From assembly GCA_023145965.1 (NCBI GenBank), contig JAGLDC010000019.1, forward strand, positions 1 to 52,101: 52,101 nt of DNA, in the 5' to 3' direction. Source of the stretch: a bacterium (lineage in GTDB: Bacteria; UBP14; UBA6098). Below, piece by piece: positions 1 to 52,101 of the stretch (positions are counted from its first letter, which is position 1; each line of letters opens with the position of its first letter). The position numbers and the translations under genes are program-made. The notes beneath the pieces are model-generated. The model had not been told where the DNA came from and searched no databases. It saw only the letters and a program-made list of their open reading frames with translations.

Positions 1-642
1 TATAGTCGAAAGAGCGAGAAGAGCTGCACTCCCGAAAGTTCTGGCGGCTCTAATAGCGCAATCGCTCTGGCCGAGATGAAGTCGAGAATGGCCGAATGTT
101 CTCTGTGTAAACTTGCTTCTCAACGAAATAAGATTGTTTTTGGTGCCGGTGATCCATCTGCGCGTATTATTTTTATTGGTGAAGCACCCGGTGCCGATGA
201 AGACCGTCTCGGCGAACCATTTGTTGGGAGAGCCGGGCAGCTTCTCGATAAAATTTTTGCAGCAATGGGGCTTTCGAGGGATAAAGGTATCTACATCGCC
301 AATATACTGAAGTGCAGACCTCCTCGTAACCGCGACCCACAACCCGACGAGGTTGAGATGTGTATTCCTTTCCTGATGGAACAATTAAGGATAATTCGTC
401 CGAAAGTGATATGTTGTCTCGGTAGAATCGCCGCTCAGAATCTTCTTAAAACAGATGCCACCCTCGGGAGATTGAGGGGGAGAACTCATTATTTTAAAAT
501 AGATGAGGAAACCGAAGATATCCCTATGATAGTGACCTATCATCCGGCATATCTTCTTCGAAATTCTGCCGGAAAAAAGCCTGTTTGGGAAGACATGAAA
601 CGACTTATGGAAATAGCTGAACTCGATATACCCAAGAAGTGA
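1..642 (+). CDS. Family 4 uracil-DNA glycosylase (5' end outside window)
   Basis: Removes uracil from DNA in base-excision repair; 4Fe-4S family related to SPO1 DNA polymerase N-terminal domains. The reading frame is open from base 1 and already protein-like before the first ATG at position 76, so the gene starts upstream of the window and is 5'-truncated here. Visible motifs: an iron-sulfur CSLC pair, the active-site block GEAPGADEDR followed by PFVGRAGQLLD, two further cysteines in LKCRPPRNRDP and EMC giving the four cluster ligands, and the C-terminal HPAYLLRN motif. The spacing of all motifs matches the family. The stop lies 6 bases before dnaB, so the two are probably co-transcribed. The family assignment is firm; the exact start cannot be seen. 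Confidence 0.93.
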   Translation, partial: YSRKSEKSCTPESSGGSNSAIALAEMKSRMAECSLCKLASQRNKIVFGAGDPSARIIFIGEAPGADEDRLGEPFVGRAGQLLDKIFAAMGLSRDKGIYIANILKCRPPRNRDPQPDEVEMCIPFLMEQLRIIRPKVICCLGRIAAQNLLKTDATLGRLRGRTHYFKIDEETEDIPMIVTYHPAYLLRNSAGKKPVWEDMKRLMEIAELDIPKK

Positions 643-648
643 GGATAG

Positions 649-2058
649 ATGGTCGAAGAGAGAATAGCACCACAGAATATTGAGGTTGAGATGGCGGTTT
701 TAGGCGCGATGATGCTCGAGAGCGAGGCACTCGACCGCGGTCTCGAGATGTTGGATCAAAACGCGTTTTATCGCAACAGTCATCGATATATTTTCGAGGC
801 GATGCACCGTCTCGCTGAAAACGATATGCCAGTCGATATAATGACTTTGTCAGAAGAATTGAATCGCACGAACGAGCTAGAGAAGGTTGGAGGACGAAGC
901 TATATTACCTCATTGATGGCCTCGGTAGTGACATCGGGTAATCTCACATATCACGCAGAGATAATCCGTGAAAAGGCGATTATGAGAAGTCTAATCCATG
1001 CCGGAAGCGATATCGTTACGAGTGCCTATACAGAGAATCAGAATGTCGAGGAGCTTCTCGATTCAGTTGAACAGACCATATTTAATATCAGCGAAAAGCG
1101 CCTTAAAGGCGATTTTTCCTCGCTTGCCGATATAATTCCTCAAACCTATGATCATCTCGATGAATTACGAAAGAATAAGCATTCTGTTACCGGTTTAGCG
1201 ACCGGATATTATAAACTCGATGAGCTTACCAGCGGAATGCATCCATCGGATTATATAATTATTGCCGCGCGGCCATCTGTGGGAAAAACAGCTCTCTCTT
1301 TAGGAATGGTTCTTAATGCGGCACTGGAGGAAAAAAAGGGCGTCGCGCTATTTTCTTTAGAAATGGCTAAAGATCAGCTTGTTATGCGTATTATGTCTAG
1401 CAAGTTCAAGGTTGATGCTCAGCGGCTCAGGACAGGCACGCTCAACAAAAAGGATTTCAAACGCATTGGAAATAGTCTCAATACTCTTTCCAGCGCTCAA
1501 ATCTTCATAGATGACACCCCTAACCTCACGGTTTTGGATATGCGTGCGAAGGTCCGAAGGTTGATGCGTAGAACCGATATAGGTCTTATAGTTGTGGATT
1601 ATCTTCAGCTTATAACCGCAGGTGGTCGCGGTGGTGAGAATAGACAACAGGAAATTTCCAAGATTTCTCGACAGCTTAAAGCGTTAGCTCGAGAGATGAG
1701 TGTTCCGCTTATAGCGCTTTCCCAGCTTTCACGGCAAGTCGAGTCCAGGGATAATAAAAGGCCTGTTCTCGCGGACCTCCGCGAGTCTGGTGCTATCGAG
1801 CAGGACGCCGATGTAGTGATGTTTATTTATCGTCCAGAGATGTATGGTTTTAAGCAAGTGAAAATTATGGGAACGGATTACCCAAGCTATGGAATAGCTC
1901 AGATTATTGTAGCGAAACAGCGAAACGGCCCTATCGATGATGTTTTCCTTAGCTTCAAACGAGAATATGTAGCATTTGAAAATCTCTCCCTCGAACATGT
2001 TGAACCTTATGCAGGAGAGGAAGCACCGTATGTAGATAAGGACTATGGTGGAACCTAG
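649..2058 (+). CDS. dnaB: Replicative DNA helicase DnaB
   Basis: Hexameric 5'-3' helicase that unwinds the replication fork and recruits primase. The 469 residues match the usual DnaB length. The N-terminal helical domain begins IAPQNIEVEMAVLGAMM, the hallmark of the family. The RecA-like domain has Walker A in ARPSVGKTAL around residue 207 and a Walker B-type segment ending VVDYLQLI, followed by SRQLKALAREM and the ADLRESGAIEQDAD arginine-finger region. No intein or insertion is visible. The ATG lies 6 bases after the glycosylase stop with GAGGAT just before it. The 3' end overlaps the next gene by 14 bases, suggesting translational coupling. Confidence 0.97.
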   Translation: MVEERIAPQNIEVEMAVLGAMMLESEALDRGLEMLDQNAFYRNSHRYIFEAMHRLAENDMPVDIMTLSEELNRTNELEKVGGRSYITSLMASVVTSGNLTYHAEIIREKAIMRSLIHAGSDIVTSAYTENQNVEELLDSVEQTIFNISEKRLKGDFSSLADIIPQTYDHLDELRKNKHSVTGLATGYYKLDELTSGMHPSDYIIIAARPSVGKTALSLGMVLNAALEEKKGVALFSLEMAKDQLVMRIMSSKFKVDAQRLRTGTLNKKDFKRIGNSLNTLSSAQIFIDDTPNLTVLDMRAKVRRLMRRTDIGLIVVDYLQLITAGGRGGENRQQEISKISRQLKALAREMSVPLIALSQLSRQVESRDNKRPVLADLRESGAIEQDADVVMFIYRPEMYGFKQVKIMGTDYPSYGIAQIIVAKQRNGPIDDVFLSFKREYVAFENLSLEHVEPYAGEEAPYVDKDYGGT

Positions 2059-2584
2059 AAAGAACGGTGTAGGTCAATCCTTTAATGCTCCTTTCGATCA
2101 ACCTGCACAAATAGCTACTATGTTAGCTATTGTTATAATGTTAGGGTCGGGAGTAGCTATTAATTCCATTTTGCCGGCTTCAATAATAAGTATCTCCGGT
2201 AAGATATATTTTTTAATCATGATTTTCTTCGTTGTTGTAGGATGGGGTTTAACAGTCCGTTCTTATGAATTCGAAGAAGACGAATTAGTTATATCGAGTT
2301 TGTTCGGAAAAACTTCGATAGAATACTCAAAAATAACCTCTTTCGAGCTTATTACTTCGCTTTCGCACGGTGATATCCATGGTCGCGCTGGCATATCGGG
2401 CGTTTTTGGTTATCGGGGAAAGCACAATACAGATACTCATGATGGAAGTTTTAAGGTGTTATGCAACCGCTTCGATCCTGGAGTGTTGATTTTATCGGTA
2501 GATGGGTCAGTTTTTATCTCGCCGGATAAGCCAGAGGAATTATGCGAGATGTTATCATCCTATCTGGCCGATTCCATAAATTGA
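2045..2584 (+). CDS. Membrane protein with bacterial PH-like domain
   Basis: A 179-residue hypothetical protein. Two hydrophobic segments at about residues 24-45 and 50-68 form a membrane hairpin. They are followed by a soluble domain (about 70-178) of the type seen in bacterial PH-domain (bPH) proteins: a beta-rich stretch with VISSLFGKTSIEYSKI, then GVFGYRGKHNTDTHDGSF and VFISPDKPEELCEML at the end. The closing 'SP-P-E' block is typical of these domains. The start codon lies inside the end of dnaB, out of frame. Function is unknown; such domains are usually cytoplasmic-face modules of membrane proteins. The link to dnaB is positional only. Confidence 0.7.
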   Translation: MVEPRKNGVGQSFNAPFDQPAQIATMLAIVIMLGSGVAINSILPASIISISGKIYFLIMIFFVVVGWGLTVRSYEFEEDELVISSLFGKTSIEYSKITSFELITSLSHGDIHGRAGISGVFGYRGKHNTDTHDGSFKVLCNRFDPGVLILSVDGSVFISPDKPEELCEMLSSYLADSIN

Positions 2585-2600
2585 TGTTCCTATAGGGACA
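2585..2600. promoter_or_regulatory. 16-bp near-perfect palindrome
   Basis: TGTTCCTATAGGGACA is self-complementary except for one T/G position. It sits immediately after the PH-domain gene and 126 bases before the next start. It has no T-tract, so it is more like a protein-binding site than a terminator. Role inferred only. Confidence 0.3.
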
Positions 2601-2726
2601 CTCAATATACAATGCAGAACATCTTAAATATTTTTCAATAGTTAACTCATTGCAATTCAAAGAGATAGTTTTTGGCATTTATCCTGCAGCTATTCGAAGC
2701 GATAGAGTTTGTTTTGGAGGTATATT

Positions 2727-4064
2727 ATGTTTAGTGGAAACTTAAAAAGGTTCGAAGATACAGTTTTCGGGATTGTATTTGCCTCGCTACCATTTTTGGT
2801 ATTTTTTGGCTTGTTTTTTCTCGCTGGCTCGACCTTCGGGACGCCATCGGTTAATGTCGAATACGAGCTTAATCTCACAGATGAGATTATCATGCGTGTC
2901 GAAGAGAATATGCTTTCTGAGCCGCCGCAAATTATAATCGACAATATGAGTATCGTGACGGATATGCAGTCCGATGCATGGCACTCGTATGAAGATAATC
3001 AGCAAATGCTGGCGTTGAATATGACTCGTCAGGCCCGAGAGATAGCGTTGCGTGTCGAGAGGATGCCCCAATATCGCGCCGATGTTGACGAGGAAGATGA
3101 TGGGCATGAAATAGTTTTGCGTGTTCTCGAGCAAAACACCGAGACTATCGAAGAGCTTGCTCCTGCGGTAGATGAATTTGGCGATGAGATAATTCGCGAG
3201 GATTTTGCTGCTGTAGTAGAGATGCAGAATCGAGCTTGGGAGATGTATTCATCCGAAAGCTATGTTATTTCGGGAGAATTAGCTCAATTAGTTCGCGACC
3301 GTCTTCAACAGATACGGCGCGCCACTATCGAGGCGGAACAACGCTTTGGTCCGGAAAGGCTGGATGCCGCAATCGAGCGAGCACGCGAGATGATATTTTA
3401 TGCAGAGAACATGGTTTTCCCCGAGGCTATTGAGGCGGTTGAGTTATTATCTACGTCCATCGACATACTTGGAGAGGCTGAATTTTATTATTTGAATGGC
3501 AAACCACGTGAGGCGAAAAAGCTTATAGATGAAACAATCCAGCTTTCCCAGAGATCGATCGAGATTGCCCGCCATGGCGGGCTCGCAATCGAGCGAATGG
3601 AGGATGAGTTCTCGCGAACCGAGGAGCTTATTGCTTTTGCAGAGGAAAGTATTAATTCAAAAACACGACCCGAGGTTAAAGAAATGATCTCTCGGGCTAC
3701 TGAGCTTTTAATTGAAGCTCAATCCTCTCTAGGCAATGGTTCTGTCGATAAGGCTCAGAAATTGGTTATTGAGGCACGTCGGATGGCCGATTTAGCGAAA
3801 AGGTCTGCTATAGAGTCTGGAGATATAAATAAATGGAATGTCGAGAAAGCTCTCGACAATACAGACAACATTATCGAGCATTCAAGAACTGCGATTGAGG
3901 ATTCGAATTCTCCTGAAGCCATGGATTTATTGGAAAGAGCTATTGAGGTGCAAGCTAAAGCGCGCGAGCATTTCGAGGCGGAAGAATATAAGGAGGCGTT
4001 AAGTTCGAGCCGTGCCTCGGCAGATGTCGCCAATCAGGCTATGAAAACAGCTAAAATGGATTAA
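2727..4064 (+). CDS. Membrane-anchored protein with tandem helical repeats, unknown function
   Basis: Not recognised. 445 residues. An ATG at 2727 is preceded by TTTGGAGG at a good distance, so it is preferred over the in-frame TTG at 2709. Residues about 12-35 form one transmembrane helix (SLPFLVFFGLFFLAG core). The rest is acidic, almost entirely helical and rich in Ala, Glu, Ile and Arg. The C-terminal 240 residues contain about three degenerate repeats of roughly 75 residues. Each has the pattern of a pair of amphipathic helices around 'PEA..LL..A' followed by 'A..A...A', ending near residues 291, 368 and 445. With N-in topology the helical domain would be periplasmic. It is monocistronic, with its own terminator downstream. 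Confidence 0.75.
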   Translation: MFSGNLKRFEDTVFGIVFASLPFLVFFGLFFLAGSTFGTPSVNVEYELNLTDEIIMRVEENMLSEPPQIIIDNMSIVTDMQSDAWHSYEDNQQMLALNMTRQAREIALRVERMPQYRADVDEEDDGHEIVLRVLEQNTETIEELAPAVDEFGDEIIREDFAAVVEMQNRAWEMYSSESYVISGELAQLVRDRLQQIRRATIEAEQRFGPERLDAAIERAREMIFYAENMVFPEAIEAVELLSTSIDILGEAEFYYLNGKPREAKKLIDETIQLSQRSIEIARHGGLAIERMEDEFSRTEELIAFAEESINSKTRPEVKEMISRATELLIEAQSSLGNGSVDKAQKLVIEARRMADLAKRSAIESGDINKWNVEKALDNTDNIIEHSRTAIEDSNSPEAMDLLERAIEVQAKAREHFEAEEYKEALSSSRASADVANQAMKTAKMD

Positions 4065-4116
4065 ATCTCACCGGGGGAAAATAAAAAGATTGTGCTCCCC
4101 ACAATCCCTCGGATTT

Positions 4117-4143
4117 AGCCCCCCTTCGAGGGGGGCTTTTTTT
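4117..4143. terminator. Rho-independent terminator between convergent genes
   Basis: AGCCCCCCT and AGGGGGGCT form a 9-bp stem around a 3-base loop, followed by a run of seven T. It ends the gene at 2727-4064. The convergent minus-strand gene stops at 4146, but on that strand the run after the stem is weak. Confidence 0.88.
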
Positions 4144-4145
4144 AT

Positions 4146-4715
4146 TCACTTTTTTGAGAAGCCATACCGGCCCAGAGGGCTCTTATTCTCCAAGGCAAAA
4201 TATTTTCCTATTTTTGGGATGTATGCCGGAGGAGAAAATAGTTCCATTTTTAGTGAGCCGTCGATAAATACATCTTCATTTACATGCGTGGCGACAACCT
4301 CTCCAATAAACAGTTCATGAGAGCCAAGAATTAGACTTTCGATTACCCTACACTCGAGATTAATCGGGAATTCTCTGATGATTGGGACCGAAATGATAGA
4401 CGCACGGTCTTTTGTTAAGCCAGAAACGCTCCATTTGTCAATTTTGTTTCCGTGAAGCACGCCGCAAGAATCGACAGCGCGTGTATTTTCTTTCTGAGCA
4501 ATATTGACTGTAAATTCGGGGTTTTCATGGATAATGTGATAGCTATGTCTATGATCACGCCGGATGGCAATGGAAATACAGGGTGGTTCGGAGCAGGCTA
4601 CTCCTATCCATGCAAGCGTGATGAGATTATCTCCACTTTTTTCCGAACTCACTGCAATAACCGATGCTGGGATGGGTGCGATAAGAGGATATGGTTCGGC
4701 GAGAATAATTTTCAT
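4146..4715 (-). CDS. Flavin reductase-like FMN-binding protein
   Basis: A 189-residue member of the split-barrel flavin reductase family (flavoredoxin/FMN-binding type). The N-terminal half has the typical 'NLITLAWIGVACSEPPCISIAI' fold segment in which substrate or cofactor specificity is set by a Cys/Thr position. It is followed by 'EFTVNIAQ' and 'FPINLECRVIES' and, near the end, 'GEVVATHVNEDVF', all standard for the family. It probably binds FMN as a homodimer and transfers electrons from NAD(P)H or a reduced iron protein. A distant paralogue forms the N-terminus of the rubredoxin fusion at 16580-17278. It is a single gene in convergent orientation. The physiological partner is unknown. Confidence 0.85.
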   Translation of the reverse strand: MKIILAEPYPLIAPIPASVIAVSSEKSGDNLITLAWIGVACSEPPCISIAIRRDHRHSYHIIHENPEFTVNIAQKENTRAVDSCGVLHGNKIDKWSVSGLTKDRASIISVPIIREFPINLECRVIESLILGSHELFIGEVVATHVNEDVFIDGSLKMELFSPPAYIPKIGKYFALENKSPLGRYGFSKK

Positions 4716-4771
4716 AAATAACCCTTTTTTTTTTCACTTTTCTAATTATCTTAGACAATATAAATGGATTC

Positions 4772-4798
4772 GCGTTTTTCAAGTAGCCTTGAAAACGC
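4772..4798. repeat. Intergenic hairpin upstream of secreted-protein gene
   Basis: GCGTTTTTCAAG and CTTGAAAACGC pair over 11 bp with one bulged T around a TAGC loop. No T-run follows on the plus strand, so it is not a convincing terminator. It lies about 155 bases before the start of the 1808-residue gene and upstream of its promoter. Confidence 0.5.
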
Positions 4799-4865
4799 AC
4801 ATCATTATTCGGTTTTGTTAGGGAATCGAAGTTATTTGAATATTATATTGCTTTTCAAAAATGCC

Positions 4866-4894
4866 TTGACATTGATGGTAAGGCCAAGTATTTT
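4866..4894 (+). promoter_or_regulatory. Sigma70-type promoter
   Basis: TTGACA (4866-4871), a 17-base spacer and TATTTT (4889-4894). It would start transcription near 4901, leaving a leader of about 50 bases to the ATG at 4954, which has a strong AGGAGG. Confidence 0.7.
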
Positions 4895-4953
4895 TCTACA
4901 AATTGTAAAATATGGAGAATTAGTATTTTTAAAATCAAGAAGGAGGATTTAGA

Positions 4954-7900
4954 ATGAAGCCTAAGGCTATGCTCTTTTTAGGGATGATGTTGCTTGCTCT
5001 GTGCGTTTTTGCGCAAACAGAGGTCGAGTTGTTCCCCTTTGAGACATTCGATTCATGGGTAACACCCGCCACTCCGCCTACCGCTTGGACTCGTATTGTC
5101 GGAGGCGATGAAGCAACGCCGCTTGAAAATGGTAACGATTGGCATCCCTTTTCAGGCGCCAGTGAAGGTGGGACCTGGTCAACGCTACCGGTTGCAAGGA
5201 TTCACTGGAGTCCGGAAGAAGTGGCTGATGATTATCTCGTCACGCCGTCTTTCGATCCAACAACTGCAACATTTGATTCAGTAGTTCTAGAATATGAAAC
5301 CGATTATTCATGGTGGGATGTTGATCCGGGAACTGGTGATAATTATGTGCTTCTATCGATTGATGGTGGGACAACCTGGCCGGAAAGTCTTTATACCTAT
5401 GGTATATCTTCCGGAATAATCCACGAAACCCGCCGTATAGATATTACATCGCTAGTTGGTGGGCACGCCGATTGCAAAGTGGCTTTTTGGGAACGCAGAA
5501 ACACAACCAACGAGGTATGGTGGTCGATAGATAATATAGTCGTTTATGGCTATGAAGCTCCTGCGGAACCAAGCCCTCCTTTGTTCTATTACACATGCGA
5601 AACTACTCTTCCGGGTGGGACTTCTTCACACACCTTCGAGGTTAACATTGATGATGTTACGGGTGTTAATCCAAGCACGGCGGAGTTCTGTTATAGTATA
5701 AATGGCACTGCGACTACTTGCGCTGTAATGACTTATGTTACAGGAGCTGGGGATGGTCTTGGAGATTACAGCTACAACCTTGCTGGACTTAACGACTGGG
5801 ACCAAGTAGTCTATTATTTTCAGGCGACAGATACATATACTCCGTCAACGCCTGGAACCAGTGATCCTTGTACCGTTTCAGTTCTCGGAGATTATTACGT
5901 TTACGAAGATGGCACCGGACTTCCGATGAGCCCCGACCCAACTTGGATCGATTGCTCTTCCGGCTTCGAGCTTACCGCCTGGGAAGCCGACGACGTTTAT
6001 GGTTCTGTTACCGGGATGGTTTTCAACCCTGTGTTCTATGGTGTTGAACACGCTATGGTTTGGCTTTCTTCAAATGGATGGATGCATCTCGGAACTACGA
6101 GCCCCGGTGGTTCGTATCGTACTCCCGAGGATATCCCGACAGCCGGAGGTTCCCTGGATGGAATGCTGGCTTTTCTTTGGAGTGACCTGATTGGTTCGGA
6201 TGCAATTTCTGCTTGCTATTATGATGATGATCTAAGTGGTGATTATTTCTTGCTATCATTTGATAATTGGAGAGTTTTTGGATATACCGGAACTTATTTC
6301 AATGTTCAAATACAGGTTTGGCATCCAGATGTTATAGTTTGTCCGGGTGGCAATTGCGCTATAGATGTTCGTTTCAATGTTCTTCCACCGGTTCTCGATG
6401 AATTCTCGATGGGAGTCGAGAATTACGATGGCTCTGTTGGAGCGCCATATATGTATGTTGGTGGTGCAATGGCAAGTCCGGATTATTTCGGTCTTACAAC
6501 AGCTACGAGGACTATCCGTTATTGCACAGTTCCGCCTCCTGAAGGTGGCGAGCTTTACGGTTATGTGACTCTTTCTGGAAGATCTGATCATTCAGGTGCC
6601 ACAGTAGGAATTGTTGGAACAGGATTGTCCGGCACAACCGATGCTTCAGGCTATTATGAAGTTTCGCGTGTTCCTGAGGGCACGAATGATGTGTATTGCA
6701 CGCATCCGGCTTTCTTCGAGGATACGGCATTTGGTCTTATTTTCGTCGAAGGATCGAGAACGCGCCAAGACTTCACGCTTGACCCGCGTCCGACCGGTTA
6801 TATTGCCGGTTATGCCGACCTTACCGATACTCCGGGCGCCGATATTAACATCGCATGCGAGGGGCTAGGCACGGTTGTAAACGATCTAACCGATGTAACA
6901 GGCTTGTTTGTCCTCGATGGCGTCGATGTTGGCGATAATCAGGTTGTTGCTCAATATGCTGGATACGATATTGCATGGTCGCCGATGACCGCAGTTGCGC
7001 CCGGCGAAACAACTTGGATAGATACGATTTTCCTTAATCCCATACCGGTCGATAGCCTCGAAGATGATGGTGACGGCGGCGTTCCTGATCCGCTTGCAGG
7101 TGGATGGGAATGGGGAACACCTACTGTTGTTGGGCCAACTGCAGCTTATTCAGGTGCTAATTGTTGGGGAACCGATCTCGAAGCAGCATATGCAGTTAAT
7201 GCTCACTGGAAGTTAGATGTAGAGATTCCTTTCCCATCTATGGAATTCAGTTGGTGGCAGTGGATTGACATGGAAGATGGGTTTTCTGTGGCTTATGACG
7301 GCGGAAATATGAAGGTTTCGACCGATGACGGACTTACCTGGACAATCGCCGCTCCGCTCGATACAGCTTATAACTTCCCATTCTCAATCCTTAATCCATA
7401 TCTCTACGGCGAAGATTGCTGGTCTGATGACGATGGAGTTTGGGATGAATGGATTAAACAGAGTATCGCTTTAACCCCCAATGTTACTCATGTGAGATTC
7501 GATTTCGCTTCCGATGCTTCTCTATCGCGTGATGGTTGGTATGTGGATGATTTCTCATTTATGGTTTCACCGACAGGTATGTTGCAGGTCTTTGTCTATG
7601 ATTGCAATACCTATGAGACTATCGAGGGAGCTTTAGTTTATGCTCCGGGCAATAGCGGTTATACCGGCCCTGATGGAAGTGTTATGTTGGATAATATTCA
7701 ATATGGCGACGTAACCGTAAATGCAGGCATACCCGGCTACTGGCCCAACCACAAAGAGGCTTTAGTTTTCATAGATGAAGTTACGACGCTTCTTCTTCCT
7801 ATTTGCCCGATCGATGTAGATGAGATTACTGGTCAACTCGATCAAACCGAGGAAGATTCGCTTTTATTCGAGCTTTGCAACCCGACGGAAGATACTGTAT

Positions 7901-10380
7901 GGTATCACTTCACCGGGGTTCCCGGTTCGATTGGTGGTGCCCGCGCTCGTGTCGAGAGACCGATTGAAGAGGCAAAGCCTGGTTTTATCGAAGACTCGGC
8001 AGCTAAGTTTGCGATGAATTGTGCTACCAGCACTTCGATAGACCGTTCCGAGTCGAGAATGCGTCCTTCGGATGTTGGAGCTGTTATCGATTCTTACTCT
8101 ATCCCTGAAACCAACCTCCCGTGGGGATTCGGTATCGAGGGAAGACTCAATATAGATAGAGTTTGGGTTAGTGAACGCCATGAAATTGGCGGGACGATCA
8201 CTCAAGTTCAGAACATGGCATGGAATTACCCGGCTTGGGCTTATTCGGGTATAGTATGGGATATAGGTCGCATACATTGGCCTGATCTTGCTCCCGATAT
8301 AGCCTGGTTTGTCGATATGGCTTGGGATGCTAATCGCAATGTGATGTGGCAAATTGAATCTGATACAACATATAAGATTTATGCTTGGGATCCCAATACT
8401 GGTGAAATTGTAGATTCTCTAGGAGGTCCTTGGGCAGCAAATTGGCAAAGAGGACTCGGCTATGATTTTGCACGCGATGTGTTCTACATTGGTAGTTGGT
8501 CAACTAATGTAATTTACGAAGTAATGGGTCCCTCATGGGATACTCCAGGCGAAATCCTCAATGTATTCGCTGCTCCTGCCTGTGGTGGAATAGCTTTCGA
8601 TCCAGGTAGAAGGACTATCTGGTATGCTGATGCTGGAGCTGTTGGTCTTATTTATGAGATTGACCCTTCGACAGGTGATATAATCAATACTATTGCTGCT
8701 CCGCACTCCGAACTTGGCGGTCTTGCTGGTCTTGATATGGACTATCAAGGTAGGCTTTGGGTTATGAACTTTGCTATTCCTCGTATCTATGTTATCGAGG
8801 CTCCTGCAAGTGTTCTACCCGGTGGCATGTATGTCGATCCCATCAGCGGTTATATAGCGCCGGGCGAATGCCAGACATTTGCACTTGTTAATCCGGCTTA
8901 TGCTAATCCTGCTGGTGACTATGATTTCGATGCTTATTTCTATCCAGATCCAAATCTTGAGCCTACTCTCATCCCGGTTAGTGTTCAGATTTTACCCAAG
9001 GCCCCGAGGGGTTGGAGTTTGATCTCTGTTCCGGTTATAGCTAATCCGAACGATCCGTTCATTCAGTTCATGGATGACATTACTCCGTTCGATGTTGACC
9101 ACACCGTTTCCAATATCTGGGGATGGAATCAGGATGCTGGCATCTACGAGATGCCCACAGGATTCAATCGCGGGCGTGGTTATTATCTAAAGACATGGCT
9201 CGAGGGAACGTTCTGGGATGTTTACGGTGCTCCGTATGCTTCTGGAGATTTCACCTATCCGGTTTATTATCCGGAAGAAAGCCCCAGTTGGGGTTGGTGG
9301 CTAATTGGAAACCCGTATAATAAGCGTGTCGATTGGGATGCTGTTTATGCGGCTACCGACTTCACTTACATACACCCTGAATACTGGACCTGGTCACAGA
9401 AAGAGGGATTCAAGTCTTACAGCCCGATTCTTGGTGGCCACGGTGAGGATAATCTAATCGATTCTTGGGTTGGTTATTTCATCGATGTTCTTCCTGGAAA
9501 TCCGATGACATATACAAACATCATTTATCCAGAAGACGGAACGATGGAGACCTTCACCGCTAAGATTCGTCCCACAGTAAAGAAGGTTAAGACAGCAAAC
9601 CCGGAGGAATTTGCTCTCCGAGTCTCTGTCAGTGCAATTAATAGCTCCGACAGGCGCTATGACACATATAATTATATCAGTGTGAATAACCTTGCTATCG
9701 ATGGTTATGGTGATTATGACATTCGCGAACCTTCTGTTGTCCCACCGAGTGGTGCGATAAAGGCTTTCTTCGAGAATAGCGGTCTCAGGCTCATGAGAAA
9801 CACCAAAGAGAACTTTAACCTGGAGTTCAAAGACTGGGACTTCGTGGTTAGGGATCTTCCGGCGGGCATGACAGTTACACTGACATGGCCGAAGGATCGT
9901 GTTCCTTCCTCGGATGATGTTTCTTGTGGTGTCGATAATCTCGATAGAAGATGGAATCTTCAAATGACAGATATTTCTACCGGAACAACAATAGATATGC
10001 GAGAGGTATATTCTTACACCTTCACAAGCACGAGTGGTGCTCGTAGGTTTACGATGACTCTCGGCGATGTTCCGTTGAATATCGATGATGCTAAGCTTCC
10101 GACCGAATATGCGCTTTCGGCCAATAAGCCGAATCCGTTCAATGCTACGACTGAATTCACTGTTGCCCTTCCAGAGAAGGCCCATGTGAAGGTCGAGGTG
10201 TTTAATCTTCTCGGTAAGAAGGTTAACACTATAGTCGATAGCGAAAAGGAAGCGGGCTACCAGAGGGTTATCTGGAATGGCAGAGATGCTCAGGGTCGCG
10301 ATGTCCCGAGTGGGCTTTACCTTTATAAGGTTTCCGCCGGTGATTTCCGTCAGACTCGCAAGATGACGCTCATCAAGTAG
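4954..10380 (+). CDS. Giant multidomain secreted protein with PNPFN sorting domain
   Basis: 1808 residues; signal peptide 1-20 (cleavage after CVFA). Domains read from sequence: adhesin-like 'choice-of-anchor J' domain about 25-205, with paired Trp/Asp-rich strands; Ig-like and nidogen-like region 210-520; two carboxypeptidase-regulatory-like beta domains about 531-700; a MAM-like second anchor domain about 710-875; a third regulatory-like domain 877-952; a beta-propeller-like stretch about 1050-1285; a GWSLISVPV module near 1353; and the C-terminal sorting domain about 1716-1808 starting at KPNPFNATTEF and ending RKMTLIK. No catalytic motif was recognised. It probably reaches the cell surface by a type IX-like route and acts as an adhesin or structural protein. 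AGGAGG precedes the ATG and a terminator follows; it is a single-gene unit. Confidence 0.85.
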   Translation: MKPKAMLFLGMMLLALCVFAQTEVELFPFETFDSWVTPATPPTAWTRIVGGDEATPLENGNDWHPFSGASEGGTWSTLPVARIHWSPEEVADDYLVTPSFDPTTATFDSVVLEYETDYSWWDVDPGTGDNYVLLSIDGGTTWPESLYTYGISSGIIHETRRIDITSLVGGHADCKVAFWERRNTTNEVWWSIDNIVVYGYEAPAEPSPPLFYYTCETTLPGGTSSHTFEVNIDDVTGVNPSTAEFCYSINGTATTCAVMTYVTGAGDGLGDYSYNLAGLNDWDQVVYYFQATDTYTPSTPGTSDPCTVSVLGDYYVYEDGTGLPMSPDPTWIDCSSGFELTAWEADDVYGSVTGMVFNPVFYGVEHAMVWLSSNGWMHLGTTSPGGSYRTPEDIPTAGGSLDGMLAFLWSDLIGSDAISACYYDDDLSGDYFLLSFDNWRVFGYTGTYFNVQIQVWHPDVIVCPGGNCAIDVRFNVLPPVLDEFSMGVENYDGSVGAPYMYVGGAMASPDYFGLTTATRTIRYCTVPPPEGGELYGYVTLSGRSDHSGATVGIVGTGLSGTTDASGYYEVSRVPEGTNDVYCTHPAFFEDTAFGLIFVEGSRTRQDFTLDPRPTGYIAGYADLTDTPGADINIACEGLGTVVNDLTDVTGLFVLDGVDVGDNQVVAQYAGYDIAWSPMTAVAPGETTWIDTIFLNPIPVDSLEDDGDGGVPDPLAGGWEWGTPTVVGPTAAYSGANCWGTDLEAAYAVNAHWKLDVEIPFPSMEFSWWQWIDMEDGFSVAYDGGNMKVSTDDGLTWTIAAPLDTAYNFPFSILNPYLYGEDCWSDDDGVWDEWIKQSIALTPNVTHVRFDFASDASLSRDGWYVDDFSFMVSPTGMLQVFVYDCNTYETIEGALVYAPGNSGYTGPDGSVMLDNIQYGDVTVNAGIPGYWPNHKEALVFIDEVTTLLLPICPIDVDEITGQLDQTEEDSLLFELCNPTEDTVWYHFTGVPGSIGGARARVERPIEEAKPGFIEDSAAKFAMNCATSTSIDRSESRMRPSDVGAVIDSYSIPETNLPWGFGIEGRLNIDRVWVSERHEIGGTITQVQNMAWNYPAWAYSGIVWDIGRIHWPDLAPDIAWFVDMAWDANRNVMWQIESDTTYKIYAWDPNTGEIVDSLGGPWAANWQRGLGYDFARDVFYIGSWSTNVIYEVMGPSWDTPGEILNVFAAPACGGIAFDPGRRTIWYADAGAVGLIYEIDPSTGDIINTIAAPHSELGGLAGLDMDYQGRLWVMNFAIPRIYVIEAPASVLPGGMYVDPISGYIAPGECQTFALVNPAYANPAGDYDFDAYFYPDPNLEPTLIPVSVQILPKAPRGWSLISVPVIANPNDPFIQFMDDITPFDVDHTVSNIWGWNQDAGIYEMPTGFNRGRGYYLKTWLEGTFWDVYGAPYASGDFTYPVYYPEESPSWGWWLIGNPYNKRVDWDAVYAATDFTYIHPEYWTWSQKEGFKSYSPILGGHGEDNLIDSWVGYFIDVLPGNPMTYTNIIYPEDGTMETFTAKIRPTVKKVKTANPEEFALRVSVSAINSSDRRYDTYNYISVNNLAIDGYGDYDIREPSVVPPSGAIKAFFENSGLRLMRNTKENFNLEFKDWDFVVRDLPAGMTVTLTWPKDRVPSSDDVSCGVDNLDRRWNLQMTDISTGTTIDMREVYSYTFTSTSGARRFTMTLGDVPLNIDDAKLPTEYALSANKPNPFNATTEFTVALPEKAHVKVEVFNLLGKKVNTIVDSEKEAGYQRVIWNGRDAQGRDVPSGLYLYKVSAGDFRQTRKMTLIK

Positions 10381-10413
10381 CTTAGAGTAAATGAGTGCCC
10401 CAAATGGGGTTTT

Positions 10414-10446
10414 AGAGGCCGGGGGATTAACTCCGGCCTCTTTTAT
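10414..10446 (+). terminator. Rho-independent terminator
   Basis: AGAGGCCGG (10414-10422) pairs with CCGGCCTCT (10433-10441), 9 bp, followed by TTTT. It closes the 1808-residue gene. It lies inside the spuriously extended frame that begins at 10391, which argues against that earlier start for the next gene. Confidence 0.8.
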
Positions 10447-10468
10447 AAAGAGGAGGAGGAGAGTTAGT

Positions 10469-10780
10469 ATGGTGACAAAAGAACAGATTATCGAAGGTTT
10501 AAAAAATGTTTATGATCCCGAAATACCTGTAAATATTGTTGATCTGGGATTCATTTATGATGTTCGCATTGATGAGAATAGAGTAGAAGTTGATATGACA
10601 TTGACAACTCCTGGATGTCCAATGCACCAGATACTAACTAAGATGGCCGAGGAGGCTATTTTGGCTGTAGAGGGGATAGAAGGTGCTAAAGTAAACCTCA
10701 CTTTCGAGCCTAGATGGTCGGTTGAAAAGATTACTGAAGATGGTAAGATCAAGCTTAGAGGGTTAGGATATAATATTTAA
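10469..10780 (+). CDS. MIP18/SufT-like (DUF59) metal-sulfur cluster assembly factor
   Basis: A 103-residue protein of the DUF59 family (SufT, PaaD-like, MIP18), which acts in Fe-S cluster maturation or delivery in the cytoplasm. It shows the family pattern 'VYDPEIPVNIVDLGFIYDV' at residues 14-32, the conserved cysteine in TTPGCPMHQ at about 51, and 'VNLTFEPRWSVEKI' near the end. The start at 10469 is chosen because GAGGAGGAGAG lies just before it and because an ATG at 10391 would place the preceding terminator inside the gene. No suf or isc neighbours are in the window. It would be useful to a cell carrying the iron-sulfur proteins encoded nearby. Its own promoter was not identified. Confidence 0.88.
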   Translation: MVTKEQIIEGLKNVYDPEIPVNIVDLGFIYDVRIDENRVEVDMTLTTPGCPMHQILTKMAEEAILAVEGIEGAKVNLTFEPRWSVEKITEDGKIKLRGLGYNI

Positions 10781-10859
10781 GAGGGATAGATTGAGGGTAG
10801 AGGCGTAATAAGGAATTAGGTTGTGGCCTGAAGACGTTACTTTTTTACTTTCGTTTTGT

Positions 10860-10930
10860 CGCTGTCACGATTTTTGCTTTTCCGATAATTTAACTTTATT
10901 AGTATTTTGATATCGAGCAAAAATCTCGCT
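10860..10930. repeat. Dispersed inverted-repeat element, copy 1
   Basis: CGCTGTCACGATTTTTGCT at 10860-10878 is the exact reverse complement of 19201-19219. Within each copy GATTTTTGC is followed after 37-38 AT-rich bases by its inverse GCAAAAATC. In both copies that arm is followed by a CCCAC-containing stretch. No coding potential was seen. Confidence 0.65.
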
Positions 10931-10946
10931 CCCCACCTTGTTGTCA

Positions 10947-10973
10947 CGAAATTTGCAGAGGGGGCAAATTTCG
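10947..10973. repeat. Short perfect inverted repeat related to the dispersed element
   Basis: CGAAATTTGC (10947-10956) and GCAAATTTCG (10964-10973) pair over 10 bp around 7 bases. The left arm is preceded by GTCA, giving GTCACGAAATTTGC. This resembles GTCACGATTTTTGC of the neighbouring element 80 bases upstream. Confidence 0.6.
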
Positions 10974-11037
10974 CGCTATCGCCTTACCTGCGCCATCGGC
11001 GGAGATTTTGTATAAGACTGAAAATTAGATAGAAAAA

Positions 11038-11070
11038 AACCGGTGGTTTTGAAACCACCGGTTTTTTATT
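11038..11070 (-). terminator. Bidirectional rho-independent terminator
   Basis: AACCGGTGGTTT and AAACCACCGGTT form a 12-bp perfect stem with a 2-base centre (11038-11063), flanked by an A-run on the left and a T-run on the right. It lies just past the stop of the SppA-like gene on the minus strand and could also stop plus-strand transcripts. Confidence 0.85.
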
Positions 11071-11086
11071 TAATTTTAATATATAT

Positions 11087-12826
11087 TTAGTTTTCGCCTT
11101 CGATCACTCTAACAGGCATAAGCGTAAGCGGCTCCGGATATCTATATAAGGATACAAGGTCGATATATGGTTGGAAGGCGTTTTCGATTTCTTTTGGGAG
11201 TTCCAGTTTTCCGACGGCTGAGCCGGAATAAATCTCGAATGCCATTTTGAAAAAACTTTTTTCTTTAGGATACACGACGATTCCCAACTCTTCTTCCGGG
11301 ATAGAAACCATATTTGCGGCGATATCAATAACTTCGGATAAGGAGGCTATTCTATCAGCGAGGTGGTTTGCTACAGCCTGGTTGCCTGTCCAGATTCGTC
11401 CTTCGGCGAGTTTAAGTAGAGAATCGAGTTCGAGGCCTCTGCCTGCTGCAGCCTTAGAGGTGAAATCGCTGTAGATCGCGAGTGTTGACCTTCGAAAAGC
11501 GTCGTAGGCTTCGGGGTCCATCGGTTTGTGCAGGGAGAAATCGTCAGCTAGCGAGCCTCGTGTGATTGTATCTACGGTAATGCCGACCTTTGTCATAAGT
11601 TCTTCAATATTAAATTTCATGAAAATGACACCGATAGAACCGGTTATTGTTCCTTCAGAACAGAAAATTGAATCTGCGGGCATACTAATGTAGTATCCAC
11701 CGCTTGCGGCAACACCTCCCATACTGACCAATACGGGTTTTTTCTCCTTTGCATCGATAATGGATTTCCATAAGAAATCACTAGCGAGGGCGCTTCCTCC
11801 GGGCGAATTTACTCGAAGCACAATAGCTTCGATATTGTCGTCATCAGCAGCGTCATCGATAGCTTCCATAAAGGTTTCATCGCCGATAGAGAAATTGCTT
11901 TTAAAGGGATTGTCTTTTGATTCGCCGGAATGGATATTGCCGAGGCAATATATGACAGCGATTTTTTGTTTGCCGGACAGAAAGCTTTTTGAGGATTTAT
12001 ATCTGGATACTGACACTATTCTCTCGTCGTTATCCTCGACTAATGAAAGCATTTTATCTTTGTATTCCTGTGGGTAGAGGATTCCATCGATAAGTCCTAT
12101 TTCGAATCCTTCTTCGGCTTCGAAGGTTCCTTTATCGACGATAGCTCTGAGTTGTTCTTGGGTAATATCTCTGCGTTGGGCGACTTTTACGATCCAATTT
12201 TGGTAAAGGTCATCGAGCAGAGATGTATAGTTTTCGCGAAGTGGTGGTGTAAAGCCTTTTTGAGTGAACATCTCTGCTGCGCCTTTATAGTCACCAATCT
12301 GGATTACATCGAAACCGACGCCGACTTTTTCTGCTGTTCCGGCATAGAACATCGGCATTATAGCCATTCCAAGTAAAATGAAATCGCTCGGAGGGGGCAT
12401 GAATACGCTATCAGCAAGTGAAGAAGCAAGAAGGCCCTTCATTCCTGCAGATGGCATAAAGGCATAGACGGGTTTTCCACTGTCTTTAAACTCCTCGACC
12501 GCTTTTGAAAATTCATCGAGTTGAGACCTGGAGAGTGATACACCATTGATCTTGAGTGATAAAGCAATAATGTCCTCATCCTCGGCGGCAGTTTCTATGG
12601 TTTTTATCAGACTAAGAAAATTTGAGTCTTTCTTGAAGCTGAAACCTGAGAAGTTGTATGTGCTTCTTTCTGGATAGGGTTTAGAAAGGTTGACGCTTAA
12701 TATTGAAGCCTTGTCAATCGATGCAGCGCTTTTTCCAGATATCCCAGAAAGGGTTTTAACCGCAAACAAAACTACCAAGAATAAAACAATCAAAACAACA
12801 GAAATAATTATAAGAGCTTTTTTCAC
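11087..12826 (-). CDS. sppA: Signal peptide peptidase SppA, 67K type (S49 protease)
   Basis: A membrane-bound serine protease that degrades cleaved signal peptides. 579 residues with two tandem S49 domains. A transmembrane helix lies at the N-terminus (KKALIIISVVLIVLFLVVLFA). The general-base lysine is in the N-terminal domain (GDYKGAAEMF). The nucleophilic serine is in the C-terminal domain in GGVAASGGYYIS, followed by EGTITGSIGV. The GTG at 12826 is preferred over an ATG at 12883 because TTGGAGG immediately precedes it and the membrane helix then starts at once. It is a single gene with its own terminator. The abundance of exported proteins nearby fits a need for signal-peptide turnover. 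Confidence 0.92.
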   Translation of the reverse strand: MKKALIIISVVLIVLFLVVLFAVKTLSGISGKSAASIDKASILSVNLSKPYPERSTYNFSGFSFKKDSNFLSLIKTIETAAEDEDIIALSLKINGVSLSRSQLDEFSKAVEEFKDSGKPVYAFMPSAGMKGLLASSLADSVFMPPPSDFILLGMAIMPMFYAGTAEKVGVGFDVIQIGDYKGAAEMFTQKGFTPPLRENYTSLLDDLYQNWIVKVAQRRDITQEQLRAIVDKGTFEAEEGFEIGLIDGILYPQEYKDKMLSLVEDNDERIVSVSRYKSSKSFLSGKQKIAVIYCLGNIHSGESKDNPFKSNFSIGDETFMEAIDDAADDDNIEAIVLRVNSPGGSALASDFLWKSIIDAKEKKPVLVSMGGVAASGGYYISMPADSIFCSEGTITGSIGVIFMKFNIEELMTKVGITVDTITRGSLADDFSLHKPMDPEAYDAFRRSTLAIYSDFTSKAAAGRGLELDSLLKLAEGRIWTGNQAVANHLADRIASLSEVIDIAANMVSIPEEELGIVVYPKEKSFFKMAFEIYSGSAVGKLELPKEIENAFQPYIDLVSLYRYPEPLTLMPVRVIEGEN

Positions 12827-12919
12827 TTTTCCTCCAACGGTTTGTTTAAAATACAATCTATATAAAAACCAGTCGGGTTTCAAGTTATAAGAGATGGCTT
12901 GGAGCTAGAACTATTTTCG

Positions 12920-13093
12920 GGGGGCGTCGGCCGTTGTGCCGATAGGCACAACGGAACAAGCAGGTCGCAAGGAATTTTGCTTCGATTTGACTATTTTAAA
13001 GCGACCTGCTTGTAAGCTTCTGCTCGAAAGGTCGAGGATATATTTTTGGGAGGAAAACTGTGCTCCTTTCGAGCAGGAGCTTACGACGTCCCC
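12920..13093. repeat. Four-stem cloverleaf palindromic element, copy 1
   Basis: All stems are read directly. Closing stem: GGGGGCGTCG (12920-12929) with CGACGTCCCC (13084-13093), 10 bp including one G-T. Hairpin 1: CCGTTGTGCC with GGCACAACGG (12931-12954), 10 bp, GATA loop. Hairpin 2: CAAGCAGGTCGC (12957-12968) with GCGACCTGCTTG (13001-13012), 12 bp perfect, 32-base loop. Hairpin 3: 13013-13031 with 13065-13083, 19 bp with one T-G, 33-base loop. Only three bases at the junction are unpaired. It lies between sppA and tRNA-Lys. A second element of identical layout is at 46112-46271. No ORF fits; it could be a structured RNA or a DNA element. Confidence 0.8.
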
Positions 13094-13134
13094 TTTTGGG
13101 TTAAACACGCAAGAATCCTTTTTCAATAAAAACC

Positions 13135-13164
13135 TTGACATAAACCTTTGCTATAGATATTTTA
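13135..13164 (+). promoter_or_regulatory. Promoter of tRNA-Lys
   Basis: TTGACA (13135-13140), an 18-base spacer and TATTTT (13159-13164). Transcription would start about 6 bases before the mature tRNA 5' end. Confidence 0.55.
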
Positions 13165-13176
13165 ATCAGACTCTTC

Positions 13177-13249
13177 GAGGGTGTAGCTCAGTAGGTAGAG
13201 CACCGGCCTTTTAAGCCGGTTGTCGTGGGTTCGAAACCCCCCACCCTCA
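13177..13249 (+). tRNA. tRNA-Lys (anticodon TTT)
   Basis: Acceptor stem GAGGGTG/CACCCTC (7 bp, perfect), D-arm GCTC/GAGC, anticodon stem CCGGC/GCCGG around loop CTTTTAA with anticodon TTT at 13210-13212, five-base variable region, and T-loop TTCGAAA. The discriminator base is A and CCA is not encoded. The T-stem GTGGG/CCCCC has one T-C mismatch at its second pair. Confidence 0.95.
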
Positions 13250-13280
13250 TTGTTATATTTCCTAATAAGGATTAGTATAA

Positions 13281-13310
13281 AAAGGCGGCCTCTCGGCCGC
13301 CTTTGTTTTT
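13281..13310. terminator. Rho-independent terminator
   Basis: AAAGGCGGCC and GGCCGCCTTT form a 10-bp stem with a 4-base loop, followed by TTTGTTTTT. It ends the tRNA transcript. The A-run on the left means it could also have served the converging pseudogene. Confidence 0.85.
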
Positions 13311-13324
13311 ATATGAATAATTTG

Positions 13325-13776
13325 CTATTTCATTAAGACTGCACGACGCACGAAGGTTTTATCTGTGTATGTTGCCTTGATGAAGTAGATTCCACTGGGG
13401 CTCGAGCTACAATCCCAAGTGAAGTTATGATTCCCTTTTTTTACAGTAGAATTATTTATTGTAGCGGTGATGCCATTGATGACAGAGCTTGTGGTATCAG
13501 TTACAAGGCAATTTATCGAGAAAGGATTTGGAGAATAGTTATTGCTAATAGAATCGACTATTAAAGTAAGGGGTGCAGTGATGTTAAGCGTTAGCTCGCC
13601 GGTTGCCACACTTACCGCACCGATACCATTATAGTGTTGCTAACTTATGGGTTGTCCATGGGGCGAGGTTTACTGGATTTCACCACAGAAGCACAGCCGA
13701 GTCGTCATAAGAACCGGTTCCGCTGCTGAAGAAACTACACTCAAAGCCAATAAAAACAGGATAATAGTTCTTTCAT
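13325..13776 (-). pseudogene. Decayed secreted-protein gene: signal peptide plus sorting-domain remnant
   Basis: On the minus strand an ATG at 13776 is followed, after an apparent one-base loss, by a signal-peptide-like frame (RTIILFLLALSVVSS). A second frame then reads protein-like SGTGSYDDSAVLLW, an in-frame TGA where TGG would fit, and NPVNLAPWTTHKLATL. The original frame resumes at YNGIGAVSVATGELTLN and runs intact through YSPNPFS to the terminal VRRAVLMK. The end is the same sorting-tail type as in the intact secreted proteins of this window. The remnant is only about 150 codons with at least three lesions. This suggests an internal deletion plus frameshifts. The downstream part stays open for 94 codons but lacks a credible start. 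Confidence 0.75.
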
Positions 13777-13921
13777 TTAATCTCTTTAGAGCAATGAATA
13801 TTTGCAGAATTCATCGAGTTTGGATTTATCGTTATTTTGGATGATTGAAATTATTTTAAGAAACTTGCAATACTGTTGAGAATTCTTAAAATTGGAATGA
13901 GATTAAAATTAGGAGGTTTTT

Positions 13922-16051
13922 ATGAAGAAAATAACAATCCTGTTTTTACTCACAGTCCTTTGTTTCAGTTCGTTTGCTGAAATAAATCTCCGCGAGATTC
14001 ATCGAATAGATATTAATCCAGTGGGTGCGGTCGATGCCGATGGTCAGGTTGTTTATGCCGGAGTCGGTGGGGCATTGAATGTTTATAACATTTACCACAA
14101 GGATTTTCCTCAGTTCATATCCACGATTGACGATAGGTCAAGCTTGGTGAAAGCTATTCGGATCGAAGGGGATATTCTTTGGGTTATGTGGGAAAAAGAG
14201 GGTCTTCAGGCTTTCGATATTACGGATAGGTATTCGCCAAGGTTTATTGGTGAGCTCGAAGGTGGCCTCGATCAAAAATTCGGGAAATTCACTTCGATGG
14301 ACATCGAAGGCGACCTTGCATTCGTTTCTGGAGAGAATTTTTTGGTTTCCGTTGATATTTCCGATCCTTTGAATCCCGAAGTGCTGAATTTTGCTACTCT
14401 CAACGGTGCTCCTTTGAGGATAGATTATTTTAATAATCGCCTTTATATTGCAGGAGGCAATTTAGGCCTCGCAGCGCTTTTTGTTCCAGACCCAAAGCAG
14501 TTTTTTCTCATTGGGACCCAGAAGGGCATTTATACTACTGTAAAAGCCTACGGCTCGAATGTTGTTTATGGCCGGCTTGATGAGCCTAAACCCAATGAAG
14601 AGAAGCTTTTCCGGGATCACCTTTTCACAATGCCCTTTCGTTCGCCGATGGTTGTCGATGTTTGCGGGGATTATCTTTTTGCCGGAGGCGCCGCAAATTT
14701 CTCGATTTATCAAATGCCACCGGTTGGAGGAAATCCGCGCTTAATTTGGGATCTTCCGGACATGCCAACTTACGACTGCGCGCTTCATGGCGATGTTGTC
14801 TATTTAGCCAATCTTCATAAGGGCCTGTCTGTCTTTGATATTCATACTCCCTCTCGCCCGAACGAAATCGGTCGCCTTGTAACGCATGATTTCCCTAGAA
14901 GGAGCCTGATCCACGATTATAAAATGTATGTTGCTGCTGGTGTTTCCGGAGTTCTGGTTTATGATATTGGAAATCCAGACTATCCGCGCCTTGTCGATAC
15001 GCTTGCTTCAGATAAGCTCGAACTTGTATGGGATGTCGTGATCGAGGGCGATTATATTTATATTCTTGGCGCGCGGGAAAGTATATCTGACAATATCTTT
15101 ATTGAGCAATACCACCTCGACGGCGAATTCTCCGCAGAATACCCCATCGAGCGCGTCGATAGACTTGACCCCATCGGCGAGATGGTTTTTGACAGCGGGC
15201 GTATTGCTATAAGTCTCGGTATAGGCGGAATTGCAGTTTGTGATTTTACAGATAATAGAATCAGCGTTCGCTATATGATAACTGATCGCTCGCGCCAGTT
15301 TTGTGATCTCGAGTTTGTGGGAAAAAACCTCATAGCCTCCGATTTTCACGGCGGATACCACATTTTCGCGCTAGATAGAGGCATACCTCCAACAATAGGC
15401 TATATCAAGACAAGCGATGAGGGCGGCAACGGCATCGCTGTTGTCAGCGATTATTTGCTTGGTGCCGACGGCCCAAACGGACTGGTTGTTATCGATATTA
15501 GTGATCCTGCGCGCCCGAGTCTTGTAGGTGGTTATTCAACAACTTGGGCTACGGATATCGCTATTGACGGTGATCTGGCTTATCTGGCCGATGGTCAGGG
15601 CGCACTTAAGATTTTCGATATCAGCAATTTACCCATTATCGACCTAGTTGCGGAGCTACCCTCCGGCGGTTATTGGACTGGGGTCATGCTTGATGATGGT
15701 TATCTTTTTGGCATCGATCGCTATATTGGCATCCATGTTTATGAGATTCAGAAAACAGTTATCGCTAAAGGCCCGGCTGAGAAACCCCTCGAAGCGGCCT
15801 TTATTGACGTTTTTCCGAACCCGTTCAACTCGCGAGTCTCAATATCAATCGATATTCCGAAACGCACCGAAGTGGATCTTGCGATTTACGACATTTCTGG
15901 GCGCAAGGTCACAACTATAATTGACGATGTGCTTCCTGCAGGGCGTTACAATCTTGCTTGGCGTGCCGACGATCAGGCCTCGGGAACCTATTTCGCGGTT
16001 CTCCGCGCCAGCGGAAGAGAGCTTAAGAAGAAGCTTTTACTTGTTAAGTAG
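13922..16051 (+). CDS. Secreted LVIVD-repeat beta-propeller protein with sorting domain
   Basis: 709 residues with signal peptide 1-19 (ends CFSSFA-E). From about residue 25 to 610 there are many LVIVD-type repeats, recognisable as 'V.DISDP..P....' units: AFDITDRYSPRFIGE, SVDISDPLNPEVLN, VFDIHTPSRPNEIG, VYDIGNPDYPRLVD and VIDISDPARPSLVG. These repeats form beta-propellers in surface proteins. The C-terminus (about 625-709) is a type IX-like sorting domain with VFPNPFNSRVSISID, ending KKLLLVK. AGGAGG lies 6 bases before the ATG and a terminator follows. Ligand and role are unknown; surface binding is the usual inference. It is divergent from the pseudogene next to it. Confidence 0.88.
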   Translation: MKKITILFLLTVLCFSSFAEINLREIHRIDINPVGAVDADGQVVYAGVGGALNVYNIYHKDFPQFISTIDDRSSLVKAIRIEGDILWVMWEKEGLQAFDITDRYSPRFIGELEGGLDQKFGKFTSMDIEGDLAFVSGENFLVSVDISDPLNPEVLNFATLNGAPLRIDYFNNRLYIAGGNLGLAALFVPDPKQFFLIGTQKGIYTTVKAYGSNVVYGRLDEPKPNEEKLFRDHLFTMPFRSPMVVDVCGDYLFAGGAANFSIYQMPPVGGNPRLIWDLPDMPTYDCALHGDVVYLANLHKGLSVFDIHTPSRPNEIGRLVTHDFPRRSLIHDYKMYVAAGVSGVLVYDIGNPDYPRLVDTLASDKLELVWDVVIEGDYIYILGARESISDNIFIEQYHLDGEFSAEYPIERVDRLDPIGEMVFDSGRIAISLGIGGIAVCDFTDNRISVRYMITDRSRQFCDLEFVGKNLIASDFHGGYHIFALDRGIPPTIGYIKTSDEGGNGIAVVSDYLLGADGPNGLVVIDISDPARPSLVGGYSTTWATDIAIDGDLAYLADGQGALKIFDISNLPIIDLVAELPSGGYWTGVMLDDGYLFGIDRYIGIHVYEIQKTVIAKGPAEKPLEAAFIDVFPNPFNSRVSISIDIPKRTEVDLAIYDISGRKVTTIIDDVLPAGRYNLAWRADDQASGTYFAVLRASGRELKKKLLLVK

Positions 16052-16075
16052 GTTTTCAGTTTTAGGTTTTATATA

Positions 16076-16103
16076 GGGCGGTTTTTTGACCGCCCTTTTT
16101 TTT
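16076..16103 (+). terminator. Rho-independent terminator
   Basis: GGGCGGT and ACCGCCC form a 7-bp stem with a 6-base loop, followed by eight T. It closes the LVIVD-repeat gene. Confidence 0.9.
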
Positions 16104-16579
16104 GGTAATTGCTGAGGGTTAAGTGAATGAAGTGGGTGTATTGTCTATGTGCCTTTTGTTGATACATTTTCCCGCCTACCGGCCGTCACGCTCCGTGCGA
16201 GTGTCCAACCGAGCTGGGCATAGCCATTTTCTTGTGCACGGACTCCCCCGGAGCCCCGCCATTCCACCCTCGCGCCGGCCTAAGCCGACGTCAATCAAAT
16301 GGGAGCGCTGGCGCGTGTGCATCTTCAGGGCTGGAGGGTTTAAGTCTAAATCCCGTTCGGTTTCGAACAGGCAATCATTCGCGTTTCATGCACAGGCGAC
16401 AGCTTTTTTATGGCGGGCAAGCTTTTACTTGAGCATGATGGAGTGATATGAGGGGTCAATCACATATCGGATATTCAATCGGAAGTGCATTTGGTTTTCT
16501 CTTCACAGTGGAAGAAAAAGGTTCACCAGTGAGCTAGTTGTTGCGAAGTAGGGGCGATCCGCTTGATCGCCCGATGCAA
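16104..16579. other. Non-coding region with a GC-rich patch
   Basis: 476 bases without a convincing gene. Roughly 16160-16340 is markedly richer in G and C than the surrounding intergenic DNA and includes an inverted pair TCCGTGC/GCACGGA (16192-16198 and 16236-16242). Short frames here (for example 16123-16446) show no domain, no ribosome site and a very basic composition. A hairpin GGGCGATC/GATCGCCC (16552-16572) lies just after the stop of the rubredoxin gene on the minus strand. It lacks a T-tract. Confidence 0.5.
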
Positions 16580-17278
16580 TCATGCTGGGGTAAACTGGTC
16601 TTTGGTCGCACCGCAGACCGGGCATGTCCAGTCGTCCGGAATATCCTCGAATGCAGTTCCTGCGGCAACGCCGTTGTCAGGATCGCCGGTCTCGGGGTCG
16701 TATTCCCAGCTGCAGATATCACATACATATTTCATCTTATTCTCCTTCGGTTTTTCTTTTTGATCGCCTCTAAAGGTCGGTGCGTTGGCCTGTGCTTTGC
16801 CTTTGAGGACAGTGTGGTAATATTTGTAAGTCATTGGTTTTTTGTTAGAAAGCACCTTCCCTCCGATAATCTCGGCGATGAAAATCGTGTGCGTGCCGAC
16901 ATCGAGGGAGTCCACAACTTTGCCCTCGATAGTTGAGACTGTGTGGTCGGTGACCACTGGGCAACCGTTGTTCCCTAGGCGATGGATGCACTGCGACATC
17001 TTGTCGGTGTCCCTTCCGGATCGGAAACCGAAGAGGCCGATCATAGTCATCGGTGTTTCCTCGTCGAGGATAGATATCGAAAGCAGGTGCGATTTATCGA
17101 TGAACGAGTGAGTTAGGGTATTTTTATTAAGTGCTACCGCGATTTTCGGTGGTTCGGCGGTCACCTGAATGATCGCGTTGGCTATCTGGCCGTTATTACG
17201 CGTCCCATCGGTCGAGGAAACCACATAAAGGCCATAGGACAGATTCCAAAGGGCGCTCAAGTCTAGTGCATTAGTCAT
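16580..17278 (-). CDS. High-molecular-weight rubredoxin (flavin reductase-rubredoxin fusion)
   Basis: 232 residues. The N-terminal 165 residues are a flavin reductase-like FMN domain ([38 protein letters not shown]). The C-terminal 50 residues are a complete rubredoxin, [15 protein letters not shown] with [15 protein letters not shown], giving the four iron-binding cysteines. This architecture matches the Hrb proteins that pass electrons from NAD(P)H to flavodiiron proteins for O2 or NO reduction. It is the third gene of a minus-strand cluster, 2 bases after the tautomerase-like gene and downstream of the flavodiiron protein. The reductant partner is inferred from characterised homologues. 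Confidence 0.93.
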
Positions 17279-17280
17279 AG

Positions 17281-17634
17281 TTATTCTCCGAAGGTTTTTG
17301 AGTTCCAGCCCCAGTTATCCCGGTCATATTCGGCGAAAGTAACATAGATTCTATCCGCGCTTATGTCAGTGATTTCTGTGACTAGACAGGTTATTTGGGA
17401 TGTTATTTCGTTTTTTTGTTTTTTAGATAACTCGCCAAGCAATCGAATATCGCAGAATGTGCAATTTCCTTTATTCCCACCGAAGAAGAGGTTTTCGCCG
17501 CAGGAGATGTCTATCATCACATATTTTTTGCTTTTACCAGCCGTTTCTTCCATTATCTTTTCGAAACCACTCTTTAACCTCGAACAATCTTCTTCAACCA
17601 AAATCTTCGAAATTCGGCAATCAATAAAGGGCAT
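17281..17634 (-). CDS. MIF-like tautomerase family protein
   Basis: 117 residues, close to the length of macrophage migration inhibitory factor. After the initiator Met comes the catalytic-type proline (MPFIDCRI). The middle carries [22 protein letters not shown], aligned with the MIF region holding the CXXC pair. The end, [22 protein letters not shown], matches the family's C-terminal GWN..TF. The start at 17634 is chosen because it exposes Pro after Met and has GAAAGG just upstream; an earlier start at 17664 would bury the proline. Known family members have keto-enol tautomerase activity; the bacterial role is unclear. It lies between the flavodiiron and rubredoxin genes, suggesting a redox or detoxification function. 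Confidence 0.85.
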
Positions 17635-17681
17635 CCTTATCCTTTCGGTTGTTAAATACTTCAAAACTTTTTACTACAATG

Positions 17682-17757
17682 CCCTGCGTCGCAGTTTATA
17701 TTGGACCGCATTGAGGTCTTTCAAACGCGGAGCGGTTGAGGCCACGTTCCGACAGGG
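17682..17757. repeat. Nested hairpins between operon genes
   Basis: CCCTG..TCG (17682-17691) pairs with CGACAGGG (17750-17757), 8 bp with a 2-base bulge. It encloses GACC/GGTC (17704-17718) and CAAACGC/GCGGTTG (17722-17738, one mismatch). It occupies the 155-base gap between the flavodiiron and MIF-like genes. It may be a transcript-processing or attenuation structure, or a small relative of the cloverleaf elements. Confidence 0.4.
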
Positions 17758-17789
17758 AACCTTGGGATAAAAATTAAAATAACAGCGCA

Positions 17790-18995
17790 CTACTCGATTT
17801 TCTCGGCCATATCGGCAGCAACCTTAAGGCCTAATTCACGGCACTTCATAAGGTCGCTGTTAGTGGGGACATATTTAATCTTTATGCTTTCCTGAGTTCG
17901 CCCGACCTTCATCTCGTCGAGGTTTTTCTCCAAAATGCCCACCGACTCACCACTCCAGCCGTAGCTCCCGAATGCTGTGCCGATAAGGTTTTGCGGCTTT
18001 AAGCCCTTTATATATGTCATCACATCGGCAACAGTAGGGAAAATGCCGTTGTTAAGGGTCGGCGAGCCGACCAACAGCGCACCAGCATCAAGGAGTTCTG
18101 TGGCAACCTCGCTTCGTGGACTCTGGTGAAGGTTGATAATCTTCACCGAGGCGTTGCCAGCAATAAGCCCCTCGGCAATCGAGCGCGCCAATATCTCCGT
18201 GCTTCCCCACATAGTATCGTAAATCACGACAGCTTTCATGGTCGGTTTCTGATCGACATACTCGCTATACCAGCCAATGATTTTCTCTACCCACTCTTTG
18301 CCGCGCCAGATAGGGCCGTGGTCTGGGCATATAAGCTCTATGTCAAGACCGAGGCCAGCGAGGTCCTTTAGAACCTTTTTTACTATCAGCGAATATGGCA
18401 AGACAATATTAGAATAATATTTGTCCGATTCGTTGCGTAGAAGAGCCTCATCGAACTGCTCGGCGAAACGCTCACCAGTCGCGAGATGCATCCCAAAAGC
18501 ATCCTGAGAGATAAGTGCTTTTTCCTCTGGGATATAGGTTACCATAGAGTCCGGCCAGTGTATCATGCGCGTCTCGATGAAATCTAACGTAACGCCTCCG
18601 AGGTCGAGCGAGTCACCACTGGAAACGGCTTCGACTTCGATGCCATAATGAGAAAAAAGCGCCTTTTTCCCCATCTTAGAGGCAAGAACTTTCTTTGGTT
18701 TAATTTCACTTATCACTGACTTAAGGCAACCGGTGTGGTCAGGTTCGGAGTGGTTAGAGACTATGTAATCTATATCCTGTGGATCGACCACCGAGGCTAT
18801 CCGCGATAATAATTCTGCTTTGAACGGTGCTTTCACTGTATCTAAAAGAACAATTTTTTCGCCCATCACAAGATATGCATTGTATGTGGAGCCTCGAGGC
18901 GTGTCGTAACCGTGGAAATCTCGAATCTTCCAGTCTATCGCTCCAACCCAGTATATGCGGTCTGTAATTTTAATAGCCTTAAATACTTCAGACAT
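17790..18995 (-). CDS. A-type flavodiiron protein (rubredoxin:oxygen/NO oxidoreductase)
   Basis: 401 residues. It reduces O2 to water and/or NO to N2O in the cytoplasm of anaerobes. The N-terminal metallo-beta-lactamase-like domain carries the diiron ligands: NHSEPDH near residue 80, then IHWPDS, SQDAFG and CPDHGP. The C-terminal flavodoxin domain begins KAVVIYDTMWGSTE with the FMN phosphate loop and ends with FGSYGWSGE. The ATG at 18995 has GAAAGG upstream and is preferred over an in-frame TTG at 19010. It is first in a cluster with the MIF-like and Hrb-type rubredoxin genes, its expected electron donor. A promoter is visible at 19030-19057. Confidence 0.96.
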   Translation of the reverse strand: MSEVFKAIKITDRIYWVGAIDWKIRDFHGYDTPRGSTYNAYLVMGEKIVLLDTVKAPFKAELLSRIASVVDPQDIDYIVSNHSEPDHTGCLKSVISEIKPKKVLASKMGKKALFSHYGIEVEAVSSGDSLDLGGVTLDFIETRMIHWPDSMVTYIPEEKALISQDAFGMHLATGERFAEQFDEALLRNESDKYYSNIVLPYSLIVKKVLKDLAGLGLDIELICPDHGPIWRGKEWVEKIIGWYSEYVDQKPTMKAVVIYDTMWGSTEILARSIAEGLIAGNASVKIINLHQSPRSEVATELLDAGALLVGSPTLNNGIFPTVADVMTYIKGLKPQNLIGTAFGSYGWSGESVGILEKNLDEMKVGRTQESIKIKYVPTNSDLMKCRELGLKVAADMAEKIE

Positions 18996-19029
18996 AATAG
19001 CCTTTCGCAAAAGTCCATCTTTATCTAAA

Positions 19030-19057
19030 AGTATAAATTAAAATTGTGTTTTGGCAA
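19030..19057 (-). promoter_or_regulatory. Promoter of the flavodiiron operon
   Basis: On the minus strand TTGCCA (19057-19052), a 16-base spacer and TATACT (19035-19030). Transcription would start about 25-30 bases before the ATG at 18995. Confidence 0.6.
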
Positions 19058-19128
19058 GAACGAACTATAAGATTAAAATAATGAATTTAATATGCAAAAA
19101 ATAATGATAATTGAAAACAATAACAAAG

Positions 19129-19221
19129 ACCGCTGGCGCGGGTGTGGGCAAAGGGATTTTTGCGCGAGGAAATTTAGCTATTATTAGTAATGGTTAAAAT
19201 AGCAAAAATCGTGACAGCGGT
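19129..19221. repeat. Dispersed inverted-repeat element, copy 2
   Basis: AGCAAAAATCGTGACAGCG at 19201-19219 is the exact reverse complement of 10860-10878. GATTTTTGC (19155-19163) and GCAAAAATC (19202-19210) form the inner stem. ACCGCTG (19129-19135) and CAGCGGT (19215-19221) form an outer stem. The 38-base loop is AT-rich, as in copy 1. Confidence 0.65.
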
Positions 19222-19320
19222 TTTCGGCGAGAAAAGAGATAATTGAGATAGGTGTTCATCTGTTCTAACTTGTTGTAAGGCAATAAATAATACGAAAAAA
19301 GTAAAAAGAATACTTCTATA

Positions 19321-19339
19321 GTCTTGAAATTCTCAAGAC
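19321..19339. promoter_or_regulatory. Perfect 7-bp palindrome upstream of kbl
   Basis: GTCTTGA AATTC TCAAGAC lies about 80 bases before the kbl start. There is no T-run, so it could be an operator or a leader hairpin. Function not known. Confidence 0.35.
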
Positions 19340-19421
19340 AAATCATATAATAACTCGTTAATATTCGGGACATACAAAAGTAGCCTCGACTGTGCCACTC
19401 CTTAGGTGATTTGGAGAAAAA

Positions 19422-20615
19422 ATGTCTTATCAATTCCTGAAAAAAAGAATCGAAGAAGAACTCCACCAAATTAAAGATGATGGCTTCTGGAAAACCGAAC
19501 GCATAATAACATCGGGCCAGGGGAGCGAAATAACAATCAGTGGTGGGCGCAAGGTGTTGAATTTCTGTTCTAATAACTATCTAGGTCTCGCAAATCACCC
19601 ACGCATAAAAAAAGCAGCGATAGAGAGTATTGAAAAATATTCCTATGGCCTATCCTCTGTAAGATTCATTTGTGGAACCCTCGATATTCACCGAGAACTC
19701 GAGCGTCGCCTATCTGAATTTTTAGGAATGGAAGATACAATTCTATATGTTGCCTGCTTCGATGCCAATGGAGGCCTATTTGTTCCTTTTTATAACTCTG
19801 ATGACTCAGCCATCATTACTGACACTCTGAATCATGCTAGTATTATCGATGGCATTCGCCTCACTCGCGGGGGCAAACGATTCATCTTCGAGCATGGCAA
19901 TATGGAAGACCTCGAAAAAAAACTTAAACAGGCCGAATGTTACCGCAATAAAATCATTATCACCGATGGTGTCTTCTCAATGGATGGCGATATAGCTAAA
20001 CTCGATGAAATCGCGCCATTGGCTGAGAAATATGGTGCTCTATTTGCTGTTGACGATTCGCATGCTACCGGCGTTATAGGAAAAACAGGAAGAGGCACAC
20101 CCGAATATCGCGGTGTCAAGGTCGATGTTATTACATCGACGCTGGGCAAAGCGCTTGGGGGCGGTAACGGAGGTTTCATCAGTGGGCCCAAGGAGCTAGT
20201 AGAGCTTCTCAGGCAGAGATCGAGACCATACCTTTTCTCGAATTCGATTGCTCCTGCCACAGTCGGCGCAAGCTTGGCAGTCCTCGACATAATCACAGAA
20301 ACCACCGAATTTGTCGATAGACTCACCGAAAATACTAAATATTTTAGGAATAAAATTTCCAGCCTGGGCCTCGATGTTAAACCGGGTAATCATCCAATTA
20401 CACCTATAATGCTACCCGAAGACCGTCTCGCTAATCAGTTCGCCGATGCTCTCCTCGAAGAAGGTATTTATGCCGTCGGGTTTTATTACCCTGTAGTTCC
20501 TAAAGGCAAAGCTCGCGTTCGGGTGCAAATTTCCGCATCTCATACAAAAGAACATCTTGACTTCGCTATAGAAGCCTTTGGTAAGGTTGGTAAGAAACTC
20601 GGCATTTGCGTTTGA
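19422..20615 (+). CDS. kbl: Glycine C-acetyltransferase (2-amino-3-ketobutyrate CoA ligase)
   Basis: 397 residues, the expected length. It converts 2-amino-3-ketobutyrate and CoA to glycine and acetyl-CoA in threonine degradation, using PLP in the cytoplasm. The alpha-oxoamine synthase fold is evident: NFCSNNYLGLANHP, YGLSSVRFICGT, DGVFSMDGDIAKL, the PLP-contacting DDSHATGVIG, and the Schiff-base lysine in STLGKALGGGNGG near residue 245, followed by RSRPYLFSNSIAPA. The family also includes BioF and HemA; the GTLDIHRELE and RPYLFSN blocks favour Kbl. The usual partner threonine dehydrogenase is not in the window. TTGGAG precedes the ATG. The stop overlaps the promoter of the next gene. Confidence 0.92.
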   Translation: MSYQFLKKRIEEELHQIKDDGFWKTERIITSGQGSEITISGGRKVLNFCSNNYLGLANHPRIKKAAIESIEKYSYGLSSVRFICGTLDIHRELERRLSEFLGMEDTILYVACFDANGGLFVPFYNSDDSAIITDTLNHASIIDGIRLTRGGKRFIFEHGNMEDLEKKLKQAECYRNKIIITDGVFSMDGDIAKLDEIAPLAEKYGALFAVDDSHATGVIGKTGRGTPEYRGVKVDVITSTLGKALGGGNGGFISGPKELVELLRQRSRPYLFSNSIAPATVGASLAVLDIITETTEFVDRLTENTKYFRNKISSLGLDVKPGNHPITPIMLPEDRLANQFADALLEEGIYAVGFYYPVVPKGKARVRVQISASHTKEHLDFAIEAFGKVGKKLGICV

Positions 20616-20640
20616 CAAATCCAACCCTCTCAAATATATT
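20612..20640 (+). promoter_or_regulatory. Promoter of the subtilase gene
   Basis: TTGACA (20612-20617) overlaps the kbl TGA stop. A 17-base spacer follows, then TATATT (20635-20640). The ATG at 20676 follows after about 30 bases with a GGAG ribosome site. Confidence 0.75.
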
Positions 20641-20675
20641 CTTATAATTTACAACCCAATTGTCATGGAGAAGTA

Positions 20676-23540
20676 ATGCGAATTTCAATCCTCCCGATAA
20701 TTGCAGTGATAGCTTTAGCCTTTTCTGCGATATCTGAAGACGACCCAACCCGCTGGGCGCCCGGTATGGTTCTCATCGAAGTCGAGCAAAACGAATTCGG
20801 AGACCCAATAATTGATAATGATGGTTTTGTTACAACGGGATGGCCGGAACTCGATCTTATCTGTAGAGACCTTGGAATCGAGCAATGGCAACGAATAATC
20901 CCTATAGCGCCGAACCCGGAATATCGCCGCCGTTGGCACTGGGTTGAGAGATGGTTCCAGTTCTATTTCGATCCCGACGTCACAGATGTTCCCACGGCAG
21001 TCGAAGCCTTAAGGGACGTCAAGGGTGTTAAGATAGTCGAGCCGAACTTTCGCGGTTCGCATTGCGCAACTCCCAACGATATGTTCTATTTAGGACACCA
21101 ATGGTATGTCCGTAAGGTCGGCGCGGATAGGGTCTGGGATTTCACGCAGGGCGACACGACGATCATTCTTTCTGCGGTAGATTCGGGCGTCGATTATATC
21201 CATGAAGATCTGACGAATCTGATCTGGCAAAATTTGGGCGAAGACCTCGACGGCGACGGCATCGTTTTCATCCCCGGCGAGGGATTCGATCCCGACGATA
21301 TTCAACAACTGCCGGACTCGTTCCCGGATTCGACATGGGACACCGACGGCAACGGCTATATCGACGATTTCATCGGCTACGATTTCGTTACTGGAGTTTA
21401 TACCGACGCTTATCGCCATCCAACAGACCCATTAATTAAAGAGGACGGCCTCGATTACGATAATGATCCTAACGATTTCCGTTATAACGGCCACGGAACG
21501 CACTGCACCGGCACGATGGCCGCCGAGGCGAATAACCATATCGGTATCGCCGGAATTACATGGCATACGCAGATCATGTGTCTCCGCGCCGGTTATTACT
21601 CTCGCGATTGCAACGGCTACAACCAAAACGACGCCGTCCTTCGCGGCCTTCAATACGGCGTTTCTATGGGTTGTAGGATTTTCAATTTCAGCTATGGCGG
21701 CGACGACTCGAGCCATTTTGTCCACGCGATCATCGACACCATAGTCAACGACTGGGGTGCACTGATAACGGCGGCCGCCGGCAACGACGACACCGATTTA
21801 ACACATTATCCTTCGGCATATCCGGAGGTTATCGCTATCGCGGCAACAAATCAATCGGACCAAAAGACCTATTTTTCAAATTATAGCCCGACGGTGGACA
21901 TCTCCTCGCCGGGAATTGACATCGGCGCGACCGTGCCGACGTTTTATGAATGCCCTCCGGCGCCATGCGATATGGGATGGTCATCTAACTTCGCCTCGGG
22001 GTATGCAGATTTCCAGGGGACGAGCATGGCGGCACCGGTCGTCGCGGGTTGCGCGGCACTGCTCTGGAGTTTCTTCCCCGACAGTTCGAACCACTGGATT
22101 CGTAACCGTCTCGAAGATTACACCGACTACATTTACGACGTCCACGGAAATGGCTCTTTCGAGGCCGATTCGCAACTCGGCACCGGGCGGATCAATGTTT
22201 TCAAGGCTCTTGCCGCAGGTATATTCCCGTCGCTAACCCTCACCGAAGTTGCTTTCGACGATGAAAACGCCAATGGACGCCCCGAACCTGATGAAGAAGT
22301 GGTAGTCACTCTAACATACGAAAACAGCAACGACCCTACGTGGGCTGCCGCTGTTGGTGTCGAGTTGACTGTCACTACCGAAGACACCCTAATCATTATG
22401 CTCGACAGCATGGCAACAATTGGCACAATCCCACGCGGAAGCAATGGTTCAAACGATACCGATCCGATTGTTTTCAAGATGGACCCTGCATATCGTTATG
22501 GGCACTATGTCAATTTCGATGTTAAACTCACAACACCTGACCGTTACATTCTTATGTCGACGTTCCGGGTTATGGTAGGTTACCCCGAGCTTCTCGTAGC
22601 CTCGGTAGATACCACCTTTACATATATCAATAAAGTCATGGGCTCGCTTCGTTGGGGTGGAGTGCCTTATGATAGTGTTTATATCCCCGAAGGTCTTTCT
22701 ACGGAGATTATGAACCGCCATCGTGCTATAATTTATCTCACCGGCGATGTTTCTGGTATGGATGTCCTCCCCGGATCAATCGAATCCGATCTTGAAACCT
22801 GGCTTACCGCTGAGGGGGGCAGGTTTCTCATGTTGACCGGGCAAGATCTTCCTGAGATGGCTACGCCTTCATGGCTTACGAGCAATTTTGGTGCTCAACA
22901 TGAAGTCGATGTTGTGGCGTTATCTCTCGTTATGAACCTCAAAGGTGTCGATGGAGACATTATCGGTGATGGCATCGAGGATAACATAGCATTCGGCGGC
23001 GGTAGCGCAGTGAATCAACGATTTATGGGAAGCTGTAGCGCTATTGGCGATGGAATCCCCATGATGTATTATGATGCCGGCGATCTTGCGGATTCTACCT
23101 GCGCAGTGAGATATGAATCCCCAACTGGTTGGAAATCCATGCTTCTCGAGTTTGGAATTGAGGGTTTAAGCGATAGTATTCGTTGTACCTTCCTCGACAG
23201 AGCATTGAACTGGGCTAATATTTCATATATTTGGGATGTTCCCGAGCAACCGATTAAGCCTTATACTCTAAAACTTATGCCTCCGTTTCCGAATCCATTC
23301 AACAGCGCAGTGGCTATAGGTTTCGATATTCCCGAGCCAGCTAAGGTGGACATCGATATCTTCGACCTAAGTGGCAGGCTTGTGCGTAATTTCTCTATCC
23401 CAGAGGCCCAGTCCGGGCCAAATATTATTCGTTGGGATGCCAAACTTGAAAACGGCGACCGCCTTCCCACAGGGACTTACCTTTATCGGGTATCTGCGTT
23501 GGGCAAACATGCTAGTAGTAAGATTATATATGTCAAATAA
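20676..23540 (+). CDS. Secreted subtilisin-like serine protease with sorting domain
   Basis: 954 residues. Signal peptide about 1-20, an inhibitor-like prodomain to about residue 130, and an S8 peptidase domain about 135-500. The catalytic triad is complete: Asp169 in SAVDSGVDY, His273 in NGHGTHCTG and Ser450 in GTSMAAPVVAG, with the oxyanion Asn370 in AAAGNDD. An acidic, Asp/Gly-rich insert with calcium-loop character (DLDGDGIVF, DTDGNGYIDD) lies between Asp and His. A beta-rich region follows. The C-terminal 90 residues are a PNPFNSAVAIGFD sorting domain ending SSKIIYVK. It is probably exported to the surface for protein degradation. The catalytic region uses more C-ending codons than either flank. 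It has its own promoter and no terminator before iorB. Confidence 0.95.
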   Translation: MRISILPIIAVIALAFSAISEDDPTRWAPGMVLIEVEQNEFGDPIIDNDGFVTTGWPELDLICRDLGIEQWQRIIPIAPNPEYRRRWHWVERWFQFYFDPDVTDVPTAVEALRDVKGVKIVEPNFRGSHCATPNDMFYLGHQWYVRKVGADRVWDFTQGDTTIILSAVDSGVDYIHEDLTNLIWQNLGEDLDGDGIVFIPGEGFDPDDIQQLPDSFPDSTWDTDGNGYIDDFIGYDFVTGVYTDAYRHPTDPLIKEDGLDYDNDPNDFRYNGHGTHCTGTMAAEANNHIGIAGITWHTQIMCLRAGYYSRDCNGYNQNDAVLRGLQYGVSMGCRIFNFSYGGDDSSHFVHAIIDTIVNDWGALITAAAGNDDTDLTHYPSAYPEVIAIAATNQSDQKTYFSNYSPTVDISSPGIDIGATVPTFYECPPAPCDMGWSSNFASGYADFQGTSMAAPVVAGCAALLWSFFPDSSNHWIRNRLEDYTDYIYDVHGNGSFEADSQLGTGRINVFKALAAGIFPSLTLTEVAFDDENANGRPEPDEEVVVTLTYENSNDPTWAAAVGVELTVTTEDTLIIMLDSMATIGTIPRGSNGSNDTDPIVFKMDPAYRYGHYVNFDVKLTTPDRYILMSTFRVMVGYPELLVASVDTTFTYINKVMGSLRWGGVPYDSVYIPEGLSTEIMNRHRAIIYLTGDVSGMDVLPGSIESDLETWLTAEGGRFLMLTGQDLPEMATPSWLTSNFGAQHEVDVVALSLVMNLKGVDGDIIGDGIEDNIAFGGGSAVNQRFMGSCSAIGDGIPMMYYDAGDLADSTCAVRYESPTGWKSMLLEFGIEGLSDSIRCTFLDRALNWANISYIWDVPEQPIKPYTLKLMPPFPNPFNSAVAIGFDIPEPAKVDIDIFDLSGRLVRNFSIPEAQSGPNIIRWDAKLENGDRLPTGTYLYRVSALGKHASSKIIYVK

Positions 23541-23568
23541 ATAGTATTTAAGTTCACAAAGGGGGAAC

Positions 23569-24153
23569 ATGAATAGCGTTCAAGGCGTTTTTATCACCGG
23601 AGTCGGTGGTCAAGGTATCCTACTCGCGAGTGAGCTTCTCAGTGAAACCGCGCGTCTGACTGGAATGGATGTTAAAAAAAGCGAGGTTCATGGGATGGCC
23701 CAGCGTGGCGGAAGTGTTGTCGGCCATGTTAAGTTTGGCGATAAGGTTCATTCGCCCATTATTAATAAGGGCGAGGCCGATGTTCTTCTTTCTTTCGAGA
23801 AACTCGAAGCCTTGAGATATATCAACTTTGTTAAGCCCGGCGGTATGGTTATCGTTAATAATCAGGAGATAGCCCCCGCGCCAGTTGCTGCAGGTGTTAT
23901 GGATTATCCAGCCGATGCTTGGGATAGAATACACGCTGCGATCCCAAATGCGCTTCTCATCTCGGGTATGGATATAGCAAAAGAGGCCGGTAACACTAGG
24001 GCCACTAATGTAGTCCTTCTGGGTGCTTTGAGTTCCTTTTTGCCTTTCGAGATGGATCTATGGAAACAAGCCATCGAAAACGGAGTTCCACCAAAGTTCG
24101 TCGAGATGAATCTTAAGGCCTTCGATTTAGGAAGAAAGGCTGCAGGTAAATAA
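23569..24153 (+). CDS. iorB: Indolepyruvate ferredoxin oxidoreductase, beta subunit
   Basis: 194 residues, the usual IorB length. It is the gamma-domain subunit of the enzyme that oxidatively decarboxylates aryl pyruvates from aromatic amino acids to aryl-acetyl-CoA, reducing ferredoxin. The signature [16 protein letters not shown] at the N-terminus and [20 protein letters not shown] are characteristic of IorB rather than of the pyruvate or oxoglutarate enzymes. The partner IorA, carrying the TPP and Fe-S sites, is not encoded in this window. AAGGGGG precedes the ATG. The stop overlaps the next start (TAATG), beginning a four-gene operon with the DUF6485, sbcD and sbcC genes. Confidence 0.92.
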
Positions 24154-24347
24154 TGTCCTGCGACCGAGAAGCAATTAACCTTCGCGAATGCAATTGCACA
24201 TATCCATGCGAAAAAAAGGGTAAATGTTGTGAGTGCATTGCCTATCACAGAAAAAGGAATGAGCTTCCGGCCTGCTATTTTAATAAAGAGCAGGAGAAGA
24301 CCTATGACCGCTCGATAGAATATTTCGTGCGAACCCACATAGCCTGA
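24153..24347 (+). CDS. Small cysteine-rich protein (DUF6485-like)
   Basis: 64 residues with cysteines in the pattern [23 protein letters not shown] followed by LPACYF. This resembles the DUF6485 family of small anaerobe proteins. Eight cysteines plus a histidine in 45 residues suggest zinc or Fe-S binding; the function is unknown. The ATG shares its A with the iorB stop, and sbcD begins 9 bases after the stop, so it is embedded in the operon. No signal peptide. Recognition of the family rests on the cysteine pattern from memory. Confidence 0.75.
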
Positions 24348-24355
24348 GGGCTGAA

Positions 24356-25552
24356 TTGACACTGCGAATTCTTCATATCGCCGATGTTCACATCGGAGAT
24401 CGTCGCTATGGGCGCTGGGATCCCACGCGCTCGGTTAACTCACGCCTTGACGATCAGCGCAAATGCCTTAGTTACCTCTCGAATAAGGCTATTGAAGAAA
24501 AAGCACACGCAGTAGTTATTGCAGGAGATATCTACCACACAAAATCGCCTACTCCTTCCGAGGAGGATGTTTTTGCAGAATTCATCGCCCAACTCTCGGA
24601 AAATGGCATTCATATTTTTGCCATAGCTGGTAATCACGAGCGCCCCACATCGCCAGGGCGTGCTTCACCGCTCACTCATATCGATACGCTGAAGATACCA
24701 TTTTTTCACCTATTCACATCTGCTGGGGTTAAATCAATAGATATTGGGGACGAGACCATTTCGGTTGTGGGTATTCCATGGCCGTTGCGTAGTGAAATGG
24801 AGGCTGCGGGCTTCCCGATTAAGGACCTATCTGCCAATTCGCTTGTTTGGGATAAATACATATCTGATCTTCTTAATCGTCTTGTTGCTGAAATACCGGA
24901 GAATTCGATTCCTATTCTAACTGCGCATCTTTGGACAGCAAATATAGCAGGTTGCGGAAGATATAATATTCGCGGCGAGCCGGTTTGCCGTGCCGAGACT
25001 CTTGTTAGAGTTCCTTTCCGATATATAGCGCTAGGTCATGTTCATTCTCACAATATTGTATGGAATTCCCCACTCGCGCTTTACTCTGGAAGTATAGATA
25101 GAACCGACTTTACAGAATCTAAAGAAAAAAAAGGCGCGATTTTGGTCGAAATTGACGGTGATTTGACCTCATGGACTTTTATCGAGACGCCTGCGAGACC
25201 TTTTATTTCAATAGAGATGGACCTTTCCGGTTTTCCGAAACCAACGGAATCGGTTCTCGAGCGTGTGAGGTCTCTCGATCTCGAGGGAGCGATACTTAGG
25301 ATATTGATTACTCAACAAAAAGGCGATCCGCCCATCGATGGACGAAACATTCGGCCAAAATTGACCAAACCTTTTCATATTCAGGTTCTACGTAAAGTTG
25401 TTTCCGAGGATGATAAATCGTTGTTATTCAAGGCTTTTACTCCTTTTTCCGCTCTCGAGGAATATATGAAGAGAACACCTGAATATTTACCATATAAAGA
25501 CAAGCTAATGGAGCTTGCAAGGCTAATAGCTGAGGAGGTTTCGGAGAGGTGA
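24356..25552 (+). CDS. sbcD: Nuclease SbcCD subunit D (Mre11-like)
   Basis: 398 residues; Mn-dependent phosphoesterase that with SbcC cleaves hairpins and processes double-strand ends. The metallophosphatase motifs are in order: LHIADVHIGD at the N-terminus, VIAGDIYHTK, IAGNHERP, ILTAHLWTA and YIALGHVHSH. The C-terminal part is the usual capping region and ends with a helical Rad50-binding segment. It appears to start at TTG 24356 with GAGGG upstream, since the first conserved strand begins only two residues later. It overlaps sbcC by 4 bases (GTGA), indicating translational coupling. Confidence 0.95.
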   Translation: MTLRILHIADVHIGDRRYGRWDPTRSVNSRLDDQRKCLSYLSNKAIEEKAHAVVIAGDIYHTKSPTPSEEDVFAEFIAQLSENGIHIFAIAGNHERPTSPGRASPLTHIDTLKIPFFHLFTSAGVKSIDIGDETISVVGIPWPLRSEMEAAGFPIKDLSANSLVWDKYISDLLNRLVAEIPENSIPILTAHLWTANIAGCGRYNIRGEPVCRAETLVRVPFRYIALGHVHSHNIVWNSPLALYSGSIDRTDFTESKEKKGAILVEIDGDLTSWTFIETPARPFISIEMDLSGFPKPTESVLERVRSLDLEGAILRILITQQKGDPPIDGRNIRPKLTKPFHIQVLRKVVSEDDKSLLFKAFTPFSALEEYMKRTPEYLPYKDKLMELARLIAEEVSER

Positions 25553-28551
25553 CGCCCGTTTGTCTAACTATCGAGGGTTTCAGGAGTTATCGCGAAGCGG
25601 TTGTTCTCGATTTTTCCGGTATTCGAAGGGCATGTGTTATCGGCCCGAATGGTTCCGGTAAGTCCTCCATTGTAATGGCGCTTTTATGGGCACTTTTCGG
25701 TAAATCCAGTGCGAGGAATAACCCCAGTCTAATCAATTCAAAATCTGCTGGTGCCCGCGTCGAACTTATTTTTGATTCCGACAACAAGCGTTTCAGGCTA
25801 ATCAGGGAGCTAAAAGGTTCTCGCAGGACTGCTTCGGCGGAACTTGCCATTTTAGACAACGGCTCGCCGGAGATAATCGCAGAGGGTGTTCGTGATGTCG
25901 ATAACGCAATTTCACGAATTCTTCATATGGGTTATGATGATTTCATTTCTGCAAGTATTTTTGTTCAAGGCGAAGCGAGTCGTTTCTCGACAATGTCTCC
26001 AGCCCATCGAAAGGCCTTTTTTTCCAAGATTCTTGGTATCTCTCTTTGTGAGGAGATATCACGTATTGCGCGCAGTCGTGTCCGAGAAATGGAATCGGAA
26101 AAACGGGCTCGCCAAGAGGAGATTGAAAGGCTCGAAGCTGAGATTGAATCATTCGAGCCCTCTGTAGAACGCCTCGATGAATGCCGATTAAATTATTCGA
26201 TCCTGAAAAAAAGCAGCGAGAAAGCAAAGAGCGAACTCGAAATCATCAATCGTAGGAAAAAGGAAATAGACCATCTCAAATACAAGATAACCTCCGGTGA
26301 AACGGCCATCGAGGCTATAGAAAATGAAATACGAGGTCTAATCGAGGAGATAGCCTCCGATGATAGGCGTCTCGAAGATATTCTGGTGAAAATCAAAGAC
26401 AAACAGGCCATTTTGTCTAAACTCGATGACCTTAAAGACAAGGAAAAGCGATTTGCTGAGCTCGAGATTGCCTTTGTTTCCACGGCCGAATTTCGCCAAG
26501 ATTTAACACGCGAAGAGCAGATAATCGCTGAATGGAAAAGTGATCATAGAAACCGTATCGCCCTTCTCGAAACGAAAGCGGGAGGTTTTCGCGGCGAGAT
26601 CAATAAATTACAGCGGATTCTATCGAGAGAGATTGATTTGACTGAGAAGCACCAAGAGTTCGTTGCTGTTACAAAGACTGTCGAATCGTTGAGAAGGGTG
26701 AAAAAAGAGGCTGATCATCTTAAAAACCGCATTATTGAACTTACAGCGAATATTTCCGCTGAAAAAAGAAGGCTCGATGATACTGCCAATAACTATCGAA
26801 AGAGAATAGAGGATATTCAAAAGGATATTCTTTCTCATAAACCCGATGAACTCATCGTCGAGATTGATGTTTTAGGGAAAGAGATTATCGGCTTACGAGA
26901 CCTGGAAGTGGAACTTGAAAGCACTCGTGCCCTTTGGACAGAAAAAAGCAGCGCCAAAGCGGCAATCGAAGCGGAAATTGGAAGACTCGAAACTCAAATC
27001 GAGGAGGAATCTAATAAAGTTTCGTTGATAGAAACATCGGGATCCAGTGAATGTCCTCTTTGCGGCCAGCCACTCGATGACAAGCATCGTGGCAAGGTTT
27101 TTATCGATCTACTTGCAATACTCGATAGTAATAAACGAGTTCTTATCTTAAAGAAAAAAGAACTTAATAAAATTGCTCTCGCTCTCGATGAAATTAAGTC
27201 TCGTGGCGAAAGATTAAAGGCAAAATCTTCAAGCCTTTCTGAACTAAGCGATAAACTTCTCCAAAAAAAGGCCACACTATATTCTCTCCAAAAGAAGCAA
27301 AAAGAAAAGACCGATTTTGAAGACAGCCTTAATACTGTCGAGCAAGCTCTTGCGGATTCGGATTTTCTTCCCGAGGAACGGGAAGCACTTGAAAGCCTGC
27401 AAGAACAATATACTAGAAAGGCCGTTTCGGAGGAGTTTATCACAAGTTCCTTTGAGAAGCTCGATTCCCTCCGCGAAAGCGAATACGAATTCCTTAGACT
27501 TCCCGAGTTTAAAAAGGAGGCTGAAAATCTTCAAGTCAAGTTTGATAAAATAAAGTTATCTCTTAAAAAAGAACGCGATAATTTCGAATCTTGCTCGGAG
27601 GTTTTGATAAACATATCGAAAGTTGACGAATTGAAACATCGCCTTGCCGAGATAGCATATGATAAAAATGAGCATAAAGCCTTGAAGGATAAGCTTTCCG
27701 CTGTTAAATCTCTTATCGAGAGACTTCACTCCATAGAGATGGTCGAAAATACCGCGATGGAGATAGAGAAAAGGGCAATTAGAACTCGGGAAAAGCTTCA
27801 TTCCATGCAAATTCGCAAAAAAGAAGCCGAGAAAAAGAACGAAATACTCATGTCGCAAATGCCAGATTCCACCAAATTTTTGCACGAAATCGAATTAGTG
27901 GAACAAAAGAACGCCACTATCGCAAAGGATTTTACAGCTTGCGTTATTGAGCTATCGAAAGCGGAGCTAGAGGTCAAAACCCTCGAGTCAATTAAAAAAA
28001 GACTTATTACTACCGATGGAAAATTAACTGAGCTCCTCGATAAAGAGCGAATTCACCGCCTTTTAGCAACAGCAATGGGTAAAGATGGCGTTCCGGCATT
28101 CGTAATTTCGCATTCGCTTCCGGAGATAGAGCGAGAAGCAGACGAGCTACTTGCTCTTCTTTCCAGCGAAGAGATGGCGGTGCATCTTTCACCCGAAGAG
28201 GATAAAGACGATCTTCGTTTGCGAATCTCCGACTCCGATGGCGAGCGCCCTTACGAAAGTTATTCTGGTGGCGAGAGTTTTCGCGTCGATTTCGCATTGC
28301 GTCTGGCGCTTTCACGTTTCCTTGCAAAGCGAAGCAGCGCCGAGCTTTCCATGCTAATAATCGATGAGGGTTTTGGCACTCAGGATAGCGAAGGGCTCGC
28401 GCTGTTAATCGAGGCGCTTCGTTCGGTGGAAAATGAGTTTTCATTGATACTCGTGGTTACACATCTTGAAAGCTTGAAAGAGGAATTCGACCAGATAGTC
28501 GAGGTCAGGAAGACCACGAAAAGAGGAAGCTATCTGAATATTTATGTTTAG
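25549..28551 (+). CDS. sbcC: Nuclease SbcCD subunit C (Rad50-like ATPase)
   Basis: 1000 residues of SMC-like architecture. Walker A GPNGSGKSS is at residues 32-40 and long coiled coils run from about 170 to 860. A zinc hook CPLC lies at residues 502-505 in the centre. The ABC signature is in YSGGESFRVDFALRLALS near 904 and Walker B LIIDEGFGTQD near 935. The hook position splits the coil almost evenly, as expected for intact Rad50/SbcC. It starts with GTG inside the sbcD stop. No intact gene follows in the same direction; the next gene is convergent. It probably maintains replication forks and processes palindromic DNA. That is of note because perfect long inverted repeats occur in this chromosome. 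Confidence 0.95.
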   Translation: MTPVCLTIEGFRSYREAVVLDFSGIRRACVIGPNGSGKSSIVMALLWALFGKSSARNNPSLINSKSAGARVELIFDSDNKRFRLIRELKGSRRTASAELAILDNGSPEIIAEGVRDVDNAISRILHMGYDDFISASIFVQGEASRFSTMSPAHRKAFFSKILGISLCEEISRIARSRVREMESEKRARQEEIERLEAEIESFEPSVERLDECRLNYSILKKSSEKAKSELEIINRRKKEIDHLKYKITSGETAIEAIENEIRGLIEEIASDDRRLEDILVKIKDKQAILSKLDDLKDKEKRFAELEIAFVSTAEFRQDLTREEQIIAEWKSDHRNRIALLETKAGGFRGEINKLQRILSREIDLTEKHQEFVAVTKTVESLRRVKKEADHLKNRIIELTANISAEKRRLDDTANNYRKRIEDIQKDILSHKPDELIVEIDVLGKEIIGLRDLEVELESTRALWTEKSSAKAAIEAEIGRLETQIEEESNKVSLIETSGSSECPLCGQPLDDKHRGKVFIDLLAILDSNKRVLILKKKELNKIALALDEIKSRGERLKAKSSSLSELSDKLLQKKATLYSLQKKQKEKTDFEDSLNTVEQALADSDFLPEEREALESLQEQYTRKAVSEEFITSSFEKLDSLRESEYEFLRLPEFKKEAENLQVKFDKIKLSLKKERDNFESCSEVLINISKVDELKHRLAEIAYDKNEHKALKDKLSAVKSLIERLHSIEMVENTAMEIEKRAIRTREKLHSMQIRKKEAEKKNEILMSQMPDSTKFLHEIELVEQKNATIAKDFTACVIELSKAELEVKTLESIKKRLITTDGKLTELLDKERIHRLLATAMGKDGVPAFVISHSLPEIEREADELLALLSSEEMAVHLSPEEDKDDLRLRISDSDGERPYESYSGGESFRVDFALRLALSRFLAKRSSAELSMLIIDEGFGTQDSEGLALLIEALRSVENEFSLILVVTHLESLKEEFDQIVEVRKTTKRGSYLNIYV

Positions 28552-28625
28552 CCACCACAGAGGTTTGAATCGGTCTAAATACGCCTTATGAAATGTGAAT
28601 AGATAGATTAAATCCCTATTTAGGG

Positions 28626-29156
28626 CTATTCGGCTGAACGGAGTATTCGGATTATCTCGCCGGGATTTTCGGCTTCGCGCAGCTCTTTGCGTATCTCCGC
28701 AGAATACAAGATACTCGCGAGTTTCGATTCAATTCTAAGGTAGATTTTGTCATCGTAAGGCGGAGAAACCATCACGAAAAAAAGGTCCACCGGTTTGCCA
28801 TCGTTAGAATCCCAGTCGATCGGGTAACTCGTTTTCGCGAAACCTAAGGTGAGATCGCGAGCGTGTATAGTGCGAACATGTGGAATTGCTATGCCGTGGT
28901 CTATCGCGGTGGATGCTTTGCGTTCGCGGTTAATAAGGTCGATTAGAATCTTGCGCTTATGTTGAATGTTACCCGATGGGCAGATGATTTCGACCAGTTC
29001 TTCGATGACCTGTTCGCGCATTTGCACCACAGAAGGAAGTCCCGGCTCATCTTCATCTGCTTCGACTGATATCTCGTGCCATTCTTGTGGCTTCTCGAGC
29101 TCGAGTCGGATTGTCTCCGTGGTCAGGAGTCTGGATATTTTCGCTTCTTTTGCCGT
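28626..29156 (-). CDS. PTS fructose/nitrogen-type EIIA domain protein with non-canonical start
   Basis: A PtsN-like EIIA domain. The phosphorylatable histidine sits in TAIDHGIAIPHVRT, and the domain ends with the helix preceding IIRILRSAE. The domain's first strand and helix (AKISRLLTTETIRLELE) lie upstream of the first canonical start codon, a GTG at 29030. In-frame coding similarity extends to about 29156. A GAGG site is followed six bases later by ACG, one base after the stop of the preceding gene. The 5' boundary given assumes ACG initiation (176 residues); ATA or CTG nearby are alternatives. An insert of about 25 acidic residues separates the first strand from VQMREQVIEELVEII. It probably has a regulatory rather than sugar-transport role. 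Confidence 0.7.
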   Translation of the reverse strand, partial: TAKEAKISRLLTTETIRLELEKPQEWHEISVEADEDEPGLPSVVQMREQVIEELVEIICPSGNIQHKRKILIDLINRERKASTAIDHGIAIPHVRTIHARDLTLGFAKTSYPIDWDSNDGKPVDLFFVMVSPPYDDKIYLRIESKLASILYSAEIRKELREAENPGEIIRILRSAE

Positions 29157-29157
29157 G

Positions 29158-30405
29158 TTATTCCTCTATCGATCTATGTGATACCATCTCGCTCGCAGAT
29201 ACGAATTCTATTCCCCATTTATCTAGGCTTGGTAAGATTCTTTTGATTGCTATTATAGTATTTGGGCGCGCGTGGCCGACTATTAACATACCATCTTTGG
29301 TTTCCCTGCTTCTTAATGCCAAATCGATGAATTTACGCGCAATAGCCGAGGTGTCGTCCACGACATCTATATTGCCATCCTGTGAAGTTACTGGTATTCC
29401 GCACTTTCCGATTTCCTCTTCGGCGCATGTGTAAACCGAGGTTCGGCTATCGATATAAAAAAGCCCACTATTTTTAAGCGCTTTTCCAACAATACACATG
29501 GTTTTTTTGTCCGCAGTAGCCCTGCTTCCCATGTGGTTGTTAATACCGACTGCTTTTGGAAGGTTGGCTATAGCTGTTTCGATGCGTTTTATAATTTCTT
29601 TCTCGGGTAAATCGACGAAAATAGCCTTTTCCCCGGGATCTACTTTTGGATAAGCATCCGGTTCCATCGGCATATGGACTATTATCTCGATCTCCTTTGC
29701 AACAAGTGCTGCATAAACCTCCGGTGTAAATTCTTCGAAAGGCATAACGCTGGCAGTATATGGAATTCCCAGGTCGAGAAATCCCTTTATTTTATTGAGA
29801 GGAAGCGCTCCAAAGTCGTCTATAACTAAGCACACCTTGCCTTTAAGGGGTTCTTTTTGTTCTCTTGAGACTTTTATTCGCCGTGTGATTATGCCTCCGA
29901 AACCTGCTTGAATTGTTATTTGGCGCCCGAGTTTATTTTCAATACAGTCGATTATTTCTCCTCCGGCACTTCTCCACGATGATTGGATAAGGTGATTGGC
30001 CATAGACATTGGGAATGCGCGCGAGATTTCCGCGCGTATTTCAATAAGGTCTCTGCCTAAACCCTCAATTTGGCCGGCTTTGCGAATATGCAGCTCACTT
30101 TTGGGTGCACCAAGTTTGGCTAAGGCATTAAAGAGTGCCTCATCTAGGTTATCTTCGGTGGTCGGTTGTTTACTGCCATTTTTAACTGTGTATTCGGCTA
30201 TCGATTCATTTGCTTCGTCGTTGGAGTTTATTGTATCGATTACAGGAGAAGGTGAGGTTTCGGAAGTCTTTTGGTGAAATACTGAGTAAAGAAGAAACAC
30301 AAGCGCAGTGATAATTATTGTGCCAAGGGCGATTCCAACAACGAGCCGCCATACCTTAGATGGAGGTTTCTTACTACGTTTTTTTCTGTGGTAAATTTGT
30401 GCCAT
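29158..30405 (-). CDS. Divergent polysaccharide deacetylase family protein (YibQ/DUF610)
   Basis: 415 residues. A short basic N-terminus and one transmembrane helix at about 20-42 anchor it, with the catalytic-like domain outside. A low-complexity linker follows, then the divergent polysaccharide deacetylase domain from about residue 190: KGKVCLVIDDFGAL, IPYTASVMPF, EIIVHMPMEP, GINNHMGSRAT, LFYIDSRTS and MLIVGHARPNTI. These conserved Asp/His positions are those of the YibQ group. Family members are thought to act on envelope polysaccharide; no substrate is known here. The start overlaps the stop of a doubtful 75-codon frame upstream. The EIIA-like gene follows within one base. Confidence 0.88.
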   Translation of the reverse strand: MAQIYHRKKRSKKPPSKVWRLVVGIALGTIIITALVFLLYSVFHQKTSETSPSPVIDTINSNDEANESIAEYTVKNGSKQPTTEDNLDEALFNALAKLGAPKSELHIRKAGQIEGLGRDLIEIRAEISRAFPMSMANHLIQSSWRSAGGEIIDCIENKLGRQITIQAGFGGIITRRIKVSREQKEPLKGKVCLVIDDFGALPLNKIKGFLDLGIPYTASVMPFEEFTPEVYAALVAKEIEIIVHMPMEPDAYPKVDPGEKAIFVDLPEKEIIKRIETAIANLPKAVGINNHMGSRATADKKTMCIVGKALKNSGLFYIDSRTSVYTCAEEEIGKCGIPVTSQDGNIDVVDDTSAIARKFIDLALRSRETKDGMLIVGHARPNTIIAIKRILPSLDKWGIEFVSASEMVSHRSIEE

Positions 30406-30632
30406 TAATCAACCTTGAAATAAAAATCGTGCCGAAGATGGCTCTTTAAAACATATTTTAAAATTAGTTTTAGCATTGTGTTAATTATCTCTGAATCCAG
30501 TGCAATGACAACAACATTCAAACCGCGTGATCGAAAATAAGAAGTGTTTTGCATTACACCTATTACAAATAACCATAAATTTCCAGCAACATCCTCAATT
30601 TCTACAAGTTCGGTAATTCCAACAGATTCCAA
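30405..30632 (-). CDS. Doubtful small ORF upstream of the deacetylase
   Basis: 75 codons from TTG 30632, with its TAA overlapping the ATG of the deacetylase (TAATG). The product is not recognised; it has a hydrophobic middle (NLWLFVIGV) and a basic C-terminal helix. There is no clear ribosome site and an in-frame stop lies directly upstream. The overlap suggests translational coupling, but the composition is only weakly protein-like. Confidence 0.3.
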   Translation of the reverse strand: MESVGITELVEIEDVAGNLWLFVIGVMQNTSYFRSRGLNVVVIALDSEIINTMLKLILKYVLKSHLRHDFYFKVD

Positions 30633-30812
30633 TTTGTTTTTTTAATATAATGAAAATGTTTCCTCTTCTGCAATAAAAACCGTAGCCACAGGTGATTTTT
30701 TTTACGATTTTATAATATTCTTTTTTCGAATGCGTTTTTATCGGCGAATAAATCCCATGTTCTTAACGCCGAAGGCTAGCATGGAATAAATTATTTTTTA
30801 CAAATCCTGCCA

Positions 30813-31454
30813 TTATTCATTTTTTGGCATGGAAAGGGCCTCGGTTGGGCATCTCTTAACGCATTTGCCACAGAGAATACACTTGCCTGAATCTATCACC
30901 GGTTTACCATCGATGAGTTTTATGGCATCAGTTGGACACACTCGGGCGCAGATTCCGCAGGATATACACTTTGCTGAATCAAGAAGAGGTTTATTCGATG
31001 GAGTTTTTTCTGTTTCTAATTCATCGGATTTTTCTTCTTTTTCAGACACAGGTTTAGAGTATTCAGTCTCTTCATATTCAGTTATTTCTTCTGTTTTTGG
31101 AATACTGTCATAGGTATTCTGAGCGGCTATTGTCGGTTCGACCAAACTGGATGGCTCGATATTTTTTGACATTACTTCGCTATTATCCTCGATAATCTTC
31201 GAAGCTTGTGCTGTTGTATCTCTATAAATTGCTGAGATCGGGCATGTTTGCGAACACAAACCGCAGGAAATGCATTTTGATGGGTCAATCACTGCGCGCC
31301 CTTTTTCCATAGATATTGCGTCTATTGGGCAAATAGGAACACATTGAGCACAACCGATACATTTATCCGAATCGACTTTATATTTATTTTCTATTCCCTG
31401 GGATAGTATAGTAAAAGCAAATAAAGCAATCAATGTTACATATTTTTTATACAT
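30813..31454 (-). CDS. Exported polyferredoxin with four 4Fe-4S motifs
   Basis: 213 residues. The N-terminus MYKKYVTLIALFAFTILSQG looks like a Sec-type signal peptide or anchor with no twin arginine. Two bacterial ferredoxin modules follow, each with two CxxCxxCxxxCP motifs: CIGCAQCVPICP and CISCGLCSQTCP near the start, CISCGICARVCP and CILCGKCVKRCP near the end. All 16 ligands are present. They are joined by a linker of about 95 residues, acidic in its second part (EEITEYEETEYSK). It is probably an electron carrier held at or beyond the membrane; partner unknown. It lies between the deacetylase and hypE as a monocistronic-looking gene. Iron-sulfur proteins are rarely exported unfolded, so the topology is uncertain. 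Confidence 0.85.
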   Translation of the reverse strand: MYKKYVTLIALFAFTILSQGIENKYKVDSDKCIGCAQCVPICPIDAISMEKGRAVIDPSKCISCGLCSQTCPISAIYRDTTAQASKIIEDNSEVMSKNIEPSSLVEPTIAAQNTYDSIPKTEEITEYEETEYSKPVSEKEEKSDELETEKTPSNKPLLDSAKCISCGICARVCPTDAIKLIDGKPVIDSGKCILCGKCVKRCPTEALSMPKNE

Positions 31455-31564
31455 AAGAATTACCCTTTAAAATAAGAAACTCGGGCGCGAAAGACTCGAA
31501 TAAATTCCGCTTATGATTATTACTTTGTTTCTTGAACAAACGAGTATGATTTTTTATGAAAAAC

Positions 31565-32569
31565 TTAACATATTCTGGGAAGTGGTGCACCTTCCGGTTC
31601 GATTAAGAGCCTTTTACCGCCCGAAGGAGTTCTTAATACCACACCCTCGCCTTTTTCCACATGGCCTATTATCGCGGAATTTGTGCCTTCGGCATGCGAC
31701 TTAAGCACATTGATTAAATCCGAAGCATATTCACTTTGGACGATAAAGAGCATTCTTCCCTCACAGGCCATGAAAAGCGGTTCATATCCAAAAAGTTCGC
31801 ACATGTTATAGATTTGCGGTAGAATTGGAATATCGCTTTCATTTACTACAAATCTATTCCCGGATTGAGATGCTAATTCGTTTAGAATACCCCCTAAACC
31901 GCCGCGTGTGGGATCTCTCATAGCGTGTATCTGAGGAACCTTATCAACAGCTTCTTTCACCATGTTCCAAAGTGGCGCACAGTCGCTCTCTATTGGAGGA
32001 TCTCCGAGAAGCCCTTCGCGAGCGGCGACCACGGATGCAGCGTGCCGCGCAATATCACCGCTTATCACCAGAGAATCGCCGGGTTGAATCAAAGCGGGCA
32101 TCCGCGGAAAATCTTTTATAAGACCCACACCGCTAGTTGTGATATAGATTTTATCCCCCTTGCCTTTAGGGACAACCTTAGTATCTCCGGCCACAATATT
32201 CACACCTGATTTCTTGGCAGCAAGCGCCATACTATCGACATAGTGCTCCAGGTCGATTAGGGCTAGGCCTTCTTCGAGTATAAACGCTGCAGCAATCATT
32301 ATAGGTTTGGCTCCGAGGGCAGCAAGGTCATTAACAGTGCCGCAGATAGAGAGTTTGCCTATATCGCCTCCCGGGAATTTTGAGGGATCAACCACAAATG
32401 CATCGGTGGTGAAAGAGATTTTTTCCCGGCCTAATTCCATTGAAGCTGAATCGCAAAGCTCTGAGAGAATGGGATTATTAAATCTGTGGATGAATAGCTC
32501 TTTAATAAGCCGAGTTGTGGCTCTTCCGCCTTCGCCATCTATGAGTCTTATATGCTTCTTAAATTCCAT
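31565..32569 (-). CDS. hypE: Hydrogenase maturation protein HypE
   Basis: 334 residues. HypE dehydrates a carbamoyl group received from HypF on its C-terminal cysteine, to make the cyanide ligands of [NiFe]-hydrogenase. The AIR-synthase fold is visible: IRLIDGEGGRAT at the N-terminus, SFTTDAFVVDPSKFPGGDIGKLSICGTVNDLA, IVAGDTKVVPKG and HAMRDPTRGGLGGILNE. The protein ends exactly in PRIC, the modified cysteine. No other hyp gene or hydrogenase lies in the window. A promoter at 32578-32605 would start transcription almost at the ATG, and no ribosome site is visible. Confidence 0.97.
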   Translation of the reverse strand: MEFKKHIRLIDGEGGRATTRLIKELFIHRFNNPILSELCDSASMELGREKISFTTDAFVVDPSKFPGGDIGKLSICGTVNDLAALGAKPIMIAAAFILEEGLALIDLEHYVDSMALAAKKSGVNIVAGDTKVVPKGKGDKIYITTSGVGLIKDFPRMPALIQPGDSLVISGDIARHAASVVAAREGLLGDPPIESDCAPLWNMVKEAVDKVPQIHAMRDPTRGGLGGILNELASQSGNRFVVNESDIPILPQIYNMCELFGYEPLFMACEGRMLFIVQSEYASDLINVLKSHAEGTNSAIIGHVEKGEGVVLRTPSGGKRLLIEPEGAPLPRIC

Positions 32570-32577
32570 AGTCTTGT

Positions 32578-32605
32578 AGAATAGATATTAATGTTGTAAA
32601 GTCAA
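32578..32605 (-). promoter_or_regulatory. Promoter of hypE, near-leaderless
   Basis: On the minus strand TTGACT (32605-32600), a 16-base spacer and TATTCT (32583-32578). The expected start, about 7 bases on, falls 1-3 bases before the ATG at 32569. No purine-rich ribosome site fits in between. Confidence 0.6.
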
Positions 32606-32971
32606 CGAAGTCTTGATATACCATATTAAGTAAATCGCAAAAGAATAAATGAAAATCGGCTTTTTAGTGGTTTGAGGCAGTTAGGTTTTGGCGAATAATA
32701 TTCTCCAGTTCATAGGAATCGAGCGCTTTTGTTCTGGATTTCTCCTGCGAATGGATGAAATAAGGTTTTTCTTGCTTGGTGTGAAGACTCAGGGCGAGAT
32801 CATTTTTACCTCGATTTTATTCTGTAATCAATATTCCGGGCACAGGAACAAATTTTGGCACATGAAATAAGAAGAATGAAAAAAATATTACTAGAAGGGA
32901 AAAATGAATGTAGTTATGTAAGCTTGAAGGATAAAATTGAAATTCTTTTAACAAACGGAAAGGACAAAACC
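32606..32971. other. AT-rich intergenic region, nothing recognised
   Basis: Between the hypE promoter and that of the TPR gene. A 60-codon frame at 32688-32870 has no domain and no ribosome site. No strong hairpin was seen. Confidence 0.5.
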
Positions 32972-33000
32972 TTGACAAATAACAATAAATTATTTACTTT
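32972..33000 (+). promoter_or_regulatory. Promoter of the TPR gene
   Basis: TTGACA (32972-32977), a 17-base spacer and TACTTT (32995-33000). The ATG at 33027 follows with a short leader of about 20 bases and no clear ribosome site. Confidence 0.55.
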
Positions 33001-33026
33001 TAATAAAATTATACCTTGGTTTTAAT

Positions 33027-35042
33027 ATGAACGATGAACAAGTAATCACCGTCTTTTCAGTGCTAGTAGCAGAAAATCCAGGCGATCCGCGTTTTGCCCG
33101 GCTAGGTGATACTTATATCAAAAAAGGGAATCTGCGCAAAGCCCTCGAGGTTCTCACTGCGGGCGTTGGGGCTAATCCTACGTATTCTACTGGCCAGCAA
33201 GTGCTGGCACGTGCGCTATTGAAAGCTGGTTATTTAAAAGAAGCACGCGATAGATTCGAGATCGTTCTTCGTATAGACCCGGGGAATGCTGTAGCACTGT
33301 GGGAAATCGCCAGAATAGATTTTAAGCAAGGTAATACAGAGGATGGTATAGAACGCCTCAAGGGGCTTCTTTGCATAGATCCTTTCGATGAAAAGGCGAA
33401 ACGGGAGTTAAATAACCTCAATGTCGAGGTTGATGATATAGAGGCACCACCGCCACCGCAGGAAAAAAAGGCTGAGATTGCTTCAGCGCAGGTGCCCATT
33501 TCACCACCCACAACGCGCCTCGAATTAGATACCCCAAAGGTCAGCTCGGGACCGTCCTTAAACGAAATAGCCTCGGTCGAGAAGGAACTCGAAGAGCTAC
33601 TCAAGATGGACATCTCCAGTAGCGATGAAGCCAAGGGATTGGGGCTAGAGGAATTCCCTTCTCTGGGGGAGGGATTTCTCGAACGAGAAAGTAGTCTTGA
33701 GCCTGCAAAGGGTGGCGAAGAAGAATTTACACCCAAAACAGCCAAAGCACCTGAAACACCGCATGCTGCTGTGGTTCCCACGAAAACGGATAATTTCCTC
33801 AACGTGCAAAAGATGGTCCAGAATTCACTCGAGGAGGCCGTTTCTTCTATCGAGGATTCAATGCCAGCCTTCGATCTTGGAGAGATGGAGACTTCTGTAT
33901 CCGAGCAGCCAGAACCGGCGCCCCCTCAAGAAACACAGGCCCCGGCATTCGATGTAGGATCGGACGATATGCCATCATTAGGTATGGATGAAGCGCCAAC
34001 ATCGCACACAGCAGCCGAGGAAACGGTCAAGATTGAGGAACAAACTGCGTTCGAGCATGGAGTTATTGAAGAGGAGATGCCATCATTTGATGCGGAGGCT
34101 CCTGCCAAGAAATTTGATTTCACCCCCCCCTCTCAAGAAGGGGCACAAGAAACTTCTGCTGTTGCTGGGTTGCAGGATATTACAGAAGATAAGGAAGAGG
34201 CCGAGGAAATCGGTGCAGGTTTCAATTTCACGTCTCCACCCGAGGAGACACCGGTATCCCACAAAGAATCACAAGAAGCCGAAGAAAATTCTTCGGAGGA
34301 TTTCTTTGATTTTACTCCACCAGAAAAGCAAAAATCAGCTCCTATTAAGCACTCCAGTATTGAGGATGCTCTCAAGCAGATCGAGGTAGTTAGCGAGCCA
34401 GAGGAAATCGAAGAAGTCGAAGAATCCGAAGAAGCCTTTTCGGAAGACGTTTCAGAACCAATTTCGCAAAATGACGAAAGTGAAAATGTAACTGATGACG
34501 ATTTGCCTGTTTTCGACATGGGTTCGTCAGAACCCGAGCAAGAGCAAAGTATTACGGGTATTGGAGGATATCAATTTACTGAGACTATCTCGGATAGCCC
34601 GACCTCGGACTCCGATGAAGAGGTTTTTGAATTTCGTCATGAGTTTCAACCAGCAGATGAGCCAATCGAACTCGAGGGTTTTGAAGGGCCGACCGAGTTT
34701 AATCCACCAAGCAATAAACCTGGCGGGCCGGAGTTCGCCGAACTCGATTTTGCGGATGAACTCGATGGAATAGCTCCAAGGGAAGAATCCGTCGAAACAC
34801 CACAGGAAAATCCCGTTGTGGTTGAAGAGGCTGATGATTCCGATCTTTCCGACGAGCCTGAGATGCAGACGGTTACTATGGCGGAGATTTATGCCGGTCA
34901 AGGCGAGATAAAAAAGGCCATTTTGGTTTACAAAGCTATTCTTAATAGGACTACAGAGCCAAGCGAAATTGACCGCGTCGAAAAGAGGGTCGAACATTTG
35001 CAAAAACTTCTATTGTCCGGCTCAGATGCTGGTTCTTCCTGA
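33027..35042 (+). CDS. TPR protein with long acidic disordered region
   Basis: 671 residues. About three tetratricopeptide repeats occupy residues 15-130 (DPRFARLGDTYIKKGNLRKALEVL, ARALLKAGYLKEARDRFEIVL, ALWEIARIDFKQGN). Residues about 140-610 are highly acidic, rich in Glu, Pro, Ser and Asp, and predicted disordered. This region repeats short aromatic motifs such as FDFTPP, FNFTSPP, AFDLG, AFDVG and FDMG. A last TPR-like hairpin (VTMAEIYAGQGEIKKAILVYKAIL) ends the protein. There is no signal peptide, so it is probably cytoplasmic, a scaffold with many short binding sites. A run of eight C occurs at 34123-34130. The 3' end overlaps dus. Confidence 0.8.
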   Translation: MNDEQVITVFSVLVAENPGDPRFARLGDTYIKKGNLRKALEVLTAGVGANPTYSTGQQVLARALLKAGYLKEARDRFEIVLRIDPGNAVALWEIARIDFKQGNTEDGIERLKGLLCIDPFDEKAKRELNNLNVEVDDIEAPPPPQEKKAEIASAQVPISPPTTRLELDTPKVSSGPSLNEIASVEKELEELLKMDISSSDEAKGLGLEEFPSLGEGFLERESSLEPAKGGEEEFTPKTAKAPETPHAAVVPTKTDNFLNVQKMVQNSLEEAVSSIEDSMPAFDLGEMETSVSEQPEPAPPQETQAPAFDVGSDDMPSLGMDEAPTSHTAAEETVKIEEQTAFEHGVIEEEMPSFDAEAPAKKFDFTPPSQEGAQETSAVAGLQDITEDKEEAEEIGAGFNFTSPPEETPVSHKESQEAEENSSEDFFDFTPPEKQKSAPIKHSSIEDALKQIEVVSEPEEIEEVEESEEAFSEDVSEPISQNDESENVTDDDLPVFDMGSSEPEQEQSITGIGGYQFTETISDSPTSDSDEEVFEFRHEFQPADEPIELEGFEGPTEFNPPSNKPGGPEFAELDFADELDGIAPREESVETPQENPVVVEEADDSDLSDEPEMQTVTMAEIYAGQGEIKKAILVYKAILNRTTEPSEIDRVEKRVEHLQKLLLSGSDAGSS

Positions 35043-35982
35043 TAATAAAACAATATCGGCTCCTCTTGCAGGAATTTCCGACACCGTATTTTGTTCATGG
35101 GCATTGAAATATGGCGCGGGTTTGGTTTTTAGTGGAATGATCAGCGCTGAGGGAGTTCGCAGAAAAACCCAGAAAACTTTATTTCTTCTCGATATTGCTC
35201 GGAAAGTCAAACCGATAGGTATTCAGCTTTTTGACGATAAACCTTCAGCAATAGCCGAAGCAGCTCCAATCATTGAAGACCTTGGTGTTGAGTGTATCGA
35301 TATAAATTTTGGTTGTCCTGCAAGAAAGGTCATTAAAAAAGGCGCCGGTGTTTCCTTAATGGCGGATCTAAGCAAAATGGAGAGCATTATGAGCGCTGCG
35401 GTTAAGTCTGTTTCCATTCCCGTTAGCGCAAAGATTCGCACTGGACTGGATGACGAGTCATTATTCAAAGAGGCTATTCTTCGTCTTTCGGATGCCGGAG
35501 CCGCTTTTATTACTCTCCATGCTCGAAGCCGTAAACAGGGTTTCTCTGGCCATGCCGATTGGAGCAAAATAGCCGAAGCCGTCGAATTATCGCCGGTCCC
35601 GATTATTGGAAATGGTGATGTAAATTCAGCGGAGAGCGCGGTTAGGATGATAAAGGAAACCGGTTGTTCGGCGGTTATGATAGGAAGAGCCGCATTGGGT
35701 AATCCTTGGATATTTTCTCAGGTATCGAGTGCGCTCACTGGAGGCGAAATACCACCCGAGCCTTCTTTGGATGAAAGGCTTGCAGCCTGTTCAGAATTCA
35801 TTTTAGATATGGGTGAATATTTTGGTGATCTGCTGGCAGGCAAGTTGGTTAAAAAACATGTGGGTTGGTTCACAAAAGGGATGCCGGAGGGGAGAGCAAT
35901 TCGGAGCGAAGCCTATAAATTCGATAAAGCAAGTGATATAGCTGAATTTCTAAAAAAAGAAAGAGGGAAAAGTGCCAGTTGA
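35026..35982 (+). CDS. tRNA-dihydrouridine synthase
   Basis: About 318 residues. FMN enzyme that reduces uridines in the tRNA D-loop. It shows the Dus TIM-barrel signature near the N-terminus (KTISAPLAGISDTVFC), the catalytic-cysteine block CIDINFGCPARKV, VSAKIRTGL, the histidine-arginine stretch LHARSRKQGFSGHADW, and the FMN phosphate site GNGDV with VMIGRAALGNPWIF. The ATG at 35026 is preferred over 34969 because the barrel begins a few residues later; this still overlaps the TPR gene by 17 bases. The downstream pyrK overlaps its end, so the set is translated as one unit. The subfamily (A, B or C) was not resolved; it looks closest to DusB. Confidence 0.92.
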   Translation: MLVLPDNKTISAPLAGISDTVFCSWALKYGAGLVFSGMISAEGVRRKTQKTLFLLDIARKVKPIGIQLFDDKPSAIAEAAPIIEDLGVECIDINFGCPARKVIKKGAGVSLMADLSKMESIMSAAVKSVSIPVSAKIRTGLDDESLFKEAILRLSDAGAAFITLHARSRKQGFSGHADWSKIAEAVELSPVPIIGNGDVNSAESAVRMIKETGCSAVMIGRAALGNPWIFSQVSSALTGGEIPPEPSLDERLAACSEFILDMGEYFGDLLAGKLVKKHVGWFTKGMPEGRAIRSEAYKFDKASDIAEFLKKERGKSAS

Positions 35983-36742
35983 TGTTATCGGTCGTGTAAC
36001 AGAAAAGCGTATAGTAGCGCGCGATACATTGAGACTTGTTGTCGATGCTCCTAGTATTGCCGAGGTTGCCGTGCCGGGGCAATTTGTGATGTTAGGGCAA
36101 TCAGTTCCAACTTCCGACCCTTTTCTTCGCAGACCGTTCGCTATAGCTGGTGCGGGATGGGGGAGGATCGAACTTTTAATTCGAGTTGTTGGTTTGGGTT
36201 CAGCTTTATTGGCCAGTGTCGATGATAATGATCAAATAAAGATATTGGGGCCTCTGGGTAATGGTTTTCCGACTCCATCGGGTGAAGTTTTTTTGGTTGC
36301 CGGCGGAATAGGCTTAGCCCCCCTTCTTTTTGCTGAAAGAAAATGGCCAAAATCCCGGCTTCTCTATGGTGAATCGAACAGGGATTGGTTATGCGATCTT
36401 TCTCGTGAAAAGACCTGTTTTTGGGAGGTTTCAACCGATGACGGTAGCGAGGGGTTTCGATGTACTGTAGTCGATCTATTAAAAGCAAAACTCGAGACTG
36501 AGAAAGCTCCGGTTTATGCTTGTGGCCCAGAGGCTATGCTTTCAGCGGTAGCTGAATTGTGCAAGAGCGTCGGTGTTGAGTGCTATGTTTCTCTCGAAGA
36601 GCGAATGGCTTGTGGAGTTGGTGCGTGTCAGGGATGTGTAATTTATACCGAAGACGGATATAAGCGTGTTTGCAAAGATGGCCCTGTTTTTTCAGCTCAA
36701 AAGGTCAATTGGGAGGCTTTAAATGATAGATCTGGCCGTTAA
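35972..36742 (+). CDS. pyrK: Dihydroorotate dehydrogenase electron-transfer subunit
   Basis: 256 residues. FAD and [2Fe-2S] subunit that passes electrons from dihydroorotate oxidation to NAD. The FAD site includes PFLRRPFAIAG; the nucleotide-binding half has VAGGIGLAPLLF and YACGPEAML. The iron-sulfur cysteines are in ERMACGVGACQGCVI plus KRVCKDGPVF. It starts at GTG 35972, preceded by AGAGGG, within the end of dus, and overlaps pyrD by 20 bases. The dus-pyrK-pyrD arrangement is co-translated. The presence of PyrK shows that pyrimidine synthesis here uses the NAD-linked class 1B enzyme. Confidence 0.95.
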   Translation: MPVDVIGRVTEKRIVARDTLRLVVDAPSIAEVAVPGQFVMLGQSVPTSDPFLRRPFAIAGAGWGRIELLIRVVGLGSALLASVDDNDQIKILGPLGNGFPTPSGEVFLVAGGIGLAPLLFAERKWPKSRLLYGESNRDWLCDLSREKTCFWEVSTDDGSEGFRCTVVDLLKAKLETEKAPVYACGPEAMLSAVAELCKSVGVECYVSLEERMACGVGACQGCVIYTEDGYKRVCKDGPVFSAQKVNWEALNDRSGR

Positions 36743-37643
36743 TGTTGGTTCGCTAAAACTCAAGAATCCTGTTCTTGTCGCGAGCGGTTGTTTTGGTGTA
36801 GGCCGTGAATATGCCGAGGTTTTCGACCTATCGATTCTCGGGGGTCTGGTTACGAAAACAGTTACGTTAGAACCGCGCGAGGGTAATCGACCACCGAGAG
36901 TCTGGGAAACCCCCTCGGGAATGCTTAACTCAATCGGTCTTGCTAATCCAGGAATAGACGCTTTTATTAAACAGGAAATACCGTTCTTGAAGAAGCTGAA
37001 TTGTGCTTGCGTTGTAAGTATAGCGGGAAAGAAATTTGAGGACTTTTCTGCCCTTGTTAAGAAGCTCGATCCTATAGCTTGTGTTGATGCTATCGAGATA
37101 AACATAAGTTGTCCTAATGTCAAAGAAGGAGGTCTTGCCTTCGGGACATCGCTAAAAGTAGTCAATGATCTTATTATGCTTGTTCGCCCACTGACGGAAA
37201 AACCACTATGGGTAAAGCTTACTCCGAATGTTACAGATATAGTGCAGATTGGTAAAGCAGCTGTCGAGGCGGGCGCAGACGCTTTGTCTGCAATTAATAC
37301 TTTGCAAGCCATGGAGATCGATATAGGTAAGAGAGTGCCTCGAATAGGTAATGTTTTCGCCGGTCTTTCCGGGCCTGCTATAAGGCCTGTAGCTTTAGCT
37401 AAGGTTTTCACGTTACATAGCGCACTTCCGGGGGTTCCTATCGTTGGAATAGGCGGTATTTCCGAGGCGAGTGATGCCATCGCTCACATGCTTGCCGGCG
37501 CGAGTGCTTTCCAAATAGGCTCGGGTATTTTCAGAACACCAGTTTTGCCAGTTGAAGTTATACAGGGGATAATAGAATATTGTGATTTTTATGATGTCAG
37601 TAAGGTTTCGGATTTAACCGGGGGTCTGAAAACCGAGGGATAA
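36723..37643 (+). CDS. pyrD: Dihydroorotate dehydrogenase, class 1B catalytic subunit
   Basis: 306 residues. Fourth step of pyrimidine biosynthesis: dihydroorotate to orotate, with FMN, in complex with PyrK. The catalytic base cysteine characteristic of class 1 is in INISCPNVKEGGLAFG. The substrate segments include NSIGLANPG near the N-terminus and LSAINTLQAMEID; the FMN phosphate loop is VGIGGISEASDA with GASAFQIGS. It overlaps pyrK and ends directly before rlpA, with the stop adjacent to the next ATG. An antisense frame spanning most of this gene is a codon-bias shadow. Confidence 0.96.
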   Translation: MIDLAVNVGSLKLKNPVLVASGCFGVGREYAEVFDLSILGGLVTKTVTLEPREGNRPPRVWETPSGMLNSIGLANPGIDAFIKQEIPFLKKLNCACVVSIAGKKFEDFSALVKKLDPIACVDAIEINISCPNVKEGGLAFGTSLKVVNDLIMLVRPLTEKPLWVKLTPNVTDIVQIGKAAVEAGADALSAINTLQAMEIDIGKRVPRIGNVFAGLSGPAIRPVALAKVFTLHSALPGVPIVGIGGISEASDAIAHMLAGASAFQIGSGIFRTPVLPVEVIQGIIEYCDFYDVSKVSDLTGGLKTEG

Positions 37644-38072
37644 ATGAGAAAGAGAAGTTTAGGCGCATTATTTCTTGCTGTTTCACTGTTTTTTTGCAGT
37701 TGTATTGCTGCACCCCGGTATATTGCCAGAAGGCCTGTGCGTGGTCATCCCGGGGAGTTTGAATTTAATGAACAGGTTGGTATTGCAAGTTATTATGCAG
37801 ATCAATTTCATGGAAGACCAACTTCGAGTGGTCAAATTTTTGATATGAATGCCCTTACTGCGGCTCATCGCACTCTTCCGCTCGGGACTATAGTAATAGT
37901 GACTTTATTGGAAACGGGCAAATCCGTTGAAGTCCTTGTTAACGACCGGGGTCCCTTTGCGAAGGCTAGGGTTTTGGACCTTTCTAAGGCAGCGGCTGAG
38001 AAAATCGGTCTTTTCGATAGAGGAACAGGATTAGTGAGCATTAGGATAATCGATTCGATTGATAGAGACTGA
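37644..38072 (+). CDS. rlpA: RlpA-like double-psi beta-barrel lipoprotein
   Basis: 142 residues. The N-terminal hydrophobic stretch ends in SLFFCSC, a weak lipobox with the cysteine at about residue 20, so it is probably an outer-membrane lipoprotein. The remainder is the RlpA double-psi beta-barrel: GIASYYADQFHGRPTSSGQ, MNALTAAHRTLPLGTIV and VLVNDRGPFAKARVLDLSKAAA. It carries the catalytic-type His and Asp positions known from the lytic transglycosylase group. No SPOR domain is present. It probably binds or cleaves bare glycan strands at division sites. The ATG directly follows the pyrD stop, an unrelated pathway carried on the same transcript. Confidence 0.9.
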   Translation: MRKRSLGALFLAVSLFFCSCIAAPRYIARRPVRGHPGEFEFNEQVGIASYYADQFHGRPTSSGQIFDMNALTAAHRTLPLGTIVIVTLLETGKSVEVLVNDRGPFAKARVLDLSKAAAEKIGLFDRGTGLVSIRIIDSIDRD

Positions 38073-38155
38073 GTTATGTGAATTTATAAGTCCAAGAAAG
38101 ATTTAAAAGTAACTCTAAAAGAATAGGTTATTATATTATTTAAATTAAAAAGCTC

Positions 38156-38184
38156 TTGCGCATGTAAAAACGTTTATTTATACT
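38156..38184 (+). promoter_or_regulatory. Promoter of the PorV-OmpA fusion gene
   Basis: TTGCGC (38156-38161), a 17-base spacer and TATACT (38179-38184). The ATG at 38238 has GGGAGG 6 bases upstream. Confidence 0.6.
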
Positions 38185-38237
38185 TATTGAACGAGTGTTA
38201 ATTATGGATTATTATTCCCTCATTTGGGAGGTTAGTT

Positions 38238-41200
38238 ATGAGAACAATGTTCAAGTTTTTGGTGTTCTTTATTATTCTGGCCGCAACTCCCGCTTTGTTT
38301 GCACAGGATGTCGAGGATAATCTCGGTGCGAGGCCCCTCGGAATGGGCCGTTCCTTTGTTGCTATTGCAGATGACGGAAATGCGGCGCTATGGAATCCCG
38401 CTGGTATGAGTTTTTACAAAGAGCGAATCATCAGCGGTATGTTTTCAAGATTGTATTGGGGTATTGACAATGACGCTATAGGCGAAGGTCAGCTCGGTTA
38501 TATACATCATTTCCGTAGATCTGGCGATGTGGGCGTTAATGCTGTCATGCTCTTTTCCAACATCTGGCGTGAATCGCGTGTTACGCTCAGTTATTCGCAC
38601 GGTATAGGGAAGAAATTCAGCTTCGGTGTGAATGGAAGATTGCTTCGGAACGAGGTTGTTCAGAATAATATCACGTTTTCTTCTGGTTCGCCAGCCCCTC
38701 CCGGGATGAGCATTGTTGATCCTCGTGACGACCCTTTCTTCAATGATGGTTGGAGCAAGTTGGGTTTCACTGGTGATGTTGGTTTTATGTATCATCCTAA
38801 CCGTAGGCTTTCTGTCGGTCTAATGGCCGCTAATCTTACTCAACCCGATATGAGTTTCAAGGGTGTTGGTGAAGATGGTGTTATACCCATGACAGTCCGT
38901 GCCGGTGCGAGTTATTGGATTCAAGACGCACTGCTTCCTGCTATGGATATTCAGTATATTATGGACGAGGTTAATGGTGGCAATGAAATCCATCATTATA
39001 ATGGTATAGAGTGGTGGTTCCCCGGCAAGACAATCGCACTTCGTGGTGGCTATAATGCTAGTCTTGGAGGCGATGGTTACGATCCGACCGAGGCCAGTTT
39101 TGGATTTACTTATCGCAGCAAAAAGGCTCTTGATCTTCAGGTCGATTACGCGTTTGTTTATCCCCTTTCCGAGGTTCGTGAGACCGGTGCCACAAGCCAT
39201 AAGATATCAGCGAGTCTTCGCTTTCTTCCGCCTCCTGAAAGGCTGTTTGATCTTGCGCTCAGAAGTAGCAATATGACCGTTTATCCTCGTGATGCTCAGA
39301 TCGGGGAAGTAATCACGGTTAAAGCTAAGGTCGAAAATTTGGGCGAGAGGCCGGTTAAGAGTTATTATGTTAGTCTCTATTACGATGATCCTTCGCAGGG
39401 ATGGATTCGGGCTACCCAGCCTATTCGTGTGGACGAAAAACTTGATGAGGGTGACTCGAAGGAACTTGAATTTAAATGGACAGCACCCGATCGTGGCCAC
39501 TTTCAACTTTATGCTAGCGTCGATGATGATGGGACTATTCTTCCTGCCTTGAGAGACTATATTAGCGAGTTTGACGAGGAGAATAATACAGGTATTATCG
39601 AGGTTGACGTATTCGGTCTTCCTAAGGGAACTGTTACGCCTATAGAGAATACGTTGGATATAAGCCAGGTTACCCTTGTTCGCGAGGAGGAGCCGGTTGT
39701 GCCTATTTTCTTTTTTGCGCCCGGTAACGAACGTATCAACGAGAGATTCCATCATCTTCAGGATATTCTCGGGCAAAGGCTTCGCACCAATCCGGACATT
39801 GATATAGATGTTTATGGTTTTTATGATCCTGAATCTGATGGTGTAACGCCCGTTCTCGGTGATAGACTTGCTGAAAATAGAGCTAAGGCTGCACGCAGCG
39901 TATTCATGCGTTTCGAGCAAATTGCTACAGATAGAATCCATGTTGTCGATCCTCTTACATATAACACTTCCCGACCACGCGCCGGACTTCCGGTCGAGCA
40001 TATGCCTAAGGATGTTCCGCTATCGATGGCCGAAAACCGTAGAACGCAGATGGTAACCCGAGTTAAGGGTTTTGAGGACTGGAGACCAGTTATCTATTTC
40101 GATAAAGGTTCGGATAGAGTTGAGACTGCGAGCCTTAACGGGTTGCGTAAGAAAGCTGAAGAGATTCGTAGTGTCATGGAAAGAAATCCTGAGGTTATTT
40201 TCCAGATGGAAGGTTTTGTTGGATCCGATGAAGTTTCCAATACCGGCCAGTGGGTTAAGCTTTCCTTTGACCGCGCATTTCAGGTTAAGCAGAAGGTTGG
40301 CGAGATACTTGGAGACGATTTTGTTCAAAGGTTCGGAAAGCGGCTATTTATTCGCGGTAACACCGACGAATATGCAGATCGCGGCAAGGTTGAGGTTGTT
40401 ATCGATGGTGAGGGTTTGATATATCGTCCGCTCGAAGGAACGATGGCCGCCAAGGGTTACGAGCTTAATCAGGAACAGGTGAACTTCGTTCATATTACCA
40501 GCGATGTCGAGGCAGGCGTTGATACCTTTACCGTGTCAATTGTAGATTCCAAGGATAAGAGTTTCCGCATTCTCGCTGCTGGTAGTGGTAAGATACCTGA
40601 GGGTGCTCCATGGGACTGGAAAGATAAGGATGGGAATTTAATCAATCCTACTGAAGAGTATTTTTGCAAGCTCGAGATTCGCGACCGTCTTGGCCAGACA
40701 TTTACTACCAAATCTGATCCAATTGCGGTCGAGGTTACCAAGCGTCAGCAACAGATGGAAACTCTTGTTATCGTTGAGTTTACGTTCGATGAGAAGATTT
40801 CCGAGTCTGGATTCCTCGAGAGCAGGGTTGAATATGTTGCGAGACGTTTCATAGAAAAAGCACTGGAGCCTAAAGATAAACTTACTGCTATTGTATCCGG
40901 CCATACCGATATTATAGGAATGGAGCACCGTAATCGTGAGTTATCAATTCAACGCGCCAGAAAAGAGGAAGAGAATTTAAGAAGATATCTTATATATATT
41001 CTCGGTCTCGCAGATAACACCGAGCTTTCGGCATGGCTTCGTGCTCATAATACCACTCTTACTTACAAAGGCTATTCTAATAATGATCCTTACGAAATTA
41101 CCAAGTGGGTGGATAACAAGCTTGTAGAAGAAAAGATTGGAGATAACGAATTGCCTGAAGGTAGGACTATTAACCGTCGTGTTGTTATTGATTTCTTGAT

Positions 41201-41255
41201 GGAGAAGGAAGGAACCGGCGGGGAAGAAGTCTCTCCTCAGTCTAAGGCTGAATAG
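38238..41255 (+). CDS. Outer-membrane PorV-like barrel fused to CARDB and OmpA-like domains
   Basis: 1005 residues with signal peptide 1-22. Residues about 25-330 resemble the PorV/UPF0164 barrel family, with the hallmark LGARPLGMGRSFVAIADDGNAALWNPAGM and Tyr/Phe-rich beta strands. Residues 335-450 form a CARDB-like Ig domain (LGERPVKSYYVSLYYDDP). Then come three OmpA-like segments: about 488-575 (IDVYGFYD..LAENRAKAARS), 613-695 (VIYFDKGSDRVE, ENRRTQ) and 838-938 (IVEFTFDEKISE, VSGHTDIIGMEHRNRELSIQRARKEEE). The last is the most canonical peptidoglycan-binding one. It probably links outer membrane and cell wall. PorV proteins carry cargo in type IX secretion, so a role in exporting the sorting-domain proteins nearby is plausible but unproven. 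Confidence 0.82.
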   Translation: MRTMFKFLVFFIILAATPALFAQDVEDNLGARPLGMGRSFVAIADDGNAALWNPAGMSFYKERIISGMFSRLYWGIDNDAIGEGQLGYIHHFRRSGDVGVNAVMLFSNIWRESRVTLSYSHGIGKKFSFGVNGRLLRNEVVQNNITFSSGSPAPPGMSIVDPRDDPFFNDGWSKLGFTGDVGFMYHPNRRLSVGLMAANLTQPDMSFKGVGEDGVIPMTVRAGASYWIQDALLPAMDIQYIMDEVNGGNEIHHYNGIEWWFPGKTIALRGGYNASLGGDGYDPTEASFGFTYRSKKALDLQVDYAFVYPLSEVRETGATSHKISASLRFLPPPERLFDLALRSSNMTVYPRDAQIGEVITVKAKVENLGERPVKSYYVSLYYDDPSQGWIRATQPIRVDEKLDEGDSKELEFKWTAPDRGHFQLYASVDDDGTILPALRDYISEFDEENNTGIIEVDVFGLPKGTVTPIENTLDISQVTLVREEEPVVPIFFFAPGNERINERFHHLQDILGQRLRTNPDIDIDVYGFYDPESDGVTPVLGDRLAENRAKAARSVFMRFEQIATDRIHVVDPLTYNTSRPRAGLPVEHMPKDVPLSMAENRRTQMVTRVKGFEDWRPVIYFDKGSDRVETASLNGLRKKAEEIRSVMERNPEVIFQMEGFVGSDEVSNTGQWVKLSFDRAFQVKQKVGEILGDDFVQRFGKRLFIRGNTDEYADRGKVEVVIDGEGLIYRPLEGTMAAKGYELNQEQVNFVHITSDVEAGVDTFTVSIVDSKDKSFRILAAGSGKIPEGAPWDWKDKDGNLINPTEEYFCKLEIRDRLGQTFTTKSDPIAVEVTKRQQQMETLVIVEFTFDEKISESGFLESRVEYVARRFIEKALEPKDKLTAIVSGHTDIIGMEHRNRELSIQRARKEEENLRRYLIYILGLADNTELSAWLRAHNTTLTYKGYSNNDPYEITKWVDNKLVEEKIGDNELPEGRTINRRVVIDFLMEKEGTGGEEVSPQSKAE

Positions 41256-41278
41256 GGCATATATTGAATTAACAAAAT

Positions 41279-41305
41279 GGCCCTCGGTAACGGGGGTCTT
41301 TTTTT
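41279..41305 (+). terminator. Rho-independent terminator
   Basis: GGCCCTCG and CGGGGGTC form 8 bp (two G-T) around GTAA, followed by seven T. It closes the PorV-OmpA gene. Confidence 0.75.
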
Positions 41306-41367
41306 AATGATGCAAAATTAATGCATCAAGAAATTTTATTTATATAGCTTAAGGCGAGATTTTGTTC

Positions 41368-41396
41368 TTGACATATAAGGTATTGAGATTTAACTT
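41368..41396 (+). promoter_or_regulatory. Promoter of the Ig-repeat secreted protein
   Basis: TTGACA (41368-41373), a 17-base spacer and TAACTT (41391-41396). The ATG at 41485 has GGAGGG 6-10 bases upstream; the leader is about 80 bases. Confidence 0.6.
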
Positions 41397-41484
41397 ATCC
41401 CGAAGTCTTGCGGAAGGTATAACTATATCCGTAAAACGTAATTAACAGTAATTAATAACCCAAAAAACGAATGGAGGGTATGCG

Positions 41485-44400
41485 ATGCGTAAGCACGCTA
41501 CAGCAATTATTTTAATGTTGCTCCTTGTTGGTGGTTTGTTAGCCCAGGGAGTCGCGATTACCCAACCCATCGACGGTCTCACCACGGCCGATGAAGACCA
41601 GCTTGTTTCTTATGTCTTCAGTGCGCCGGAGGATATCGACCAAGCTACGGTCGTATTGAGTGTCGATGGAACCGATTACACTATTGGTGCGGGCCTCGAA
41701 TGGACGATAGTCAACTTGATTTATGACATTGTCCCGGGAGTCTGGACTGAAGGTGTTCACACGCTTAGCCTTTCTGCTCTTGACTTGGTTGGTGACCCAG
41801 TTATTGGGACACCTTTAGAAACTGAGTTTAATGTCGATTTGTCCGCTCCTTATATGAGCGCGCGCACACCTGGCGTTATCGATGAGACAGAACCTATTCT
41901 TACAACCGATGTTTTGGAACCTATTTCAGTCACCATCACCGACGATTTTGGCGTTATAGATCCCGCCTCGATAGTCGTCGAGATTAAGGATATTCCTTAT
42001 ACTATGGCTTCTGTGGGTGTTACGCTCACTGCAGTCGATGGTGGTTATCTCTTTGAATTCGATCCCGCCACGGCTGGAATCGCTTGGGAAGAGAACGATT
42101 GGGTGACAGTCGAACTCATGGCAGCTCAGGATGCTCCTCATTATGGTGCTTCTAATGTTGCTGTTCCGGGGCCTGAATTCGGGTTCTTTGTCGATGCTGA
42201 TGGTCCTGAGTGCTTCCCAGTCGAGCCGATTCCTTTTGTCCGCGATATTATCTGGACGGGATGTTCTGACCTTCAGCTCACATGGCGCATTATCGATGAA
42301 AACGGTCTTGATCTTTCCTCATTCTACATCATGGTTAATGATGTAAGGTATAACTGGGGTAACTATCGTATGGTTGTGGATACTCTCGATTCATACGAAG
42401 TTTACACGGTTATCGATTCGGTTACGACTGATACAACCGAGATCGTTAATGAGGTTGTTTTCACATTCTCGCCGAACCCACAATGGTATGAAGGGGTTGT
42501 TTTTACAGTCTTTTCGCCGGTTATAAATGATATTTATGGCAATCCGGCTACCGATTGGGATTGGGGTGCATATTCGTGGACATCGTGGAAGCTTCGTTTC
42601 GATAACACCGGCCCGGCTATCTCGAACCCTGTTCCTGTTCCGAGCTATGTTACCAGAGACTTAGAAGAGTCGATCAGCTGGGATATGACCGATACATGGG
42701 GCGCTGTCGATCCTTCGACGGTTCACTTCATTATCGAGACATCTGGCGGCGAATATATTGAATACGATGCATGGAACGCCGTTACAACCAGAGAGATCAC
42801 TTATGATGGTTTAACGATGACCTATTATCCCAATATGGGCGGTATCGCCTGGTTACAGGGTGACACAATCACCGTAACCATCTGGGATGTTATGGATTCA
42901 ACGGAATTCTGTGATGCTAATCATCTTTCGCATCCTTCTTTCAGCTGGACTTTCTATGTTGCTGATGGTCCAATGGCTGACAATTTAATCCCGGGAGTTG
43001 CCGAGTTTACAAGTTGTCAAGCTCCTCAGATAAGTTTCGAACTTATTGATCCCGATGGAATTAACCCGACCTCGGTTCTTTTCCAGGTTGAGGATGTTAT
43101 CTTTGATGTTAATTACGACATAACCGTTATCGAAACTGTTGCGATTATTGGTGGTCATGTGATTACCGAAACGACTGAAGTATTCCCGTTCTATCAGGAT
43201 ATTTCGCTTCCTTCTCGCTTCCTTCTCGATATGGCGCTTGTTCCGCCGAGTTTGATTAATTTCACCGATGCCATGGAGGTTAACTGCACGATTCTCGAAG
43301 CTATGGATTGGCTTGCCAATCCGCTTTGGGGAGGTCCTCACAGCTGGCGTTTCTGGGTGGATTACTCTGGTCCGTTCGCGGGCTCGACAATGCCCGCCGA
43401 TGGTGGTATCGCTGGTGGCCCGTATCCGGTTTTCTCTATCGATGTTTTGGATGCGGTTTGCGGGATGGTAGATCCTAACGGCGTGAGCGTTCAGCTTCGC
43501 GGTGTTAACTTTAATCCGCTTATCGATCCCGGTGTTTTCTGGGAAGATATTTTTGGTGGTGGAAGAATCACAATCGATACTGAGATCGAAGGTTTCTACT
43601 ACGATCATGGTTCTGTTGTTAATGTTTGTCTCAACGAGGCATACGATAATCCAAATCACCGTTGTGGGATTTGGGGCAACATTGCTCTCGATCTTCCCTA
43701 CTGCTGGAGCTTCACTGTCGATAATCATGTTCCGGCTGTTGAAGTCGTCGAGCCTCTCAATATGACAGTATCGGCTTGTCCAATGCAGCCAATCGTTATC
43801 GAAATCACCGATGATTATGGCGTCGATCCTACAATGTTTAGAATGACAGTTAACCATGTAGTTATCGACTGGGGCGACCCAAGACTCACTTGGGATGGAA
43901 CTTACCTTTCATTTACACCGACTGAGGATTATCCTGAGGGTTTGGTTACCTGGGCTCTTAACAGGCTTTCCGATGTTGCTGGTAATATAGACGATGAAAC
44001 GCCGCTTTCCGGTGGATTCTATGCGGACTACACCGCTCCTGCCATTACTTTGACCGATCCGCTCGATGGCAGCACAGCTATCGTTGTGCCTGAGTTCCTA
44101 AAGATCGGAACCGATGATATGGCTGGACTCGATCCGCTGTTCACGCAGTTTGTTATAGATGTTTACACCGATGAAACTACCTTCGTCACATATATAGTAG
44201 ATGAAGCGACCTTCCCCGGCGTGTTCATCTGGGATGCCGACTTAAATGAGCTTTGGCTCGATATGGCGGTTGCCGGTATTACATTTGATTTCGAGGTATA
44301 TCGTGTTATGGTTAGCATTGCTACTGCAGATGCTCCTGAATATGCTTGCCCCGATCCGAATATTCTTGGCCTCTATCAATATGAGTTCTTCGTGAATCCA

Positions 44401-45954
44401 GGTTGGATGGTCGATCTTGAATATTGGTGTGACGAATCGACTATGGTGGATGTTTATGGATTCGGTGCTTTCTTTGGTGGAACCGAAGAATACGACGCTG
44501 GTCTCGATGAGCTACTTCCGCCGTTCCCACCGACCGAGACGCCGCTTTCGTTCTTAACTCCAGGCGCTGGAACTCCGCTCAGGCAAGACTATCTTGGCCT
44601 GGACTCCGACACCTGGGAGTGGACTATGTATACTGGTTCTCAGAGTGGTTGTATTCACTGGGATCCCACTGCACTTCCAGCTCTCGGCAGCTTTGTTATC
44701 AACGGAACTGTTGACATGCTCGGAACCGGTGAATATTGCTTTGAACCTGGCGAGGTTATTCTAATAAATGTGACTCGTCGTGTGATGATGGTAGCTGGAG
44801 GCTGGAATTTGATTTCAGTTCCGGTTGCGCCAGTTGACCCGAGTATCGAGGCTGTTTTCCCGATGGTAAACCCTGCTGATATTTGGGAATACACAGGCGG
44901 AACACCGCCTTATGTTCATCCGGCTATAGTTCATCCGGGACGTGCTTATATGGTTCTTTATACACCTGGCCCTGAAGACCCGGATCCCTGTTATTTCACG
45001 GTTCCCGGGATTCCTATTACCGAATATACTGTCGATCTGATAAAGGGTTGGAACACTATTGGTAGTGTTTATGACTTCGGTGGAGTTTCATTCCTCGATC
45101 CTGATGACACACCTGATGGTAGCTGTGAGCCGATCGTTTACTATCTCGATCCGGCAGCAGGTTCTTATGCCTTCTCCGATGTTATTGTTGCTGGGATGGG
45201 CTATTGGAATCTCGTCGATCCTCCGGCTCCTTTCTTAACCTGTGAGCTTACTGTTTCCGCGAGCTATGCCCGTGGCGCGAAAGCTCTACCTGGTTTCGAA
45301 GGCGAACCTGAGTGGACAACCACGATGAATTTCGCTGGTGATGCGGTTCGTGAAATAACCATCGGTGGGCATGCCGAGGCTACCGCCGAATACGAACGCG
45401 GTCTCGATATACCGATACCGCCGGCCCTTCCGGGTGCCACATTCGATGTCTATATTGAGGGAACCAAATATGGTCGCCTAATTAAGGACATTCGCAATAG
45501 CGACGGTTGGACGATCGTTGTGAATTCTCAGACACCGGTCGAGTTTACCTGGACAGGAAATGCTCCAGAGGGACTCATTCTAGAGGGAATGGGCCAAGAA
45601 ATCGACCTTAACGTCGATGGAAGAGCGATTCTCGATCCAGGCACTTACACAGCGAAACGTCGTGTTGAAGTTCCGAGCGATTATGCACTTAAGGGCGCAG
45701 CTCCGAACCCATTCAATGCTGCTTGTGGCATAACATTCGACATTCCGAGTGATTCAAAAGTGACACTCGAAGTGTTCGATATGATGGGACGCAAGATAAG
45801 CACCGTTGCCGATGGCGATTTCGCTCCGGGCACACACCGTGTTATCTGGAACGGAAACGACGATTATGATCGTGAAGTTTCCAGTGGAGTCTATTTCTAT
45901 AGAATGAATGCTGGAGATTTTAAAGCATCTGGCAGAATGGTTCTTATTCGCTAA
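41485..45954 (+). CDS. Giant secreted Ig-like-repeat protein with sorting domain
   Basis: 1489 residues with signal peptide 1-20 (LLLVGGLLAQ). Residues about 21-980 are successive Ig-like modules of 110-150 residues, recognisable by repeated 'D..GP' starts, 'I.D..GVDP.S..' centres and 'W.F.VD' ends. A beta-rich stretch follows. Then come a GWNLISVPV module near 1105 and a related KGWNTIGSVYDFG near 1190, as in the 1808-residue protein. The sorting domain (about 1400-1489) has APNPFNAACGITFD and ends SGRMVLIR. Cysteines are scattered but not patterned. It probably forms a surface fibre or adhesin. It has its own promoter and terminator. A short tandem 11-base repeat at 43204-43228 lies within it. 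Confidence 0.85.
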   Translation: MRKHATAIILMLLLVGGLLAQGVAITQPIDGLTTADEDQLVSYVFSAPEDIDQATVVLSVDGTDYTIGAGLEWTIVNLIYDIVPGVWTEGVHTLSLSALDLVGDPVIGTPLETEFNVDLSAPYMSARTPGVIDETEPILTTDVLEPISVTITDDFGVIDPASIVVEIKDIPYTMASVGVTLTAVDGGYLFEFDPATAGIAWEENDWVTVELMAAQDAPHYGASNVAVPGPEFGFFVDADGPECFPVEPIPFVRDIIWTGCSDLQLTWRIIDENGLDLSSFYIMVNDVRYNWGNYRMVVDTLDSYEVYTVIDSVTTDTTEIVNEVVFTFSPNPQWYEGVVFTVFSPVINDIYGNPATDWDWGAYSWTSWKLRFDNTGPAISNPVPVPSYVTRDLEESISWDMTDTWGAVDPSTVHFIIETSGGEYIEYDAWNAVTTREITYDGLTMTYYPNMGGIAWLQGDTITVTIWDVMDSTEFCDANHLSHPSFSWTFYVADGPMADNLIPGVAEFTSCQAPQISFELIDPDGINPTSVLFQVEDVIFDVNYDITVIETVAIIGGHVITETTEVFPFYQDISLPSRFLLDMALVPPSLINFTDAMEVNCTILEAMDWLANPLWGGPHSWRFWVDYSGPFAGSTMPADGGIAGGPYPVFSIDVLDAVCGMVDPNGVSVQLRGVNFNPLIDPGVFWEDIFGGGRITIDTEIEGFYYDHGSVVNVCLNEAYDNPNHRCGIWGNIALDLPYCWSFTVDNHVPAVEVVEPLNMTVSACPMQPIVIEITDDYGVDPTMFRMTVNHVVIDWGDPRLTWDGTYLSFTPTEDYPEGLVTWALNRLSDVAGNIDDETPLSGGFYADYTAPAITLTDPLDGSTAIVVPEFLKIGTDDMAGLDPLFTQFVIDVYTDETTFVTYIVDEATFPGVFIWDADLNELWLDMAVAGITFDFEVYRVMVSIATADAPEYACPDPNILGLYQYEFFVNPGWMVDLEYWCDESTMVDVYGFGAFFGGTEEYDAGLDELLPPFPPTETPLSFLTPGAGTPLRQDYLGLDSDTWEWTMYTGSQSGCIHWDPTALPALGSFVINGTVDMLGTGEYCFEPGEVILINVTRRVMMVAGGWNLISVPVAPVDPSIEAVFPMVNPADIWEYTGGTPPYVHPAIVHPGRAYMVLYTPGPEDPDPCYFTVPGIPITEYTVDLIKGWNTIGSVYDFGGVSFLDPDDTPDGSCEPIVYYLDPAAGSYAFSDVIVAGMGYWNLVDPPAPFLTCELTVSASYARGAKALPGFEGEPEWTTTMNFAGDAVREITIGGHAEATAEYERGLDIPIPPALPGATFDVYIEGTKYGRLIKDIRNSDGWTIVVNSQTPVEFTWTGNAPEGLILEGMGQEIDLNVDGRAILDPGTYTAKRRVEVPSDYALKGAAPNPFNAACGITFDIPSDSKVTLEVFDMMGRKISTVADGDFAPGTHRVIWNGNDDYDREVSSGVYFYRMNAGDFKASGRMVLIR
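43204..43228 (+). repeat. Tandem 11-base repeat inside CDS
   Basis: TCGCTTCCTTC occurs twice back to back, followed by a partial third copy TCG. The unit is not a multiple of three, so a slip would break the frame of the 1489-residue gene. Confidence 0.6.
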
Positions 45955-45980
45955 ATTCTGAATGAAAACCACGATAATAA

Positions 45981-46010
45981 AAAGCCCGCCGAAAGGTGGG
46001 CTTTTTTTTA
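45981..46010 (+). terminator. Rho-independent terminator
   Basis: AAAGCCCGCC and GGTGGGCTTT (10 bp, one wobble) around GAAA, followed by nine T. It closes the Ig-repeat gene. Confidence 0.92.
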
Positions 46011-46111
46011 CACCAATATTTAAATTTATTTTCACGTGTGGAGAAAATAAAAGAAATAAATTATATTAAAATTGATGTTAGAATGTGTTCTTTATTGTTC
46101 TACTAAATTAA

Positions 46112-46271
46112 GGGGGGTGTCGAGCGTTGCACATAAATGGGCAACGAAGCGGCAGGCCGGAGGAAAATAATGGTTTGTAAGCCAATTTATTCCGGCCTCC
46201 GGCCTGACGCTAATTCTATGGGTCTTTGGAAAACGAGCTTTCCAAAGACCCATAGAATATCGACGCCTCCC
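46112..46271. repeat. Four-stem cloverleaf palindromic element, copy 2
   Basis: Closing stem: GGGGGGTGTCGA (46112-46123) with TCGACGCCTCCC (46260-46271), 12 bp with two wobbles. Hairpin 1: CGTTGC/GCAACG (46125-46146), 6 bp, 10-base loop. Hairpin 2: 46148-46163 with 46196-46211, 16 bp with one mismatch and a 32-base loop. Hairpin 3: 46213-46232 with 46239-46258, 20 bp perfect, loop ACGAGC. The order, the single unpaired G before hairpin 1, the 32-base second loop and the ends (GGGGG.GTCG / CGACG) repeat those of 12920-13093. The stem sequences are unrelated. No ORF fits. Confidence 0.8.
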
Positions 46272-46295
46272 CGGATGTATCTAGATAATCTAATT

Positions 46296-46324
46296 AAGAA
46301 AAAGGCGGCTGAGTAGCCGCCTTT
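46296..46324 (-). terminator. Rho-independent terminator (minus strand)
   Basis: AAAGGCGGCT and AGCCGCCTTT, 10 bp around GAGT. On the minus strand it is followed by a run of T. It closes the FN3 lipoprotein gene. Confidence 0.82.
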
Positions 46325-46351
46325 AAAGAAAGTAGATATTAATAGATCAAT

Positions 46352-47200
46352 TTAGAAATGATCGTAATCCTCGACTTCTTGATAAGCCGCTTGGAAATAA
46401 ATACCTCTGTCTGGATAGGCTCCACCGACAAAATTCACAAAATAAAACTTTGTGTAGTGGCTACCAATTTTAATTGCAAATGTAGTTCCAGGTTGTGTAA
46501 GGGTCTGAGATCTTGCCGTGCCAATAGTTCCAGAAGATCCGAAAGACGAAAGACCGGCGGTGGCTATACCAAGGCGTTTGACAGAAGCCTCCCTAGTAGC
46601 CCATTCAGTCCCGAAAAGGGAGGGAGATTTAAGCGTAAGATAATTAGAATCGTCAACACCGAGGTAGAGATCGATAAATGTTAAATAGGCAAGGTTCATA
46701 GGATAAACGACCTGAGCATCGAAATCGACGGAGGAGAAAGCGCTATCGCCTCCGGTGGATTCCCAAAGTGTGTCAGAAAACCAAATGGTTGGTGAAGTAT
46801 CTACAGTATTTGAATTAGAAGATAGCGTCGTATCATCGCCTTCGATCTTGATAGAACGGGCAGTAAAATAGTGTTTGCTTACACTACTCAAACCGGAAAT
46901 AACGATTTCTGTGTTGTTGACGATAATACCCATATAGTGCGTTTCCATCTCTTCAGATGTAAGACCTGAAAAATCGGCATTAACACGATGGTAAATTTTG
47001 TATCCTGTGAATCCGGTTTCACCTTCATCGGGCGAAGGATTCCAGGTGAGCTTAACTGAATCTTGATAGGTAACATAAACCATACCAGTAGGCGGATCGA
47101 AAACCTCTGGTTCAGGCTCCGGGTCGGTGGATTTTTCACATCCAAATACAACAAGCATAATTATCGCACAAAACGATAATAGAAATAAAGTTTTTCTCAT
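46352..47200 (-). CDS. Fibronectin type III-like lipoprotein
   Basis: 282 residues. Signal peptide with a good lipobox (MLVVFGC, Cys about residue 21), followed by a charged linker (EKSTDPEPEPEVFDPP). Residues about 38-130 form a fibronectin type III-like domain (DSVKLTWNPSPDEGETGFTGYKIYHR, SVSKHYFTARSI). The remaining 150 residues are beta-rich with no recognised family. It is probably anchored in a membrane facing the periplasm or surface. AGGAGG precedes the ATG and a promoter is visible upstream. The neighbouring gene at 47313 has a related FN3-like start, suggesting an old duplication or a shared surface role. Function unknown. Confidence 0.8.
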   Translation of the reverse strand: MRKTLFLLSFCAIIMLVVFGCEKSTDPEPEPEVFDPPTGMVYVTYQDSVKLTWNPSPDEGETGFTGYKIYHRVNADFSGLTSEEMETHYMGIIVNNTEIVISGLSSVSKHYFTARSIKIEGDDTTLSSNSNTVDTSPTIWFSDTLWESTGGDSAFSSVDFDAQVVYPMNLAYLTFIDLYLGVDDSNYLTLKSPSLFGTEWATREASVKRLGIATAGLSSFGSSGTIGTARSQTLTQPGTTFAIKIGSHYTKFYFVNFVGGAYPDRGIYFQAAYQEVEDYDHF

Positions 47201-47223
47201 ATGTCCTCCTTAAAGTTTTTATA

Positions 47224-47252
47224 AATATAGTAAAATTAATTATTAATCGCAA
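47224..47252 (-). promoter_or_regulatory. Promoter of the FN3 lipoprotein gene
   Basis: On the minus strand TTGCGA (47252-47247), a 17-base spacer and TATATT (47229-47224). Transcription would start about 17 bases before the ATG at 47200. Confidence 0.6.
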
Positions 47253-47260
47253 ACGAAAAC

Positions 47261-47293
47261 AAAAAAAGAGACCGAACAAGTTCAGTCTCTTTT
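47261..47293 (-). terminator. Rho-independent terminator (minus strand)
   Basis: AAAGAGAC and GTCTCTTT plus GAA/TTC after one mismatch form the stem. The A-run on the plus strand gives the T-tract for minus-strand transcripts. It ends the 48.4-47.3 kb operon. Confidence 0.75.
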
Positions 47294-47312
47294 AAAAAGG
47301 GTAAATGCTCGA

Positions 47313-48089
47313 TTAATCGAGAAGCCTCCACTTAGCAATAGTTTGGATTGTCCAACTGAAAGTGATTTTATGAGCTGTCATGTCCCAATCCGTGATCTCC
47401 ATTTTTCCATAGTAGCCATAAGCCATTTGCTTTTTGATATAAACACAATAGCTATAATTTGCACCAATGTCCTCGAAATTGTTATAAGACACGTCGTCAA
47501 TATAAGGCGCAGTCGAAATGCTCGAATATGTAGTTGGAGAAGTGTAGATACCAGTAACATTGACGAAATCTCCACCATACCCGCTACAACTATTGATTGT
47601 TTCGTCATTATCATACCAGATATCAATCTCACCGGCATTAGCGGTTGTGAAGTTTTTGTTAGCACCGCTGCCATTAGAAAGATCCCAGCCATAAGCGGAA
47701 GGTTGACCCGAAACATCAAAACGATATATCTCAGCACCGGTGGACATGTGAACATAATCCTCAGTGTCGAAGGTCAAAGGATCGGATTCATCGTCGTCCA
47801 TGTAAGCCACGATCTCGTAGGTTCCGAGTGTTGGACTTGAATGGGTGAAAGATGTGCCCATGCCTTCCCAAAGGGGTTCAGTTGCACCAGCAAAATAAAC
47901 CCTGTAACCGTCGATGTCACTCGTTGAGCTGGGTGACCAGCTAATAATTAAATCTAGATGATTCGATGCGTCGCCAACAAGAGTAGCGGCATTAGGCGCA
48001 TCGATAGCGTCTGTTGGCTCGTCACAATCAGAGCCCATCATAACTAATGCTAAGGGGATTGCGAGCAATAATAGAAATAGTTTCTTCAT
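47313..48089 (-). CDS. Secreted FN3-like protein, unknown function
   Basis: 258 residues. The ATG at 48089 with AAAGGA upstream is chosen over one at 48104, since it puts the signal peptide at the very start (KKLFLLLLAIPLALVMMGSDC). The cysteine after GSD is a poor lipobox, so lipidation is uncertain. Residues about 30-100 are FN3-like (LDLIISWSPSSTSDIDGYRVYFAG). The rest is rich in Tyr, Ser, Asp and Gly with beta character and no recognised family. The preceding gene ends 18 bases upstream, so both share a promoter near 48500. It resembles the gene at 46352-47200 in layout. Confidence 0.75.
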   Translation of the reverse strand: MKKLFLLLLAIPLALVMMGSDCDEPTDAIDAPNAATLVGDASNHLDLIISWSPSSTSDIDGYRVYFAGATEPLWEGMGTSFTHSSPTLGTYEIVAYMDDDESDPLTFDTEDYVHMSTGAEIYRFDVSGQPSAYGWDLSNGSGANKNFTTANAGEIDIWYDNDETINSCSGYGGDFVNVTGIYTSPTTYSSISTAPYIDDVSYNNFEDIGANYSYCVYIKKQMAYGYYGKMEITDWDMTAHKITFSWTIQTIAKWRLLD

Positions 48090-48107
48090 GCTGTGTCCTT
48101 TCATTGA

Positions 48108-48431
48108 TTAATTAACCCGCGCAGCCTTTTTCTTTCCCGCAGCGCTCTTTTTCTTCTCGGGCTCGGCTTTCTTTGCTTCGGTTGTGGTTTCTTTTTCCTC
48201 TTCCTTCACTTCTTCTTTAACCTCTTCGCCCTCTTCCATCTCTTCGGCGGTTTCGCCAGCTTCGAACTCGGTTATTTTGGTCTCGAGTTCGGCAACTTTT
48301 CCTTTAAGCTCCATGTTTTCAGTTTGAAGCTCTTGTAATTTTTTCTCATAATCCGCATTTGGTTGCGTACAACCGGAAATAAAAATTGTTGCGGCTAACG
48401 CGATAATCAAGATTACCAATCCCTTTTTCAT
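48108..48431 (-). CDS. Small coiled-coil lipoprotein with basic tail
   Basis: 107 residues. Signal peptide with lipobox (TIFISGC, Cys about 21), then a coiled coil of about 35 residues (KLQELQTENMELKGKVAELETKI). A Glu-rich stretch follows and the protein closes with a Lys/Ala-rich tail (KKKSAAGKKKAARVN). The layout recalls Lpp-like or spacer lipoproteins whose basic end could touch peptidoglycan; no family was identified. It is first gene of a two-gene operon with the FN3-like protein. GGAGG precedes the ATG. Confidence 0.8.
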   Translation of the reverse strand: MKKGLVILIIALAATIFISGCTQPNADYEKKLQELQTENMELKGKVAELETKITEFEAGETAEEMEEGEEVKEEVKEEEKETTTEAKKAEPEKKKSAAGKKKAARVN

Positions 48432-48477
48432 GTGACCCTCCTAAGGTTGTTGTTTTCGAAAAGGATTCATTATTGCA

Positions 48478-48506
48478 AAAATAATACAAATTGACTTATT
48501 TGTCAA
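48478..48506 (-). promoter_or_regulatory. Promoter of the lipoprotein operon
   Basis: On the minus strand TTGACA (48506-48501), a 17-base spacer and TATTTT (48483-48478). The ATG at 48431 follows after a leader of about 40 bases. Confidence 0.65.
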
Positions 48507-48511
48507 ATGCT

Positions 48512-49474
48512 TTATTTTACCACGATCTTACCGTCGTGCATTATCTCTTTAGTATCAAAAAAGACTGTCGGACAAAGCAGTATTCCATCGAGATGCGAGG
48601 CCACACGGATACTCCCGCCCATGGAACGGTTGTCTCCCATTGCGATATGGACTGTGCCAAGAACCTTTTCATCTTCGAGGACACTACCGATAAGTTTGGC
48701 TTTGTAATTGGTTCCAATTCCGAGCTCGGCAATATTATAGGCCTCTTTGCCGTATGGTTTCATTATGGATTTTAAATATTCTGCGGATTTTCCTCCGGAT
48801 ATCTCTATCGCATAACCGTCTTTAACCTGAATTGTTATATAATTTTCCGGGGTTAAAATTCCAGTATCGGCTATGGCTCCATCAATAACAAAAACGCCAT
48901 TTGCCGTGCCTTCGATTGGTGCAGTATATGCCTCTCCCGCAGGAAGATTTGTGAAACCTCCGGGATTATGGACGAGGCCGGTGTCTGCGATACCAGCTCT
49001 ACCCTCTAAAGAGAAAGTTAAATCGGTGCCTGCAGGAGTTGTTATCCGGACATTTTTCGCCGGAGTCATAAGCTCTGCGAGTTTGATAGATAAATCAGAG
49101 ATTCTTTGGTAGTCGGCATTCATGGCTCGTTCCATGGTCTCTTGCATGATATTAGGCAAAGTTGCACATCTTGCCCCGGCCTTGCATGCATTGCGACGCG
49201 CTTCTGTGTGGCTCATGCTCCTATACGTAGGAATAATAAGGACATCATAATGCTTCATCATCTCGGCAACTTCGGGCGGAGGTTCCTCTCCGTGGCTTTT
49301 TCGAGGTTGTATAACAACCATTGTAGAATCAGCTATTTCGCTTGCTGCTTCGAGAAAAACCTCACCGATCTCTAAAAGCTTTGTATCGGTTATCACCAGC
49401 ACCCGTTCGTTGCTCTGTATTGTCAGACATTCCCTGACTGCAACCTCGGCGGAGGTCTTTAGTGTATTATCCAT
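48512..49474 (-). CDS. M29-like aminopeptidase (aminopeptidase T family)
   Basis: 320 residues of the thermophilic metalloaminopeptidase-like family, related to M29 and to NicX-type hydrolases. The C-terminal half holds the metal-site pattern: LPAGEAYTAPIEGTANG with the conserved Glu, TIQVKDGYAIEISGG, AELGIGTNYKA and the histidine in LGTVHIAMGDNRSMGG with SHLDG. The N-terminal part is the Rossmann-like domain of the family (ERVLVITDTKLLEIGEVF). It is probably a cytoplasmic, broad-specificity peptidase; the exact substrate is unknown. It lies 17 bases after the prohibitin-like gene and is probably co-transcribed with it. Confidence 0.85.
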   Translation of the reverse strand: MDNTLKTSAEVAVRECLTIQSNERVLVITDTKLLEIGEVFLEAASEIADSTMVVIQPRKSHGEEPPPEVAEMMKHYDVLIIPTYRSMSHTEARRNACKAGARCATLPNIMQETMERAMNADYQRISDLSIKLAELMTPAKNVRITTPAGTDLTFSLEGRAGIADTGLVHNPGGFTNLPAGEAYTAPIEGTANGVFVIDGAIADTGILTPENYITIQVKDGYAIEISGGKSAEYLKSIMKPYGKEAYNIAELGIGTNYKAKLIGSVLEDEKVLGTVHIAMGDNRSMGGSIRVASHLDGILLCPTVFFDTKEIMHDGKIVVK

Positions 49475-49491
49475 TTTAATCCTTCTAAAAT

Positions 49492-50343
49492 TTATTTTGT
49501 GTTTAAGATTAAAGGCGGTGACCCTTCGAGATTATCAGGTATCATTATTATTGTATTGTTCGGTGAGTTCACCAATTGCTTAAGCATCTCGATGCGATAC
49601 CACTGTAAATAACTAGTTGTAAGCCCTTGTGCGATGATATGGTTAGCCTCGCGGATACCCTCGGCCTCGATTATCTTGCGCTCTTTCTCAAGATGCTCTT
49701 TCTGAAGGACGAATTCCATCTTCTTGGCATCTTGTTCGGCGGCGAGTTTGGCGTCGATAGCGTCGCTGATTTTTTGTGGGAGAATTATATTCCGAAGGAG
49801 TATCCGCTCGATAGAAACACCCTTGTTCGAACTTAATTCCTCAGCTCGGCTTTGGATACTGGCCACAACTGAATCTCGCTTTGTCGAATAAATATCTTCG
49901 GCAGTAAATTTAACGACAATATCGCGAATTGCAGTTCTCAGCGTAGGGCGTATTATCTTCTGGTCATAGTCCGCACCGATTGTGTTATATATCGTTGGAG
50001 CTTGGCTTGGCTCGATCCGGAACCACGCCGTCAAATCGAGTCGAACTGTTAAACCCTCCGAAGTTAATGCGTCGATAGCGTCGTCACCCTGACGGATACC
50101 CTCTCCATGAGCTATGGACATAGTGTATTCGCGCAGGCGGGTTTCCATTTTTATTGTATTCGCAAGCGGATTCACTAAGTGTAATCCCGGTTGTAAAGGC
50201 TCGGGCCTGACCTTACCGAAAAGGACTACTATCGAAACATGGCCAGCAGGCACCACGGTTATCGCAGCGATAAGAAAAATCGCTATAATAACGATAAGTA
50301 TAGATAGTAAGGCTAATCTGAGACTTACTTTTTTTTGGTCCAT
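49492..50343 (-). CDS. Prohibitin/SPFH (Band 7) family membrane protein
   Basis: 283 residues. An N-terminal transmembrane helix (residues about 8-30) is followed by the SPFH domain: VVPAGHVSIVVLFGKVRPEPLQPGLHLVNPL, LTSEGLTVRLDLTAWFRIE and RTAIRDIVVKFTAEDIYST. A coiled-coil segment (AEQDAKKMEFVLQKEHLEKERKIIEAEGIREAN) ends the domain. The 'PGLHLVNPL' and 'IRDIVV' patterns are those of prohibitin-like proteins, which form large membrane rings that modulate FtsH-type proteases or membrane order. GGAGGGGAAG precedes the ATG. It lies 85 bases after the osmC-like gene and just before the aminopeptidase. No protease gene is adjacent. Confidence 0.92.
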   Translation of the reverse strand: MDQKKVSLRLALLSILIVIIAIFLIAAITVVPAGHVSIVVLFGKVRPEPLQPGLHLVNPLANTIKMETRLREYTMSIAHGEGIRQGDDAIDALTSEGLTVRLDLTAWFRIEPSQAPTIYNTIGADYDQKIIRPTLRTAIRDIVVKFTAEDIYSTKRDSVVASIQSRAEELSSNKGVSIERILLRNIILPQKISDAIDAKLAAEQDAKKMEFVLQKEHLEKERKIIEAEGIREANHIIAQGLTTSYLQWYRIEMLKQLVNSPNNTIIMIPDNLEGSPPLILNTK

Positions 50344-50428
50344 CTTCCCCTCCTTAAAATAAAAGCGACATAAACGCGCAGTGAGATACTACGAGTTGTT
50401 GATTATCCAAAAAAATATAATATTTTTT

Positions 50429-50881
50429 TTATGAAAAGTCCAACGGATTTCTTGCTTTTGCTTCATTCCTATTTATTATCTCGAAACTCGTTTCTATAGG
50501 GGCTGCTTTGGAGATCATAGCGGATACAGAGCAATATTTATTCTGTGAAAGCTGTATTGCCCTTTCGACAGCATCCGGTGGGACATTATCGCCAATAATG
50601 GTATAATGGACGTTTATTTTGGTTGCCACCTTAGGATGGTCTTCGGCTCTTTCAGCTTCGACCTTGATCCAGATATCGTCAAAAGCTATTCTCTTTTTGC
50701 GCAACACATGAACCACATCATAGCCCGTGCATCCAGCAAGAGAAGCAAAGAGGGTTTCAAAGGGAAATATTGCACCGGGATTTTTGCCAGCATCCATTAG
50801 AACCCAGTGTCCGGATTTGGAGCGCGCCATAAAACCCGATTCTCCAGCCTTACGAGCGAACAAAGTAAGTTTGTCAGCCAT
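50429..50881 (-). CDS. OsmC family protein
   Basis: 150 residues. The OsmC/Ohr fold reduces organic peroxides or related thiols. The two reactive cysteines are present, in FASLAGCTGYDVVHVLRKK and NKYCSVSAMISK, with the basic N-terminal strand region GHWVLMDAGKNPGAIFPFETL. Length and spacing fit the YhfA-like branch rather than Ohr. It lies 2 bases after the TlpA-like gene, third in an operon with thioredoxin, which could recycle its disulfide. It probably acts in oxidative-stress defence. Confidence 0.92.
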   Translation of the reverse strand: MADKLTLFARKAGESGFMARSKSGHWVLMDAGKNPGAIFPFETLFASLAGCTGYDVVHVLRKKRIAFDDIWIKVEAERAEDHPKVATKINVHYTIIGDNVPPDAVERAIQLSQNKYCSVSAMISKAAPIETSFEIINRNEAKARNPLDFS

Positions 50882-50883
50882 AA

Positions 50884-51564
50884 TTATGTATCCTTGGAGT
50901 TGTTCGAGGGTTGGGCGATTTTGACTTGAAGAAGTGGTTTGATATATTTTTCCAGTTGATCCTTTGAGTGGTAACCGATAAGTTTTTCTTTAATACAACC
51001 GTTGCGGTCAATAATAAAGGTAGTTGGGATCGATGCAACATTACCGTATGCTGTCACAATATGCTGATCACCGAAAACAATTGGATAATTAATACCTGTT
51101 TTTTTAGCATATCCTGGAACGGTCGAGTGGTTCCTGTCGAGTGATACACCCAAAATAACAAGACCTTCAGATTTGTATTTGTTTTGTAGTTCAATGAATC
51201 CCGGGATTTCCATTCTACAAGGACCACACCATACAGCCCAAAAATCCAAGATTACGACTTTCCCTGCATAGTCTGAAAGGGATATTTTATTGCCCTCTAA
51301 ATCGACAAGGGTGAAATTTGGGGCCGGATTGTCGCATGCCACCCTTTTTATTTCTTTAGCTTCTTCTATTTTGGGAGCAGAGGGGAGTTCAGTATCAGCC
51401 TCAGGAGTTTCATTATCTTGCGTGACTGTCATTGGTTCTTCATTCACATCGACTTTGACTTCTGAGACCTCTTTCGGTATTTTTTGCTCAGCTTCTTTGG
51501 TGCAACCAACAATAAATATCGATATAAGGAGTACTGTAAATAGTGAGATTTTAATTTTCGACAT
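50884..51564 (-). CDS. TlpA-like thioredoxin-fold lipoprotein
   Basis: 226 residues. Signal peptide with lipobox (FIVGC, Cys at residue 21), an acidic linker of about 55 residues, then an AhpC/TlpA-type domain from about 80. This includes PNFTLVDLEGNKISLSDYAGKVVILDFWAVWCGPCRMEIP with the WCGPC redox site, GVSLDRNH and the cis-proline in SIPTTFIIDRNG. The typical TlpA insertion is present. It is probably anchored outside the cytoplasmic membrane as a thiol-disulfide reductant. It lies between trx and osmC in an operon with 2-base gaps. Confidence 0.92.
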   Translation of the reverse strand: MSKIKISLFTVLLISIFIVGCTKEAEQKIPKEVSEVKVDVNEEPMTVTQDNETPEADTELPSAPKIEEAKEIKRVACDNPAPNFTLVDLEGNKISLSDYAGKVVILDFWAVWCGPCRMEIPGFIELQNKYKSEGLVILGVSLDRNHSTVPGYAKKTGINYPIVFGDQHIVTAYGNVASIPTTFIIDRNGCIKEKLIGYHSKDQLEKYIKPLLQVKIAQPSNNSKDT

Positions 51565-51566
51565 TA

Positions 51567-51890
51567 TTATTCACCAAGTAGCTTAACGGTTTTTTCTTTC
51601 AAAGCCTCGAATGGAACGGCACCCAGAACTGACTCGATAATCTTGCCATCTTTAAACCACATAACAGTGGGTATGCTCATGACTCTGAATTTAGCAGCTG
51701 TCACTCGATTTTCATCCACATTAAGCTTATAGATTTTCATTTTATCTGCCATCTCTTCGGAAAGTTTTTCAATTTCCGGACCCAATATACGACATGGTCC
51801 GCACCACGGTGCCCAAAAATCTACCAGCACAAGGCCATTGTGATTAGTAACTTTTTCTTCAAAATCAGCATCGGTAATATGCTCTGCCAC
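51567..51890 (-). CDS. trxA: Thioredoxin
   Basis: 107 residues, canonical length. General cytoplasmic disulfide reductase with active site FWAPWCGPC, the buried Asp in VDFWAP, cis-proline in MSIPTVMWF and C-terminal GxxPF-type end (GAVPFEALKEKT). It starts at GTG 51890, preceded by GGGAGG. It is first in the operon trx-tlpA-osmC with a visible promoter at 51926-51953. No thioredoxin reductase is in the window. Confidence 0.97.
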   Translation of the reverse strand: MAEHITDADFEEKVTNHNGLVLVDFWAPWCGPCRILGPEIEKLSEEMADKMKIYKLNVDENRVTAAKFRVMSIPTVMWFKDGKIIESVLGAVPFEALKEKTVKLLGE

Positions 51891-51925
51891 GTTTCCTCCC
51901 TTGAATTATTTTTCTTACTTCGAGG

Positions 51926-51953
51926 AATATAAGTCCGATGTTTCTAAAGTCAA
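51926..51953 (-). promoter_or_regulatory. Promoter of the trx operon
   Basis: On the minus strand TTGACT (51953-51948), a 16-base spacer and TATATT (51931-51926). The start codon at 51890 follows after a leader of about 30 bases. The remaining bases to 52101 are AT-rich with nothing recognised. Confidence 0.65.
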
Positions 51954-52101
51954 GCTAAAATATAACTAATAATTTATATATATAGATATTTGAATATTAT
52001 TATGATATTTGCCTTCAGTAAAGCTTAGAAGGCTAATAAAAAGGTATTTTTTTACCAGCCGTTGAAGGTAATCGCTATAGATTTTGTTGCGAGAAAACAG
52101 A

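Follow-up and report, generated by a model that had tools for sequence, protein, structure and literature searches.

The question raised by this locus is what kind of genetic object the cloverleaf at 12920-13093 represents. An earlier note on the same DNA had left three options open: a structured RNA, a non-autonomous mobile DNA element, and a recombination or cruciform site. The analysis covered the whole stretch of 52,101 nt (the window), its own genome (G000), two genomes of the same genus (G001 and G002), and two genomes of sister genera within the same GTDB family (G003 and G004). The cloverleaf proved to be a member of a dispersed repeat family specific to this lineage. Judged from sequence comparison, this family is probably a non-autonomous, REPIN/MITE-like mobile DNA of about 120-240 bp, in which a GGGGGCGTCGG-type terminal repeat closes three near-perfect arms.

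Refolding bore out the overall fold described in the earlier note, with a closing stem of 10 pairs (one of them G.T), three hairpins, and only three unpaired junction bases. Of the arm lengths stated there (10, 12, and 19 bp), one needed correction, as the second arm has 13 bp rather than 12; the third has about 18-20 bp (Table 1). The pairing is beyond chance, as had been supposed: with RNA parameters, the fold reached -97.5 kcal/mol compared to -50.5 ± 3.98 for shuffled sequences (z -11.8), the minus strand gave a z of -10.25, and DNA parameters gave -56 (z -12.14). In each case, 0 of 200 shuffles were as good.

Table 1. Positions of the features discussed; single coordinates refer to the window, those with an L prefix to loci in related genomes.
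Feature	Position	Strand or frame	Basis
5' half of closing stem / terminal inverted repeat (GGGGGCGTCG)	12920..12929		Fold and family consensus
Arm 1, short outer arm, 10-bp hairpin, 4-nt loop	12931..12954		Fold
Arm 2, middle arm, 58 nt, 13-bp perfect stem, 32-nt loop	12956..13013		Fold
Arm 3, long outer arm, 69 nt, ~18-20 bp stem, large loop	13014..13082		Fold
3' half of closing stem / terminal inverted repeat (CGACGTCCCC)	13084..13093		Fold and model match
sppA-like gene, S49 peptidase, divergent	11087-12883 as listed ORF	Opposite to tRNA-Lys	Start by eye: GTG near 12826 behind GGAGG
tRNA-Lys(TTT)	13177..13249	+	Rfam match and tRNA call
Promoter-like site of tRNA-Lys, between element and tRNA gene	13135..13163	+	Consensus match only
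Second family member, closing stem and three arms	46112..46273		Fold z -12.8; model R1 99.2 bits (copy in training set)
Arms of second copy	46125-46146, 46148-46211, 46213-46258		Fold
In-frame copies of G003	L203, L207, L215, L219-L222, L224-L230	In frame	Sorting-domain code
Cloverleaf inside putative pdxA	L040:1503-1720 (G003); L039:1503-1738 (G004)		Fold and protein alignment

The element is flanked by a divergent sppA-like gene and by tRNA-Lys, the promoter-like site of which lies downstream of the element. The region upstream of sppA in G001 and G002 is without the element, and the upstream gene differs. A search of the whole window against Rfam matched tRNA-Lys only. A permissive search with the element returned sub-threshold hairpin matches, the best of which reached 25.7 bits, the cut-off being 92. 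Neither search thus matched the element at the curated threshold, in agreement with the earlier note, which had recognized no known family. Elsewhere in the window, two tandem hairpins ahead of a terminator (10866-10973) are possibly a decayed copy; the DNA fold of 10840-11080 has a z of -6.4.

BLAST with the element found no full-length relative. Fragmentary matches pointed to its first bases, which recur in its own genome and in the two genomes of the same genus. The 13-mer CGGGGGGCGTCGG, allowing up to one mismatch, was found at 16 (G000), 58 (G001), 33 (G002), 6 (G003), and 4 (G004) places, mostly as inverted pairs 110-230 bp apart; the reversed 13-mer, used as control, gave 0, 0, 2, 1, and 2 places, respectively. 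A two-ended pattern was counted 7/7 (forward/reverse), 54/54, 35/38, 18/18, and 0/0 times in the same order of genomes. Among 12 other genomes of the class, 11 were without any occurrence and G014 had one place, while the control occurred at one place each in G012 and G005. A closing stem with exactly three arms was present in 117 of 138 terminal-repeat pairs (G000 9, G001 47, G002 42, G003 18, G004 1).

A covariance model, R1, was built from 20 copies, with the copy at 12920-13093 left out and the one at 46112-46273 included. The untrained copy was detected with 59.1 bits (E 1.8e-10 in the window). The earlier note had spoken of both copies, and a second cloverleaf was indeed located in the window. 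Searching 17 genomes of the class and counting both strands, R1 matched 38 times in G000, 45 in G001, 74 in G002, and 9 in G003, with zero matches in the remaining 13 genomes, including all 12 outside the GTDB family. Altogether, 156 distinct copies were collected from the five family genomes (G000 24, G001 56, G002 57, G003 18, G004 1); such counts depend on the patterns and the model used, and those for G000 are lower bounds. Among the 40 copies added after the model search, both window copies included, 36 had three arms, the middle one measuring 54-64 nt.

In public records, a strict pattern retrieved 73 stretches, 44 of them from genomes of this family and 29 from unrelated genomes. The latter were rejected as family members, as only 2/29 had three arms and a middle arm of 54-64 nt. 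The same script found this arrangement in 16 of 17 stretches sampled from the 44, the remaining one measuring 66 nt. No match to the family was found in phage sequences or in viral contigs. A generic cloverleaf detector missed even the window copies; it is therefore too strict, and its silence elsewhere is uninformative.

The family follows one plan, in which the terminal inverted repeat (consensus GGGGGCGTCGG...CCGACGCCCCC) encloses exactly three hairpin arms, ordered as short outer, middle, and longer outer arm in either orientation. The middle arm measured 52-68 nt in 115 of 116 copies from G000, G001, G002, and G003 (76 nt in the single exception), and the outer arms ranged from 13 to 106 nt. 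Across 34 copies of G001, the middle stems were 91% identical and the middle loops 50%. Similarly, the tips of the other two arms are variable and their stems constant. A role of the loop as a guide matching its own flanks gave no signal in any of the four genomes tested. Reduced forms also occur: a 93-bp copy in G002 (L367:1583-1675) has a middle arm of 12 nt, and two closing-stem hairpins of G000 (L023:551-589 and L087:1063-1091) stand alone without three arms. The latter were considered as empty sites and discarded, as their neighbor genes yielded no filled ortholog.

The earlier note had named a lack of further copies with covarying stems as the outcome that would count against it; many copies exist and their covariation is strong. 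In 42 aligned copies of G001, 98.5% of cells were paired, compared to 92.6 in shuffled and 37-49 in slid controls. Two-sided changes numbered 110, compared to 26.8 and 1-19, respectively, and by our own count the alignment holds only four one-sided standard-pair cells. For G000 and G002 together, 28 of 41 predicted pairs showed a two-sided change. The family is thus multicopy, with a common fold of closing stem plus three arms and covarying Watson-Crick stems.

Strong folding and covariation are also what a structured or regulatory RNA, or a terminator or attenuator family expressed from many loci, would exhibit. The short distance of the copies to the nearest ORF (median about 40-48 bp, with ORFs taken as simple stop-to-stop frames) and the Rfam hairpin matches, sub-threshold as they are, would suit such a family. 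An RNA fold is expected to favor G-U over A-C on its working strand. Among 4002 fixed-register stem cells from four genomes, 3871 were Watson-Crick, 27 G.T, 23 A.C, and 81 other, and the G-U tolerance expected of a structured RNA was not found. As G.T is not in excess over A.C, and the stems are nearly pure Watson-Crick with two-sided changes, the fold appears to be kept as DNA rather than RNA. Furthermore, the orientation of the copies relative to their neighbors is random, no Rfam family matches, convergent gaps are not clearly enriched (on a small background), and the promoter-like site of the tRNA gene lies beyond the element. We therefore regard an RNA as very unlikely. Among the options of the earlier note, non-autonomous mobile DNA is favored by the dispersed family, an empty outgroup site, and pairing at the DNA level, and the idea of a cruciform is compatible with the data.

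Nearly all stem changes being two-sided (110, against four one-sided cells in G001) could also be a mutational by-product, in which template-switch correction of palindromes builds and keeps hairpins without any mobility. Template switching is described as able to yield two-sided stem changes (PMC8794818), so local correction may help to maintain the stems. Such a process would account for paired stems. It would leave unexplained the shared terminal sequence, the restriction to one family, the stem sequences conserved across copies, and the net insertion. As sole cause it is extremely improbable; palindrome correction is likelier a helper process.

Evidence for net insertion comes from the second copy, which sits next to a terminator between the convergent genes A (41485-45954) and B (46352-47200), a pair that is syntenic in all five family genomes. 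The stop-to-stop distance minus the element is 235 in G000 (397-162), 222 in G002 (373-151), and 218 in G001 (348-130), and the gap without element in G003 is 230. The filled gaps less the element match the empty one, which indicates a net insertion relative to G003. The G004 gap is longer (327) although it lacks the element. Looking for empty sites in sister genomes, as the earlier note had proposed, thus gave one clean case, filled in G000, G001, and G002 and empty in G003. G002 has a copy at the 3' end of hslU, and the sequence available downstream of this gene in G000, G001, and G003 has none. Here, as beside a hemolysin-like gene, synteny is broken on the other side, which rules out a comparison of gap lengths.

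Direct repeats at the borders were scored as a sign of target-site duplication. Their scores were weakly above partner shuffles in G000 (8/300 as high) and G001 (19/300), and not above them in G002 and G003. Isolated clear cases such as L206 (TTATTCCAT) occur, and no general signal emerged across the copies of four genomes.

The positions of the copies were compared through their neighbor proteins, which yielded 39 cross-genome pairs with a common homologous neighbor. Within the genus of the window, the copy lay at the same gene end in 35/37 pairs and, with the gene no more than 500 bp away, in 33/33, from a sampling centered on copies and uncorrected for preferred gaps. The two pairs involving G003 or G004 were discordant in gene end. 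Relative to the shared gene, the cloverleaf had the same orientation in 15 and the opposite one in 17 of 32 of these 33 pairs, one pair being excluded because its member L351 has no three-arm structure. Same-site copies scored much like random cross-species copies (loops 16.78 vs. 16.59; whole element 61.4 vs. 62.4), whereas their 150-nt flanks were more alike (89.1 vs. 55.5, 0/40 as high). These comparisons suggest that sites persist. Either new copies take over from old ones on the spot, regardless of orientation, or the element inserts repeatedly into the same gaps. Such sites, conserved and with randomly oriented occupants that differ between species, would allow the replacement of dispersed repeats to be tested directly by comparing sister genomes. 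In addition, L354 (G000) and L234 (G002) have a single copy between two genes. In G001 (L162, L194) the two genes lie in different places, and each is accompanied at the corresponding end by a separate copy, as though the element had been the breakpoint of a rearrangement.

Persistence at the same gene end in all 33 close pairs could likewise reflect a host-functional DNA site, a cloverleaf bound by a nucleoid, topology, segregation, or recombination factor, or serving as a cruciform site, and kept by selection at chosen gene ends. Its stems would then track recognition by a host protein that differs between species, which would suit stems conserved in sequence within a species, free loops, and a middle arm of nearly constant length. 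Many sites are not shared, however, as the hslU copy illustrates; the orientation is random, no gene-orientation class is clearly enriched (again on a small background), and G003 carries copies within coding sequence. We consider a host site unlikely.

The copies within genes are difficult to accommodate. In G003, 14 of 18 three-arm copies lie in frame in the region of a C-terminal sorting domain, which has 157 matches in that genome at E up to 1. The closing stem codes for RGVG and PTP(L), the middle loop for a native KIFDINGRLV-type motif, and the long-arm loop for a hypervariable peptide. Domains with a copy are longer than those without by about 5-7 and 12-17 residues (13 vs. 6 domains). 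A motif profile scored 28.7 on the G003 copies and -0.9 on the other strand. One further, decayed sorting-domain example is L211. The notion that intergenic middle loops in the genus of the window are fossil sorting-domain code was rejected, as the profile scored below shuffled sequences on G001 loops (z -4.4) and no better than shuffled on those of G000 and G002 (z -0.9 and -1.3).

A cloverleaf was also found in G003 and G004 inside a gene that we take to be pdxA from its GDP.G.GPE motif, with the codons of which the end repeat coincides. The two PdxA proteins align with the G001 homolog without a 200-bp insertion. Between the two genera, the short arm shows covariation (GCGCCC/GGGCGC vs. GCTTCC/GGAAGC). 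The middle and long arms are outside the usual sizes, and synonymous-codon shuffles gave z values of only -4.5 and -2.0. We could not reconcile plain insertion with this gene, which may instead reflect evolution in place, the writing of stems onto existing sequence, or an unrelated palindrome whose ends match by a coincidence of codons. Overall, plain insertion explains the in-frame sorting-domain and pdxA copies poorly, and they raise the question of how a folding constraint is imposed on working protein code.

One answer would be a templated conversion in which resident DNA receives the paired stems and ends of the element and retains its own sequence in the loops, even in working genes. If true, the mobile entity would be a fold rather than a sequence. 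The pdxA cloverleaf without net insertion and with a covarying arm, the native motif in the sorting-domain middle loop, and the hypervariable loops all point in this direction. However, the sole clean empty site documents a full-length net insertion, the sorting-domain copies do lengthen the protein, the pdxA folds are weak against codon shuffles and unusual in arm size, and loop sequences show no greater similarity between orthologous sites than between others. We consider such conversion quite unlikely.

For the mobile element that we favor, the transposition substrate would be a folded single strand or an extruded cruciform, and stems would then be kept while loops drift. New copies might also displace those already present at a site, with the terminal repeats as anchors and without regard to orientation; the sites would then be conserved and their occupants specific to each species. 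Keeping the stems perfect may be aided by local template-switch or palindrome correction, and a mobilizing enzyme would presumably act in trans. A Y1 transposase-like protein of 136-155 residues is encoded in 5/5 family genomes (L286-L291; two matches in all in G002, one further partial match in G003), and visual inspection suggests intact HUH and tyrosine motifs. G000 has a single Y1 protein, which reached 46.9 bits against the NCBIfam IS200 cut-off of 55 and 16.7 bits against the RAYT cut-off of 80, and is thus not assigned to the RAYTs. Y1 matches were obtained in 15/17 genomes of the class, with or without the family, and the fetched flanks of the Y1 genes from five genomes contained no family copy and hardly any hairpin. 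This solitary HUH protein is the leading, if weakly supported, candidate mobilizer. A listing of long inverted pairs 300-2500 bp apart in the sampled loci revealed no obvious autonomous parent with the same ends.

Several observations count against mobility: the lack of a target-site duplication signal beyond weak or isolated cases, of an autonomous copy in the sampled loci, and of copies beside the Y1 genes, the Y1 genes of relatives in which the family is missing, the single clean empty site, at which the G004 gap is longer without an element, the pdxA copies without net insertion, and the native protein code in sorting-domain loops. Furthermore, same-site occupancy in three species could result from independent insertion into preferred gaps instead of replacement.

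No description of the family was found in the literature within reach, which mostly lacked subscription papers, so that its absence is not proven. Bacterial palindromic repeats are usually single or paired hairpins, and REPIN and REP-RAYT systems have a conserved GTAG (or GT[AG]G) at the hairpin foot. Where those systems have one or two hairpins, the present family has three arms enclosed by a closing stem. On inspection, alignments A1 and A3 show no invariant GTAG at the hairpin foot, and a GTAG lies inside the G001 middle stem. Unlike in RAYT systems, the Y1 protein of G000 is far below the RAYT model, and the Y1 genes are not flanked by copies. REP, BIME, and REPIN are described as short, high-copy, non-autonomous intergenic palindromes with predicted single-stranded-DNA folds, REPINs being inverted REP doublets (PMC3116915). 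Our family resembles them, together with RAYT (TnpA-REP), in its dispersed non-autonomous palindromes and the solitary HUH transposase in the genome.

Di Nocera et al. (2013) described CGTC-tagged REPs, in which a hairpin of 8-9 bp with a loop of 4-5 nt carries an unpaired CGTC tag on one side (PMC3733652). The present family is similar in that its terminal repeat contains CGTC, its units occur in opposite orientations and sometimes within coding genes, and no dedicated transposase is known. Here, in contrast, the CGTC forms part of the paired closing stem of a cloverleaf of 120-240 bp. Named MITE examples are ERIC, NEMIS, and YPAL (PMC3733652). The family shares with MITEs terminal inverted repeats on a multicopy, non-coding element within 70-300 bp, dispersed intergenic copies, and net insertion at one site. 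It differs in having no general target-site duplication signal, no parent insertion sequence found in the sampled loci, and an interior of three conserved hairpins with hypervariable loops. The Rickettsia palindromic elements (RPE) are described as palindromes in frame inside genes (PMC10969869), as are the G003 copies, which differ in always occupying the same position within a single protein domain, whose native motif forms the middle loop. Further literature for comparison includes PMC8266576 and PMC6006769. We file the family as a distinct variant among non-autonomous palindromic mobile DNAs, outside the REPs, CGTC-REPs, and the named MITE families; what is conserved in it is a four-way junction that leaves hardly any junction base unpaired, with Watson-Crick compensation at the DNA level.

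What the first reader, a model, noticed from the sequence alone, without database searches (positions are those of the whole stretch)
46112..46271. Second cloverleaf with the same layout but unrelated stem sequences
This element repeats the order closing stem, short hairpin, hairpin with a 32-base loop, long hairpin, and even the single unpaired G before hairpin 1. Only the outermost bases (GGGGG.GTCG and CGACG.C) are alike; the paired arms differ entirely yet remain complementary. Conserved architecture with compensatory sequence change suggests selection or a propagation mechanism acting on structure. Hairpin 3 is a perfect 20-bp stem, a potential SbcCD substrate; sbcCD is encoded at 24.4-28.6 kb.
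Basis: partly seen in the sequence, partly recalled or inferred. Interest (0 to 1): 0.8.

Follow-up and report, generated by a model that had tools for sequence, protein, structure and literature searches.

The report
Family of DNA cloverleaf repeats
The 160-base cloverleaf is one of at least 24 scattered copies in this bacterium of a short repeat that keeps its end sequence and its folded shape while the paired arms change; in a sister genus the same cloverleaf sits in frame inside the tail domain of secreted proteins, so it looks like a new, unusually elaborate relative of known mobile palindromic repeats.

Summary
46112-46271 folds into a closing stem plus three hairpins (DNA MFE -59.1 against -20.8 for shuffles, z -13); 12920-13093 has the same layout. 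The would-be refutation failed: the genome holds at least 24 copies (covariance model, E<1e-8), with more in two congeners (at least 37 and 16) and at least 14 in a sister genus; none was found in 17 more distant relatives. All share the ends GGGGCGTCGG...CCGACGCCCC, while arms are species- or copy-specific yet complementary; covariation beats every shuffle in three alignments. Orientation to genes is random and G-U does not exceed A-C, so the selected structure is probably DNA, not RNA. The H2 loop keeps ~32 nt with little sequence conservation. In the sister genus the cloverleaf lies in frame inside type IX secretion sorting domains (arms 82-87% identical, flanking coding DNA 55-63%). Closest known kinds: CGTC-tagged REP head-to-head dimers, REPINs and Rickettsia palindromic elements; strict CGTC-REP rules are not met. 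Best reading: a vertically kept, non-autonomous DNA repeat propagated in trans, perhaps by the resident IS200-like Y1 transposase (inferred). IS110 bridge-RNA, loop-as-guide, palindromic-target and RNA readings tested negative.

The parts
46112..46271 (+). cloverleaf copy 2 (the finding), locus L052/L015
   Evidence: fold z -13.3; CM score 116.9 bits, E 5.5e-25
46112..46123 (+). closing stem, left arm GGGGGGTGTCGA (end repeat)
   Evidence: family consensus GGGGGGCGTCGG
46260..46271 (+). closing stem, right arm TCGACGCCTCCC
46125..46146 (+). hairpin H1 (CGTTGC..GCAACG)
46148..46211 (+). hairpin H2, GC-rich stem with 32-nt loop 46164-46195
   Evidence: loop length about 32 nt and an ATY motif at position 7 from each end across copies
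46213..46258 (+). hairpin H3, perfect 20-bp stem, 6-nt loop
12920..13093 (+). cloverleaf copy 1, L013/L068, with a 33-nt loop in H3 as well
   Evidence: fold z -11.2; CM score 69.0 bits, E 2.2e-13
46352..47200 (-). neighbouring gene (282 aa, no family match) whose orthologues in G002 and G001 also have a cloverleaf just downstream of the gene's terminator
41485..45954 (+). convergent neighbour, secreted protein with type IX (Por_Secre/FlgD_ig) C-terminal domain, no insertion in its own domain

Best explanation
It is one copy of a family of non-autonomous, structure-defined interspersed DNA repeats. Each unit is a pair of inverted CGTC-bearing ends (GGGGCGTCGG...CCGACGCCCC), each leading into its own hairpin (H1, H3), with a structured spacer (H2 with an approximately 32-nt loop) between them, so that single-stranded or cruciform DNA forms a four-way cloverleaf. 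It works like a REPIN or CGTC-REP head-to-head dimer. A trans-acting enzyme reads the end sequence plus hairpins in single-stranded DNA, copies or moves the unit, and so keeps arms species-typical and complementary. Insertions survive in intergenic space, mostly near gene ends, and in one tolerated coding context, the presumed surface turns of type IX sorting domains. Shown: the family, ends, structure, covariation, distribution, orientation-independence and in-frame copies. Inferred: mobility in trans, and the mobiliser (the resident IS200-like Y1 transposase, whose neighbour gene is shared with G002 and G003, is the best candidate but unproven). Selection on a cellular function of the cloverleaf is not excluded.
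For: Family and ends. Structure: 69 of 73 copies give exactly three branches. Covariation: 8 own copies 37 two-sided cells against 12.0 shuffled; 16 G001 copies 50 against 16.5, 98.1% paired, no paired cell changed on one side only; 13 in-frame G003 copies 40 against 10.0; 0/500 shuffles in each. DNA rather than RNA: orientation to flanking genes about even (23 same, 25 opposite) with divergent, tandem and convergent contexts; G.U not in excess of A.C (92 against 105 on the canonical strand; 58 against 93 on the gene-sense strand). Copying as a unit: in G003 the element is 82-87% identical between genes whose adjoining coding DNA is 55-63% identical. Y1_Tnp gene in 1-2 copies in G000-G004, beside the same hydrolase gene in G000, G002 and G003. 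Literature parallels: REPIN spacers conserved in length and hairpin capacity with common compensatory changes (PMC3116915); CGTC REPs mostly head-to-head dimers, with structured spacers, intragenic units and no known transposase (PMC3733652).
Against: No empty site, excision product or recent identical copy was seen; no target-site duplication beyond chance. The Y1 genes are not flanked by the element and occur in class members that lack it. Copies sit beside the same genes in two or three species, which also fits an old, functionally kept element. Arms at orthologous sites are no more alike than at random sites, which needs either independent insertion or within-genome homogenisation.
Confidence: 0.6

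Rival explanations
1. Old, vertically inherited DNA element with a cellular role (nucleoid, gyrase or repair-protein binding, replication restart), its structure kept by selection and its arms co-evolving with a binding protein in each species.
For: Orthologous placement: the same gene borders a copy in G000, G002 and G001 for the finding's element, and about five further loci are shared between two species. End sequence is constant while arms are species-typical. Both strands fold.
Against: Found only in two genera of one family. Some copies decayed (C73 in G003 has stops in the reading frame; L071 and L070 lost an end or arms). In-frame copies inside proteins are hard to explain by a chromosomal role. 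Arms are no closer at orthologous sites than elsewhere.
Confidence: 0.22
2. Structured RNA element (3' UTR stabiliser, terminator or regulator) read from flanking transcripts.
For: Many G002 copies start 4-45 nt after a stop codon; very stable as RNA.
Against: Orientation to genes is even and some copies lie between divergent genes; no G.U excess over A.C on the canonical or gene-sense strand; no Rfam match in the window; in-frame copies inside ORFs.
Confidence: 0.08
3. Guide-bearing element: the variable 32-nt loop is a targeting sequence as in IS110 bridge RNA or another loop-guided system.
For: Loop of constant length and low sequence conservation (44-47% mean identity) between conserved arms.
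Against: Loop is not more similar to its own flanks than to other copies' flanks, direct or reverse complement; no IS110-type transposase in the four genomes that carry the element.
Confidence: 0.04
4. Mutational artefact: quasi-palindrome correction by template switching makes the arms perfect without selection or mobility.
For: Two-sided changes almost without one-sided intermediates in G001.
Against: Does not explain 73 dispersed units with the same ends, three branches and constant loop length, nor spread through coding domains. It may contribute to arm homogeneity.
Confidence: 0.06

Closest known systems
CGTC-tagged REP repeats, head-to-head dimers (Di Nocera et al. 2013, PMC3733652; includes Rickettsia RPE-4/RPE-6 and Neisseria dRS3)
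   Same: CGTC at both outer ends (62 of 73 copies at both, variants CATC and TGTC), inverted hairpin pair, heterodimer, structured spacer, intergenic plus intragenic copies, no flanking transposase gene
   Different: CGTC lies in a 10-13 bp closing stem with a G run; H1/H3 stems are often longer than 8-9 bp, no AT at stem start, no CCA tail; a third hairpin with ~32-nt loop is constant; fixed cloverleaf of roughly 125-180 bp
REPIN / RAYT (Bertels and Rainey 2011, PMC3116915)
   Same: inverted doublet with spacer constrained in length and pairing, compensatory changes, single-copy Y1 transposase gene in the genome
   Different: no GTAG tag, four-way junction rather than one long hairpin, Y1 gene not flanked by the element and of IS200-like (Y-x3-Q) type
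Rickettsia palindromic elements (RPE) in ORFs
   Same: in-frame palindromic repeats inside proteins at tolerated positions
   Different: here the in-frame copies seen are confined to the type IX sorting domain, wrapped around its KIFDINGR strand, across many paralogues
MITEs
   Same: 70-300 bp, terminal inverted repeats, no coding capacity
   Different: no target-site duplication and no parent transposon found; three-hairpin core under covariation
IS110 bridge RNA elements
   Same: structured element with internal loops of variable sequence
   Different: no IS110 transposase in these genomes, loops do not match flanks

Membership tests
CGTC-tagged REP | CGTC (or TGTC/CCTC) tag at one end of the unit | tested here: met
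   62 of 73 copies have CGTC at both ends; variants CATC, TGTC
CGTC-tagged REP | stem 8-9 bp starting with A-T pairs, loop 4-5 nt | tested here: not met
   H1 stems 5-18 bp, H3 up to ~20 bp, no CGTCAT in any copy
CGTC-tagged REP | unpaired tag and CCA tail | tested here: not met
   the tag pairs in the closing stem; no CCA tail seen
CGTC-tagged REP | head-to-head dimers with spacer of about 20-100 bp | tested here: met
   inverted ends with the H2 hairpin between H1 and H3
REPIN/RAYT | two inverted REPs forming a hairpin structure with a length-constrained spacer | tested here: met
REPIN/RAYT | GTAG tag | tested here: not met
REPIN/RAYT | RAYT gene flanked by the repeats | tested here: not met
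REPIN/RAYT | Y1 tyrosine transposase acting on the repeat | not testable with these tools
   gene present, activity unknown
MITE | terminal inverted repeats, no ORF of its own | tested here: met
   the G003 copies are read through as part of host ORFs
MITE | target-site duplication | tested here: not met
   direct flank similarity z 1.4, -1.5, 1.4 in three genomes
IS110 bridge RNA | IS110 transposase in the host | tested here: not met
Rfam structured RNA | match to a curated RNA family | tested here: not met
   only a tRNA in the window

The most novel reading that the evidence does not exclude
A DNA cloverleaf that spreads by an undescribed route in which the arms are replaced or homogenised as a set across the genome while the ~32-nt loop belongs to the locus: the two half-units are laid down on either side of a short host segment, which becomes the H2 loop. 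The G003, G002 and (in a partial copy) own-genome coding copies, where the loop is the host protein's own KIFDINGRLVADL strand in register, would be the clearest instances.
Probability: 0.12. Interest if true: 0.88.

Novelty: new variant of a known kind. Interest (0 to 1): 0.62.

Why it matters
It extends palindromic repeats (REP, REPIN, RPE) to a fixed four-way DNA junction in a little-studied candidate phylum, with four species-specific arm sets to compare against a constant end sequence. CGTC repeats have no known transposase (PMC3733652); a small family in genomes with a single Y1 gene makes that question testable. The in-frame copies in sorting domains show a non-coding DNA repeat shaping a protein domain across paralogues while still covarying as DNA.

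Tried and rejected
Direct DNA similarity in relatives: none. IS110 driver: absent. Loop as guide to flanks: no signal. Palindromic target site or target-site duplication: no signal beyond chance; slight outward extension of the closing stem only. Flanking elements at Y1 genes: none. Loop homology at orthologous loci: suggestive only (sum p 0.058). RNA reading: no strand asymmetry. Literature search for a bacterial cloverleaf MITE found nothing matching.

Full report
Observation. The element at 46112-46271 folds as described into a closing stem and three hairpins with a 32-nt loop in the second and a perfect 20-bp third stem; MFE is 13 standard deviations below dinucleotide shuffles and the other strand folds equally. 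The first copy at 12920-13093 has the same order.

Genome-wide family. A gapped end pattern gives 18 matches in the own genome against 3 for the reversed control, resolving to about ten distinct copies. A covariance model built from eight of them finds 24 copies at E<1e-8 in G000 plus weaker ones, dozens in congener G002 (37 analysed), about ten in congener G001 (16 aligned after adding genome-collection copies), and two in sister genus G003; none in the other 17 relatives. A second model from G003 adds more copies in G001, G002 and G003, still none in G004 or the rest.

Anatomy. Of 73 copies, 69 give exactly three branches. The closing stem GGGGCGTCGG/CCGACGCCCC is the most conserved part within each species (mean identity 0.76-0.92), arms and hairpins 0.49-0.78, the H2 loop 0.44-0.47. 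Arms are species-typical: H1 CCGCGCATGCGCGG in many G002 copies, H2 GCGAAGTAGTCGG and H3 CTGCGATTT in G001, the H3 apex GGAAAGCTnGCTTTCC in G000 and G002. Loop length clusters at 32-34 nt, with an ATY motif starting at position 7 from a loop end in 39 of 134 cases against 3% per position elsewhere. A second G002 sub-type and copy 1 of the window carry a long loop in H3 too.

Covariation. Two-sided changes exceed all 500 shuffles in own copies, G001 and the in-frame G003 copies. In G001 no paired cell has a change on one side only, and G.U intermediates are nearly absent. These counts follow shared descent and are not independent events.

DNA or RNA. Element orientation relative to genes is even (23 same, 25 opposite), contexts are divergent, tandem and convergent, and G.U pairs do not exceed A.C pairs on the canonical or gene-sense strand. 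Nothing in Rfam matches. This favours a DNA-level structure.

Position history. The gene at 46352-47200 has orthologues in G002 and G001 with a cloverleaf just past the gene's terminator, and about five other positions are shared between two species. Arms at these shared sites are no more alike than at random sites; loops are slightly more alike in the same gene orientation (p 0.058). Either the same intergenic spots are hit repeatedly or arms are homogenised within genomes; this is unresolved.

Coding copies. In G003 at least 14 cloverleaves lie in frame inside type IX (Por_Secre) C-terminal domains, wrapping H2 around the strand LKIFDINGRLVADL. Element parts are 82-87% identical between paralogues whose adjoining coding DNA is 55-63% identical, and the H3 loop is 57%. 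G002 has two similar copies (L302, L305) and G000 a partial one at C36:1417-1561. Element-free paralogues in G003 carry other in-frame hairpin repeats at the same two turns.

Mechanism. Best supported: a non-autonomous, REPIN-like or CGTC-REP-dimer-like DNA repeat spread in trans. Literature features match in part: CGTC tag, head-to-head heterodimers, structured spacers, intragenic units, no transposase (PMC3733652); spacer length and pairing with compensatory changes (PMC3116915). A Y1 transposase gene (1-2 copies) exists in G000-G004, beside the same hydrolase gene in G000, G002 and G003, but it is not flanked by the element and occurs in genomes without it, so its role is inferred. IS110 is absent. 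Loop-to-flank guide matching, palindromic targets and target-site duplications are not supported.

Membership. It fails the strict CGTC-REP rules on stem length, AT start, unpaired tag and CCA tail, and fails GTAG and gene-flanking rules for REPIN/RAYT, so it is filed as a new variant that works like these, not as a member.

Noticed in passing
L267, L268, L270, L273, L274, L276 (G003): Element-free type IX sorting domains in G003 carry other in-frame palindromic repeats at the same two turns, e.g. GTAGGGGCGGG...CCCCTACG multi-hairpin units and a CGTCATTGCGAG-type CGTC repeat (ARRAQPNEAIS).
   Followed up: partly
L318:1417-1561 (G000:C36): Own genome has a sorting-domain gene with a partial in-frame cloverleaf (GGCGTCGGCGCGAGC hairpin) followed by two unrelated hairpins.
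   Followed up: partly
G000:C80:26769-27101 (L246:3713-4114): Single-copy IS200-like Y1 transposase gene; the nearby metal-dependent hydrolase gene also neighbours the Y1 gene in G002 and G003.
   Followed up: partly
G002 L086, L088, L094, L100, L101, L303, L304, L306, L307: Second sub-type with H1 mostly CCGACCGAAGGTCGG and long loops in both H2 and H3; resembles window copy 1 in having two long loops.
   Followed up: no
L083:2075-3547 (G002:C16:62974-64446): Two similar cloverleaves lie one on each side of a 377-aa ORF; possible duplicated segment useful for dating arm change.
   Followed up: no
window 13177-13249: A tRNA gene lies 83 nt downstream of cloverleaf copy 1.
   Followed up: no
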